Source: Gongronella butleri (Eukaryota; Mucoromycota; Mucoromycetes; Mucorales; Cunninghamellaceae). Taken from it: a stretch of DNA of 64,000 nt. The notes under the pieces were generated by a model, which was not told where the DNA came from, did not search any database, and saw nothing but the letters and a program-made list of their open reading frames with translations. Location: the NCBI GenBank assembly GCA_025201375.1, contig JAIWZP010000029.1, positions 310,001 through 374,000 of the forward strand, read 5' to 3'. Made by a program: the position numbers and the translations under genes. Positions 1-64,000 of this stretch are shown here, piece by piece; position 1 is the first letter of the stretch, and each line of letters begins with the position of its first letter.

Positions 1-797
1 CTGTCCTGGCCATTTTCGTCTCGGCAACGGGCGTGAATGGGCACAAAGTTCCTTCACAAAGCGAGAATTTTTGTAAAATTGTCCAAAATACGCCATGATT
101 CGGTAGAAAATCAAAGATGGGGATGCGTTTTTTGCCGTGCTATTGTTCGCATGACGCGCCGTTTGGCCCTGCATGGTGCATAAAGCAGCGAGTTTTGAGC
201 GCCTGTGATGTCATGTTATAGATTGACCTGTTTTGCACGCGGGCAAATGGGCGTGCGGCTAGTGTTTTGCACTTCAATTGAGCATTGGCGGGCAGCCAAG
301 CTTTTTATTTCCTTGCTCATTTCGCATTGATGCATCATTGGCTGATGAATTGGCGCGGATCACAAAAGCGACGAAGATCACACCCTATTTTTACACATTT
401 GATGGCAAGCCCTTTTCACCGCCCCCCCTTGAGAACAAGGAGGTGCTCCTTTTTGAGCGCATTGCTTTCATCATGCCTCCTCCTCTTGCTCCCTTTTTTG
501 TCGTTTTATTTTGTTTTTCTGGTGATTCTGGTGATTTTGGTAGAATTGATATGGTTGAACCTGTTGTGGCGGACGGGGACGGATCCGCAAACACAATCAA
601 TCGTGTGTCACCAAATTGATGAACAAAAAAAAAAAAAAAAAAAAAAAAGGGGGAGTCAAAGAGCGTCCAGACCCGCCCTTCCTTATTTTCACGCTTTTAA
701 TCTAATTTTTTTTTTCTTTTGCCCTCTCTCTCATTTTTCTCTTCCTCCCCCTTTTATTTTTTTTTTGTCAAGTCTGGCCTCTTGTCGTCTATTCACC
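1..797. other. Upstream region of the flippase gene, no gene seen
   Basis: No multi-exon or conserved coding signal was found on either strand. The right-hand part is strongly pyrimidine-rich (long T and C/T runs from about 690 to 780) and runs into the ATG at 798, as expected for a fungal 5' leader. An A run of about 20 nt lies near 625-648. The open frames here look like chance frames. Confidence 0.6.
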
Positions 798-3700
798 ATG
801 GCCTACCAGGACGATCCTATTTCTTTACAGTCGCTAGGGCGAAGACAAGGTAAACGCCCACGCGGTTGAAAAAAAAAAAAAAACGAGCCAAAAATAACCG
901 GAAAACGCTTTCGTTTCTAATTTCTGCCAATTCCCCCCCCTTTTTCTCGTTGCTTTTTAGATGTCAATGCCCCTCGACCCGTGTATCGTTCGACGCTGAC
1001 AGGGTTCCACGACTCGTCGCTTACGTCGCTCGTGCCTCATAGCGCGCACTCGCCCTTGTACCAATATGACGACGACTCGACTGAGCGACTGGGTCAGTCG
1101 TTTGCTCAGCATAACCACGACGGCTACGACGACAAGAGCGTGTATGCACAACAGGCGCACGCGTCGCACCAGCAGCAGTATCAGCAGCGCCAGCAACACG
1201 CGTCGTCTAGGCAGCCATCGCCGCCACATGCGCCAAAACCAGCCAAAAATAAGCAATCGCTGCTCAATCGACTCAGGGGCAGGCGCTCGTACCCAGACAC
1301 ACCACGCATCATCTACGTCAATGCGCCCGAACGCAACAACGAGCAGCAATTCGTCAACAACAGCGTGTCCACGGCAAAATACAACGTATTTACGTTTTTG
1401 CCCATCTTTTTATACGTCGAATTCAGCAAGGCGGCAAATCTGTTTTTCTTATTCATCTCGGGCATCCAGGTAATGGCCACGAAGAAATTTTTTTAAAACA
1501 AGGGCACCATTCCACTCACATGCGATTTTTCTTTGGGTTTTATAGCAAATCCCCAACATCTCGCCGACATCGCGCTATACCACCTTGGTGCCACTGGTCA
1601 TTGTGCTGATCATCACAGCCATCAAGGAAATCCTGGAAGATTTCGTACGTCCACTGAGCACAGAGAGCACAGAGAGCAAAAAAAGGGGCGACAAAAGGGA
1701 GGGGGGAGCCTATGAAACAGGATTGCATGAGCCGCTGATCTTCCCTTTTCCCCTTTTTTTTTCTCTTTTTTCAATTTTTTTTAGGGGGTGCACAAGTCAG
1801 ACCGCGAGCTCAATGGGCGAAAGTGCAAGATTTACGACGGGTCGCAGTTTGTCGAGCGACATTGGCGCGACGTCAAGGTGGGCGACATTTGCCGCGTCGA
1901 AAGCGGCGACTTTTTCCCGGCGGATCTGATCCTGCTGAGCAGCTCAGAACCAGAGGGTCTCTGCTACATCGAAACCAGCAATTTGGATGGGTACGCACGC
2001 GATCGAAACCGCGACAAATGACAAATACATGTGAATTTCGCGTCAATTGGGCCGCCCCCAATACGCACGGCACGCACCACGGTGTCATTTTGTCGCGAAC
2101 AAGAGCTCATGGCTCACATTTTTTTTTTTTTATGATGGTTTTCCTAGTGAGGTGAATTTGAAAATCAAGCAAGCGCTTCCTGAAACGGCCAAGCTGGTCT
2201 CGCCGTCTTCTTTGGGGTCCTTGAGCGGCGTCATCCAATCCGAGCAGCCAAACAACCGACTGTACAACTATGATGGCACCATCACGTTGCCCGACGGCAA
2301 CAAGGGCACCAACAAGGATTTCCCGCTCGATCCCAACAAGGTGTTGCTGCGTGGCGCTCAATTGCGCAACACAAGCTGGATCTACGGCATTGCCGTCTTT
2401 ACCGGCCATGAAACTAAGCTCATGTTGAACTCGAGGTACATATTCCACCCCAGAAATGAGTGTAAAAAAAGGACACGTTTTGACACATTTTTTTTTTTTT
2501 GCCTGTTTTTAGCAAAAAGCCGACGAAATTCTCCAATGTCACGCGCATCACGAACCGCAACATCCTGTACTTGTTTACGATGCTTGTGCTCATGAGCGTG
2601 CTCTGCTCAGTCGGCAATCTTGTCTTGACAGTAAGCGCGTTTTTTTTTTTTTTTTTTTTGGCATAAAAGATGATTTGACACCTTTTTATCATTTTTTTTT
2701 TTTTTAGAAAAACCTCGGTGGTCAGCTAGATTACATTGAAGCCCCTGCCAGCGTCAACATTGCGCGTGAATTCGGCCTCAATATCCTCACGTTTATGATT
2801 TTGTTCAACAGTTTTATCCCCATCAGGTACAGAAAATGCAAAAAAAAAAAAAAAAGAAAAAAAAAAGAAAAAAATCACGACGCGCAGCTCATTCCCCTTA
2901 CTTTTAAAGTTTGATGGTGACGATGGAGATTGTGAAATTTGTGCAATCGACGATGATTGACAACGATTTGGACATTTATTATGATGTGACGGACACACCG
3001 GCAGTTGCGCGCAGCAGCAGCCTGATTGAGGAGCTCGGGCAGGTGGAATACGTGTTTTCGGACAAGACGGGGACACTGACCTGCAACCAGATGGAATTCC
3101 GCGAGTGCACGATTGTGGGTCTGGCGTATGCGCACCATCCGGACCCGGATCGCCGGCCAACGCGCTCCGACGATCATGATCCACGCGCGCAATATTCGTT
3201 CAAGCAGCTCGAGGAGCACAGACAGCATTCACCGCAGGCCGCGCTCGTCCATGAGTTCCTGACCGCGCTCATGACGTGCCACACCGTCATTCCCGAGCAG
3301 GACAAGGACACGGACGAGATCATTTACCAGGCATCGTCCCCCGACGAGGCCGCATTGGTCAAGGGCGCGAGCCACGTGTTCAACTACCACTTTTTCGCCC
3401 GCCGCCCGCATTCCATCAGCTGCACAATCCACGGCGTCGAACACGCATATGATATCCTCAACGTGTGCGAGTTCAATTCCACCCGAAAGCGCATGTCGGT
3501 CGTTTTACGCGATCCGCACGGCAACATCAAGCTCTACTGCAAGGGTGCAGACTCCGTCATCCTTGAGCGGCTCGCCGCCAACACGCCACACGTCAATGAG
3601 ACTCTCGCTCATCTGGAGGTACACGAACAAAAAAAACAACAAAAAACGCAAAATTGGGAGAATCAATGAACTCATTTTTTTTGTCTCATAGGATTTTGCA

Positions 3701-5797
3701 TCCGAGGGTCTTCGCACACTGTGTTACGCGGTGCGCGAGATCAGCCAAGAGGACTATGCGGCATGGGAACGCGTCTATGATGCTGCAGCAACCACGCTTA
3801 CCAATCGCGCCGACGCCCTTGATGAGGCGGCTGAAATGATTGAAAAGGACATGACGCTCATTGGCGCCACAGCCATTGAGGACAAGCTGCAAGACGGCGT
3901 CCCTGACACAATCCACACGTTGCACGAAGCTGGCATCAAGGTGTGGGTCCTGACGGGCGATCGCCAGGAAACAGCCATCAACATTGGCTACAGCTGCAAG
4001 CTCCTGACCGAGGACATGGAATTGATGATTTGTTCCACTGATGACCACGACACCGCACGCACAACACTCGAAAAAATGCTTGCCCAAATTCAAAATCATC
4101 CACAACACGAGGTAAAAAAAAGAAAAAAAAATCTCTCTCCTTGCCCAGGCTGCATTCAATTCGTTTTGACGGGGTTTTTTCTACTTTTTTTTCTATTTTA
4201 TTAGCCGCTCGCGTTCATCATTGACGGTAAGGCGCTGACATTTGCGCTTGAAAAAGACTTGGAGCGGCTGTTTTACGACATTGCTGTGCAATGCAAGGCG
4301 GTGATCTGCTGCCGCGTGTCGCCACTGCAAAAGGCGCTGGTGGTCAAGTTGGTGAAAAAGTTCACAAAGTCGATTTTGCTCGCCATTGGCGACGGTGCCA
4401 ATGACGTGTCGATGATTCAGGCTGCACACGTGGGTGTGGGCATCAGCGGCGTCGAGGGCCTGCAGGCCGCGCGCAGCGCCGACTTTGCCATCTCGCAATT
4501 CCGCTTTTTGAAGAAATTGCTGCTCGTTCACGGCGCGTGGGCGTACCAGCGCCTGTCCAAGATGATCTTTTACTATTTCTACAAAAATGTCACGCTCTAC
4601 CTCACCCAGTTTTGGTACGCCATCTTCAACGGGTTCTCGGGCCAGACACTGTACGAGTCATGGACCATGTCCTGCTTCAATGTCTTTTTTACCATCCTGC
4701 CACCACTCGCCATTGGCATTTTTGATCAATTCACAAGTGCGCGCCTGCTTGCAAAGTACCCGCAAATGTATATGCTCGGCCAAAGCAACGAATTCTTCAA
4801 CCAGAGCAGATTCTGGGGCTGGATTCTCAATGCCGTCTATCACTCAGCCGTAAGAAAATAGCTAAAAAAAAAAAAAAAATCGGAACCGATGGCATGGTTG
4901 ACTCACCAGCTTGCCCTGTTTTTGCAGATTCTCTACTTTATTGGCATGGCGGCGTTCATGAATGACGAGGTGTTTGCCAATGGCTGGGCCGGCGGCCAAT
5001 GGTGGGTGGGCACCACCATCTTTAGCGCGACACTCGCAACAATTCTGTGGAAAGGCGCCCTGATCACCGAGTAAGCAACACGATTTTTTATTCCCGGCGC
5101 GTCTCGCACATGTCTTGTGACCAGGCACGCGTGAAAACGCGCTTTTACACGCTATCAAGCGCGTTTCGACGCGCCACATACCCGTCAATCACCCATTGCG
5201 CAGCAACTAAGGCCTTTTTTTCTTTCTTTTTCTTTTTTTTTTTTTTTTTTTTTTTTTTTGCAGCATCTGGACAAAGTGGACATGGATTGCCATCCCGGGC
5301 TCCATGGTGATCTGGCTGGTGTTCCTGCCACTGGTGTCGTATGTCGGCCCCAAGCTGCCGTGGGGCATTTTCTTGGAATATGTTGGCATTGTTCCTGCCC
5401 TGTGGGGCAACCTCAATCACTGGCTGTTCTTCATCTTAGTGCCACTCGTCTGCTGCCTGCGCGACTATCTTTGGAAATAGTAAGTGGGACCAAGTGATCG
5501 CAAAAAAAAAAAAAAAATTGCTTTGCTTACGCCTGCTTCTGCTCCCCTCCCCCTTTTTTTTACACCAGCTACAAGCGCATGTATCGCGCCAACAGCTACC
5601 ATTACGTGCAGGAGATCCAGAAACTCAACTTGCCCGATTATCGTCCAAACATGGAGAAATTCCGCCAAGCCGCCATCAAGGTGCGCCGCATCCAGCGTCT
5701 AAAGACAATGCGCGGCTACGCGTTCTCTCAGAGCGACGACGGCCAGAGCAGAATCATCCGCATGTACGACACCTCGCAGAAAAAGCCAATTGGTTAG
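798..5797 (+). CDS. P4-type ATPase, Drs2/Dnf-like phospholipid flippase
   Basis: Thirteen exons: 798-849, 961-1469, 1546-1644, 1785-1990, 2148-2435, 2513-2630, 2708-2826, 2910-3618, 3692-4111, 4205-4849, 4928-5070, 5264-5479, 5569-5797. They sum to 1250 aa, a usual length for the family. Family role: ATP-driven movement of aminophospholipids from the outer to the cytosolic leaflet in trans-Golgi, endosome or plasma membrane. Visible signatures are the QQIPN segment in the first membrane hairpin, PISL in membrane helix 4, the phosphorylation motif DKTGT (Asp515) and the hinge motif GDGAND (902-907). Ten membrane segments are expected. The actuator motif reads DGEV (288-291) where most flippases have DGET; the catalytic Glu290 is kept. 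The long hydrophilic N-terminus is Q/H-rich. Identity as a P4-ATPase is certain; Drs2 versus Dnf class is not settled. Confidence 0.96.
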
Positions 5798-5973
5798 AGT
5801 CGACGCGAAAAAAAACACCATTTCCTCCCCTTTCATTTAGACGCCTTTGCTTCTCTCCTCCTATTGTGTACAATAATGAAAAATAGTGCTTCTTGTTGAT
5901 TTTGTACTTTTTTATTTGTGGAGCCTATATTGGCATTGGGCATTGGCAACCGTTGGTTTTTATTAGAAATGAT

Positions 5974-7456
5974 TCAATAGAAGCCCTGAAGGGGTCGTGG
6001 CGTGTACAGCTGCTCGAGATGGCTGACTTCTTCTTGTGTGAGCTTGATGGAGACCGCGGCAATGATATCGCGTAATTGCGACTCCTTGCTGATGCCGACA
6101 ATGGCCGATGTCATGTGTTTTTTGCTAAAGAGCCACGCAAGGGCGATCTTGAAAGAAAAAAAAATGGCCCGTTTGGGATCGTGCCAGACTCGTTCCATTG
6201 CTCTCACACAGCGTCATACCTGAGCCATTGGTAGGCCTCGTTCCTTGGCGACTCCTTCAAGACGATCAATGATTTCACGGTCGTTTTCCGTGAGATTTTG
6301 TACCCAGGGTCGATTTTTATCGGCGACAGCGCGCTCCGTCGCCTCCGATTGTTCATACGGACGCGCGAGCCGGCCCATGTCAAGTGGTGAATATGGCACC
6401 TGTATTGAACAGGGTGAGTCATTGTGCCCCCATTGTCTGTTTTTTCCTTGTTTTTTTTGTTGATTTGTACCTGTGCAATGCCTGCGTGCTGGAGATACGG
6501 GATCATTTCGCGTTCATCTTCACGATAGAGCAGGTTGTACATATCCTGCATCGCCACAAATGGCGTCCAGCCGTTCTTTTCCGCAATTGCGTTCATGCGC
6601 ACGAATTGCCATGTGTACATTGCCGACGCGCCAATGTAACGCACGCGTCCAGACTTGACAATGTCGTGCAGCGCCTCCATCGTCTCTTCCATGGGCGTGT
6701 TCTGCAAGAAACATGCAAAAAACAGAGCAATTGAGCACCCAAATGCCATGTGCAGCCGTGTTTCTTACATAGTCAAAGCGATGGATGTAAAAAAGATCAA
6801 CATAGTCCAGGTCGAGGCGCTCCAGGCTTCGCTCAACAGCCTGGAAAATGGCCTTGCGACTAAGCCCACTGGGGAGAAAACGCGAGAAATAACCGGATTC
6901 AGCCCCATTGTCTTTTTTTCAAAAAAAAATTCTTACCCGTTGTTAATGAGGCGCGGATCCGTGAGAGGCAGCGACATGGGCGCAATGGAAATGTCGTCAA
7001 AAACCGGCATGCAACACTTGGTTGCAATCACGAGACGTTGGCGCGGCAGATTAAATTTTTTGATGGCTTTGCCGACAATGCGTTCACTGAGCCCATTCGA
7101 GTACATATCGGCCCTGCCATCAAGAGAAAGAATGAAACGAAAAAAAAGGAAAAAAAAAAGAACATTCAATGATCCATTCTCACGATACTATGAATGGCCA
7201 TTTACGTGTCGATAAAGTTGATGCCGGCATCAAAGGCTGCTTTGATCAATTCAAGCGACTCGGCCTCGTCCTTCACCCAAGGGAGCCACTCAGGACTGCC
7301 AAAGCTCATGGCGCCAAGGCAAACCTTGCTCACCTACCAATGGCACAAAAAAAAAAAAAAAAAAAAAAGATAAATGCCATAAATGCCGCCCATCGCTTGT
7401 CATGAATTCTTTGTTTTTACCTGCATGCCAGTTTTACCGAGACGAGTATATTGCAT
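5974..7456 (-). CDS. Aldo/keto reductase, copy 1
   Basis: Seven exons on the minus strand: 7421-7456, 7206-7333, 6937-7113, 6769-6868, 6471-6701, 6220-6399, 5974-6147, giving 341 aa. This is an NAD(P)H-dependent aldo/keto reductase of the aryl-alcohol-dehydrogenase-like group, expected to be a cytosolic TIM barrel reducing aldehydes or ketones. The family tetrad is visible: Asp in FIDT, Tyr in ADMYSNG, Lys in IATKC, His in YIHRF. The C-terminal cofactor-binding stretch [12 protein letters not shown] is present. It converges on the flippase gene with only about 175 nt between stops. The neighbour at 8195-9630 is a close paralogue in the same orientation with fewer introns. Substrate unknown. 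Confidence 0.93.
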
Positions 7457-8194
7457 TGGGGTTGGGTTTGTCATTGACGATCTTGTAAATGAGAAGAAAA
7501 ACGATTTTTGTTGCAGAAACCTTGATTTTTATAAGAATTGTGCGCCCAGGTCGCAGATTCATGGATTTCATGTACTGAATCATGTGTACGTAAAGTGTGT
7601 GCAAGGGAGCAAGGGCCTAAAAATGGGAATCCCACACGTCAGCCTTCGGTTCATATGCGTTTCACCGCCTGAAAAAAAGGGTGGGAACCAGGGCATCGGC
7701 AATTCCATGCGGACGTCCGTCCTGCAGGATGCATGGGCCTGAAGTGTGCGTCGCTGAGCACAAAACAAACGCTAGTTACGGTCAATGAGCTGCCACAAAA
7801 TGGGTATCGGCATGGCATTTCATTTGGTTTCACCGGTTTAAGGCCTGTCTGCCTCATGCACTGGTGCCTGTGCCTGTGCCTGCAGATCTTAACGGGTGGT
7901 GACTGAATTATTCCTTGTATCACGATGGTCCTGCAATTTCATTTAATTGGCGCAAGCGCGTCGCATTTCGCCTTTTTTTTTTTTTTTTTTTTTTTTTGCG
8001 CGTCATTATTATGCTCTTTTTGTCCGTGAGGTCTTGACTTTGACTTTCTCGGTGCATCTAGCCACATGCTGCGCATTGCAACCTAAACAATAGAGGAATG
8101 TGGGGGGGGGAAAGAGCCCTTTGCTGCTGATTTTGCATTTTTTATTCGTCATATAAATGGCATTGTGCCTGGTAGTACAACACGATGATATTTT
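7457..8194. other. Spacer between the two aldo/keto reductases
   Basis: No gene was found. It holds the upstream region of copy 1 and the downstream region of copy 2. A poly-T tract of about 24 nt ends near 7997, and a run of nine G lies near 8102-8110. The open frames show no family resemblance. Confidence 0.6.
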
Positions 8195-9630
8195 TTACGA
8201 TTTTGTCAAAGCAAAGCCCTGGAGAGAGCGTGGTGCGTATGGCTCTTCGAGGTACGTTATTTCTTCGTCAGTAAGCTTGATAGAAACCGCGGCAACAGCG
8301 TCGCGCAGGTGAGACTCCTTGCTGATGCCGACAATGGGTGTAGGATTGTGTGGCTTTTGCAGCATCCACGCGAGCGCAACCTGTCAAGAGAAAAAAGAGC
8401 GTGAGATGGCGTGAATTAGGGTGAATTCGTGTCAATTCGTGTAAATCTGTGATTTTTTTTGCTAGATTTCGTACCTGAGCCATGGGCACATTGTGCTTTT
8501 TGGCCACGTCCTCGACGCGACTGATAATGGCATTGTCGGTTTCGGTGAGTTTCGCCACCCAGGGACGATTCGCATCGGAGATGGCGCGCTGCGTGGCGCC
8601 CGACTCGGCGCAAGGGCGTGCGAGGCGGCCCTTGTCGAGCGGCGAGTACGGGACCTGGCCAACGCCCGCATACTGCAAGTAGGGCAGTATTTCGCGCTCT
8701 TCTTCCCGATACAACAGGTTGTACATGTCCTGCATCGCCACAAATTGTGTCCAGCCATTCTTTTCCGCAATTGCGTTCAAACGCACGAATTGCCACGCGT
8801 GCATCGCCGACGCGCCAATGTACCGCACGCGACCCGACTTTACAATGTCGTGCAGCGCTTCCATTGTCTCCTCCATGGGCGTGTTCTGCAAGAAAAAGGG
8901 AAAAAAAATGAAAAAATGAGTAATTGAGCAATTGAGCGCCGCATTACTGGCGAATTAAACGCACGATATCTCGTGCGAATGTGCTCCTTACTTGGTCAAA
9001 GCGGTGGATGTACAGCAGATCGATGTAGTCGAGGCCGAGGCGGTCCAGACTACGATCCACCGCGTCAAAGATGGCTTTTCTGGACAAACCCCCGTTGTTG
9101 ATGAGACGCGGGTCCGTGGGAGGCAGCGACATGGGCGTGATCGAGATGTCGTCCTCAAAGACCGGCATGAAGCACTTTGTAGCAATCACAAGGCGGTGGC
9201 GCGGCAAATTGAATTTTTTGATGGCTTTGCCGACAATGCGCTCGCTGAGACCATTCGAGTACACGTTGGCTCTATGATAACGTCGTTTAGAAAAAAAAAA
9301 AAAAAAAGGAGAAAAAGATTGAGCTTTTCTATTTAAAATGCGCATGCGTGCAAGAGAAAGAGAGAGACGGATGTCCACGCTTACGTGTCGATAAAGTTGA
9401 TGCCCGCGTCCCAAGCAGCCTTGATCAATGCGAGCGATTCGTCCTCACCCTTGACCCAAGCAAGCCATTCAGGGCTGCCGTAGCTCATTGCACCCAAACA
9501 GATCTTGCTCACCTAAAAACGCGTGAAAAAAAAAGAGCGCCGCGTCAATTTCAGCACATTCAGCACGTCGCCTTGTCATCCGGTCGTTGTTTACCTTCAA
9601 GCCAGTTTTTCCGAGACGAGTGTATTCCAT
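8195..9630 (-). CDS. Aldo/keto reductase, copy 2
   Basis: Five exons on the minus strand: 9595-9630, 9385-9512, 8992-9271, 8475-8885, 8195-8380, giving 346 aa. The fold and likely chemistry match the downstream paralogue, with which it shares long identical stretches (for example [19 protein letters not shown]). The catalytic Asp, Tyr, Lys and His are kept (FIDT, NVYSNG, IATKC, YIHRF). The first two introns sit at identical positions in both copies. Two introns of copy 1, after the NNG codons and before PYSPLD, are absent here. A tandem duplication followed by intron loss or gain is the simplest reading. Substrate unknown. Confidence 0.93.
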
Positions 9631-11085
9631 TGTGTGTGATTCTGTGATTTATGGATGGGGGGGAAAAAAGAATTCATGCAAATGTACTGATTTTATAGAA
9701 AAAATATGCTGAACAATCAAACAGCCTTTTGGCATCCCACATGGACACCACGACGGTTTGCGTACGTTGTGCGTTCCCAAAAATGGCAACTCGTTGCGTC
9801 AGCTTTTGAATCATTTGCAGGGAGCCAAAAAAAAAAAAAAAAAAAAAAAGCGGCCAAATGTTTTCACGACACCACCACCATTGCTTGCTGTGCTGCCCTG
9901 AGAGAATGGATTGTGCGCATACCCCTGCTCTTTGTGGCTACTCTTGGCACAGCCGATTTGCAACTGGAAAAGAGGAATGGGGCCAGTACAGCCACAAAAC
10001 GTAATTTTGAGCAAGGTTTATTGCCTTGTGCTATGTAAAATTAAAGGCCAAGGCCAATAAAGCATGGCCACAGAGTCTGTCTGGAGAAAAATAAAGATGG
10101 ACGCGAGCCTGCAGTTGCATTTGATGGATTCTCGTGGGTGCTGAACGCGCTTGACGCATCAGGATCGCATGAAACAACGGTCGATCCGGATAGCGAGCTG
10201 CGGCAAGGGCACTAGCGAAAGTTTTTCATCCGCTTTTGGCAATGGACGCGTCTGCAAAGTGCATGCACCCGGTGCACGGCTGACAAATCCAAGCGAGTTC
10301 AGGTGTTCGATCTAGGAACGGACGAAAAAGCCCCTTGTTTAGGCAGCAAGCGGGCGACATACTGTTTGTGTGGCACGTCGCGCGACACAGCCCACACGTC
10401 CATGCCAAATGTACCACCCTGACCCACCACCCTGGAATCGGCGCAACAAACCGGCCAAACGTATAGTGCGTGATCGTCGCGCAAGTTTTGGCTTTAAGAC
10501 GCGTCGCAATGACTATTACGTCTCAAAACACACCCCTCAATGTGAAACAGTCGAACGACGCACGGCTAACAATCTGTAAAGCAGAAACAATTATTGACGA
10601 AAGATCAAAAAGCTCATAAAAAGCAAAATCGACATTTTCTCGACCGCCGTCCAATGGCTGCCGCTTTTGTTTGCATAGTACGCGACTAACAAAGGACAAA
10701 GCATCTACAGTCATAAATTTCAAAGAATTGTAGTGGAGAAAATCAAAAGTAAGGTGATTTATGATATTTAGCCGTGCTGTGACGTCTTGGACGCGTCTAA
10801 CATCCATCCAAATCGCGTTTAGCATACCTTAGCACGTCTCTGGCACACTTGACACGCTTTTAGACGCGCTTTGACGCGGTCTGGCGCGCTTTTGACGCGT
10901 GTCTATGGTGGCCTACTACGCTCGAATTGTTGGTTTTGCAAGCTTTAAGCTTTGTTTTAATCGATGCATCATGATGAGTAAAAAATAGAGAGGGGGAGGA
11001 GGAACAATGGGGGGGGGATGGTGGGGCAAATAAAGAAAAAAAAAAAGAATAAAAAAAGGGGGGATCCAAGAAATGTTTTTTTTTC
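9631..11085. other. Gene-free spacer with GACGCG-rich stretch
   Basis: No gene was supported on either strand. Poly-A runs lie near 9290-9306 and 9827-9849. From about 10780 to 10910 the motif GACGCG and close variants recur at short irregular spacing, as in the repeat islands elsewhere in the window. The right end carries the 3' flank of RNR1. Confidence 0.5.
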
Positions 11086-13843
11086 TTAGCCGCTGCAGCT
11101 GATGCAGGCGTCCTTGTTGTCGAGCGAGCAGACCATGTCGGCCTCGTTCTGTTCTTGCTTGCTGCGGGAATTGCGGTCCTTGAGTGACAGCTGGTCGACG
11201 GTGAACTTGATGGCGTCGACGGCGGGACGCGTGCGCAAATAGTACATGCCGGTCTTGAGGCCCTTTTTCCAGCCGTAGAAATGCATGGACGTCAGCTTGC
11301 CAAAGTTGGGCACGGCAATGAACACGTTGAGACTCTGTTCAGATTAACAAACAAGCGTCAATGGGCTGCTTTTTCTCGGTATTCACTCTTTTTTTTTAGA
11401 TGCTGTACCTGAGATTGGTCGATGAAAGCGCCACGGTCGGCAGCCATGTCGATAAGGGTGCGCTGGGAGATTTCCCAGACGGTCTTGTAGATAGCCTTGT
11501 AATCGTCTGGGATCTCGGGAATGTGCTGGACGGAGCCCGAGTCGGACATGATGCGATTCTTGATATCCTCATTCCAAATGCCGAGCTCGACGAGGTCCTT
11601 GAGAAGCCACGGGTTGACAATCTGGAACTCACCGGCGAGAACGCGGCGCGTGTACAAATTGGACTAATTGGGGGAGAAAGTAAGAAAAAAAGAAAAAAAG
11701 TCAGAAATGACTGTTTTCTGTGTATGAATTTCCCCCCAAAAAAAAACTCACAGTGTAGGGCTCGAAGCACTCATTGAAGCCGAGCATTTGCGACGTGGAG
11801 GCGGTGGGCATGGGGGCGACAAGCAATGAGTTGCGGACACCGTGCTGGGCGACCTGTTGCTTGAGAGTGGCCCAATCCCAAAGATCGGTGGGGGTCACGT
11901 TCCACATATCGTACTGGAAGATGCCCTTGGACACGGGGCTGCCTTCATAGGTCTCGTAGGGGCCTTGGACGCGGGCCAATTCCATGGATGTCTCCATGGC
12001 GGCGTGGTAAATGGTTTCAAAGATTTGAATGTTGAGCATCTTGGCTTCCTCCGAGTCGAATGGATAGCGCATGAGCATGAAGGTGTCAGCCAGGCCCTGG
12101 ATGCCCAAGCCAATGGGGCGGTGGCGAAGGTTGGATCGCTCGGCCTCAATGACGGGGTAATAATTGACATCGATGATCTTGTTCAAATTGCGCGTGATCA
12201 CCTTGACAACCTGATGCAATTTCTTGAAATCAAACGTCTTGCGGTTGACGACGTATGATGGCAACGCAATGCTGGCCAAGTTGCACACGGCAATCTCATC
12301 GGGGCTCGAGTATTCGACAATCTCCGTGCACAAATTGCTGCATTTGATGGTGCCGAGGTTCTGCTGGTTGGATTTGCGGTTGCACGCGTCCTTGTACAAG
12401 ATGAACGGATTGCCCGTCTCGGTCTGGGCCTCGAGAATCGCGTACCACAACTTTTGCGCCTTGATCGTCTGGCGCGCACGGCCCTCCTTTTCATACTTTT
12501 CAAACAAGGCCTCGAATTCATCGCCCCACACCTCGTGCAAATTGGGCGCCTCGTTCGGGCAAAAGAGCGACCAGTCGCCATTGGCCTCGACACGCTTCAT
12601 GAACAAATCAGGCACCCAGAGCGCGTAAAACAAATCGCGCGCGCGGATCTCGTCCTTGCCCACGTTCTTGCGCAATTCCAAAAAGGTGAAAATGTCGGCG
12701 TGCCAAGGCTCGAGGTACATGGCAAACGCACCGGGGCGCTTGTTCCCTCCTTGGTCAACGTAGCGCGCCGTGTTGTTGAACACGCGCAGCATAGGCAACA
12801 GACCATTGGCCGTGCCATTGGTGCCGGCAATGTACGAGCCCGTAGCGCGGATGTTGTGGATGTTCAAGCCAATGCCGCCGGCCGTCTTGGAGATTTGCGC
12901 ACAGCACTTGAGCGTCTCGTAGATGCCCTCAATCGAGTCCTCCTTCATAGTCAGCAAGAAGCACGACGACATTTGTGGGCGAGGCGTGCCGGCATTGAAC
13001 AACGTCGGGCTCGCGTGCGTGAAGAATCGCTCCGACATGAGCTGGTACGTCTCCAAAGCGGCATCAATGTCTTCGCCATGGATACCAACGGCCACACGCA
13101 TGATCAAATGCTGCGGACGCTCCGCCACCTTGCCATTGATCTTGAGCAAATATGACCGCTCGAGCGTCTTGAAACCAAAATAGTTGTAGCCAAAGTCACG
13201 ATCATAGATGATCGCCGAATTGAGCCTGTCAGCATTGGCCATCACCACCTTGTACGTCGTGTCAGAGATCATGGGCGCACGCTTGTTGTTCTTGGGGTTG
13301 GTATAGTGGTACAGATCATCAATCACCTGCGAAAACACCTTCTTTGTCTCCTTGTGCAGATTCGAAATCGCAATGCGCGCAGCAAGAATCGCATAGTCAG
13401 GATGCGTCGTCGTCATATACGCCGCCGTCTCCGCCGCAAGGTTATCAAGCTCCACCGTCGTCACACCTTGGTAAACGCCAGAAATCACCTACAAATAAAA
13501 AGACCGCGTCAGCCAAGGAACCCCACACACCATTGCCCAAAAACGAAAAAAAAACACAGCCATTGGCCCCCTGTTCTTTACCTTTTGCGTGATAGCCACG
13601 GGGTCCACATAGTTGGGATCAAGACCATAGCACAACTTGTTGAGACGGGCGGTAATCTACACACAAAAAAAAAAGAACCACGGTCAAAAGAGAAAAATAA
13701 AGAAAAAGAGCACAAAAGCTTACCTTGTCAAAAGCAACAGCCTCTTGACGGCCATCTGAGAGGGACATGAAGGGGACGTGTGAGTATGACGCCTTTTTTT
13801 TCGTTCTTGATTACTTACCTCGCTTATACACAAACATAGGCAT
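11086..13843 (-). CDS. RNR1: Ribonucleoside-diphosphate reductase, large subunit
   Basis: Six exons on the minus strand: 13819-13843, 13724-13755, 13582-13656, 11752-13488, 11409-11663, 11086-11334, giving 790 aa, typical of eukaryotic class Ia large subunits. It reduces NDPs to dNDPs together with the small radical subunit, in the cytosol. Seen in order: the N-terminal ATP-cone start ([15 protein letters not shown]), substrate and barrel motifs ([21 protein letters not shown]), the loop [19 protein letters not shown], and the C-terminal redox pair CISC (Cys785, Cys788) that reloads the active-site disulfide. The first ATG is used; a second ATG two codons on is an equally possible start. An ACGCGT box lies about 175 nt upstream. 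Confidence 0.97.
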
Positions 13844-14920
13844 TATGAAACAGAACCAGTGAAAGGGGAATCAAGCACAGGGAAAAGAAAAAAGAAGAAA
13901 AACAAGAGGGGTTTGGAGGGGGAGAAAAGGGGCGTGTCTGGAGGGAGAAACAGGGAAGAAAGAGAAATAAACAGAGCGGGCCCCGCGGCGGGCCTTTTAA
14001 ATGAAAAAAAAAAAAACGCGTCGCGCGCAAGAAGAAAGGATTTGGCTTCCCGCGCTCTGATTGGCCCGCACGCCAAAACAATGCTTCGCCACGACCTCGC
14101 GCTGAATAATCCTCGTGACGCGCCGACCAATTGTCACAAATCCACTTGAAAAGCGCCGCCACGCTAAAACATGTCGACCAGCCCATCTTCGTTGCAAGAC
14201 AATTGACGCATTCAATGCGAAAAGTAACATGTCCATCATCACCTGTCAATGGTGGGAGCTTTTTTCGCGCCCACCTCAAGAGCGATGCTATCAGTCACGC
14301 CCTCGTGAAAGTAGAAACAAAAAAAAAAAAAAAAAAAAAAAAAGAGACAATTGGTCATTGTTTTGTCCTTTTGCGTCTTGTTTTTGCTTGCTGCCAATTG
14401 ACAGGCGGTGGAAAAGAGGCCATCGTGGTGCACCAGAACGGTCGCTGCTAAGAGCTCACAGAGGCGGGGCACAGGCGTGTAAAAAAGTGGCCATGGTGAC
14501 ACGAAATGGCATCGTTTACCCTGTTGTGCTTTTTTATTTATATTTTACGCGCGTCAAATCGTCGTGCGCTTGCGCCCACGCTCCTGCTGAGCCACATCAC
14601 TGTTGACTGCGGCATACTTATTTTTTTTTCCTTTGGCGCGTCTCTCAAAAGGCAAACTTCCGACTTGGAATCTGCGCAATCGCAATTGATTTACAAAATG
14701 TCGTGTTTTCCCTATGTCCAGGCAGCAAATAGATTTCCAAACGAAGCAGCGCAAAGATGCAATCCAAGTGATTCACCCCTAGTTTGACGCTGGGGTGGAT
14801 TCAGATGAGCCAGACAAGAAATGAACATTTTTCGTCCGTTTTAAGCATACCATATACGCACACCGTTAAATTTTGAGATGATGTTTGAAACGCGTCCATT
14901 GAACGCGGCAAACACGGTCG
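13844..14920. other. RNR1 upstream region and spacer
   Basis: No gene was found. Next to the RNR1 start is a G/A-rich (C/T-rich on the coding strand) leader. Further out are a poly-A tract near 14320-14343 and several GACGCG-type motifs. The open frames overlapping here show no conserved protein. Confidence 0.5.
14016..14021. promoter_or_regulatory. MluI-box-like site (ACGCGT) upstream of RNR1
   Basis: An exact ACGCGT lies about 175 nt upstream of the RNR1 start and is followed at once by CGCGCG. In yeasts this hexamer is the MBF site that drives G1/S expression of RNR genes, so a role here would be expected. ACGCG-type motifs are common throughout this DNA, so position alone is weak evidence. 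Confidence 0.35.
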
Positions 14921-17900
14921 GCTGTTTCGCCTAGCCATTCATAATCACATATCTTTATCTCGTAATAAACGCACCCAGAGGCATACAGTCTATTCACAAT
15001 GAACATGCTCAGCGACATGCAGCCCATTCGCAGGCTCAAAAAAAAAAAAAGACGATGTCGAGACAATAGACGCACCAATCGCTATGGCACGCAAGAGCGC
15101 GCCCTTGGAGCTGCATCGACACATTCACTAGCAAAAGAAGTTCGAGGTGTATGGATTCGACTTGAAACGGACGCGCTTAAATCAAAGCCTGACGCGGTTT
15201 TTCACACGTCCAAGTTATCCTGCAAACAACCTGTTCGCGTCAATTCAGCCTGGATCTCGTTTTTCGAAGTGATCATCGATGGCCGCATACGTACGCAACA
15301 GCCCGTGCTCTTTCTTGTGAGCCGCGTTTCGAGGATCTGCGGTCAGTCTTTGTCGAGTTTGTTTTGTGGCGAAAATACAAAGTAGATTGCATTTTACAGG
15401 AGAACCAGTCGACGGAGCCCGAGGTTTTATGGCATTTTCATCGGCAAATGAAGAACGCATTCTACCATGTGGGTGAATGGCACGGCGATCCGAGGAACCA
15501 AGTTTTGCCAGGTTAAAATTCGTGACTGTACCCCTTGGAAAATCGATGGAAAATCGTCATTTTTGAAAATCGATGTGGCGCACCATCGAGTGCTTGCAGC
15601 TCCATGAAATTTTGGCATATGAGCATTTTGGTCTCTCTCTTTTCAGAACAATAGTAAAAACCGGGGGTTGATCTGACCGTTGGCAAGAAAATTGACAATG
15701 CTCCATAAATTCACAATTTTGTCTCTAGCTAGCGCGTCAAGCTGCTATTCGACCAGGCTTAAATCTTACAAGCGGAAAGACACGCACAAGGGGGTCATTT
15801 TATCCCTGCCCGACAACGCCGATGCGCAACATTTGTACGCTTGCAACGCCCAATCAAACATTTCAGCTTCGTTTTTCTCGGCAATGGACAAGACAAAGGA
15901 TGGACTGAGGATGGACTGCTGCTGTGATAATAAATGCAGAATTCGATTCTCTGTCGGATGAACCCAGTTTCACCAGCGTACGACCTAAAATTTGGCTTTG
16001 ATTGCCCATTCCTCGAAAACAGCTTGATCGACCCCCGATTTATTTTTATTGCACATTTGCTTAGAAGAAGGGGTCAATGCACCAAATGATATGACTCTCA
16101 GATGTCCAATTTGTAGGTTGCCAAACGGATTTGAGAGACCTGAGCCTCTCAAAGCGGGGGACCCTCCAGATGCATTTTGACCTGACCCACCTTGCTTTTT
16201 TTCTAAATTTGAAAAAAAATTTCGTCACCAAGGACTCATCGCAGCTCCACAACAAAACTTTTACATGTAGTGAATGTTGCTTCTCTCTTCTTCTCAGAAA
16301 AAAATATGATATAAACCCAAAGAAGGTCAATCATGTGGTTTGTCGGGAAGCATGGCATTGCTGAAAATTTGGCTGTAGCGCGTTTTTGTAAAATTCATTT
16401 CGCGGTAAAATCATGATTCGATCATCGCCAAACTTTGCCACTTGGCCTTTTCAGCGTCTCTCTTTAAAAGAAAAGTTAAAAAACTAGATGTTGTTGGTCG
16501 GGCCGTTTTTTCGTGGCATGCGCCGTTTTCAAGAATTGGCACAAATTCATGGATGACCACCAACACAAATCATGAATCGATTGCCTCCCAACTCCCAACC
16601 TTTGCCCTTTGACTATTTCGCCGCGCCTTATTCAACAACACAACATGGAACCCCAAGACTGACTGGATCATCGTTTTGCAGATGAATTCGAAGAAATTTC
16701 GACATTTTTACAAATGCAGAATTAAATGCCACAAATCATCATGGTTGGTGGGTGGCCCAAAATCTATACATAATGTTTTACCGAGCGACGCTATTATTAT
16801 GATACTCTTTTTGAAAAACAGTTCAAACCAGGAGTCGACCGAGTCATTGTGTAGATGAATCCAAAATTCTGACATTTCCGCAAATCCGGCACAAATCTCT
16901 CAAAATATTTTGTGGATCGCGGTGAAATGGCACCGATTGAAAGAGACGCACTCGGGTGTCATTTCCTAATTGTTTACTTGCCCGATGGATGAACTTTGCC
17001 CGCTTGCAAAAGTCGCTCAAACATTGGATCAATTTTCAAACTTGCTTTTCTCGACAACTGGAAAAATAACCAACGATGCTTTTAATACCGGTACCGTAAG
17101 TCAAATGCTGCTGCTGAATCTCCACCGAATGAAACAAGTTTCACGACGATCTGATCAAAACTGGCCGAGGAAATACACTTTTTCAACAAAAATTCAATGG
17201 CGATTTGCTCGACAACTATCTAGTCAACGCCCGATTTTTGTGTCATATTTAATAAAAAACGGAGGGGCAAAGCATCTACTGTAATGGAATGACTTGCAGG
17301 GCGCTAGCTTGGGTTTTAACTTTTTGCATCGGTCATTTCACCAGCTTGCAGCCCACCACTCTACAGCGCACAAAACCTGCAAAAAAAATACAATAAAAAA
17401 ATTCCATGCAGTTTGCGCACCTAAATTTGGAAGTGTCAAACCTTAAATTTTTGCAAAAAAATCTTGGCCAAAGTAGGCACTTTTCTCCAGTCGATCGGCG
17501 TTCATGCGTCACTCTTTGGGCATTTTTCTTAAAATTGGGGCGATCTGCCATTTTGTCTGCCAATAGCAAATCGTTGGATTTACCTGGTTGGGATGCATTG
17601 ATCACTCGGAGTTCGAAATTTCCCAAATTTGGCATTTTCTGAGATTGAAATGTGTGACCCTGAGTGACCCCTGAATTTTTCAAAAGTGGTCGTAGCGCTT
17701 TGGGGGATTAAGTTTTTTTGTTGCAAATTTTGCCCTGAATTCGACGCGGCTATTTTTGAGCGGGGTCGACCGTGCAGATGGACAGATGAATGCAAAATAG
17801 TAAAAATAAGAGGTTTTTGGCATTTTCGAGTCCAGAAAAAAATCGGGCGCGTCCGTCTTGAACACTGGGCTATAGCTTACTGTATTACGTCGTGACGCAG

Positions 17901-18030
17901 GTTTCATTGGCGGGCGAGTGGCCTGTAAAAAAATTTCTGGAGGCACAGCAGGCCGGCAAAGTCTGAAAAATACGTTCTTTGATTTTTAAAAGGTAAATGC
18001 GTACATTTTTGTGTAGTGTAGCTCAATGAT
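14921..18030 (+). repeat. Long copy A of dispersed repeat family R1
   Basis: This segment aligns over its whole length, with indels, to 56530-60250 in the same orientation. Examples are the shared left end (gctgtttcgcctagccattc against gctgttttgcctagccattc) and shared right parts around ttctggaggcac. Partial relatives lie near 28690-29350, 35290-35870, 45350-45870 (inverted) and 54990-55960. No long open frame survives. Within the copy, landmark strings recur about 1170-1190 nt apart (15807 and 16979; 15947 and 17117; 16036 and 17229), pointing to an older tandem structure. Two TACTGTA heptamers lie at 17277 and 17878. Nature unknown; decayed mobile DNA or a decayed gene family are both possible. 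Confidence 0.8.
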
Positions 18031-18852
18031 TCAAACAGATTAAAATTGACAGCACGCGTCAGTTTCTGTCTATGTGTCTAATGAGACCGAAACAACATGT
18101 ACAGATCAAGGCTTTGCTGTATTTGTGTGTAAAAAGCTAAAAACCCAAACAGATGAAAACCGTGCTTTTGTGCATTTTCTCGGGTGCTTGCTGAGATGCT
18201 GACTGTTTTTTTTTTACGCTTGCGGAAGCTCGAATATGTGATGAATATTGACAGGCAGACACCAGACAGAGTATGATAGTCAAGCCAGTATCATGTCTGC
18301 CAAACCAAAATCAAAATACCAGTTCTCAGAATCATTGCTTGCTCATTGCACACCAAGTCTCACCGGGATCTCTCTAATGTAAACATAGGCGCTCTTACAG
18401 TATCATACAGTAAGATACAGTACTATGTTTGGCCCTGATTCATTTGTGGTGACTCGCGCAGTGATACGTTAGGCCTTAGTCGCGTGCGCTACAGTATCAA
18501 GCATCTGCATGGGGCATGGCTATCACATGTACATTATGATATGTAGATCGCCTTGTTTTTCCAATGACCGGTTCGTGGCACGTTACAGAAATCGTAGCCC
18601 AAGATGAATTCTTTGCGATGGCACATTTTTAGATCGATCGAGTAGCTGGATGACGGAAAATGATTGATTTGTCTTTTATTAGACCAAAATAGGAGTGCCA
18701 CGTCAAAGAAAAGCGCTCTGTGTGCGATGCTTGTCAAGGGGCGTGGTATTGCCCAAAAAAAAAAGGGGGACCATGGGCGCGGCAGATGCAATACAACTTT
18801 TTTTTTTTTTTACTTGCAAGGAAAAACGGGTCTCTAAAGAATTTAACACATT
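18031..18852. other. Gene-free stretch with clustered TACAGTA heptamers
   Basis: No coding gene was found. TACAGTA occurs at 18396-18402, 18406-18412, 18416-18422 and 18490-18496. The rest is AT-rich single-copy-looking DNA and the 3' flank of the polyQ gene, including T runs near 18799-18811. Confidence 0.5.
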
Positions 18853-19111
18853 TTACTCGTTGCGGCCCTGGAGCGAGTCCACCATGTCTTTAATTTTTTC
18901 GGCAAAGGCCACCGCTGCCTCTGGGCTGATTGTCAGGTGATGACGGTCGCCAAACTCCTTCACCAACAAGGTATAGTCATCGGTCTCATAGACGGGCAGC
19001 ACGGCGGTAATGCCGGCAATGAGCTCGATGTTAAGCGTGAAGATGGCCTTTTGAGGGGGAGGCTTTGGTGCCGTGTCGGCGAGAGAGATCTTGCCGTCAA
19101 TGCGCACCGGC

Positions 19112-19187
<76 letters not shown>

Positions 19188-19251
19188 GCTGCTGCTGCTG
19201 CTGCTGAGGCTGAGGCTGCTGTTGTTGTTGCTGTTGAGGCTGTTGTTGTTG

Positions 19252-19286
<35 letters not shown>

Positions 19287-20004
19287 TGACGCTAGCAGGC
19301 GCGTACTTGGAAGCCGCTGCGCCACCACTGAACCAATTGCTGGAAGCAGGCTTGGTCTGCTGGACAGGCGCAGGCGCAGGCGTGTGCACGGGTGGGGCGG
19401 ACGGAGGATGACGCCGTGGTGTGGGTTGTTGTTCTTGTTTGCGGGGAGGAGCATGCTGCTGCGGGACAGGCGACGGTGTCGCGTGTGGCGCGTACTTGCT
19501 GGCCTTTGCACCACCGGCACCACCGCTGTCCCAAAAGGGCGTGGACGCCAATTGGCCGGACCACGCGGAATTCGTGATAGGCGGGCGCTTCTGCTTGGGT
19601 TCTTTGGGGACGCCATAATACGTGGTCGTGTGTCCAGGCTGGTGGTTTGGCCCGGGCGTGGAAGGCGCGGAAATAGGCTGCTTGTTTTTGTTGACAACCT
19701 TTTTCTTTTTGCCAGCACCACCGGCTGTCTTGATCGGCTGGTTTTTCAGACGTTGATTTAAAATGGCTTGCTCGTCAACGGGCTTGTAATTGGCACCCTT
19801 GCGATGCAAATTGCCGCTGCCAAGCGCACCATGCTTCACCTTGACATTTGGATCAATGAGCTTGCCCCAATCAGCAGGGCTGAAATCAAACGTAGGCGTG
19901 GCACCGCCCTCGCCCTCGCGCATAGTCGGCAAGTCCATCTCTTGCTGAGGCTGTCCACCCCAGCTCGACATTTGGAGAGGCGCGTAATCGTCGTCTGAGT
20001 CCAT
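18853..20004 (-). CDS. Polyglutamine-rich protein of unknown function
   Basis: One uninterrupted frame of 383 aa. I do not recognise a named family. The N-terminus is acidic (MDSDDDYAPLQMSSW). A low-complexity P/A/K-rich middle contains two copies of an SKYAP motif, each near aromatic and Gly/Ala-rich sequence. Then comes a glutamine tract of more than 40 residues broken by prolines, coded largely by CAA. A compact, better-mixed C-terminal segment of about 60 residues (including ITAVLPVYETDDYTLLVKEF) looks folded and is the best handle for a homology search. It is transcribed divergently from the SUN-domain gene with about 200 nt between starts. The glutamine length is probably variable between isolates. 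Confidence 0.75.
19114..19188. repeat. Pure TTG/CAA trinucleotide microsatellite
   Basis: Twenty-five uninterrupted TTG units on the plus strand, read as 25 CAA glutamine codons on the minus strand. CTG (CAG) units and further mixed TTG/CTG blocks follow up to about 19285. A pure run of this length is prone to slippage. Confidence 0.95.
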
Positions 20005-20206
20005 GATGCAAAATGAAAAAGAAGGGACAAAAAGGAGTGAAAAGAAGGAACGAGAAAAATAAAAAGAAAAAAGCCATTTTGACTTGTCTTCATCGCCGCT
20101 TTAATTCTATTTGATCGAGTGAAAAAAAAAAAGCAAATTTGATTGTTTCGCCCTTTTTCCTCCCCTTTTTTTTTTTCTCTTTGCTCTTTCTCAGATAAAT
20201 GTTTCC
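20005..20206. promoter_or_regulatory. Shared upstream region of divergent genes
   Basis: About 200 nt separate the start codons of the polyQ protein (minus) and the SUN-domain protein (plus). The segment is rich in A on the left and T/C on the right, as in other leaders of this window. No specific operator was recognised. Confidence 0.5.
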
Positions 20207-22832
20207 ATGAAGGTGTTTGTGTGCCTCCTTTTGCTTGTCTTTGCGCAAATTGTTGTGGAAGCGCATATTCTGCAATGTGTACACACGCCGTACCTGACCA
20301 ATTGGTGCCCAGAGGACCGACGTTTGCCTGACCCAGACACCGTCCTCTTCCAGCACGAGATGCTCCACACATTGTACCCCCAATACCCTTACCAGCAGCA
20401 TCAAGAGCAACAGCAACAACAACAAGAGCAGACGCAGGAGCCATTGGCAACGGTTGAAGCGTCGTCTGCACCAAACGAGGCTGTTTTGGCGTCGTCGGCA
20501 TCGTCTGTGGTTGCCCAGCCTGCGTCATCGTCTTCCGCACCTTCGTCTTCGTCGTCGTCCCCTGGCGCTGGGGCAATGCCGTCTGCGCGTGTGCCATTCC
20601 CGTCGTTTGAGGAATGGAAAAGTCGACGACAAGAGGGCGGCGCGGACGAAACACATGAACAGCGAGCACGGATGAAGCGCAAGGTGAACCCCGGGGCGAA
20701 TCAGGGGCGGCAAATCATCGACAGCGTCGACGGAGCGTTCTCGGACGACGTGGGCAGCATGTTTGAGATGGATTCCGCCAATGGACCGCAATCAGGCAAC
20801 AATACATACGACGAAGTCGATTACATTGCGCCGCAGCCACCAAAGCACGAGCAAACGTCACCAGGCAACGGCAGGAAAAAGGGGTTGCGACGCGTCCCGC
20901 TGAAATCGCTCAAGGAGCGCTTCAATTACGCTTGGACCATTTGTGCCGCCACCGTGCGCGATGTGAACAAAGAGGCTCGTGGTGCACAATCTATCTTGTA
21001 CGAGAGCAAGGACCAGTACCTGCTCAACAAGTGCGCAGCAGACAAATTCATCGTGATCCACCTGTGTGACGAAATCCTCATCGATACCATTGTCCTTGCC
21101 AATTTCGAGTTTTTTTCATCCACATTCAAGGATTTCCGCGTCTACGTCGCCAATACGTACCCAACCACCGATTGGAAGCTGCTCGGCCAGTGGCAGGCTC
21201 GCAATGCGCGTGATTTGCAGGTAAAAAAAAAAAAAAATAATAATAGGAAAAATAGGAAAATATAGGGAAAACAAGGAAAAAAAAAAGAGGGGTCGCGTGG
21301 CAAGCTCAGCTGATTTTCGGCGTGTATTTCTTTAGGTTTTCCGCGTGCACGACCGAATTGGATGGTTCGAATACATGAAAATCGAATTTTTGACGCATTA
21401 CGGCAACGAATACTACTGCCCATTGTCGCTTGTGCGTGTTCATGGCATGACCGAGATGGAATACTGGTACGCCGTCGAGAGTCAGGAAGGCGCAGCTGAA
21501 GACCAGCACCCTGATCATGTAGACGAGGGCGACGAAGAAGGTTTGTGGCCGTCCGATGTGCGTGAAGAGATCATCCAGCCGCAATTGGTCACCAACACGT
21601 CCGAATGGTTCCCCACCAAGATGCCTGAGGAAGACGATGACGACGACGACGATGAAGACGAGTTAGAAAGTGGCGATGCCGCCATCCAGGACGTCCAATT
21701 GTACACGGAGACGTCAACGACAAAAGAGGATCAGGCGCAGCGACCATTGGAGGAGCAACAAGACGCTTCGGCCAATGACACGCCGGCTGTGGATGCGCAG
21801 TCGCCGACAGAGGTCGTCCAGGACGACCATGCCGACAAAATGACCCAACACGACAAAAATGACAAAAATGATGGGGATGACGCCACAAATGAGCTGCCCA
21901 CCAGCTCGGATGAGGACGAGGCGCTGCTGGACACCGTCGATGAGCAGGCTGCTGAGCGCCCGTCCGTCCCCGAGCCTCCAGAGACATCCACGCTATCCTC
22001 CGGGGCCGCATATGCGTCGGAATCAACACCTTTGACACCAATTGCCGAAAAGGACGAGATCAATCGAGAATCTAACACGCACAACGCGTCATCATCGTCG
22101 CCAGAACCTGAGGAGCCCCTACAACCGCTGCCGTTGCCTTTACAAAACGACGCCACCGGAGCAAACGCGACGGAAACCATGATTTTGGGCGAAGAATACG
22201 CGTCGGACGCGGTATTGGCCGACCACGCGCATGAAAACGCGACAGTTGTGTTGCATGATATGGACGCTATCCAAGACGCGTCGACGGCCGCAGCAGCCGC
22301 AGCATCAGCGATCGCCAACGCGACGCAAAACGCGCAAGGCAACGACACGATGCCCGCCACACCTTCTACAGCAACCAATGCCCCCAACAAGCCCCCCGTG
22401 CAAGAGGATCAGGCGCGGCCAATCAAGCCAAAGGAACCCACCACGCAGGAATCCATCTACAAGATCATCATGAAGCGCCTCAGTGCCCTCGAGCAAAATG
22501 CCACGCTGTCCATGCACTATCTCGACGAACAAAACAACATGCTCAACGATGTCTTTTCGGAAATGGAGCGCCGCCACCAGGAACAGCTGATGATCGTGCT
22601 TGAGCGACTCAATGAGACCGCGTCTACACGTATCGACTCGATGGTAAGTTGAAAAAAAATGTAAAAAATGAGAAATCGAGACACCACGGGACTCATCGTT
22701 TTGTTTTTGCTGTCTTTCTTTAAAAAATTGAATAGAAACGACGCTATGAACAAACATATGGTGAGATGAAAGTACAGATGGACGCGAATATCCAGGAAAT
22801 GACCGCCAAAATCGGAATTCTGTCGGATCAGG

Positions 22833-22865
<33 letters not shown>

Positions 22866-23718
22866 GAGGAAGCGTCTTCCGATGGTTGACCCCGCCTTTT
22901 TCATTTGACAATAGCTTACATTTGAGCGGAGGGTTGCCCTTGCACAATGGATGCTTGTGATTTTCCTGTTTGTTGGTATGGCGTTGTCGCGCGGGACGCT
23001 GAGCACGCTGTCGCCGGTGATGTTGGCGCAGGCAATGGAGCGCAAGCGACGCGAACTGGCCAACAAGAAAAAGGACCTCGATGCCGCTGCTGCTGCGGCA
23101 GCGGCATCGAATTCATCGTCTTCTACCGCAACTTCAGCGCCGGTGCCGACGCGGTCGTCGTTCCTGGACCAGCGCATCAAGTTGGACATGGACGGCAGGA
23201 AGGCTTCTGCCCTGGAGGCATTGCGGCTTCATCTCGTCCACCAGGCTAATCTGTCACCCTCGCCAAAACCCATCTCCATCTCATCCACACCCACGCCGCC
23301 CACCATCTCAACTTCAGCGCCACCAGCACCGCTCATCGACGAGAGCCCCGCACCACCCACACCGCCCGTCGCCGCCGAAACACCAGAAAGGCCCTTGGAG
23401 GTACCCATCTTGGCCGATCCGCCAATTGCACCTTTGCCAAAACCCGCTCTTGATCGCCGACGCTCATCCCAGCGCTCCGAAATAAACACACCAGGGGTAA
23501 ATGGCACCACATCCACTTCCTCCACGTCCTCCTTCTCCACGACGCCAACCACAGCAGGTGCTTCATCAGCACTGCCAGCGCCGCGTCGTCCGTACCGACG
23601 GTCCATCTCCCTCCAAGACAACACAAATACCCCCGTCAATGACGATGGCTCTGAAAAAGCGCCAAACATCGCCCAGCGCGAAAGGGAAAAAGAAGACATT
23701 GCCCCCACTGCCCCTTGA
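20207..23718 (+). CDS. SUN-domain ER membrane protein, SLP1/SUCO (osteopotentia) type
   Basis: Four exons: 20207-21220, 21336-22643, 22736-22831, 22915-23718, giving 1073 aa. It starts with a clear signal peptide (MKVFVCLLLLVFAQIVVEA). The SUN-like domain spans about residues 233-383, with hallmark strings RFNYAW, KDQYLLNKC, LANFEFFSSTFKDFRVYV and FLTHYGNEYYCPLSLVRVHG. A long acidic Ser/Thr-rich region with a run of Asp follows, then a predicted coiled coil (about 750-805) and a single membrane segment near 818-835 (WMLVIFLFVGMAL). The tail is Pro/Ser-rich and ends in KREKE-type charge. In yeast this family acts in the ER, where Slp1 protects soluble luminal proteins. The signal peptide plus late membrane anchor matches that topology. 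Confidence 0.92.
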
Positions 23719-23926
23719 TCCGCTTTTTTTCTTTTAATACCTTGCAATCGCAATAAAATTACTATATTTCGTAAAAAAAAATCGCGTAAAAAAAGAGCGT
23801 TCGTTTCAAATGCCTTTTGAAACGCCGATTCTCCGGTGATCTGGGGAGCAAAAAGCTTTACAGGACTTCCATCTCCCTATCTTTTCGCTTGTTTTCGCCT
23901 CTTTTTTTTTTTTTTTTGCTTTTGCG

Positions 23927-24608
23927 ATGGAGACAAGTAAGTGTCTATCGGTTGTTATCGCTTATGGAGGTCATAATTAATCCATTATCGTAGGACAAAC
24001 ACAGTCAGACTTGCCAGTGGGCCACCGGCCCAGCAGTTTTGATATTCCAACTATGATAGTCGTCGTATGTTTCGCTTTTTTTTTTTTTTCGCTCACACGG
24101 GGGTGGCACGGTGTTTTCGCTTGGCGCTTGGGTCCATCGTGACCGCCTTGAACGTCTTGAAACACGTATCTGACGACTTTTTCGCTTTTAATGCCAATTT
24201 TGCTTAGTATACGTTGGTGCTGGTGCTTGCCGTGGGCCTATGCTTTTGTCTGCGCAAGGCAAACACCCTTATCCCCAACCGCTACAACTTCCCGCTCTCT
24301 GTGCGACGCAATCGGCCGCCCAATCTCGATCAATTGCACGACGAAGAAGCACGACACGGCCTGCTCAATTCATATGATGATGATGACGAGCTGCTGGACG
24401 ACGACGACGATGGTGAGCCAATCATTGAACGTTGCGGCGCGTCAAAAAGCCCTGTTTCTCATTTTTTTTTTCGCAAAAAGTAGAGGATCATGCTCATGCT
24501 GCGGCCACAAGGTGGGATGCGCTGGACGAGGACGATGAACAGGACGCCCGACCACTGCAGGACGTCGATACCCACCACGCTTCGCGAGTACGCGCTCATG
24601 ATGACTAG
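23927..24608 (+). CDS. Small acidic single-pass membrane protein, unknown
   Basis: Four small exons: 23927-23936, 23994-24064, 24208-24412, 24484-24608, giving 136 aa. I do not recognise the family. After a short polar N-terminus there is one hydrophobic segment (about residues 24-42, TMIVVYTLVLVLAVGLCFCL), then a basic RRNRPP stretch and a cytosolic-looking acidic tail with two Asp runs (YDDDDELLDDDDD). All splice junctions have GT-AG ends and the frame holds across all three introns. The 10-nt first exon (ATG GAG ACA A) makes the start less certain. It lies 208 nt downstream of the SUN-domain gene in the same direction and could be co-regulated with it. Confidence 0.6.
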
Positions 24609-25004
24609 CGCAATGCGCTGAACGACCTTGTAAAATAAGTTTAAATAAAAAAAGGCGTGCACGCGCGCCAGCCCCCTCCCCATCATGGCCCTCTCTTCTC
24701 TCGCACGTGCGTGCAAAAAAAAAAAAAAAAAAAAAAAAGACAGAAAACGCGAAAAAAAAGCGCGTAGCGGGCACATTTTTTTGTTTTTGACCCCTTTTTG
24801 CGAAAACGACGGTTTATGCATATGATAGCTATTTAATAATGATACAGATGCGAAAGACGGAGAGAGGGAGCGAGTGACAGAAAGGGAGAGAGAGGAGTGG
24901 TCGTTTGGGTAACGAAAAACGTCGTTCAGGGGTGAAAAGAGGGGAAGAAGTGACGGAAAAACAGGAAGGTTGGGCAAATGGCGCCCCCATTTGAACGACT
25001 GACG
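24609..25004. other. Convergent intergenic region
   Basis: It lies between the 3' ends of the small membrane protein gene and CK2 beta. It holds a poly-A tract near 24715-24738 and purine-rich sequence near 24850-24900. No gene seen. Confidence 0.6.
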
Positions 25005-26129
25005 TCATGATGGCGAAGATGCAGTGGAGGCGGAGGCGAGTTTGAAGCCAAAGATGCGCGGTGTGTAGCGCTCAATGGACGTGTCGGGCACAATGGTCGA
25101 TTGATGTGTCTGGACGAGCAAGTGCGGGAACGTGGTACCAAAGTAGGCGCCATCCAGCACGGCGCTATCGGCCGCCATGCAATGAAACACGTCCGTGCAC
25201 CGCGGGCAATATAGCTTGACGCTTTTGACATATGGCCGATCGCTCAATCCAACTGGCAAAAGCACTTGTTGCTCACAAAAATGCCGCGGACACGTCCCAA
25301 ATACCCCCTTTTTGCATTTGGACACCTATCATAACAGAAAGAAAAAAAAAAAGCAAGGACGGTCAACCCGATGAATGATCATGTGCTCAGTCTTGGGAAA
25401 AAAAGAAAAAGAAAACACGCCCAACATTGGGCAGAATGCCAATTTTGCCACTCACCATCTGTGTCATGCCGCTGTTTGTTAGGATGTATCGGGCATGAAT
25501 CAACCCATAGAGATGCTGGGCCGCTTTTTCAATTGCCATCCGCGTCGGCTCATCGTACTCTCGGTAGTCTACAGCGTGGAAAAAAAAGGGAAATTGTCAA
25601 GAAACCATGCATGTCGCGTGGCCTTTTGTCCCTCTCACACTAGTGTTCCTGCGGGTCGCTTTCTTACCTAATTGGTCAGTGATCATCTCAAGCGCCTCAT
25701 TGTAAAAGTGTGGCACGTCCTCGTTTAGTCGTGTGAGATTAAATCGGTCCTCGATGTAAAAATCATCCACCTTGCACATGAAATCGTGCCCATTGAGGCT
25801 CAGGTACCATTCGATCCAGCAGGGCCGTCGTGCTACGACGGACGTCCGACCGTGACCGGAAAGACCACTCGTGCCGGTCACGCCTACAAGGTCATCCCAT
25901 CCGAAATAGAGAGAAAAAAAGAAAAAAAATCAGGAATCTGCGGCTCAATTGGATCCATTGCGACGCCCCACGCCCACTTACTTCGGCTCTTTGCTTTGCT
26001 GATCGATGACACAGACGACGATGGCAGCTGCGGATGCACTTTTTTTTCAAACAAGCCGTTGAGCCATTGCATAAAGGAGAAATCCGTGGTCGCGGGAAAA
26101 GGAAGCGACATGTTGTATTCCATCGTCAT
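25005..26129 (-). CDS. Casein kinase II regulatory (beta) subunit
   Basis: Four exons on the minus strand: 25982-26129, 25668-25883, 25456-25568, 25005-25325, giving 265 aa. It forms the dimeric regulatory core of the CK2 tetramer. Seen: the N-terminal helical part ([19 protein letters not shown]), [20 protein letters not shown], the [13 protein letters not shown] segment, and the zinc site formed by Cys171, Cys176, Cys199 and Cys202 (CPRHFC and CPRC), which dimerises the subunit. [12 protein letters not shown] and the C-terminal PRIFGFKL are also standard. The acceptor of exon 2 is ambiguous: a later in-frame AG at about 25835 would remove 16 residues before the conserved start. The first ATG at 26129 and another two codons on are both possible starts. 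Confidence 0.95.
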
Positions 26130-26910
26130 GAAAAAAAAAGAAGCGGAAGCAATTGGGGGTGACGTGCCACCTGGAAGAAAAAAAAAGAAAAAGAGGGAAA
26201 GGAAAGGAAATCAAAGTTGCATGGGAAAAAAACGAGTCAAGGATCAAACAACCTGGCACGACACAAGATCACACACGAACCTTTTTTTTTTTTTTTTTTT
26301 TACTTGTTGTGCTGGTAGCACCTGGTGTGCAAAATCCTGGGAGGCCGAGGCACTGGGGCCCCACCTCCTCACTCTCTGCCCTTTTTGGTGTACCTATAGG
26401 GAAAAGCGAACAGCCGCGCTCGTGTGGGGAACATCACCAACCCACATCCATCTGTTGCGCTCAATCGCGTTACTGTCATGCTTAGAGACCTCTCAAAAAA
26501 TGAAAATGATCAAGTGTCACGGGCAAGCAAAGGCCATTATATCCGCGCAAAGCAGCCTTGATGATGCCTTTTTCCGCCATTGCTGTTGCGTGACCTGGGC
26601 AACGTGGTCTCGCAGGACAAAAGGGGGCTCCAGGGAACATATCCAGACAAAGGAGAGCCAACGCAACAGTGGCTAACCCATCTTGGATGCGCAAAAGGAG
26701 GCGAATTCGCAGCATTTTTTTTGAATTCCTTGAAGCGCGCTGACGCGATTAGTGAGACGTGCAATGGTGACGCGGTTGCCAAGGCTTTCCCTTTATTTCT
26801 CAGGGCGGATTGACATTCGGCCAGCGTCGGAGATCCAATTCCGAGCCCACGCACAAGTGTGGTTGATCACGACAAAGGCGCCGCTGTTTCACCTTTTTTC
26901 TTGTTTCTGT
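26130..26910. other. Intergenic region upstream of two divergent genes
   Basis: No gene was found. It contains G/A-rich leader DNA for CK2 beta, a T run near 26282-26300, and a GC-rich, hairpin-prone stretch around 26325-26395 that is unlike its surroundings and is not explained. A short upstream exon of the pallidin-like gene could hide near 26750-26900. Confidence 0.45.
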
Positions 26911-27856
26911 ATGGCGTGTTCCTTTGCAACGTACTCGACACAGATCGCCGCGACGCTGGACAGCGTGCAACAGGAACTCGACCGCGTCGCGTAATCCAAA
27001 AAATGATATTTTATTCCTCAATTGGCTTAAATTCGCTATTTTTTTTCTCATTTAGACAACAGCAGGAAACGCTGTACGAGGAACTCTGCCGCACACGCGA
27101 TGCGTCTGTCACGGACGACGAGATGGCGGGCGTCAAAGAAATGGTAAAAGAGGACCAATGATACAGAAATTGGGAAAGCATAGCGGCTTATTCTTATGTA
27201 CATAGCTGGAAAAGACGCGCGAATACTACGGCAAGCTGCTGCAGCTGCGTACGACGATGGTGAACGTGTCGCTCAAGTCCAAGCAGCTGCTCAAGCGCGC
27301 CGACAAGCTGCGCGCATCAAAAGTCGCATATTTGGGCAATGTCGACGCGATTCGCCGCCGCGAACAGCAACGTGACCAGTCCATTGCCGCAAAGATTCAC
27401 CCGTCATCCTCGTCCACCAGCCTAAACCAATGGCAGCAGCACGTAGCCGCCACGCCACCATCTTCGGAGCCATCGATGGCCACCACACCCCCAAATCCGA
27501 CCAATTCACCCCCACAGCCGTCAGCGCCATCGCCATCACTGCCACATGCGTCGTCGTCGCCGCCACCATCCATCGCCATGCCACTCGCATCGATAAGCCC
27601 TATGTCCGCACCGACAATCGCGGATTTGGCACCCATGACGGAGCCCGTGACCCCTTCGTCGCCCTCTGTCGCATCCGCCACGCCATCATCGCCCGCAACC
27701 AGCATCTCCGCGTCGCCTGCACTCACGCCGCTCGCTATGGCAAAGCCGAAAAAGAAGAAAAAGAAACCAAAGGCGCGCGAGGTCGAAATTGGCGGCGACG
27801 ATGAGCCTGCGTGGGTCCCGCGCCGTGCCACACCGCCCGTAAGACGCGAAACATGA
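26911..27856 (+). CDS. BLOC-1 subunit, pallidin (BLOC1S6)-like
   Basis: Three exons: 26911-26990, 27056-27143, 27206-27856, giving 272 aa. The first 110 or so residues form a continuous coiled coil: an N-terminal heptad segment (QIAATLDSVQQELDRVA), a middle helix, and a strongly basic end with EYYGKLLQLR and SKQLLKRADKL. Layout and spacing resemble pallidin, a subunit of the BLOC-1 complex in endosome-lysosome traffic. A long Ser/Pro/Ala-rich tail ends in a lysine cluster (KPKKKKKKPK). The start is uncertain because the frame stays open upstream. The last exon may also be spliced at 27838 to 27890, replacing the final six residues by twelve others and ending at 27928. Confidence 0.6.
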
Positions 27857-29817
27857 GCCTCAATGAACTATGCTTTTTCTTGTCACCAGCAGAGCAATGC
27901 CAGCGATGCAGATACCCACACCTTTTAAGCAAATGACAATAAAAAGCAGCAAAGCGAGCTCTTTTCTTTTTGGATGACCCGGGACGTGGACCACATATTG
28001 TTTCCTCTTGCATTAAGCCGACCGTAAATGAATTTAAAAGTTCACAGTGTATGTACAATAAAATCAATCAAATGTCGATTCAAAGCACAGCACTCCAATT
28101 CTGCGATTTTCTCCATGCCATGCGCGTCTCACGATCAGTAGACCTTGGCCGCTGGAAAGACACGCGCTCGAGCAACGTTTCTCATCCGCTTAGTTGTCCG
28201 CCTTTCCCGATCGGCGCACTGTTTACACTGGCGCGACGCGATCAAAGATTTCAAGTCTGATTTGCTCGGTGACGGACTCGACAAACCACGACTGCTGCTG
28301 TGACAAAAGACGCAGAATTTGATTGTCTGTCGAATGAAACCACATGCACAATTAGCTAAATAAATTGATTTGGGCAAATTCCACACAAAAACTTCATTTT
28401 TACAACCATTCATAATGTCGTTTGCGAATCATGTATTGTGACGCGCCAAAACGCGTCGCATGGTGATGGCGCAAGTGAAACACATCTCTGGGGCGCCGGA
28501 TGGCCACTGTACGTGCAACTGAAAAAAATCGTCGTCACGAGCCGCCGAAACCAAAATCGAAAAAACAGGTCTCCAGAATGGCATCAAACTTGCAAACAAG
28601 ATGCGCGGGACCGAGAAACGAGTGAAAATCGCAAAAAGAGACGCAGTCGATTAGTTCAATGACGAGCAATGCGCGATTTTAGGTTTAACTTTACGCGCGA
28701 ATTTCACTCGAAAAACGCGTCGCAAATACATTTCCGACGCGTCCACGAGCAGGAGAGGCCTCAGATGTCCGGATATCATGAGGACCAGACGCGTGTAACT
28801 GCACGTTTGACGCGCTTTATCGCGCGTCCAAGTTGACCCGCAAACAGACTGCTAGCGTTAATTCTGCCCGGAACGCGTGTTTTGCAGTGATCATCGATAC
28901 CCACATACGCAGCAGCCTGGGTTCTTTTTGATGGTCTCTGTTTCGTGGCTCTATGGCCAATTTTCGTCGACTTGCCCTTGAAGCGAAAAAAAGAGGCAAA
29001 TTCGATTTTACGCGGGAACCAGTCGATGCACCTCGGGTTTTTATTGCATTTCTGTTCGTTACTCGAGTGCGTTTCCTATGTGGTTTAATGGCGCGGCAAT
29101 CCAAGGACTTTGATTCTTCGATTTTCCGAGGGTCGACTGCACCCCTTGGAAAATCCGTGATTTTGGAAAATGGTCCTTGCGCGCCATCTAGTGATCGCAA
29201 TGCCGCGGGGCCGGGCTCATTTGAAGCGGAAATCCTTGAACTATTGCTTCGCGGTGCAGATATCCTTGCAGGTTGCCATTTGATCGACAAACGACCAAAA
29301 TGCGACGAAAAAATTCAATTCGTGATATTCTCAACAAATCCACCTAACTGATCATCATTTTCCATGGCACAGCATGCGACAAGCAGAGGCGCAAAACGTC
29401 TACAGTAGCTTGGGCGCACATGTATAGCTCGATCCGTATCAAGCAATACATTACTGTATGATAAAATACAAAAAAAAGCGCCAATCCGACGCTGCCTGCG
29501 CCACAGCCTTTCTTTCGTCGCTGTCATGTTTGAACCGCTTGCGCATGCATTCCACAAAGTTTGGGGCCACTTAGTCTGCACCAAGCGAAGATAAGATCGG
29601 AAAACTGAATTTGTTCGTACTTTTTGTGGAGGAACAAGACCAAACTTCAATTCATTCACGAATAGTGTTTTGAGGTCTTGTCAATTTATGACATTTTCTT
29701 TATTAAATAGGAAGGGTTGCATGTTTACAAGATGTAGAATATGTATATTGAATATATACGAGCGGAAAAAGGGGAAAACTTAAAGAATGGGATGGGGTGA
29801 GCAGGGGCGGGAACAAC
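27857..29817. other. Gene-free island with R1 fragment and GACGCG motifs
   Basis: No gene was found apart from the possible extra exon of the preceding gene at 27890-27928. GACGCG/CGCGTC-type motifs are frequent at 28430-28830. An R1 fragment occupies about 28690-29350. TACAGTA lies at 29401-29407 and TACTGTA at 29452-29458. The right end is the 3' flank of the syntaxin gene. Confidence 0.5.
28690..29350 (+). repeat. Partial copy D of repeat family R1 (5' part)
   Basis: It matches the 15180-15650 part of copy A at several points: the cgcgtccaag region, gtgatcatcgat, the gaaccagtcgatgcacc string and the motif around ccccttggaaaatc. It is diverged and has no open frame of note. Confidence 0.65.
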
Positions 29818-31775
29818 CTAATGGCCAACACCAGGATGATTGAAGCCAAACCACCAAATCAGAATACCCGCGACAATGAGAATAATGATGAAAATGACAA
29901 AGCACATCCATTTTTTCTATAAAAATAAGAAAAAGAGAGTGAGACCTCACGCGTTCACGTTTTCTTTCTCTCGTTTTTTTTTATCTTACCTTGCGCGTGG
30001 CCTTGGCGCTGACAATGGCACGCGAGACGTCCTTGTTACCCTGTTCGAGGTCGTAGTTGACGGCCTCTGCGTGCGTCTCGATTTGATTCAGAGTCTCGGC
30101 CTGGGTCTCGAGCATCATCTGCATGTCCATGAACAGCTGGTGCAGCTCGAGAATGGTGCGCTCGATCTTCTTGATGTCATTGTGACGCGATTGCACCTCG
30201 CTGAGCACGGCGCGCGCCTGGCCAGAGCGATTTGCCTGCATCAGCGACTGCGTGAAAATCTGTGATGATTCGTCCGAATCCAGCACACGGTCAATCTCGT
30301 CCGGCGTCGCATCAGGTTGCACTTTTTTTTAAAAAAAAAAAAAACAAAAAAAAAAAAAGTGAGCAAATCCATGCAAAATGGGAACATTCGCGCCATTGCC
30401 AAAAATAGTGGCGCGCCTCGCGTGGCCATTGCTCAGCTTTTTTGCTCTCCCCTCGTCCCCCTTACCAATGCGGATCTGGCGCTCAACACGCTGGCGGTAT
30501 TTCTGCTGGTACGTGCGCTCAATATCTTGGTAGCGCTGAATGCACTCGATGAATTTCTTCTTGAGCGCCGCATGCTGTGTCTTGCGCATCGGCAGATCGC
30601 CGGTCGACGGCGGCATGCGAGCATTCGCCAATTCCAAGGCTAAAAAAAGAAAAAGGCACGTGTCGTGTCAATCTCGGCTTCGTGACAATCCCCCTTCTAT
30701 TTTTTTGCCTCCTTTTATTTTTGCTTTTCTGTTTTTAGCGGCCTCGTTCCCGCCTAGCGGCCTCCTTGGCGTGTCCCCTTTTTTTTACACCTCCTTGTCT
30801 ATCCTCCACTTTGTTTCGCCAGCCCACATGGCACCCCACTCTTATTTTTTTTTTTTTGTTTTTACCTTTTATCCGCTTTTTGGTTTCATTGTTGAGCTTG
30901 GTCGTTTCCTTGACGAGTTTGTCCAAGCGGCGATTGTTTTGGGCGGTCTGTTCCTCGCTAATGTTGACGAGTGCGGCGCCGTGCAGCTCTTCAATATCCG
31001 AGATGTTGGAATGAATGACACGCGTGAGCTCCTTGATTTCTTCCAGCTAGTCAAAATAAAAAAGGTTAGGTTTGGGTTGCACAACCGATGATCCTCTTAC
31101 GACCCAATCGCCCACTCAATTATAACAAAAAAGAGATTTTTCAATTCATTCCCGCTCGTTTTTACCTCGCCAAAAAAGCCGTCAATCGACATCAAATGGT
31201 CTGTCGACGGCGACGCCGCCTTGCGCTCCACCATTTCGTATTGATCCTGCTGCCGATGGCTGGTCTTGGTATACGAAGGAGGCGGATTGGATGGTGGCTG
31301 ATATGCATATGGATCGTCGTATCGTGGTCGCGACGTTGGCATGGGAGGCATCTCATCATCGCTACATTGGCAAGCAATAAAAGGTGAGAATGGGACGCAA
31401 TGAGTTGTCAGTCTCAATGCACAATGATTGCGTCTCATTGTCAAGCGACTTACCTAAGACGACTGCAAGTTGGAAAAACAAAAAAAGAAAGGCAAAAAAT
31501 AAACAAATAAATAAATTGTCAATAAAAGTGGTGCGTGAGGCGCGCGCACATTTGACAACACTTACTCGTAGCGCTTCTCGTTGTTGTTGGAGCCCTAATA
31601 AAAAGAAGAAAAAAAGGGTTAGGGGAGGCGATTGCAGCGAGCCACCGGCGACTGGGATAAAAAAAGGGGAAGCCGCCGGAGCGAGGCACCGCTCGTTTTG
31701 CCGGTTTGGCGGGTCTAGACTTACGCGTAACTCGGCCAGTCTGTCCCTGCTCATAGTAAAACGAGAGTTGGCCAT
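29818..31775 (-). CDS. Plasma-membrane t-SNARE, syntaxin of the Sso1 type
   Basis: Eight exons on the minus strand: 31725-31775, 31566-31594, 31454-31462, 31166-31361, 30866-31046, 30466-30639, 29990-30321, 29818-29916, giving 356 aa. It is a Qa-SNARE for fusion of secretory vesicles at the plasma membrane. Seen: a polar Pro-rich N-terminus, the three-helix Habc region (from IDGFFGE through YRQRVERQIRI), the conserved linker VQPDATPDEI, the SNARE helix (SRHNDIKKIERTILELHQLF to NYDLEQGN, about residues 235-305), and a C-terminal anchor (CFVIFIIILIIVAGILIWW) ending in a short luminal tail. Exon 3 is a 9-nt microexon (TCGTCTTAG). Skipping it also keeps the frame, so two isoforms are possible. 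The homology is very clear. Confidence 0.94.
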
Positions 31776-32156
31776 GGTTCGTGGTGGTTGAAGGAGTGGA
31801 AAGGGTATGGGATGAGCAACGGGAAAAGAAAAGAGAGAAAAAAAAATATAAAAAAATATAAAAAATAAAAAAAAAGAAGAGAGAGAGCGGTCGGCCAAGC
31901 GAGAAATTGCAAAAAGGAGGGAAGCCAAACACGAAGCAATTGCACCAAAAAGGAGACGTGATGTGGGACAAGGTGTAGGTTCTCCGCCAATCACTCCCCA
32001 GATCAAAATTGCCCAAAACCCGCGTCCCCCTCCAACCCTGTTTTTCATAAACTAGCCATTGAAATGTGTTCATGTGAGTCCATGTGCGTTGTGTTTCTGC
32101 TTTTTATGTGCAAAAGAAGGGTGGTATGGCGGATTTTAATTCATAAAGTTAAATTT
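31776..32156. other. Syntaxin leader and TMA22 downstream region
   Basis: It holds the A-rich (T-rich on the coding strand) syntaxin 5' leader and the 3' flank of TMA22. No gene seen. The open frames here are low-complexity F/S-rich translations of the T-rich leader. Confidence 0.6.
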
Positions 32157-33204
32157 CTACGACTTCTTCTTCTTTTCATCGACAAACTCCACATTGTCCT
32201 CAGGCACCTAATATAAAAAAAAAAGTCGTCGTGAGCAAACAACGTGCTCAGCAGCGCGTTTGGGCCAGGCGAGCAAGCAAAATGACCACTTACGTGCGGC
32301 CAATTGGCCATGATCAGCTCCATGACCTCGTCGGAAAAGTCGCCTTGGACGACAATTTCGTCCTGGTTCTGGTTGTTCTTTGCCACCGACGATCCGCACG
32401 CAAACTTGTTTGCAAACAGCTTGGCAGCCTTCTTGAGATCCACGCCTATAAAAAAAAAAAGGAGGTAATTGAGCGGATCGCATAAAACCTTGTACCACGC
32501 TCTATTTTCTGCCTACCAAAAATATCCAGACCATGGATGATCGTGATGCGCTTTCGCTTTGTTCGCTCAACGCGCTTGATGGTCACCTTGGATGACTATA
32601 AAAAGAGGGGAACTTGAGTAAAAAGTGACGCGACAATGGCCCATTGGCGTGTCTTTTCGCCATTTCGTCCGCGTGCTCGTTTCTATTGTACGTGCAGCAA
32701 GGATTGCATGCGCGTGTTGTCTCTAGCTAGGGCATGGCGCGAGCGAAAAAAGGGCGATGTTTTTTTTTACCATTTTCTTCTTGTTTTCGCGCTCCAGCTT
32801 GGCCTCGAGCTTGGCCGACTGGTCCTTGACGTATGTTCGGTCCGACTTGACCTCGCCCTCGTCGCCGGCGACCGTCGCTTTTTCCAATTGCTCGGTCACG
32901 TCTACAATCAATCAATTGGAGACACTGTGAGCGTACATTTTATGGGAAAATGGGGCGTGCCATTGGGACACACGCTGCCCTTTTCTTAAAAAAGTACGCG
33001 TGTGAGAGGGATTACCTTGCACGTCATACACCTTGTTGTATTCGTCTTCGTGGTGCTCCTTGAGCCATTCCCGGCATTTCTCTTGCGTGCCGCTAAATTC
33101 GCAAAACTATCAAAAAGAGAGCCGGAGTGAGCCAAGGTATTCGTGATTCCCGTTTGCCTGGCGTCGTCGTGTGTCGTCGTTTCTTATTTTACCTCGAGAG
33201 GCAT
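32157..33204 (-). CDS. TMA22: Translation machinery-associated protein 22 (DENR homologue)
   Basis: Six exons on the minus strand: 33193-33204, 33016-33106, 32771-32901, 32517-32595, 32294-32445, 32157-32207, giving 171 aa. With its MCT-1/TMA20 partner it binds the 40S subunit and acts in recycling and re-initiation. Seen: the N-terminal cysteine segment (FCEFSGTQEKCREWLKEHH), a charged linker, and the C-terminal SUI1/eIF1-like domain (KVTIKRVERTKRKRITIIHG, VDLKKAAKLFANKFACG, DEIVVQGDFSD). It ends VPEDNVEF plus a lysine cluster. The first exon is only four codons (MPLE), as short first exons are common in this window. Length and order match the family closely. Confidence 0.95.
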
Positions 33205-33630
33205 GGTGCAAACTAATGAAAATTGAAATAAAAAAGGAATTTTGAGTTTAGCGTCTCTACAAATGTTTGCCATGGTTCACGCGCTACGTACTGCCACAAT
33301 AAAACACCTTGCACGGCTCCATGATCAAGGGGATAAATACAAAAAAAAAGATAAAAAGTGAGAAAAAGAAACAAAAGAGACAAAATCGCATGAGCACAAG
33401 CCCCGCCTCTCTTTTGAATCCCGCCCTTTCCTGCCGACTTGGTGCCTGACATCCCCCTCGCACACCAATGACGCATCCTTGCGTCATTGACGCTTGCAAT
33501 CATTATAAAAAGTCGCGAGCATATTGCGCCGACACGTAAAAAAAGCACGTTTTTCGCGTTTCAAAAAAAATAAAAAAGGGGCAAAAGGTCAAACAATGTT
33601 TATTGTACGCTGTCTATCGCTTTTCCATTG
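33205..33630. other. TMA22 upstream region
   Basis: No gene was found. The segment is the upstream region of TMA22 and the 3' flank of the G-patch gene. GC-rich and A-rich blocks alternate, with no specific site recognised. Confidence 0.6.
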
Positions 33631-34936
33631 CTATGTGTCGTCGTCGTCATCATCGTCGTCCTCGTCCTGGGCCATTGGATTCGGCCGATTCATGCCCATC
33701 TTCATTCCCATGGGCCTTTTTGTCATGCCCAGGCCAAAAGAGACCTTGACAGGCGCCGATGGGGTGGCGGTGGCGCTGGTGCTAGTGGTGGGAATTGTGC
33801 TGCTGGATGATTGCATTTGCATTGGTATCTTTTTGGAGGTGATGGCGAATGATTTGGCGGGGCCCTTGGTTGTTAGCGAGAACGCTTTGACGGGACCGCT
33901 CTTGGGTGGCATTGGCGCAGAATCGGAGGTCGCCGTGTTGGTTGTGGTGGCAATGGAGGAAGACGGCGACGACGTGGGCACTGCCGCTGGATGTTTTTGC
34001 ATGTTCATTGCCTTTTGGATGCGCTGCATGTCGCGCTCCTCGCGTTTTTTCTCCTTTTCTCGCTGCTTATCCGTGTCGTCGGACCGCCGCATCTGGTGCT
34101 TCATGTCCTTGAGTCGCTGTACAATGGGGAAAAAAAATTTAAAAAGCGTGTTTATGCAAAAAAAAAAAAAAGCAAGATCTGTGTTACCTTGCGATGGTGA
34201 TGGTCGTAGCTCTGGAGGTGCTGATCGTACTCGGAGACGCGGTTGTACTGCTTGTCGCACAGGTCACAATAGAACGCCTGCTTGACCTGCTTGAGCTCCT
34301 CCTCAACCTCGGCACGCTTCATCACCTTGGCCTCGCGCTCCAATCGCTGCTCGTCCGTCTCCTGCTGCTGCTTCTCGCTGTCCATCGCCTTGCGCTTGGA
34401 CGTGGTCGATTCGGCCACCTGTCGCTCCTGGAGACCGCGCCCAATTCCAAGCGCGTCTTGTTTCACCTCAAATGGCACAGGTTCCACGCGACCTGGTATA
34501 AAAAAAAACGAGAAAAAGCGCGTGCGCGCGCGACATTAGACAAGAGGCAACGAATTGAACGTGGTGCGTTTATACCTTGGCCAGCCGACCCTAGACCCTG
34601 GCCTTGTTTCCAACCCATCTTTTGCAAAAGCTTGTACCCGACATTGGTGGCGGCCATGGGCACATCGACGCTGGCCGTCTCGGCTGCCTGGAATCGCTCT
34701 TCCTCAAAAAGGTCGTCGGCATCCATGGCACTGCTTGCATCATCGTCGACAGGTGCTGAAAATGGCCGTTTCTTTTGTTGATCAGATTCTTGGTACCGTT
34801 CCCACAGCTTTTGCTATATGACGTTTTAAGAAAAAAGAGAGAGAGAACAAAGCAATAAAGCTAAACACTGATCGTGGCAACATCGAGAGGACAGCGTGGC
34901 GTCGATTGTCCCATTTACCTTGGCAAGGTGCTGCAT
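33631..34936 (-). CDS. G-patch and C2H2 zinc-finger protein, GPATCH8-like
   Basis: Four exons on the minus strand: 34919-34936, 34576-34813, 34188-34492, 33631-34116, giving 348 aa. The G-patch (VGYKLLQKMGWKQGQGLGSA, about residues 59-90) is followed by VEPVPFEVKQDALGIGR, a Lys/Glu-rich helix, and one C2H2 finger (FYCDLCDKQYNRVSEYDQHL then SYDHHH) leading into RLKDMKHQMRR. That order matches human GPATCH8-type proteins, which are nuclear and tied to RNA processing. G-patches usually activate DEAH helicases; the partner here is unknown. The C-terminal half is Ser/Thr/Pro-rich with several KxFS/KSFAI-like repeats and ends in a run of eight Asp. The six-residue first exon (MQHLAK) is the least certain part. 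Confidence 0.85.
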
Positions 34937-36917
34937 GTGATTGAAAAATAAAAAAAAATACGGGGAAGAAATGGGGAAAATGGCGCACTTGCAAGAGCTC
35001 GCCCACCATGAGTTTATTTCTGCCTCCGCGCTGCGCTGCGCCATCCGTCCTACAAGCCGTTTAAACAAAATCTCGTTTTTGCCCCAATGTCAGAGTTGGG
35101 TCGCGCTCAATCTTTGCTATTTGGCTTGCTCAGCGACCTTCTTTTCAGAAAAAAAAAAAAAAAAAGTAAAAACTAGAGGTTAATCAGGCGTTGTCGAGAC
35201 ATGCACCGATTTCACGAATTTTCCCAAATCCAATGCTGACCACTGCAAATCACGGCTGGAGCACCTCCAAGTGTTGCAAGTTGTCTATTTCGGCGGGTCT
35301 CTTTTCAACAAGACGTTAAAAACCAGGGTTCGACTTGATTGTTGGGCAGATGAATTCAAAATGGCAATTTTTCACAGATCTAGCGCTAGTTCTCCAACTT
35401 GTTCTTGAGTTGCTGTGAAACTATCATATCATAGCATCATTTGAACGAAACGCGCTCGTGTGTCATTTTTGGAATATTTGCTTGCCCGATGGATGACCTT
35501 TGCGCACTCCAAAAAACCGATCAAACATTTGTGTCATTTTCAATCTTGATTTGCTGAACAACGGCCTCAACTACAAGCATTGCAATGAGCCATTTTTGAG
35601 CAGGATCGGCCAAGCAGATGGCGTGCTACTGTAATTGCAAAACAGGACAAATTTGGATATTTTGGAATTTGCAAGTTCAAAAAAAAAAATCGGGCGGACC
35701 CATCTCGCGCACAGGCTGTAGTTTGGCCCGTGACGCGACATTTACAGTATCGGCGGGCGAGTTGGCTGTAAAAAAATTTCTGGAGGAACAACAATCCAGC
35801 AAAATCCGAACAACAACGCGTCTTTTCGTTTCAAAAGGCAAATGTGCATCTTTCTGTGCAGTGAAACGCGCTTTTGCAAGCATTGAAATGACAATGAGCA
35901 CACTGTATTCATATTCTGGCCATTGAGCTTCATCACGGCAGGAAAAGTGTGCAAAACGCGACGAAATCAGTTTTATTATCGAAACATGTCCTATTTCCTT
36001 GTGTATTTTAGAAATCACAGCAGAGCATTGATGCAAACGCCATACATAGTTAAGGGTACAGTATGATAAAAGCTTAAAGCTCGACACGATGCGCTTTGCG
36101 CAAAGAAATATAAAGTGGTGTGCGTGGCTGGAACGATGAATTCGCGAGAAAAACGGGGCAAGTGCACAAAAACTCAAAATACGACCTCTTTTAACCCAAG
36201 TTTTTACAGTATCATAGGTTGCTACAAGAGGGGGCAACACTGATATCGAAAGGATTAAACTGGCGCATTACGTATGCCTGATGCAGTCTTTCAAGCCCAC
36301 AACCTGATCAAAACCACATTTTCTTTACGCGAGTTGTTGTTCGCTCTTTTTTTTTTTTTGCTCTACTTTATACGTACAATTTGCGAGATCATCAAATATT
36401 CTAAAGATACGGCTGCCGACACATTTTCGCTCGATTTCTCCATGTTTTTCTTTCATGATATTGCCAATTGAAATGTTGTGGGCTTGCCGCGTCATGATGT
36501 GTCGCGCTGGATCGCAAATTAGACGGAACGCGAATCATAAAAGTCAATGGATCGACAGGCGTGACCAATGGGCAGTGGCCGACGCGGGCCGATGATGGAT
36601 TTGGAAGGTGCGGTCGGGGATTCCTTTTTCATTTTTTTTTTCAGGCACGTACACACATGCCAGAATGAATTAATCTTCAGAGAAAAGAGCGGACCCAAAA
36701 GTCCAGATCGTCCCTGGATGTAACGTGGCACCAAAGTCAGGAACGACAGAGCGAAAAAATAAGTAGTACAAGTGTTTTAATCGAAAAAAGGAATTAAGCG
36801 ATAGGTTGTGTAGCAAAAAATAAGTAGAAACAGAGGGTTTGTGGAATCAAGGCAGAAATAAGGGTGGGAAGGTGTACCTCAGCTAACTCATTCAGTCCAT
36901 GGGGGAGGGGAAGGGGC
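34937..36917. other. Gene-free island with R1 fragment and TACAGTA heptamers
   Basis: No gene was found. It holds an R1 fragment (about 35290-35870) and TACTGTA/TACAGTA at 35627, 35743, 36057 and 36205. An A tract lies near 35148-35164. From about 36250 to 36900 the sequence appears single-copy and holds nothing I could identify; its right end is the 3' flank of the LIM gene. Confidence 0.5.
35290..35870 (+). repeat. Partial copy C of repeat family R1 (3' part)
   Basis: It shares the header ttaaaaaccagggttcgac, the string gcccgatggatgacctttg, and the 3' block around ttctggagg with copies A and B. It carries a TACTGTA at 35627 where copy B has plain TA in a similar flank (60003). Confidence 0.65.
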
Positions 36918-39074
36918 TCAGATTCGGCCAAACTGCGTGCGTCGCTTTTCGGCGCGGAAATTGCGCTGCTTTTGCAGCTGGACAATGTGGGTTTCACAAT
37001 AGATACGGCGCTCATACATGTAATACACGTCGGTCATCAGACTCTTGCAAACCTAACCCAAGCAACAACCAAAAAAAAAAAAAAAAAAAAAAAAAATTAG
37101 GTGCGTGAGTAATCCGAGCGCGTACCATGGCCACTTGCCTTTTGCGCACACTCGCAGCACATTTGCCCAGCTTGCCCTTTTTTTTTTTTTTTTTTCTTAC
37201 CGAGCATGTGAAACAGGGCGGATGGAAGCGCCAACCTTCGATGGTCTGCGCGCAAGGCCCCTCGATCGGCTCATCGCACGCGCGGCATAGCGAGTTGTTC
37301 AATTGGTGATAATGGCGCCGGCAGTATGGCAGGTTCTCATACACGTAAAAGGTATTGTCCGGGAATGGCTCGTGGCATGTCTGTGACGCAAAAGAAAATC
37401 AAGATGAGATGGGTGTTTTTGTACTTTTTTTTTTCATCCATACGTGACAGCCAAAGCATTTGAGATGCCATTTGCCCTGGAGCTTGCCATCGACCGCGGA
37501 GACGGCCTCTTTTTCGACGGGCAGGTTGCAGGCACGGCATTTGGGAAGGAAAAGGTCCTTGTAGTCCTTTCGACAGTAAACGCGCTGCTGCCGCTCTTTG
37601 GCACCTGTCTTTTCGGTCAATGGGCAATAGCAGCGATAGCACTTGATATGGCCTGGGTGGTACGTGCGCCCCAATGCCTTGATGGGCGTGATGTTGCTCG
37701 TAATCGGCCGGTCACTATGAATAGACACAATGAAAAATGCGGAAGAATGAGCAACCCCAGCTTTTTTTCTTTTGTTCCCGGCGCCCCCCCCCCTCGGCCG
37801 CTCTCCCCCCAATTGATCATGATGATGAAAAAATGGCACAAAAAACTTACCAAGCAGCACAGATGACGCGACGTTTCACAACATTATAATCTCGCTCGCA
37901 GTATAATTGACGATCCCACTCAAAATACTGCTGAGGACGCAGCGGTGCTCGACACAAATGGCAAGAGAAGCATGACTGGTGGTAGCACTACATTTTAAAA
38001 AAAGAAATGGATCAGAAACAGTGCCCATGGGACTCGGTTCATTTGTTTTAGCACCTTTTCGTCGGCATGGACGACGTCGTCGCGATAATCGAATTCTTGT
38101 TTGCAAAGCGAGCACGATTCGGCACCCACCGTGTCCGTGATGTCATTCATGCTGTGCATCAGATCATCCATCAGCGCATCGAGACTGTGGTTGTTTTTTG
38201 GCGCGTGGTCGTTTTTTGGCGCGTGGATGTTATGAAGCGAGTCGTTGCGCGGGTAAAGCGAGGATTGACCTGCAAAAAAGTGAGTTTAGATGGCGAATGC
38301 AGCTCAAAAGGAGACGAGAAACTCACTGTAATTGTGATTGTTGTAGTTTGACAATTCGTCCGTCGAGCTACCCAAGCTACATGGTGTGAGAAAATGGACA
38401 AGACGCGCTCTTTTTTTCACGTTTTTTTTTTCTTTTTACCTATAATTTGGACTGGTGGGGGACGACAGGTCGGGGGGAGCGGGAGATTTGGAGTTTTTGC
38501 GTGGGGGACTGTGGGGGTAGTCGGCACGCAAGTGCTGGTGTTGCCTTGAATCGTCATGATAGCGGGATTGCTGTTGCTGCTGCTGCTGCTGTTGATGATG
38601 ATGCTGATGGTGGTGTTGCGGCTGTTGCTGGTACCTGGGAGCGTGCTGTTGCTGAGGGGGATGATGAGGATGCTGAGGAGGCGGCGCCTGCCTTGTGTTG
38701 TAATTGGGCTGCTGCTGCTGCCTTTCATAGGGAGACGAGGATGTGGGTGCGCGGTAATACCCGTCAGGGCTGCGTGGAGACACTGGCAACGCGACTTTTG
38801 GTGGCGGCTGGTTTGGTTTCTCTATCCAAAGAACGTGTCAGGGCCGACCAATTGAGCATCCATTCCATGAGGCGGCGCGAAATTGCGCAGAAACAATAGC
38901 AATTGAGCGACATTGCGACTTACCTAGTGGCAGAAAGGGTATTTTGTCGGGCAGCGCAGGTGCTCGTGAGCAAATATGCTTGCCCAGCTGCCTGACCTGG
39001 ACCTCGCGTCCACAGTCTGAGCAGCGCACCACGGGAATAAGCTCAGAATAACGCTCGTTGACAACTCGACTCAT
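36918..39074 (-). CDS. Four-LIM-domain protein, paxillin/Pxl1-like
   Basis: Eight exons on the minus strand: 38924-39074, 38440-38821, 38327-38376, 38055-38269, 37851-37987, 37444-37714, 37201-37380, 36918-37052, giving 506 aa. A small N-terminal zinc-type motif (CSDC then KHIC, residues 18-41) precedes a long Pro/Gln/His-rich linker with an H/Q run. Four consecutive LIM domains follow: CSLC/HADEKCYHQSCFSC, CAAC/CYRC, CRAC/HLKCFGC and CRAC/HPPCFTC, each with the second finger closing at YC or H. LIM arrays of this kind scaffold actin and septation factors in fungi (Pxl1 in yeast is an example). The donor of the intron after HADEK is GTGCTA, weaker than the others. It is divergent from the GMPPA-type gene. 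Confidence 0.88.
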
Positions 39075-39496
39075 AAGCGGCAGAGGCAAAAGAAAAAGAA
39101 ATTGGGCGAGGAGACGAGGAGAAACAAAGAGAAAAAAAATCAGGGAGCACCTGAAAAAAAAGAGAGGGGGGGAAAAATAGGCAGCAGGCAAAAAAAGGTA
39201 AAAAGAAGAGCAAGAAAAAGAGACAAAAAAAAAAAAGGAGGGGGGGGAGGGGAAACCCACCGCATTTGTGCAAAAGAGCGGGCGGGCGAGGCGTTTGTGT
39301 CACCTGAATAAAAATGTCGTCGTTTCGGCGGGATTTCTCGTCCATTTTTTTGACCCACGCTTTTGGGCGACACGCACGTTGACCCTATTTTGACCTTTTG
39401 CAGATTTTAGGCTTTTTTTTTCTCTGGGTGCCCAATTGCTTGATTTTGGCGATTTTTTTTTTCTTTCTTCATCTGTCTCTACAACTTTTTTTTGAC
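39075..39496. promoter_or_regulatory. Shared upstream region of LIM and GMPPA-type genes
   Basis: About 420 nt lie between divergent start codons. The left half is purine-rich on the plus strand (leader of the minus gene) and the right half is T-rich (leader of the plus gene). No specific regulatory box was recognised. Confidence 0.5.
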
Positions 39497-41352
39497 ATGA
39501 CATTGCTTAAAGCCGTGATCCTTGTTGGTGGACCGTCGCGTGGCACGCGTTTCCGTCCTCTTTCCCTGGACGTGCCCAAACCTCTGTTCCCCGTGGCCGG
39601 CGAGGCCGTCATCCACCATCATCTGAGTGCCCTGACGCAAGTGCCAGATATGAAAGAGGTGTTGATTATCGGCTTTTTCGAGGACAGCGTGTTCAATCCC
39701 TTTTTGCAGCGCGCCGCCGCGCAATTCCCCCAGCTGAATATCCAGTAAGGCAAAAAAAAAAAAAAACCAAACAAACGCGAGACATGGATGAAAATGAACT
39801 TTTTCGTGATTTCATCAGATATCTTCGCGAATACCAATCGTTGGGCACGGCCGGTGGCATTTACCACTTCCGCGACAAGATTTTGGAAGGCGGACCCCAA
39901 CAATTCTTTGTGCTGCACGTCGATCTCGCATGCCCTTTCCCGCTGAACGACATGATCAAGGCCCACATGAAGCATCGTGGTATCTGCACCATGCTTGGCA
40001 CAAAGGTATGACAAAAAATTGAAAAAACATCAAAAAATCAAAAAAAATCAAGAAAAAAGCGTCAAATTGCTGCACGTGCACGATGCCGCGCTATTGACTC
40101 GACGCGATCTCGAGTCGCCTTGTCGGAGCCAGTGCGTGGGTGAAGGTTGTGAAGCATCATGGACGTGATTGACGCGCTTTTTTCTTCATTTTTGTCTCAT
40201 TTTGATTAGGTGTCGCGCGAGCAAGCGACCAAGTATGGCTGTCTGGTGGCCAACCCAGAGACGAACGAGGTGATGCACTATGTGGAAAAGCCAGAGACGT
40301 TCATTTCGGACCTGATTTCGTGCGGTGTGTACCTGTTTGACCGCTCGGTCATGGACGAGCTGCAAAAGGCCAAGGCGCGCAAGGATGCGAACCAGGACGA
40401 CAATGATTACCTTGCGCCGTCGGACCAGCGCCTTCGCCTCGAGCAAGACGTGCTGCGCCCGCTGTCCGAGAATCACAAGCTGTACGTGCACGTCACCGAA
40501 CGGCCTTGGCGTCAAATCAAGACGGCCGGCTCCGCCGTCGGTGCCAATGCCGTGTATCTCGAGTACCTCGCAAAGACGGCTCCCGAGAAACTCACGAAAA
40601 ACACGCAACAAGGCCCGGAAATCATTGGCGCCGTCTACATTGACCCAAGCGCAAAGGTCGATCCCACATGCAAGGTAAGGAGCTAAGAGCAAAATGGGAA
40701 AAAAAGGGTAAAAGAAAAAAACAAGGAGGCATGGTCGCGACGTCACGCCGCCTTCCGCGCCTACAAAAAAAAAAAAGAGAGTGGACCTTGACCGTTGTGA
40801 TCATGTGCGCGTGTGCGCGAGCAAATTGCGCGCCAAGCAAGGAGTACAAGGGAAAAAAAAAACGACAGAACAAGGAGAGAACCCTTAGCATTGATGGTGC
40901 GATCGACACGGGCTATGGACTCACGTGTTTTTAATTAGATTGGCCCCAACGTGTCGATTGGACCTCGCGTGCAAATTGGCAAAGGCGTTCGAATCAAGAA
41001 CGCGATCATCCTGGATGGTGTCCAAATCGGGGTAAGCGCGTCGCTTAAAAGAAATTGAGAAAAGAAAGAGAGAGAGAGATCTTATTCAATGGATTTTTTT
41101 TTTTTTTAGATGGGCAGCTGTATTTTGCACTCGATTGTCGGCTGGAACAGCAAAGTGGGCGCTTGGGCACGCGTCGAGGGCAGCAACATTGCCGATCCAA
41201 ACATTGCCATGATGGAGAATGGTGTCAAGAGCCAGAGCATCACCATCTTGGGCAAGGAGGTGTCCGTCAAGGACGAGACCATCATCCGCAATTGCATTGT
41301 GCTCCCGCACAAGGAGCTCAAGTTCTCATACCACAGCGAAATCTTGATGTAG
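39497..41352 (+). CDS. Mannose-1-phosphate guanylyltransferase alpha (GMPPA)-type protein
   Basis: Five exons: 39497-39744, 39819-40005, 40210-40674, 40939-41031, 41110-41352, giving 411 aa. The N-terminal nucleotidyltransferase fold has the signature [19 protein letters not shown] followed by [34 protein letters not shown] and [12 protein letters not shown] are the second half of the active-site cleft. A left-handed beta-helix of hexapeptide repeats closes the protein ([29 protein letters not shown]), ending in [16 protein letters not shown]. Length and ending fit the alpha (regulatory, GDP-mannose-sensing) type rather than the shorter catalytic beta/Psa1 type. In fungi it feeds protein and cell-wall mannosylation. 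The usual catalytic GD pair reads VD here (HVDLACPF), in line with a non-catalytic role; that last point is inference. Confidence 0.9.
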
Positions 41353-42849
41353 AGCCCCTCTATCCGCCATCTCTGTCATTCTCCTCTCTTCTCTAGTCAC
41401 CATTGTAGCCCGTTTGACTTTTTTCAACAAAAAAAAAGTTGTACGATTTTTTTTTTATTTTTTAACCTTGATTTTTAGTGTTTGTGGAGTTTGGAGAAGG
41501 ATTGCAAAGGGGGAAAGGAGACACCTGTCAGAGTGTAGTCTAATGAGAAACTTTTGCCACCAAATTGAAAAGAAAAAGAGAGAGATGCGCGCGAAAAAAA
41601 GGGGCCCATTAGGGCGCCAAGAGGGAAACAAAATGATTATTTTTGGCACCGTTGTGTGTTTTTTTATCTTTTCAGCATTGAAGGAGCCCATTTCTTGTTG
41701 TTGCTTGATCCCCCCCCTTGCCTCCCTACCCCACGATAAACTTTTTTTAATTGATGGGTTGGGACTGACGATGGGCAACAGGCAAAAGAAAAAAAAACAA
41801 ATGACAAAATTATTGGCGCACACGTGTGTGACGTTACGCAGCGCGAATCAAACACGGTGGTTTGGGCCATGACATCAACTCTGGCAGCATCAATGCAAAA
41901 GCTAATCCCTTTGCGGTTACGCACACAATGAGACACCACCACAAATGCCGTAAAGCCTGATTTAAATCAAAAATGAGGAAATCGGGCATTACGTGTATGG
42001 TCTCACTCCCCTCCCTTGGCGTGCATGAGCGAACCAAACCACAAAAATGAGAGGAAAAAAGAGGGGGAGAACCTTGGTTTCAATTGCGTGGGACGACGAC
42101 AAACGACGACGAATGAAAGTGTGAAAAAGAATGAAATTGGAATGAAATGCGTGAAAACTGGTGGGAATTGGCACAATGAAAAAGGTGATCTTCGTTACTG
42201 CAAATGTGCCTGGTGCACGTTGTCATGACAACAAAGAGCAAGGAGCGAGTGAGCAACGAGCAAAAAAGAGAGTGACTCGTGCTTTGGGGCAAAGAAGGGG
42301 GGGACAAAAGGGCAAAAGCGGGATTTGTGTCACCATGGATTCGACAGCCGCGTATTGATATTTTTTTTCCCTTCATTTTTTTGTTGTCCTTTTTCTTTTC
42401 TTGCTTCTTTATTTATCCATTTTCCTATACCTCGTCCCTTTTTTTTTTTCTTTTCCTCTCCCCACTTTTTAATGCTCTTTGCCTTGATTCACTTTTACTG
42501 AACAAGTGTCTCTCTGCTGCCTCTCTCTCACCCTCCCACCTTTGTCGCTTCTTGTCCTTCTTGTCGCGTGTACATAGATACCCTTCTTTTTTTTTATTTG
42601 CTTTCCGGCCTTTGTAGCTTCCTTTTGTTATCTCCCACCCCTTCCCTTCTTTTTATTTTCTCTACGTATTTAGTGTAGACTGCTTTCTGTCTGTGTTTGC
42701 CTGTCTCACTTTGTTTTTCTGCCCTATTTTTATACTGCTCCACGCTCGTTTTCCTCTCTTCAAGCTCTTTCTTTGCTCTCGCGCGCTCTCGCTCTCCTCT
42801 TTTACGCCTCCCTTCCCTTTGTACATTTATTTAAGCCATCCAATTCAAC
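41353..42849. other. Long intergenic region, pyrimidine-rich right half
   Basis: No gene was found. The left half is mixed. From about 42360 to 42840 the plus strand is almost all C and T, a long pyrimidine-rich leader for the gene starting at 42850. The open frames inside are low-complexity F/L/S translations of that tract. Confidence 0.55.
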
Positions 42850-44546
42850 ATGGCCGCTATTCCACAGACACCCCCTGTCGCGCTCCATCAAGCCAAACAA
42901 GACATTGGCGCGCTTCCATATATCCAAGGCAACAAGACACGCTCGGATAAGGTAAACAAGGGCCTCCATCTCCCCCTTTTTTTCTCTTTTCTTTGTTCTC
43001 CCTTGGGTTCTAGTGCGACCAGTACCTTTTTTGACCACCCACCTTCCTTTTTTGGGAGATTGCTCTATTTTTAACTTGTTTTTTTCGTTTTGCTTTTCAT
43101 TGATAGGTGCCACCCCATCCCTCGCCATTGCAAGAAGGCTGGGCGGCGGCGGCGGATCAGGTGCATCCGACGGCGTACTATGCGTATGCGCCTGTGCAGT
43201 CGTCTCCTCTGGCGTATCAGGCTGGACGGCGGCAACGTACTATTAGCCAGCCGACCAAGACGCCTACTCCCATGCCCAGCACCTCCTCTTCGTCCGTCAA
43301 TGCGCGTCGCAAGCCCCGACAAATGACCGCTCCACGCCCACGGTCGACACTGGGTATCCCCCCGCCAAACAATGTCGATTTGTCCGATCCACGCCCATTG
43401 CTGCAACATCACCAGCACCGACGGCCCTCCGTCACGTCCGTCACGTCTATCTCGTCCACGGCGTCGTCCATCCAGTCCAACATGTCCATGGCCACAAAGC
43501 AATCGCTGTCCAAGCGCCTCAGACACGTCTTTAGTATGAGCAGTTTGCGTGGCAAGCCTCCAACCCCCGAAGTCTCGCCTTCTACGTCGTTGCGCGAACG
43601 TGCCAGCATCAGCGCTTCCTCCGACAATGGTGGCAATGACAGCCCAAAGCCATCGCTGCGCCGTCGGTCCTTGGCATCCTTGTCCAGCTTGTTTAAATCG
43701 TCATCTTCGTCGCTTGTTACTCAAAATCAGCAACAACAACAGCAAGAAGCACCGTCGCCCGCATCGTCGCGTCGCCCTTCGGGTCAATCAATTCTCGGCG
43801 ACAGCATTGTCGAGGAAGAATCGAAAAAGGACGAAAAGAGCAGCAAAGACACCAACAACCAAGACGCGGCCGACGAAAAGGGCCGCCCCGTGCTGCGTGT
43901 GGATACCAGCCCGGCCGCCATCCAGCCGCCGCGCAACAATAACAACAACAACATCAAAAACAGCAAGAAAAACGTGCAAAAGAGTCGGTCGTCCCCCATT
44001 GGAAGCGCCCATCCCGCATCGGCCGTCGTTGCTCCGGATTCGCCTAGCTCAGCGACACGTAGCTCGTCTCCTTTCCAAGCCATTCCGTCGAAACTCGCTT
44101 CGGCCGCTGGAAATACCGTCGCGTCGCCAACATCGCGCTTGTCCGAGTTGCCAAGCCCGTCGCCATCGTCGTCATCGTCGCATTCCGTGCATTCCCCTGC
44201 GGAAGACGAATTGTTGGACGAAATGCAGCCGCCGCGCTTCGTGGGTCACCATTATGGCATGCCCATGACCCACGGCTCTCCGCGCCTCAAGCCCACGGCC
44301 TCCTCCTCTTCCAGTTCCCTTGTCACAGACACAACCGGACGCAGACGCCTCCAATTCTGCCCCAAAGTCCAGGTCCACGAGACATTTGCCGCCGCAGACT
44401 ATGACCGCCGCTGCGACAACAACGCAACGTGCCAAAAGCTCACGCCCGTCCTCGCCATGAAAATCAAACAGGAGCTAAATGAGTATAAACTCACAGAAAT
44501 GCAGGTCCACGTCGCAAGCCGCCAATACACGCACTTTTTCCTGTAA
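42850..44546 (+). CDS. Ser/Pro-rich scaffold protein with Bni4-like C-terminus
   Basis: Two exons: 42850-42951 and 43107-44546, giving 513 aa. Nearly the whole protein is disordered and Ser/Pro/Asn/Gln-rich, with basic patches (KPRQMTAPRPRS, SLRRRSLASLSSLFKS). Only the last 65 residues look conserved: KVQVHETFAAADYDRR, ATCQKLTPVLAMKIKQELNE and the very end YTHFFL. A similar end is found in fungal Bni4-type proteins, which recruit protein phosphatase 1 and chitin synthase machinery to the bud neck or septum. The KVQVHETF string could be the phosphatase-docking (RVxF-type) element. The family call rests on that tail alone. The start follows a long pyrimidine leader and is the first ATG. Confidence 0.6.
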
Positions 44547-46742
44547 AACCGTCCTCTTGCTTTCTTGCTCTCCTCCACCCCACTTCCTCCCCCCCTTTTT
44601 TTTTCTTTGTCTGATTTGTCTGATTTGTTTCCCCCTCTCCCTTGCCCTTTTATTATTTGCTCGTACTTTTTACCAATTTCATTCATTGAACTCATCTCCC
44701 CTCTTGTCACGTTCATTCCCTAATAATAAAAAAAAGACACCCCATTGTAGCAGCTGAAACGACAAGAGATTGGAGCACTTGGACACGAGAAATCTCCAAC
44801 AAATCGTGTATTTTGGCATTTTCGCAAAAGGTAGCCGATAAAACATGTCATCAAGCATTCCTGTCATTGCCTGTTGGCACTGTTTGCGCACCTCGTTAAA
44901 TCCAGTCCCTTTTGGCAAGGCATCCACATGTCTCGGTCATTTTTTTTCAACAAAATTTTGCGATTTGGTTTATGGATCCTATAATATCTTCTTACTGGAA
45001 GGACGCTGAGATCTTAAATGTTGCGTGTTGCTCTCAGCGTGCTAGAGGCACCCATATTTCAAATTTGACAACGATCGAATCACTGTAGCGTTAGAAATCT
45101 CGAATGGATGCCATTTTATTTTTTAAATCCATTTTCCAGTGATTTTTGTGTTGCACTACACCATGCGTACTGCAGATGATTTGGGCTATTCGTGCTACTC
45201 TTGCATCATGTGCAATGAAAATGGGAGCTTTGATCGTCTGATGGCGACGACATGAGAGGTATGGGCGTTTTCAATGTGTTTCGGTCGTTTGTCAATGACT
45301 ATGCAGTCTATAGGAACATATGCAGGTTGACACGACGCTTCCAAGTCCTGTGGTTCAAATGAGCCCACTCCCAAAGTGCTGCGGTCACTGGATGGCGCAC
45401 AATAGCGATTTTCAAAAACTCGACTTTTTCCCGGGGGTACAGTCGACCCTCGGAAAATCGAAAAATTAGGTCCTCAGATCGCCATGCCGTTCAACCACAT
45501 AGTACATGGACCTCATTCACCGACAGCTAGGCAATAAAAACCACGGGTGCATCGACTGCGTCTCGCGTAAAACGAGAAAATCTGCGATTTTTCAGTACAA
45601 GATGAACTCAGCGACGACGATTGGTCGCAACGGCGTGAAAATTATATCACCAGAAAGAGGAGGGTGCATCGCATATGTACACATGGGTGATCAATGAAAA
45701 AAGTAATTTTTTGGCATTTTTGACGCGATTTCAAAATAATATGGACTTTCCAACGCGTCAGAAACCGCGTCACACGTCGATTTCCACGCGTCAGTCCATT
45801 ATGAAATGCATGCACCTAGTGTGTCTCTTGCTAATGGACGCGTCGGCGCGGCTATAATGACGCGTTTTTTATGCGCAATTCGCGGTTGAAAAATAATCGA
45901 AAATTGCTCATTGCTCGCCAACGAGCAGATCAAGCACGCATGTTTTGCGCTTGATTCGTTGTTTTAACATGCGATGTATTTTTTATGTGAGTTTGGCGGG
46001 ATTCTGGAGACCTAGAATTTCGATTTTGGTTTTGGAGCTCGCCAGCGTCCAAATTTGATTTTGCGTGTGGCTCGCAATAATGCGCTAGATGCGCTGCAAA
46101 TAGTTTCGTCTAGCTATTCCTCATCCTTCATTTCACATTGCAACGAGTTTCGTGAGCCTGCGGTGTCTTGGTTGGGATCAAAAGTCACTTTAAGTCTAAA
46201 AATGACCTCTCATTGAACGACTCTTGGGCAAAAGTGGATCAAGTGAACATACTGTAGATTTGAGTCAAGTGATGGGAAAGGCATCAAAGTCTTCCGCATT
46301 GCTTTGGAGCGCCTCTGGTCGAGAAATCCTACGGTGCGCCATAGTGGAAGCGCAAATAATCCAGATTTTATCTGTTTTTGCATGAAACGAGCGGCATGGG
46401 CACCAAGCGCAGCGCACTTACAAAGAATCTGAAGACATGCTTGGTAGCGTGGATGGAAAAAGACCAGGACAAAAATAAATAAAGCGCGCTCTTCTTTATC
46501 AGAATTTGGGACGGATCGCATAGTTTTGCAAATTCATGCACCACGTCGGTTCACGTGACCAGCGGCGTTGCTTTTTATGGGCATGGCCTTTTGGCGGGCT
46601 TAAAAGTACAAGCCACGGTCGCCCAATTCTTGCGAAAAAGGCGTGCCCTGCCAATGTTGACCCTTGCCTGCACCATTTCCCTTTGTGTCTCTCTCTTTTT
46701 TTTTTTGTTCTTCCTCCTTCTCCCTTTCTTTCTCTTTTCCCC
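44547..46742. other. Gene-free island with inverted R1 fragment
   Basis: No gene was found. It contains the 3' flank of the Bni4-like gene, an inverted R1 fragment (about 45350-45870), dense GACGCG/CGCGTC motifs at 45720-45870, TACTGTA at 46250-46256, and the T/C-rich leader of the mL38 gene. Confidence 0.5.
45350..45870 (-). repeat. Partial, inverted copy E of repeat family R1
   Basis: Read on the minus strand it matches copies A and D around the cgcagtcgatgcaccc string (45530-45570) and the palindromic element at 45405-45460. The orientation is opposite to all other copies in the window. Confidence 0.6.
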
Positions 46743-48035
46743 ATGTTTCGTTGCTTACCTAGACGCTTGGGCGCTTCGCTGCGCACGGTACGACCACGGC
46801 AAAATTGAGAGATAAAAACAGGGAAAAGGGGCTCAATTCTCACTTTTTTGCTTGTTTTAGACTCGACGAGGCCTTGCGACGTCGCAACCCAGGCACACGA
46901 CGGCGTACGACGAGGCGCTGAAGCTCATTCAGCAGGACAAGAGCGAGCGTCTTGCGATGCTTGTGCGCGTTGAAAAAGAAATTGGCCGTGTGGCCAAAGG
47001 CACAGCCGCCAACAAGACGGCCCAGCTGTCTGCACTCAACGCCTTGAAGACCGATCTGCAGATCAAGGCCGAGCTCAACGATCCGGAAGTGCGCCACAAC
47101 TTTGAACAGAACAAAGGTAAGGAAAAAAAAAAAAAACGAAAAAAAAGGGGCTCATTTTCGCCTGTTCTTAAAAAAAGTCGACATGAGCCAGCCTGTGTAC
47201 CGATATCTGTGCGAGCGCGAATTCCAAAAGAACGCGCGCCCCAAGCTGCTTGAGCGCTTGACGCAGATGAACGTGGTGCCCGATCTCATTGAATCGTCGC
47301 TCGACCCTCAAGTGCAGCTCAACATTGCCACTGCCACCCCATTCGTCCCCGGCGACATCCTCACACCCGATCAGACGGCCTCTCTACCAGAATTGAACAT
47401 CACCAGCTTCCACACCGACTCTCGACTCTATACCATCCTGCTCGTGGATCCTGGTACAATTTGAAAAAGTCGACAAATTGTCGCAAAAAGGGAGCAAAAG
47501 TCGACTGATTTCTCTTTCTCTCTTTTTTGCCTAATGCACAGACTGTCCTGATGTTGCCAACAAGTCGTATCAGCAATATTGCCATTGGATGATGTAAAGG
47601 AAAAAAAAAAAAAAAAGCGAAAATGGGAGAGGAGATGAACTTTCTGGAATGACTTGTTGATCCGCTTCCTTTTTTTTTCTCACTTGTAGCACGAACGTGC
47701 CGCTGTCAGCGACGGAGACGCGTGTGCAGGGCGGGCAGACGGTGCTTTCGTACCAGCCGCCTCACCCACAAAAGGGCACCAAGAAGCATCGATACACGTG
47801 GATTGCGTACGAGCAGCCAGACAAGGTGGAGATTGCGCCCGTGGATCGTCTGGGCTTCGACACCAAGGCGTTTGCGCAGCAGCACGGTCTCGTCGCGCGT
47901 GGCGCCAACTTTGTGCGCCAACAATGGGACGAATCCGTGTCTGCCATTTACAAAGACATCTTGGGCATCCACGAACCCATCTATGGCAAGCCCCCCAAGC
48001 CCGAGCGCTACATCCAACGCCAAATGTACATTTAG
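46743..48035 (+). CDS. Mitochondrial large-subunit ribosomal protein mL38 (MRPL35)
   Basis: Five exons: 46743-46787, 46861-47116, 47178-47453, 47542-47593, 47690-48035, giving 324 aa. The N-terminus is a basic, hydroxylated mitochondrial presequence (MFRCLPRRLGASLRTTRRGLATSQ). A helical region (YDEALKLIQQDKSERLAM) precedes a PEBP-like domain: DSRLYTILLVDPDCPD, then HWMITNVPLSATET, QPPHPQKGTKKHRYTW and DRLGF, with the C-terminus winding on to IQRQMYI. PEBP-fold mL38/MRPL35 is a structural protein of the mitoribosome near the central protuberance. Length and order match fungal MRPL35. Confidence 0.92.
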
Positions 48036-48264
48036 ATCCCATCCTTTTTTTATTTTCGTATAGAGCTCGTTCCCTTGCACATCATTCCAATAAAGTTTGT
48101 TCATTTTTTCCTTTTCTTTTTTTTAATTTTTTCCATGGCGCTTGGTTGGGAAGGGAATTTACATTGTGATGGAAAGAAACGCGAAAATAATGGAGAATCA
48201 TAAGAATAAAAAGTGGGGAGGGGGAGATGATGACATCAATATAAAAAGAAGGGTCTAGAGTATT

Positions 48265-49637
48265 TTATGGCAATGGTCCAGCGAGTGTTTGGCGCCTTGT
48301 GCGCTTGATGGAGTCCCAATCGATGCCCGAGCTAACCTGCTGCTTGAGCCGTTGAGATGTGCGCGAGGCGGCTTCTTTTTGTTGCTGTGCCTTGCGTTTT
48401 TCTTCTTCCAATTGCCATTGGCGCTGTCGCGCTTGTTCGGCGCGTGCGCGCACGGTGGCGGTCTGGCCGGGGCGCAGGATGGATGCCGACCGGTTGGACA
48501 GGGTGGAGGATGACCGCGACAGGGGCGATGGGGGCGGCTTGGGCGATGTGGGCGACATGATGGGCGAGGCAGCGACACTCGCGGGTCGAGGAGGCGGCTG
48601 GTTATTCACCGGCGGCGCCGACATGCGTCGCGAAGCCTTGGTCGACGCTTGCACCTCTTGCTTGACCTTGTCTGCCGGTCCCTTTTTCGTCGAACTCGAC
48701 ACGCTCGGCTTGACATCCAAATACGATCGCAAATCAGGAATCGTCGGGCTATACATGCTCACCGGACGCGCCCGCGCAACAGGCTTGGGTTTGTCCTCAT
48801 TGTCCACTATGATTGAAAAAAAAGCGACAGAGCGCAAAATAAAAAATAAATGAGCCCAATTGACCTCATTGTGGCCATTTTCCACCATTTTCCATTCCAA
48901 TTCTCTCTCTCTCTTTTTTTTTTTTTTTTGCCCAATGACACTTTACTCGGGATGAAAAAGAGCGATTGCGACACGGGGGGCGTCACCTTGCCCTGTGTGG
49001 TGGTCACGGGGTCATTTTGTGGCTGCGTTTGTTGCTGGTACGATGGTTGTTGCTGGTGCGGCTGGTTTTGCTGCTGCTGAGGTGGCGTGTCGTCCGGGTG
49101 TGCCCACCAATCGGGGAATGTGTAAGGCATGTTGCCTGTGGAAGGCGATTTCGAAGCCGTGGCGACATGATTGGCGCCATTGGAAGTCAATGGCTGATTT
49201 TGTTGTTGGTTCTGATGTTGTTGGTGCTTATTGGACGTGGACCCAGCATGATGTGAAGATGCAATGGACGAGACAGAGGCAACCTCGTGTGTGGGGGACG
49301 CCGGCAAAAGATCGGGAGTCGTCGCCAGCATCTCTTCCTCCATGATTGGCTTGATGTGCATCGATGCCGACGACGACAATGGCTTCATGTTGCGTGGCGA
49401 CGATGCCGCCGATGACGGCAGCGTCGACGTGGGCGACGTGTAAGGTTTGTGCACAATCGCCTGGTCCGCACCGTGCGCAAGTAGCTGCGTCGTCAGCAAA
49501 TTGATACGTTCGCGGTCATTGGCATACAGCACACCAAAGCAAATGAGGTCCTTGAGCACAGAAAACCACTCGGTCGGCGGATACCGATTCAGGTACTCGT
49601 GCACAAACGGTGGCAACGTTGTCATAAACGCCTCCAT
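48265..49637 (-). CDS. Unknown protein with folded N-terminus and Q-rich middle
   Basis: Two exons on the minus strand: 48947-49637 and 48265-48806, giving 410 aa. I do not recognise the family. The first 55 residues look folded (MTTLPPFVHEYLNRYPPTEW, LKDLICFGVLYANDRERINL). A Ser/Pro and then Gln/His-rich stretch follows, with an isolated FPDWWAHPDD motif. The second exon is basic and Pro/Ser-rich and ends in a helical RARAEQARQRQWQLEEEKRK segment and WDSIKRTRRQ. The chosen donor (GTAAAG after CCGA) keeps the frame. It converges on the mL38 gene, with stops about 230 nt apart. Both ends could be searched separately for homologues. Confidence 0.65.
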
Positions 49638-50525
49638 TGCAAAAATAGTCAAACAAAGAAATGAAAAATAAGAAAAATAGGAGAGCAAAGAAAAAAAAAA
49701 ACCAAGGAGTTAGGAGAAATAGAGGGAAACAAGAAAAGAAAGAGTCAGAGGTTTGATCCCGTTTCGTCACAAATTGGATTTTCAAGCAAGCGGACTTTTT
49801 TTTAAGAACCTGGCCCCTTTTTATTTCGTGCCACCTTTCACCAACGTGGGCCGCCAATGTGTGGGGAGTCGTCACACACAGGCTGCCCCCATTTGCCTAC
49901 AGCCCTCTATCAAGCTTAAAATTTATGCAATTGATCGCGCGTCGCTCGAAAAACACACCGCGCCCATCTTTTTTTTTCGAGATGGATCACCATGACGCGT
50001 TTTCACACGATCGGCGCCTGGAATGGGGCCAATTGGGCCGTAGGGAGGCGCTTTTGGCGAAGCCGGTCAATGACCATATTGCCGCTCTTTATTTTTTTAG
50101 CTTCATCTCGGATCTCGCGTGCTGAATCATAATATTTGCTGGGCTGCCAAACAATGAAAACGAGAAAAAAGGAGGCGGCCGCTAAACTCAATTGACCACA
50201 TAAAAGGGGGTGTTGCCGGTAAAAAGGGGGGCACGGGTGGCAAAGAACAACCCATGGCAAGAAACACTTGATAAAAGGACAGAAAGACTCTTAATAAGAG
50301 TGTGACCTAGGTACCGTTTGGTGCTGACTACGTGAGAACATTGCACAAACACGAATGCATTTGTGTCAATGATGTTGACGGGGAAACAAAAAAAGAGGCA
50401 TGGCAACAAGGCCGACTCGGGTTTCATTGTTCTTTTTTTTCTTTTTCTTTTTTTCTTGCCTCCTTTTTTTTAAGCGTTTGTTTTGCAAATTGGCTGCATT
50501 TGCCTCCCTCCTGACAACGTAAAAA
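49638..50525. other. Divergent intergenic region
   Basis: It lies between the starts of the unknown minus-strand gene and the beta-lactamase-fold gene. No gene seen. An A-rich leader occurs near 49650-49740 and a T-rich leader near 50430-50475. TATA-like boxes are not obvious. Confidence 0.55.
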
Positions 50526-52097
50526 ATGAGATCATCTACACTTTTCGGCGGCGCTGTGAGTCTGGTGATCATGGCGATCGCCGTCCTGCTCAAGCGCGCC
50601 CAGCACCAGCTGCAGGTGCCTTATAAGCCATGGCATTGTACCTGGCCAGGCGTCCAGTGCGCGACAACGCCTGTCCACGGCTACGTCGACCCGCAATTTG
50701 AGTCGGTGCGACGCCTTTTTGAAGAAACCATTGCGCGCGGCGACGATATGGGCGCGGGCTTGGCCGTCTATGTGGACAAGAAATTGGTCATGGACGTGCA
50801 CGGCGGCTGGCAGCGCGTGAATCCCAATGTGCCCTATTCAAACGACACGTTGCAGGTCGTCTATTCGTGCACAAAAGTCTTGGTAACGCATGAAATTTTT
50901 TTTTGAAAAAATGAGGGTCGAAAGCGTGTGAACACACAAACACTTTTTTTTAAAAAAAGGGGGGGCGCGCTGGGGAACCACTGGCGACGTACAAACGGGG
51001 CTCATTCCTTTTTTCTTTTAAAAAGTCCAACATTATTATTGCGCAATTGGTTGGGCAGGGATTGCTGGATTACGACGCGCCAATTGCAACCTATTGGCCC
51101 GAGTTTGCACAGGGGAACAAGGAGCAGGTGACCGTGGGCGAGCTCGTGCAATACAAGGGCGGGGTCGGCTTTTTTGAAGAGCCGCTTCCTTATGCGATTG
51201 CGTCAGACCCCACAGCTTTCAGTGCGTGGCTCGCCGCGCGCCCTCACAACTTTGACGGTGTGCCCGTGCGCTCGTATCATGCCGTGTCCATTGGCTACTA
51301 TTTAAACGAGATTGTGAGGCGTGTCGACCCGCAAGGCCGCTCCATTGGCCAGATTGCAGAGGACGAGATGATGAAAAATTATGGCGTCGAGTGGCATCTT
51401 TCCCCTGACGACTCGTACGCGTCGCGCCTCGCCCAATTGTACCGCCTGCCCGTCGTCACGCGCTACAAGGATCTCTTTGATGCCCTTGTTGGCAAAGGAA
51501 ATTCCATCACCGCCGAATTCTTGCGAAAAAGCTCCATTGTCTACAAATCCGTCCTCAACGTCAACCCTGACGCCTTGGACTCGTTTGGCATCGTCAATAG
51601 CAAGCTGCGCACCATTGAGGGCCCCGCTTACTCGGGTTTCACCAATGCCGCATCGGTATGATACAAAAAAAAAAAGAGCAAATATCAGCCAAAAAAAAAA
51701 AAATCGCCGTTTTCATGATTTTTCGTTGTTATTGCAGATTGCCAAGATGGCAGCCATGATGGCGAATGGCGGTCGTGCGATTGTGCCGGGCGAGCCGGAT
51801 TTGCTGGATGCCAAAACATACGCGTTAGCGACGGCGCGCACGCCCGCAGACTATGATCACTTTTTGATGCGTGCTACAACGCTGCTAAAGGGCGGCTTTG
51901 GCGTGTTTGAGTGGCCCGTCCCGGGTACGCCTTTCTACGGCTGGACCGGCGCAGGCGGCGCGCTATTCCTTTGGAACGACGAGTTGCAAATTGGCTTTGG
52001 CTACACTACCAATGGCATCATTGGCGAGGGTCCTGACTCGCGCACGGTCCCACTTATGCAAGAAATCGTCCGCTGTGTAAAGGCTCGTACAAAATAG
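50526..52097 (+). CDS. Serine beta-lactamase-fold protein (LACTB/esterase type)
   Basis: Three exons: 50526-50882, 51026-51655, 51738-52097, giving 448 aa. A hydrophobic N-terminal segment (LFGGAVSLVIMAIAVLL) suggests a signal anchor. The class C beta-lactamase/penicillin-binding-protein fold is shown by the SxxK motif YSCTK (Ser114, Lys117), by the second-motif region SYHAVSIGYYLNEIVRRVDP, and by the late glycine-rich FYGWTGAGGALFLW, which takes the place of the KTG box. Eukaryotic members are usually esterases or peptidases rather than antibiotic-degrading enzymes, and nothing here points to resistance. Intron phase is 0 throughout. Neighbours give no clue to the substrate. Confidence 0.88.
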
Positions 52098-52447
52098 TTC
52101 AAAAGCGCCTGTCAATAAAAAAAAATGGCGCCATTCACATGGCAATTTTTTTAAAAAGTCAAAATGTAATTCATGCGCCTGATGATCAGGCCCGCTGTCG
52201 GAGCTGACCATGGACTTTCGACACCTGGTGGTATGGTTCAGGGAAAAAAAGCGCATAGTGTCCAATACTGATAGAGCAATCAATGATACTTTCAAAATTG
52301 GTCTTCAATTGCAATTTTCTCTGGTCTAATTGATGGATCACGATATGAAAAGTTCTTTTTACATGTTAAATGTATTATAAAAGTTTATTCATAGGACGAT
52401 TTGGCATTTACACAGCCAAAAAAAAGTTTGTATTATCATTTTTGATT
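52098..52447. other. Convergent intergenic region
   Basis: This is the space between the 3' ends of the beta-lactamase-fold and FAD-oxidase genes. It is AT-rich, with AATAAA-like and TATAAA-like stretches suitable for poly(A) addition on both strands. No gene seen. Confidence 0.6.
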
Positions 52448-54286
52448 CTATTTTCGACATACAAAGTGAGGACCTTCAAAATCTTCACTGCCGACGCATT
52501 GCAGACAAACAAAGAGGTGTTTCGGGTCCCATTTGCGTTTGATAGACACGAGTCGATCATAGTGGTTGCCAAAGAACGATTGCTGCCAATGAGCCTCTTT
52601 TGAGGACGCCTCATTAAAATACGCGCCAGAGCCAGGCGTGATGTCGACCAATTTCTTTTGAGCGTCGTTTGTGATACGATTTTCAATATCAAGGCGTTGG
52701 GCTGCTGTTGTCCCAGCATCAAATGCTGCGGCAAACACGTAATGGACCAAAGTCTTGCGCCAAGCAGGTGTGGCAGCCACGCTATCTGGATCTTGCTTGG
52801 CCACAGCACCACCTGCAATTGAATGGCCCATGGCAATACCAGAGAGGTCATAAGCTGTTACTTGCGCTGCTTCCCAAAATGCATCAGAAAATTCGTTGAT
52901 TTTAGGCGTTTCATAGTTGGACCGAGGGACAAGACGAGAAGCAATGAAGCCATTGGGCGAGACCATGGCAGAACAAAGTCCACCAGCCGAATTAGGATCG
53001 CACGAAGCGGTTGTCTTGATGTAGCTCCAGTAATTGGGGAATTGAATCAATTTAAACGACACATGGTCACCCAGCTTCTCTTTTGCAAAGTCCACGAATG
53101 GGCCAATCGTCTTGTTTGCCTTTGCCAAGTCTTGGTTGTCAAAGAGGATGTACTGGATGGCAAGCAGGTCCTTGGCAATCTCAAAATAGCCCGAATAGCC
53201 CTCATCAGAGAGTTTGGGCAACAATTCATTCCATCGATTGACCACCGTCTTGAGAGCAGCCTTGTCGCCATTGCCGACAAAGGTAGCAAACGCCATAGGC
53301 TTGTCTTCGTGCGTCTTATACGTCACATCATACACCACACCAAACGTCGAGCCTCCCCCGCCACGCAAAGCCCAAAACAAGTCGGAATTCTGGCAATCGT
53401 TGGCGACCACAACATCGCCTTGCGCAGTGATCACCGTGAATTGCAGCACATTATCCACGGCAAGACCATGAGCGGGCGACAATGCAGAATGGCCACCACC
53501 AGCAATATAACCTGTCATAAAAACGACAAAAAAGGCATCAGGCATGTCACTTGGAACGCGTCTTTTCTTCTACTTACCACCAGCTGCGCCAACCGTGATA
53601 TCCGCTCCACCAACAACAACGCGGCCAATCGCCGAGGCAGCCTTGTACACGTCGTACCATTGAGCACCTGCTTGAACAGTGATCGCGTGCTGGGGTTGCA
53701 TATTGCATTTTGCAGCCACAAACGAGTCTTGAATGGCAATTTTGTTCAAATGACGCGTCCAAATGCTGAAGGAACCCATGGCCGTGCTGCGACCAAGGAT
53801 ATCGTGCCCAGTTGCCCTGATGACAAGGCGAAGATTGTGTTTGGAAGCAAAGCGCACGCCAGCCTGCATGTCGGCCTGCTCATGAACATCGACCGCATAG
53901 ACAGGGACATTGCCTTGAGGACATGGCTGGCTGCGAGTCGTGTTGAAGCCACAAGTCTGATTTTCAGGCAAATAGGGCGATCCCATAAGCCAGCGCTCGT
54001 TTGTCAGTGCCCCCGCTTGATCGGTAGCCCATTTTTCATCGATGCGATGCTCTTGCGCAATTCGGCATGCTTCGGCGTCATAATGCGGGTCATGGCATGG
54101 ATAAAAAGGCTGGTGCGGAGTGACAAGACGACCATGGACAGTTGAATTCAGCTGATTCCATTGCTGTTGGCTTGGCCAGCAAGAGCTTTTAGCGGTGCAT
54201 TTGCAGCGGTGCGATTCCGTCGGACTTGCGGCTGTCACGGTGGCCAACACCAGGGTGGTAATGGAAATCAGGGATCGAAATTTCAT
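52448..54286 (-). CDS. Secreted FAD-linked oxidase (berberine-bridge-enzyme type)
   Basis: Two exons on the minus strand: 53578-54286 and 52448-53511, giving 590 aa. The signal peptide is clear (MKFRSLISITTLVLATVTAA). The N-terminal FAD-binding PP-loop domain has VRFASKHNLRLVIRATGHDI, where His161 is the usual covalent flavin anchor, followed by GGADITVGAAGGYIAGGGHS and VDNVLQFTVITAQGDVV. The second covalent anchor, a Cys in the VG..GG segment of bicovalent members, is replaced by Ala, so single attachment is expected. The BBE C-terminal motif is present in altered form (AYFNEASSKEAHWQQSFFG, then IKRKWDPKHLFVC). Several Cys pairs fit an exported protein. Fungal relatives oxidise sugars or take part in secondary metabolism; no cluster is visible here. 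An in-frame upstream ATG would destroy the signal peptide. Confidence 0.93.
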
Positions 54287-54640
54287 CAGAAGCTGCAAAA
54301 AAAAAAAAAAAAAAAGGATGATGTAGCAAATTTCATTTCCACACGATTCACGTTTTATACATTTCAGCATGCAAATGGAATCGGTTGAAAACGACTTCGC
54401 CTCATTCGCATCATCACATGAGAGGAAAAAGATATATTAATGCCAAGACCATGAAACCACATATTCTGCCCTTGGCGTTGCGTGCTTTTTATTGATCGAG
54501 CACTCGAGGAGCTTAGCAGATGTATGATTCCATAAAAGCTAACAAATGGCCGAGAGATCGGCTGCTCTTCTTGTGGATTCTCGTCGCACAAATGCAAACT
54601 GCATTTTTTTCAAGTGCCGCGCGTTTTGCCAAGGTTCCCG

Positions 54641-54707
<67 letters not shown>

Positions 54708-54989
54708 ACGCGGAGACCTGTCAATGCAAAATGAAGCGTTGCGTTGTTTGGCATGGTGTGACTTAACGACACTCAGTTGGCCAACCAGGTAAAATGTCAA
54801 GAGATCACAGATTTAAATTTTCACAAGTCTCAAGCACGCGACCCTGCGAATTTGCAGTGTTGCTTGCGTTGCCCTAATGTGCGGACCACTATCTGGAATG
54901 ATTAAAAATAGGAGGCAAACCGAACAGTTGTCCAGATCAGCCCAAAAATGTTAAAATGTTCACAATTTAGCGATTGTTCATCAAAGGGT
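54287..54989. other. Oxidase upstream region with long poly-T
   Basis: No gene was found. It holds the upstream region of the FAD oxidase and a very long T tract at 54642-54706. Beyond it the sequence grades into the repeat island. Confidence 0.55.
54642..54706. repeat. Poly-T tract of 65 nt
   Basis: Sixty-five consecutive T, the longest homopolymer in the window, flanked by cttcccgc-like sequence on the left and gacgcgg on the right. Its true length may differ in the genome because such runs are error-prone in sequencing. It could be the A-tail of an old retroposed sequence on the minus strand, but no body was recognised. Confidence 0.9.
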
Positions 54990-55960
54990 CGTTCGTTTGC
55001 GACAAACCTGCATCATTGAAGTGAAAAACGTGCGGCTCCATTTTGAGACTGTTTGATTGCCCGTTGCATGACCTCGATATGCATGAAATTTCAAGCAAAT
55101 GGTTCATCAATTTTCAAATTCGATTTTCTCGGCGGCGGACGCGGCCGTGGCAAGCCATCGTTTTAGTACACCAAAAGCAACATCTATATCTCTGTCGAAT
55201 GAGACAGTTTTATCACCTTCAAAAAAAAAAAAAAAAACTTGAATCGCCATTTGCTCAGCAACCACCTAATCATTTCCAGATTTTTATTGCACCAAAGACC
55301 AAACCTGTCTATCCAAATGTCGTCAGGTCATTTACTGTAGACTAGTAAAGAAATTCATGATTGGGTGGCCATGTGCGGCAAAAGAACCGTAACTCGGCCC
55401 AAACCCAAAATCAATAAATATGATACAAATCATGGTTGGATTGCCTCCAAAACATCTTGCATTATGATAAGCCATTTCGTCGCGTCTTTTTTTTTTAACA
55501 TGGCGCTAAAAACCAGAGGTCAGATGAGGCGTTGGGCAGATGAATCCAAAATACAGTATCGACATTTTCACAATTATGCTACTGTATACTGAGTATCTTG
55601 GTCAAATTCTTCTTCGATCGCCATGAAATTTGCATCGCTCGAATCAGACAGGCTTGGACGTCATTTCCAGAATGTCTGTTTGCCCGATGGGTGAACTTTG
55701 TACGCTTCTGTGAAACCCGTTCAAACATTTTAAAAATTTTCAACCTCGCTGTTCTGGGCAACTGATTGAACAACACACGGCGCTTTTAACGTGTCGAAAG
55801 CGCCCGTTGAATCTCTATCGAAGAATGAGGTCAGTTTCATCGATGGATGGCTAAAACTACTAGAGAAAATTCACTTTTTCATCAAAATTTTTAATCGCGA
55901 TTATATATTTTACAAAACTTTGCGGTACCCACGATTTTTATTGCCCAGTTTTCACGGCGG
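54990..55960 (+). repeat. Partial copy F of repeat family R1, two tandem units
   Basis: Two successive units are visible. Landmarks recur at 55072 and 55680 (ttgcccg.tg.atgac-type), 55190 and 55812 (tctct.tcgaa.gag-type), and 55276 and 55935 (gatttttattgc). They give a unit of about 610-660 nt, half the spacing seen in copy A. TACTGTA/TACAGTA occur at 55333, 55552 and 55580. Confidence 0.65.
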
Positions 55961-56529
55961 CACAGACTCCAAATTTGCACCATCTATGCAAAGTAGATTT
56001 TTGAGTGAGTTGAGAAGTTTTTTTTTTTTGTCTCCATCGATCCCTTCACGTTGTGTCCTTCATTGCATGTTTATAATTGGCCTTTAAGCCCATGTTCCAA
56101 AACTGACGAGAGGAAGCCAGTTGCGCGTCGCTCGCTGAAAAAAAATTCATTATATCAACCCGTACATTTTGCACGCACCGGGCACCGCCATCGTGCTCGT
56201 CGAAAAAAAAAAAAAAAAAAAAGGGGGGGGCCAAGTTTCTGTTCAAATTGAAGAAGCGGCGTGCATCGGGCAAGTTTATTTTTTGTGTCTTTTTCTCTTT
56301 ATTTATTTTGATTGCAATGGTTAAGCATCTTGACAATTTGGGGGACGAGTTTATGTTAAATCGAATCGTTAAAGAGAGACAAATTGAAATAAAAGAAAGG
56401 GGACAAGAAAGAAAAAGGGGAAGACGAGAAACAAAGCCCCGCCGTGCTCACTTTAAATTATTATAAAGGAACACCGCCTTTTATGGGCGGCACTTTTACG
56501 GTTGGCACCTCGTTTCTTTTTTTTTTTGG
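55961..56529. other. Spacer between R1 copies
   Basis: No gene was found. It holds a poly-A run (about 56204-56222) followed by G, and a purine-rich stretch to about 56440. The open frames here show no conserved protein. Confidence 0.5.
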
Positions 56530-59500
56530 CTGTTTTGCCTAGCCATTCATAATCACATATCTTTATCTCGCAATAAACGCACCCAGAGGCATACAGTCTA
56601 TTCACAATGAACATGCCCAGTGACATGCAGCCCATTCGCAGGCTCAAAAAAAAGACGATGTCGAGACAATAGACGCGCCAATCGCTATGACACGCAAGAG
56701 CGTGTCCTTGGAGCTGCATCGACACATTCACTAGCAAAAGAAGTTCGAGGTGTATGTATTCGACTTTAAACGGACGCGCTTGCTTAAATCAAAGTCTGAC
56801 GCGGTTTTTCACACGTCCAAGTTATCCTGCAAACAATCTGTTCGCGTCATTTCTGCCTGGATCTCGTTTTTTGAAGTGATCATCGATGGCCACATATGCA
56901 GCAGCTCGTGCTCTTTGTTGTGAGCCGCATTTTGAGGATCTGCGGCCAGTCTTCGTCGAGTTTGTCCTGTGGCGAAAATACGAAGTACAGTAGATTGCAT
57001 TTTACAGGAGATCTTGTCGATGGAGCCCGGGGTTTTCTGGCATTTTATCGGCAAATGGACGCATTCTACCATGTGGGTGAATGGCACGGCGATCCGAGGA
57101 ACCAATTTTTACCAGGTTAAAATTCGTGACTGTACCCCTTGGAAAATCGATGTGGCTCGCTCATCATCGAGTGCTTGCAGCTCCATGAAATTTTGGCATA
57201 TGAGCATTTTTGGTCTCACTCTTTTCAGAACAATACAGTAGTAAAAACCGGGGTTGATCTGACCGTTGGCAAGACAATTGACAATGCTCCTTAAATTCAC
57301 AATTTTGTCTCTAGCGCGTCAAGCTGCTATTACAGTATTCGACCAGGCTTAAATCTTACAAGTGGAAAGACACGCACAAGGGGGTCATTTTATCCCTGCC
57401 CGGCAACGCCGATGCGCAACATTTGTACGCTTGCAACGCCCAATCAAACATTTCAGTTTCGTTTTTCTCGGCAATGGACAAGACAAAGGATGGCGTGCTG
57501 CTGTGACAATACTATAAATGCAGAATTCGATTCTCTGACGGATGAACCCAGTTTCACCAGCGTATGATGACCAAAAGTGATGCAGAAATTCCATTTTCTA
57601 AAACTTGGCTTTGATTACAGTACTACCCATTCCTTGAAAACAGCTTGATCGACCCTCGATTTTTATTGCAGATTTGCTTAGGAAGAAGGGGTCAATGCAC
57701 CAAATGATATGACTCTCAGATTTCCACCAATGTGTAGGTTGTTGCCAAACTGATTTGAGAGACCTGAGCCTCTCAAAGCGGGGGACCCTCCAGATGCATT
57801 TTGACCTGACCCACCTTTTTTTTCTAAATTTGAAAAAAAAGATTTCGTCACCAAGGACTCATCGCAGCTCCACGAAACTTTTACATGTAGTGGACGTTGC
57901 TCCTCTCTTCTCAGAAAAGTAAAAATCCAAAGGTCAATCATCATGTGGTTTGTCGGGAAGCACGGCATTGCTGAAAATTTGGTGATACAGTAATACTGTA
58001 GCGCGTTTTTGTCAAATTCATTTCGCAGTTCTAAAATCATGATTCGATCATCGCCAAACCTTGCCACTTGGCGTTTTCAGCATCTCTCTTTGAAAGAAAA
58101 ATTAAAAAACCAGATGTTGATCGGGCCGTTTTCGTGGCATGCGCCGTTTTCAAGAATTGCTTGGCACAAATTCATGGATGACCAACACAAATCATGAATC
58201 GATTGCCTCCCAACCTTTGCCCTTTGACTATTTCTTCGCCGCGCATTATTCATCAACAACACAAGCAACATGAAACCCCAAGATCGACTGGATCATTTTG
58301 CAGATGAATTCGAAGAAATACAGTAATCTTCTCGTCGATATTTTTACAAACGCAGAAGAATTAAATGCCACAAAAAAACATCATGGTTGGGTCGCCCAAA
58401 ATCTACACATAATGTTTTACTGTACTGACGCGACTCTTTTTGGAAAACCGTTCAAACCACGAGTCGACCGAGTCATTCATTGTGCAGATGAATCCAAAAT
58501 TCTGACATATCCACAAATAAATCCGCCGGCACGAGTCTCTCAAAATATTTTGTGCATCGGGTGAAATGGCACCGATCGAAAGAGACGCACTCGGGTGTCA
58601 TTTCCTGATTGTTTGCTTGCCCGATGGATGAACTTTGCCCGCTTGCAAAAGTAGATCAAACATTAATTGGATCAATGTTCAAGCTTGCTTTTCTCGACAA
58701 CTGGAAAAATAACCAGCGATGCTTTTAATAATGTATCAAATGCTGCTGCTAAATCTCCACCGAATGAAACAAGTTTCACGGCGGTCTGATCAAAACAACT
58801 GGCTGAGGAAATATACTTTTCAACAAAAAATTCAATGACGATTTGCTCGACAACTGTCTAGTCAACCCCCGATTTTTATTTCAGATTTAATAATACTGTA
58901 ATAAGAAACATGGGGCAAAGCATCTAATGGGATGACTTGCAGGGCGCTAACTTGGGTTTTAACTTTTTGCATCGGTCATTTCTTCACCAGCTTGCTGCAA
59001 CCCACTCTACTACTACAGCGCACAAAACCGCGTACGTTGAATTTTCCGGGATCAAATACCCCCCGACCCCAGCTACACCCAGGTTTTGGCCAATCACGAT
59101 GAAGCTGCAAATGGCGTTTTATATGTTTTCAAGGGCGTATAAACTCATGGCGGTGTTTAAATTACGTGTCCATTTGCTGGGTTTTGAGTACTTAGAGATT
59201 TGGCTCAAATGCTGCGGTTTGCTCTAATGGAAGTACCTCAAAACCTGCTTAAATCGCCATTTTGTCACACGAATTCGATGTAAAATTTAATTTAGAATCG
59301 AATAAAGTTCTCACACGATGTCCGTTAACTTAGTAAAATTTCGAGATAATCGCAATTTACGACATTTTGGCCGATTTTGATTTTTGGCGGTAAATGTGCG
59401 ATTTTTTCACGTTTTTATTAAGAGAGCATGGCTCGAGCGAAAGTAACACCATTCGATTCCAAATCAAATTTTACATTCAGGGGCGTCGCGTTGTAGCCTC

Positions 59501-60250
59501 TAAGTGCACTTCCTGGGCGTCTAGCAAGAGATTAAAACGTCTTTACCAGTCAAGTATTTGATCCCGGAAAATTCAACATAGGCGCACAAAACCTGCAAAA
59601 TAAATACAGTACAATAAAAAAATTCCATGCAATTTACGCACCTAAATTCGGAAGTGCCAAACCTTAAATTTATGTAAAATCTTGCCCAAAGTAGGCACTT
59701 TTCTCCAGTCGATCGCCGTTCATGCGTCACTCTTTGGGCATTTTCTTAAAGTTGGGGCGATCTGCCATTTTGTCTGCCAATAGCAAATCGTTGGATTTAC
59801 CTGGTTGGGATGCATTGATCACTCGGAGTTCGAATTTTCCCAAGTTTGGCATTTTCTGAGATTGAAATGTGTGACCCTGAGTGACTCCTGAATTTTCAAA
59901 AGTGCTCGTAGCGCTTTGGGGGTTTAAGCATTTTTGTTGCAGTTTTTGCGCTGAATGCGATGCGGCTATTTTTGAACGGGGTCGACCATGCAGATGGCGA
60001 GATAAATGCAAAATAGGACCAATTTGGATTTTTTTGGAATTTAGGGGTTTAAAAAAATCGGGAGGACCCATCATGCTCACACGCTGTTGTTCATGTCGTG
60101 ACGCGTCCTTCATCCGCGGCCAGCCACGCTGTAAAAAAAATTCTGGAGGCACAATATGATAGGCCGGCAATAATGCGGCAAAGTCTGAAAATTACGGTCT
60201 TTGCTTGCTCTTTGGTTTTTAAAGATAAATTTGTACGTTTTTATGCAGTA
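56530..60250 (+). repeat. Long copy B of repeat family R1
   Basis: The partner of 14921-18030 in the same orientation, alignable from end to end with many small indels and one larger block without counterpart (roughly 59030-59560). It carries TACAGTA at 56986, 57234, 57331, 57616, 57986, 58319 and 59605; TACTGTA at 57994, 58418 and 58894; and a TACTATA variant at 57510. Several of these correspond to a plain TA in copy A. No open frame of substance. Confidence 0.82.
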
Positions 60251-60826
60251 CGTGTACGGAGAGACGGTGGTGATGAAGAACTTGCTTGTTTATTTTTTTA
60301 CTGTAAAATGCCTAAATGCGTATCATGATGATCAATTTTTCAGAGAGTTATTAGAGCTTAGAGACTCGTTCATGTTTCTTTTTGAAGCATCAAAAATTCA
60401 AAGGATGATGTGCTCATGTGCATCATTCACTGGTGGGATTGCACACTGTTCACGGCGATTGTGGCATTTGCATGAGAATAGAAATGAAAAATGATCAAAA
60501 CGCGACCAAAAAAACTGGGTTTCTTTCTTTGCTACAGTATGATAGTCAAATTTCCCTGAAGCACCGTGCAGCTTCGAAGAACGCGATACATAATTATGCA
60601 GCTAATAATCACTGCTGCGGGCAGTGGCGTACGCCGTCAAGAGTGATGTCAAGCGGAAAGCGCAATTACAGTAGAAAGGTGTGTTTGGCACTGCGCACAG
60701 GCGCGCCACGGTGCCTGAAGCGGGCTTTAATTATGCGCAGAGCTCGAAAAGGAAAGTGATATGAATGGCGGGTTCATGCGTGAGTCATCCGACAGTTTTT
60801 CGTCCTTCTTTTTTCTTCCTCTCTTA
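60251..60826. other. Spacer between R1 copy B and NAD kinase
   Basis: No gene was found. TACTGTA lies at 60299-60305 and TACAGTA at 60533-60539 and 60667-60673. The last 60 nt are the T/C-rich leader of the NAD kinase. An in-frame upstream ATG at 60761 exists, but the encoded stretch is low-complexity. Confidence 0.55.
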
Positions 60827-62656
60827 ATGTTACGTCTTGGTTTACGCGCCCCATGGCGCTCCATGCTCCATGTGCAAAGACAGTACTTTGCCAGCCGTGC
60901 CCTTGTCGACCTGCCCGACAAGGTCGACCTTGTGAGTGCCGTGCCTCCCCCTGGTAAGCGTCCATGCCAAGACAAAACGCGCCTCTTTGCTGGAACGACG
61001 CTGATTCCCCTTGCTTTGGATACTTTTCTAGCCGACGATCAGCCGTCCGATCCCCTCATGCCGCCCCGCTACGCGAATGACATTGTACAGCTGCCTGGCA
61101 GCACGTTTGGGTGCGTTCGCCACTTTCTTTTTTTTTTTTTTCTTTCTTTTTTAGTCTTTAATGCCGGTCTTTAATGTAAACGCTCACGTGTCCTCGTCAA
61201 CTTTTTTTTTTTTTTTCTAGTGGACATGTCCAGGTCAACTGGCAGCAGCAGCCGCGGACAATCCTGATTGTCAAAAAGCCCAATGACGGAGCGACCGAGA
61301 AGGCATTGGTGGAAATGGCAACGTAAAATGAGCAAAAACAAAGAGAGTAAAAAAAAAAAAACGAGGGTAACGCGTCGCTGATCCCCCTGGTCCTTATTGT
61401 AGCTGGCTCAAGGAGCGGTATCCTGGCGTGAATATCCTTGTGGAACCTGAGATTGCGGGTCAATTCCAGCGCGAGCTGCCGTTTGTTCATGCGCTGCACA
61501 AGGACCAGCAACATGAGTACGGCCGCGTTGTCGACTATGCCATCACCCTCGGTGGCGACGGCACCATGCTGCACCTGTCGTCGCTGTTCCCCAAGGCGGT
61601 TCCACCCGTCGTCTGCTTCTCCATGGGCACGCTCGGCTTCCTCATGTCCTTTCGTAAATCTAGCAATCACCCTTTTTTTTCGGTTGTGACAAGGTCGTAC
61701 TAACGCGCACGCTTTCTTTCCCCTGTTTTAGAATTCGCAAATTATACCAAGATCCTCGCCGATATGATGCGCGGCGAGTGCACCGTTGCGTTGCGCCGTC
61801 GTCTCTTTTGCTCGCTGCACCAGCACAATGGCAGTCGCATCACCGTTGATGGACATGAAGTCGGTAAGCTTGAGGGCCAGGGGGGATTTCTGGACAAAGG
61901 CATTCAATAACTGACTTTTGTTCTTAGGCGACCGCCAGGTGATGAACGAGGTGGCACTGCATCGTGGCCGCTATCCCCATCTGACGGCCATTGACTGCTA
62001 CGTGGACAATCAATACCTTACAGAGTGCATTGTAAATGTGAAAAAAGCGAGCGACAACGTCGTATTCTTATTTCCTTTTTTTATTCTTCATTCAGGCGGA
62101 TGGCTTGATTGTGTCCACACCCACAGGATCGACAGCATACTCGTTGTCTGCAGGTAAAAGGGTCTTGGCGCAGCAGCATGCACGCTTGAACAATGAATTC
62201 ATTGTTTTTTTTTTTTTTTTTCTTTTTTTTTTTGCTTTGTGTCACTTTTGCCCCTGAATACCCAGGCGGACCCATTGTGCATCCCAGCGTGCAGAGCCTG
62301 ATCATGACGCCCATCTGCCCACGATCGCTGTCGTTCCGCACCGTGCTCCTACCACCGAGCTCGGCGATCCAACTCAAGGTAAGAAACGGCAGCAAATGAC
62401 GCCGCAGTGAACATGTGTTTACCTCATTCCTTTTTTATTTTACGCTTTTGGTCAGATCGGCGAGTCGAGTCAGAGCCAGATTGAGGTGACCATGGACGGG
62501 CAAGAGGTGTTTTTGCTGGAAAAGGGCGAGTATGTGCAAGTGCGCATGTCCAAATATCCTGTGCCTTGCGTGACAAGGACAGGGCACCCGCAGGACGGCT
62601 TTGCCAAGGATTTGAACGAGGTGCTAAAGTGGAATCATCGATTCCAGCGGTCATGA
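60827..62656 (+). CDS. NAD(H) kinase, probably mitochondrial (Pos5-like)
   Basis: Nine exons: 60827-60953, 61032-61110, 61221-61322, 61403-61653, 61732-61863, 61928-62031, 62096-62153, 62266-62378, 62456-62656, giving 388 aa. It phosphorylates NAD(H) to NADP(H). Seen: the catalytic GGDGT (residues 153-157) in [69 protein letters not shown] and ITVDGHEV. The N-terminus (MLRLGLRAPWRSMLHVQRQY) is basic with hydroxyl residues, like a matrix-targeting signal, suggesting a Pos5-type enzyme. Intron 1 (78 nt) is a multiple of three and has no stop, so its retention would add 26 residues without breaking the frame. Confidence 0.94.
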
Positions 62657-62803
62657 CGCGCTTTTGTGCCTTTTTGTAAATAAATCAGCATCTTGTACAC
62701 AACTAAAAATACAAATCTTTTATTGTTTGGCGCTCGAGCATGGACCACGTGGCCGCGGAAAGGGAGAGGGGCGCACAGAGAAAGGGGAGAGACAGGTCCA
62801 CTT
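62657..62803. other. Short convergent spacer
   Basis: The space of about 150 nt between the NAD kinase stop and the deaminase stop. It contains an AATAAA-like element (aaataaatc near 62678) on the plus strand and A-rich sequence usable for the other direction. Confidence 0.5.
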
Positions 62804-63353
62804 TTAGTGATTTTTCCAGAAATCGACATGGTCCTTGATGATTTCGTCCTCCAATTCAGGAAAAGGGCCTTCCACTTTGACGGCACGCTGGCCAGCGGCA
62901 AACACATCGCGGCACGGTAGTGACATGGTGGGGTTTTGGTCGCTGTCGCCGGTCAATTCCAACAGACGCTTCTCAGACATACCATACACAACGCGGCCAA
63001 TGTTGGCCCAATAGCAGCTGCCTGCACACATGCAGCAAGGTTCAAAACTGGTGTACAGCGTGCACGATTGGAGGAATTGCGGCGTGAAATTGGTGTCTAA
63101 AATCACCAAAGCCAACAAAAAAAAAGTGAGTGACCATTGATTTTTTTTGCAGGAACACATTACATGCGACGCGTGCTAGAGTGCTTTCTGCGTGGTTCAG
63201 GGTATCAATGTTGCCTTGCTCCGCCAGGATTTGATTGTCTGGGCCGACGAGGATCGCGCCAAAGGGATGACGACCAAGGTCCATGGCGCGCTTGGCAACG
63301 GCGACCGTGCGACGCAAATGAGCGATCATCTCTGTGCGGGTAGGGTCTGTCAT
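62804..63353 (-). CDS. Cytidine/deoxycytidylate-deaminase-fold nucleoside or guanine deaminase
   Basis: Two exons on the minus strand: 63164-63353 and 62804-63096, giving 160 aa. The zinc site is complete: His54 and catalytic Glu56 (NHAES) plus Cys84 and Cys87 (EPCCMC). The surrounding text (RHPFGAILVGPDNQIL, CTLYTSFEPCCMCAG, YWANIGRVVYGMSEKRLLEL, LPCRDVF) matches the small guanine-deaminase-like/nucleoside-deaminase group widespread in bacteria and found in some fungi and plants. It is unlike yeast cytosine deaminase Fcy1. A second extra Cys85 is present. The substrate cannot be decided from sequence. A bacterial origin is possible but the gene has a normal local intron. Confidence 0.9.
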
Positions 63354-63917
63354 GGTGGGAGGCAATTTCAAAAAAGGCGGGGGAGGGTCGCAGCGGGTGG
63401 GCAGGTGGGGAGCAAAAGGGGAAAAAAACGCTTCTCAATTGTACCATTTGCTGATGGCATCGACGGAAGCGCTCTTTTTATATTCTTTTTGACAGGTATG
63501 ATTTCACACGCGTCGCCGCGCTATCTATTGCTCATGTCAAGCTAAATAAGCTTTGGAAAATACAGGTATTTTTTCACACCGCGAGGCACACCCATTGGTC
63601 ATTGCTGGGTCAAAAGAATCCACCCAGAATCAAGAAGCAAAGTGCGGATAAAAATCCGCTTTTTGTGGATGCACGCCGCATAATAGGAATTTCGTCCCTT
63701 TTGTCATCATTCCAAATCGCCCAAGCATCGAAAAAGCGCCGCAAAGGGTCCGTGTGCCCTTGACTTTGGCGTCTCTCAAGTCAAAAAGGCATGTGGCGAT
63801 CCTGCGTGGCCATTGGATGTCTATTTTTACTCCGATGCTAGGCCGAATGGGTGCCCTCTTTTAGCTGGCAAATGGGCGCTCTATCATGGAGCACCTCTCG
63901 CAATCGTGACGAGGAGG

Positions 63918-63948
<31 letters not shown>

Positions 63949-64000
63949 GCGCAAGTAGACCACAAGACAATTCATGTGACCCATTTCGTAGATAAAAGCC
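63354..64000. other. Deaminase upstream region to window end
   Basis: No gene was found. It holds the upstream region of the deaminase, several CCAAT/ATTGG-type pentamers (for example near 63595 and 63810) and a poly-A tract of about 26 nt near 63919-63944. A further gene may start beyond the right edge. Confidence 0.5.

Follow-up and report, generated by a model that had tools for sequence, protein, structure and literature searches.

The window analyzed here, a stretch of 64,000 nucleotides from Gongronella butleri, harbors two copies of a repeat called R1, both delimited by self-alignment. Copy A is found at 14920..18030 and spans ~3.1 kb, while copy B is found at 56528..60153 (these repeats and all heptamers and stacks below are given on the plus strand). 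The longest frame of copy B encodes 147 aa, and no Pfam match was obtained for the eight frames of this copy that were tested. A 501-bp piece of copy B has 41 matches, itself included, in the genome searched (33.0 Mb, 110 contigs), and copy B diverges from other R1 copies by 5−9%. The set used for alignment contains 21 R1 copies, several of them partial, i.e., copy B and 20 fetched stretches, of which one (L016) is copy A. The window and 19 R1-bearing stretches make up a 244-kb sample, which is not random, and the sequence examined for elements amounts to ~320 kb or about 1% of the genome. An Rfam search of the window gave no match. A ribonucleotide reductase frame on the minus strand (11701−13488) is 88% identical to proteins from Rhizopus and Absidia, which points to a Mucoromycota host.

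Copies A and B contain five and ten, respectively, of the heptamers that are the subject of this work, in which three bases separate two TA dinucleotides (TACAGTA/TACTGTA, also named CWG, TATGATA/TATCATA and TACCGTA/TACGGTA), and which are referred to as scars. An earlier note on this DNA had described matched places at which one R1 copy has TA and the other TACAGTA or TACTGTA. A base-by-base check and the alignment of the two copies confirmed four such pairs: TACAGTA in copy B at 56986..56992, 57234..57240 and 59605..59611 is matched by TA in copy A at 15383, 15652 and 17389, respectively, and in the opposite direction TACTGTA in copy A at 17277..17283 is matched by TA in copy B at 58925. At two of these places a further copy carries a different scar on the same TA, namely TACTGTA in L012 opposite the heptamer at 57234 (alignment column 1007) and TATGATA in L027 opposite that at 17277 (column 6773). 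A variant pair, TACTATA at 57510..57516 and TA in copy A at 15931, also reads as claimed upon base-by-base inspection; ATACTG precedes this TA in at least one further R1 sequence, so that TACTATA probably represents a TACTGTA scar that has undergone a single mutation. For the last pair, TA at 60003 and TACTGTA in a diverged third copy at 35627..35633, both states exist, but the flanks are clearly less similar than in the other pairs.

Seven more TACWGTA heptamers in copy B, absent from the list of the earlier note, start at 57331, 57616, 57986, 57994, 58319, 58418 and 58894. Six of them lie within insertions of 8−14 bp relative to copy A rather than in clean 5-bp ones, e.g., TACAGTA at 57331..57337 and at 57616..57622, each in an 8-bp difference, and TACAGTA at 58319..58325, within a longer insertion; at 58418 copy B shows no gain in length over copy A. 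Scars may also be stacked, sharing their TA dinucleotides. Three stacked scars, TACAG-TATCA-TACAG-TA, are found at 18396..18412, and two at 29452..29463 (TACTGTATGATA), 35422..35433 (TATCATATCATA), 36057..36068 and again 60533..60544 (TACAGTATGATA at both), and 36205..36216 (TACAGTATCATA). None of the 51 scar heptamers of the window falls within its seven frames of at least 300 aa (8.4 kb in all). Were the 36 heptamers outside R1 independent, the chance of this outcome would be ~0.003, which is a rough figure only because scars cluster.

The alignment set allows these differences to be counted. Insertions were collected from 210 pairwise alignments, with a minimum of 9 identities in 12 bases required on each side, and were defined by distinct copy, place and length; gaps with bases on both sides were dropped, and an insertion common to several copies was counted once per copy. 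Only clean insertions enter this count, and excisions with lost bases escape detection. The 2,148 distinct insertions that passed the filter have no overall peak at 5 bp, with 227, 277, 164, 100, 69 and 23 insertions at 2, 3, 4, 5, 6 and 7 bp, respectively. A peak at 5 bp is seen only among those that duplicate a TA, the corresponding numbers being 0, 12, 14, 46, 5 and 0. Thus, TA is duplicated in 46 of the 100 distinct clean 5-bp insertions, and in 42 of the 46 the middle bases are those of a scar class (CAG 16, CTG 12, TGA 6, TCA 5, CCG 2 and CGG 1); both this 5-bp class and its base composition are direct observations. The remaining four (CTA, CAA, CCA and TCG, once each) are by inspection one base off a scar class. 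The excess of 5-bp CAG and CTG insertions at TA in similar numbers, which the earlier note had predicted, is therefore present in this table, limited to the 21 R1 copies. Among the 10-bp insertions, 7 of 42 duplicate TA, and all seven are pairs of scars, e.g., TATGATATCATA and TACGGTACTGTA. Changed bases make up 4 of the 138 middle bases (~3%) in the 46 insertions; because this value compares with 5−9% divergence of copy B, scar build-up is suggested, on this rough comparison, to have run through much of R1 history.

The same heptamers stand out irrespective of alignment. In the 244-kb sample two TAs are separated by three bases 644 times, as compared to 304−385 times for spacers of 0−2 and 4−12 bases, and this spacing is the only one standing out. 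TACTGTA is found 113 times and TACAGTA 101 times, where ~2.5 each are expected from dinucleotides. Spacers of the form N-x-N', where N' is complementary to N, number 429 vs 68 expected, while all others number 215 vs 193; a few of the latter classes are mildly raised (e.g., CTA, 8 vs 1.3 expected), and CAC and GTG heptamers have no clear excess (5 vs 2.4 and 5 vs 2.6 expected). TACGTA is also raised in this sample (56 vs 10.9 expected) and may represent a two-base scar. Genome-wide and on both strands, TACAGTA/TACTGTA is found 16,213 times, i.e., 491 CWG heptamers per Mb, TATGATA/TATCATA 9,529 times and TACCGTA/TACGGTA 1,999 times, as compared to 554 for the anagram control TAGACTA/TAGTCTA. 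The reversed patterns gave 6,355 (ATGACAT) vs 16,213 for TACAGTA, 1,031 (ATAGTAT) vs 9,529 for TATGATA, 3,872 (ATCAGAT) vs 554 for TAGACTA, and 9,577 (ATGCCAT) vs 1,999 for TACCGTA. Because the reversed words are without TA at both ends, the anagram was chosen as the control for the CWG and TGA/TCA classes. Taken literally, the ATGCCAT control argues against a genome-wide excess of TACCGTA, and the excess of this class is claimed for the 244-kb sample only (14 and 13 vs ~2.5 expected each). In mouse, the density of CWG heptamers would be ~111 per Mb if the genome is taken as 2.7 Gb. More than 300,000 such heptamers are given for the mouse genome in PMC4378557.

Bare, filled and scarred TAs are all found among the R1 copies. 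Three TA-flanked elements reside within them: a 473-bp MITE (L009) and a 166-bp MITE (L024), which both end in CAG, and a CCG-ended Tc1-like element (L018). The TA at 58859..58860 of copy B is the empty target of the 473-bp MITE, which fills the same TA in the R1 copy of L009 as TA-CAGTAGAGTACCGC...GCGGTACTCTACTG-TA. A search for exact empty sites of TA-flanked insertions gave 57 candidate pairs, two of which have full 10/10 inverted repeats, and both are the TA-CAG...CTG-TA MITEs. With scars collapsed, R1 has 97 heptamer loci on 74 alignment sites; four loci are ends of the two MITEs, which leaves 93 on 70 sites. At 41 of these 70 sites at least one other copy has a bare TA, which is the scarred and empty state observed directly; 16 lie largely within gaps, and the remaining 13 are places where ten or more other copies align but lack a TA. 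Twelve of the latter were inspected: at nine, the dinucleotide of the other copies differs from TA by a single base, so that a point mutation must have made the TA before the hit, and three are unclear. Different scars are found on the same TA in different copies at nine sites. No scars are seen in the other aligned R1 copies at either MITE site, and for this reason no TA is observed in all three states. A broader test included 643 of the 644 TANNNTA heptamers of the 244-kb sample, one being too near an end, and 104 of 366 scar-class heptamers had a related empty site, as compared to 18 of 277 in other TANNNTA classes (Fisher p 3e-13). By class, the numbers are 72/214 for CAG/CTG, 25/125 for TGA/TCA and 7/27 for CCG/CGG.

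Candidate source elements are found in the same genome. PF13358 matches 74 stretches, which belong to several families, some with near-identical copies, and three transposase frames have DD34E spacing and no stop codon. All three transposases tested have a DDE_3 domain with DD34E spacing, while HTH_Tnp_Tc3_2 is found in two of them and is absent from the 336-aa one. In the 336-aa family, six copies share 99.8−100% mutual identity over the stretches compared, and one end, TA-CTGGATTTGTCC, is seen in all six with six different flanks. Other Tc1-like ends are TA-CAGTGACC (L052), TA-CAGTGCCC (L009, L057/L058), TA-CCGTGGCTCTC (L018, L048) and TA-CCGTACCC (L044, L047, L055/L056), i.e., Tc1-like families with ends TA-CAG, TA-CTG and TA-CCG exist in this genome. 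L049 is a pogo-like element of 2.9 kb with TA-CAGTAGGTTCTGG ends (CAG), TA flanks, and DDE_1 and HTH_Tnp_Tc5 domains. Only three DDE_1 matches exist in the genome, all of them interrupted by one or more stop codons, and the HTH_Tnp_Tc5 matches adjoin the same three loci. Both MITEs may, judging from their ends, be akin to pogo. PF01359, the mariner-type transposase, gave no match in this genome, but it gave none in any control genome either and is therefore uninformative. Terminal inverted repeats with a duplicated TA are found in 12 tabulated elements, which are examples selected for having exactly that; independent support for TA duplication comes from the exact empty sites of both MITEs. 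A further element, L046, ends in CAC, which does not fit the N-x-N' rule. Kept out of the table were L045 (TC at one end), L050 (a changed end) and L059/L060 (an irregular right end), as well as L029/L030/L035, L031−L034, L042, L043, L051 and L053/L054, in which one or no end was recognized. The TA-CAG...CTG-TA elements for which the earlier note proposed a search are thus found as two MITEs with exact empty sites and as CAG ends of Tc1-like and pogo-like elements. The proposal of one CAG-ended transposon holds insofar as such elements exist, but several families can contribute, i.e., Tc1-like elements with CAG, CTG or CCG ends, the pogo-like element with CAG ends, and MITEs.

From the above discussion, we consider the heptamers to be excision footprints left by cut-and-paste elements that belong to the IS630-Tc1-mariner/pogo group, with a probability of about 0.92. 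The original reading of Tc1/mariner-type scars is supported, both by the CAG/CTG excess and by the elements with CAG ends, and is widened to several families and to the whole genome. In Sleeping Beauty, two footprints arise from three-base overhangs with a central mismatch. By analogy, an element in G. butleri would insert at TA and duplicate it, and its excision would leave three bases of each end as 3' overhangs, which would pair at the outer bases (C-G or T-A) and be mismatched at the middle base. Repair at this base would then turn CAG/CTG ends into CAG or CTG, CCG ends into CCG or CGG, and TGA/TCA ends into TGA or TCA. Elements with ends matching the CAG/CTG and CCG/CGG scars are present, and these elements, rather than lost relatives, are presumably the makers of the scars. 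Since the N-x-N' rule should hold for any such end, the finding that nearly all of the excess is of the form N-x-N' provides an independent check.

A scarred site would be five bases longer and have two TAs, each open to a new hit, which would account for the stacks. The stacks could also be viewed as a short tandem repeat, with TACAG or TACTG units won and lost by replication slippage, and some are indeed nearly uniform, e.g., in L051, where four TACAG units are followed by TACTG. However, among 299 runs in 244 kb, 254 are single units, as compared to 32 with two scars, 7 with three, 5 with four and 1 with eight, and the longer runs mix CAG, CTG, TGA, TCA, CCG and CGG. Together with the different units found on the same TA in different copies, and with runs of two or more being about as frequent as hits on neighboring TAs, these data make slippage very improbable. 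The chance of a second hit is 15.2% vs a local chance of 12.5% at any TA (p 0.095, not significant), and a general preference for already scarred TAs was dropped on these numbers. Because the two values are close, no special stacking mechanism is needed in general. The longest stack, of eight scars with classes mixed, suggests hot spots. Run counts for CWG-only and TSA-only scars were discarded, being distorted by runs that mix the classes.

Two explanations without excision would concern the heptamers as such. They could be the terminal bases of many inserted elements, the pogo-like ends reading TACAGTAG; pogo-like and MITE ends do start TACAGTAGA or TACAGTAGG, and such ends make up four of the 97 loci that the initial count in R1 had given as scars. 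Yet GA or GG follows TACAGTA in only 28 of 321 cases with tabulated flanks, chance included, the flanks have no common end sequence, and the 5-bp indel test is independent of end sequence, which leaves element ends as an exceedingly improbable source of the heptamers. Conserved protein-binding or regulatory motifs would, for their part, agree with heptamers that are near-palindromic, spread genome-wide and not found within the window's seven long frames, but many occur in a single repeat copy only, the TA in question being bare in a relative. Because for 57 of 214 CAG/CTG and 25 of 125 TGA/TCA heptamers an empty relative exists and the heptamer is shared by no further copy, a conserved motif is equally hard to credit.

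Scars are also found directly beside elements. In 6 of the 12 tabulated elements, with ends CAGTGCCC (two elements), CAGTGACC (one) and CCGTACCC (three), CWG scars flank both sides (12 of 12 flanks), while in the other six 1 of 12 flanks is scarred; a scar is found on a given side at 4.6% of TAs. Doubly flanked elements are thus beyond random hitting, with the six-vs-six grouping made post hoc after the data had been seen. The flanking scars are all CWG, even next to CCG-ended elements, the own excision of which would leave CCG or CGG. This observation has two readings: the elements landed between scars, or their end sequence is longer than assumed. In L046, two scars end at the TA just before the element's own TA.

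The TGA/TCA class, overlooked in the first reading, is the second largest scar class and is large. The ~320 kb examined (1% of the genome) yielded no convincing element with TGA or TCA ends, and none turned up among the large insertions between R1 copies or in the empty-site search. The best lead is weak: a 97-bp inverted repeat with TCA ends at L020 1747−1845, which has no second copy in 325 kb and no empty site. Other candidates were rejected, i.e., the inverted-repeat pairs in L009 near 764−1778, which lie inside one larger inverted repeat, further pairs starting with TGA/TCA, which are made of scar runs, and TATCAGCCCGGACA from a scan for repeated TA-plus-12-mer words, which is found only beside R1 copies. 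With 1% of the genome sampled, a family that numbers tens of copies might well go unseen. With each cycle of insertion and excision, one TA would become two, and a subset of Tc1-like families (those with ends CAGTGCCC, CAGTGACC and CCGTACCC) might prefer a TA between two CWG scars. That excision builds its own landing strips in this way, and that TGA/TCA scars are the only remains of a departed transposon family, is a combined proposal that we regard as rather doubtful.

Excision usually goes unseen in a single genome, and here the aligned R1 copies serve as witness with their bare, filled and scarred TAs, so that no experiments are needed to count the end sequences of natural transposons and the results of repair. 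Across several families, clean repair obeys one rule, three bases of the form N-x-N'. Because excision would multiply TA targets, the stacked scars make target-site feedback testable. Scars in non-coding DNA also record past jumping that is otherwise hidden, and the TGA/TCA class predicts transposon families not yet seen.

A literature search, mostly at the level of titles and abstracts, gave no natural genome-wide scar swarm with stacked runs. The type of trace is already known, while its density, stacking and multi-family make-up within a single natural genome were not met at that level. The Tc1-like elements resemble fungal DD34E elements in their DDE_3 domain, DD34E spacing and TA adjoining the inverted repeats; the 120 relatives listed for the 342-aa transposase include, as the first one bearing an organism name, a Parasitella parasitica protein of only 41% identity, and proteins without an organism name reach 71−85% identity. 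The pogo-like element shares DDE_1, HTH_Tnp_Tc5, CAG ends and TA flanks with pogo/Tigger, but the DDE_1 matches here number only three, all with stop codons. In rice, exactly two copies of the target remained after only 8 of 94 excisions (PMC4423477). The Stowaway elements of Triticeae genes (PMC1925063) are likewise natural TA-targeting MITEs with footprints and repeated gain and loss at one site. The latter work concerns one gene intron and several footprint shapes from short end fragments, whereas G. butleri has thousands of heptamers with one strict three-base form in excess. A close likeness is to Sleeping Beauty, a reconstructed fish Tc1-like element that targets TA and, according to PMC3432063 and PMC4378557, leaves the footprint TAC(A/T)GTA, i.e., CAG or CTG between two TAs and a net gain of 5 bp. 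This system is engineered and its footprints are counted per tumor (estimated at 153, 139 and 8 in three tumors in PMC4378557), while in G. butleri ~16,000 CWG heptamers are found in 33 Mb of natural genome. In contrast to Sleeping Beauty as described there, the G. butleri scars involve several families, stacked runs and the additional TGA/TCA and CCG/CGG classes.

Several copies of the dispersed repeat family R1 carry further insertions. In the copy L023, an insertion of 617 bp (about 5484-6098) is accompanied by a 6-bp duplication, AGATTG, and has the termini TGTCAGGCGCACGCG...CCTGACA; the same end sequence is found near position 510 of the transposase locus L029. This insertion is a transposon of another type. 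A single element of 240-260 bp, which reads AAAGGCGATCGG...GACCGTCCTCC, is inserted in two R1 copies, L012 (5274-5534, with an AAAG duplication) and L019 (3845-4089). In the window, R1 copy B carries a segment of ~550 bp (59029-59580), absent or mostly absent from copy A and the other R1 copies that align there, which is bounded by imperfect inverted ends, GTTGAATTTTCC...GGAAAATTCAAC.

A 2.35-kb stretch that encodes a 337-aa frame with the transposase domain DDE_3 is found on two contigs (L031 and L032, 96.8% identity). The stretch contains local tandem repeats, clear TA-flanked inverted repeats were not found in it, and it is perhaps a segmental copy rather than a transposon.

An imperfect inverted repeat of 97 bp in the stretch L020 (1747-1845), TA-TCATATTAATTACG...TCTAATTAATATGA-TA, is possibly a TCA-ended MITE; it contains scars within its own sequence and is present as one copy in 325 kb. 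In the 244-kb sample of R1-bearing sequence, which is non-random, TACGTA is observed 56 times (10.9 expected) and is also contained in scar runs; it may represent a two-base CG scar left by yet another family.
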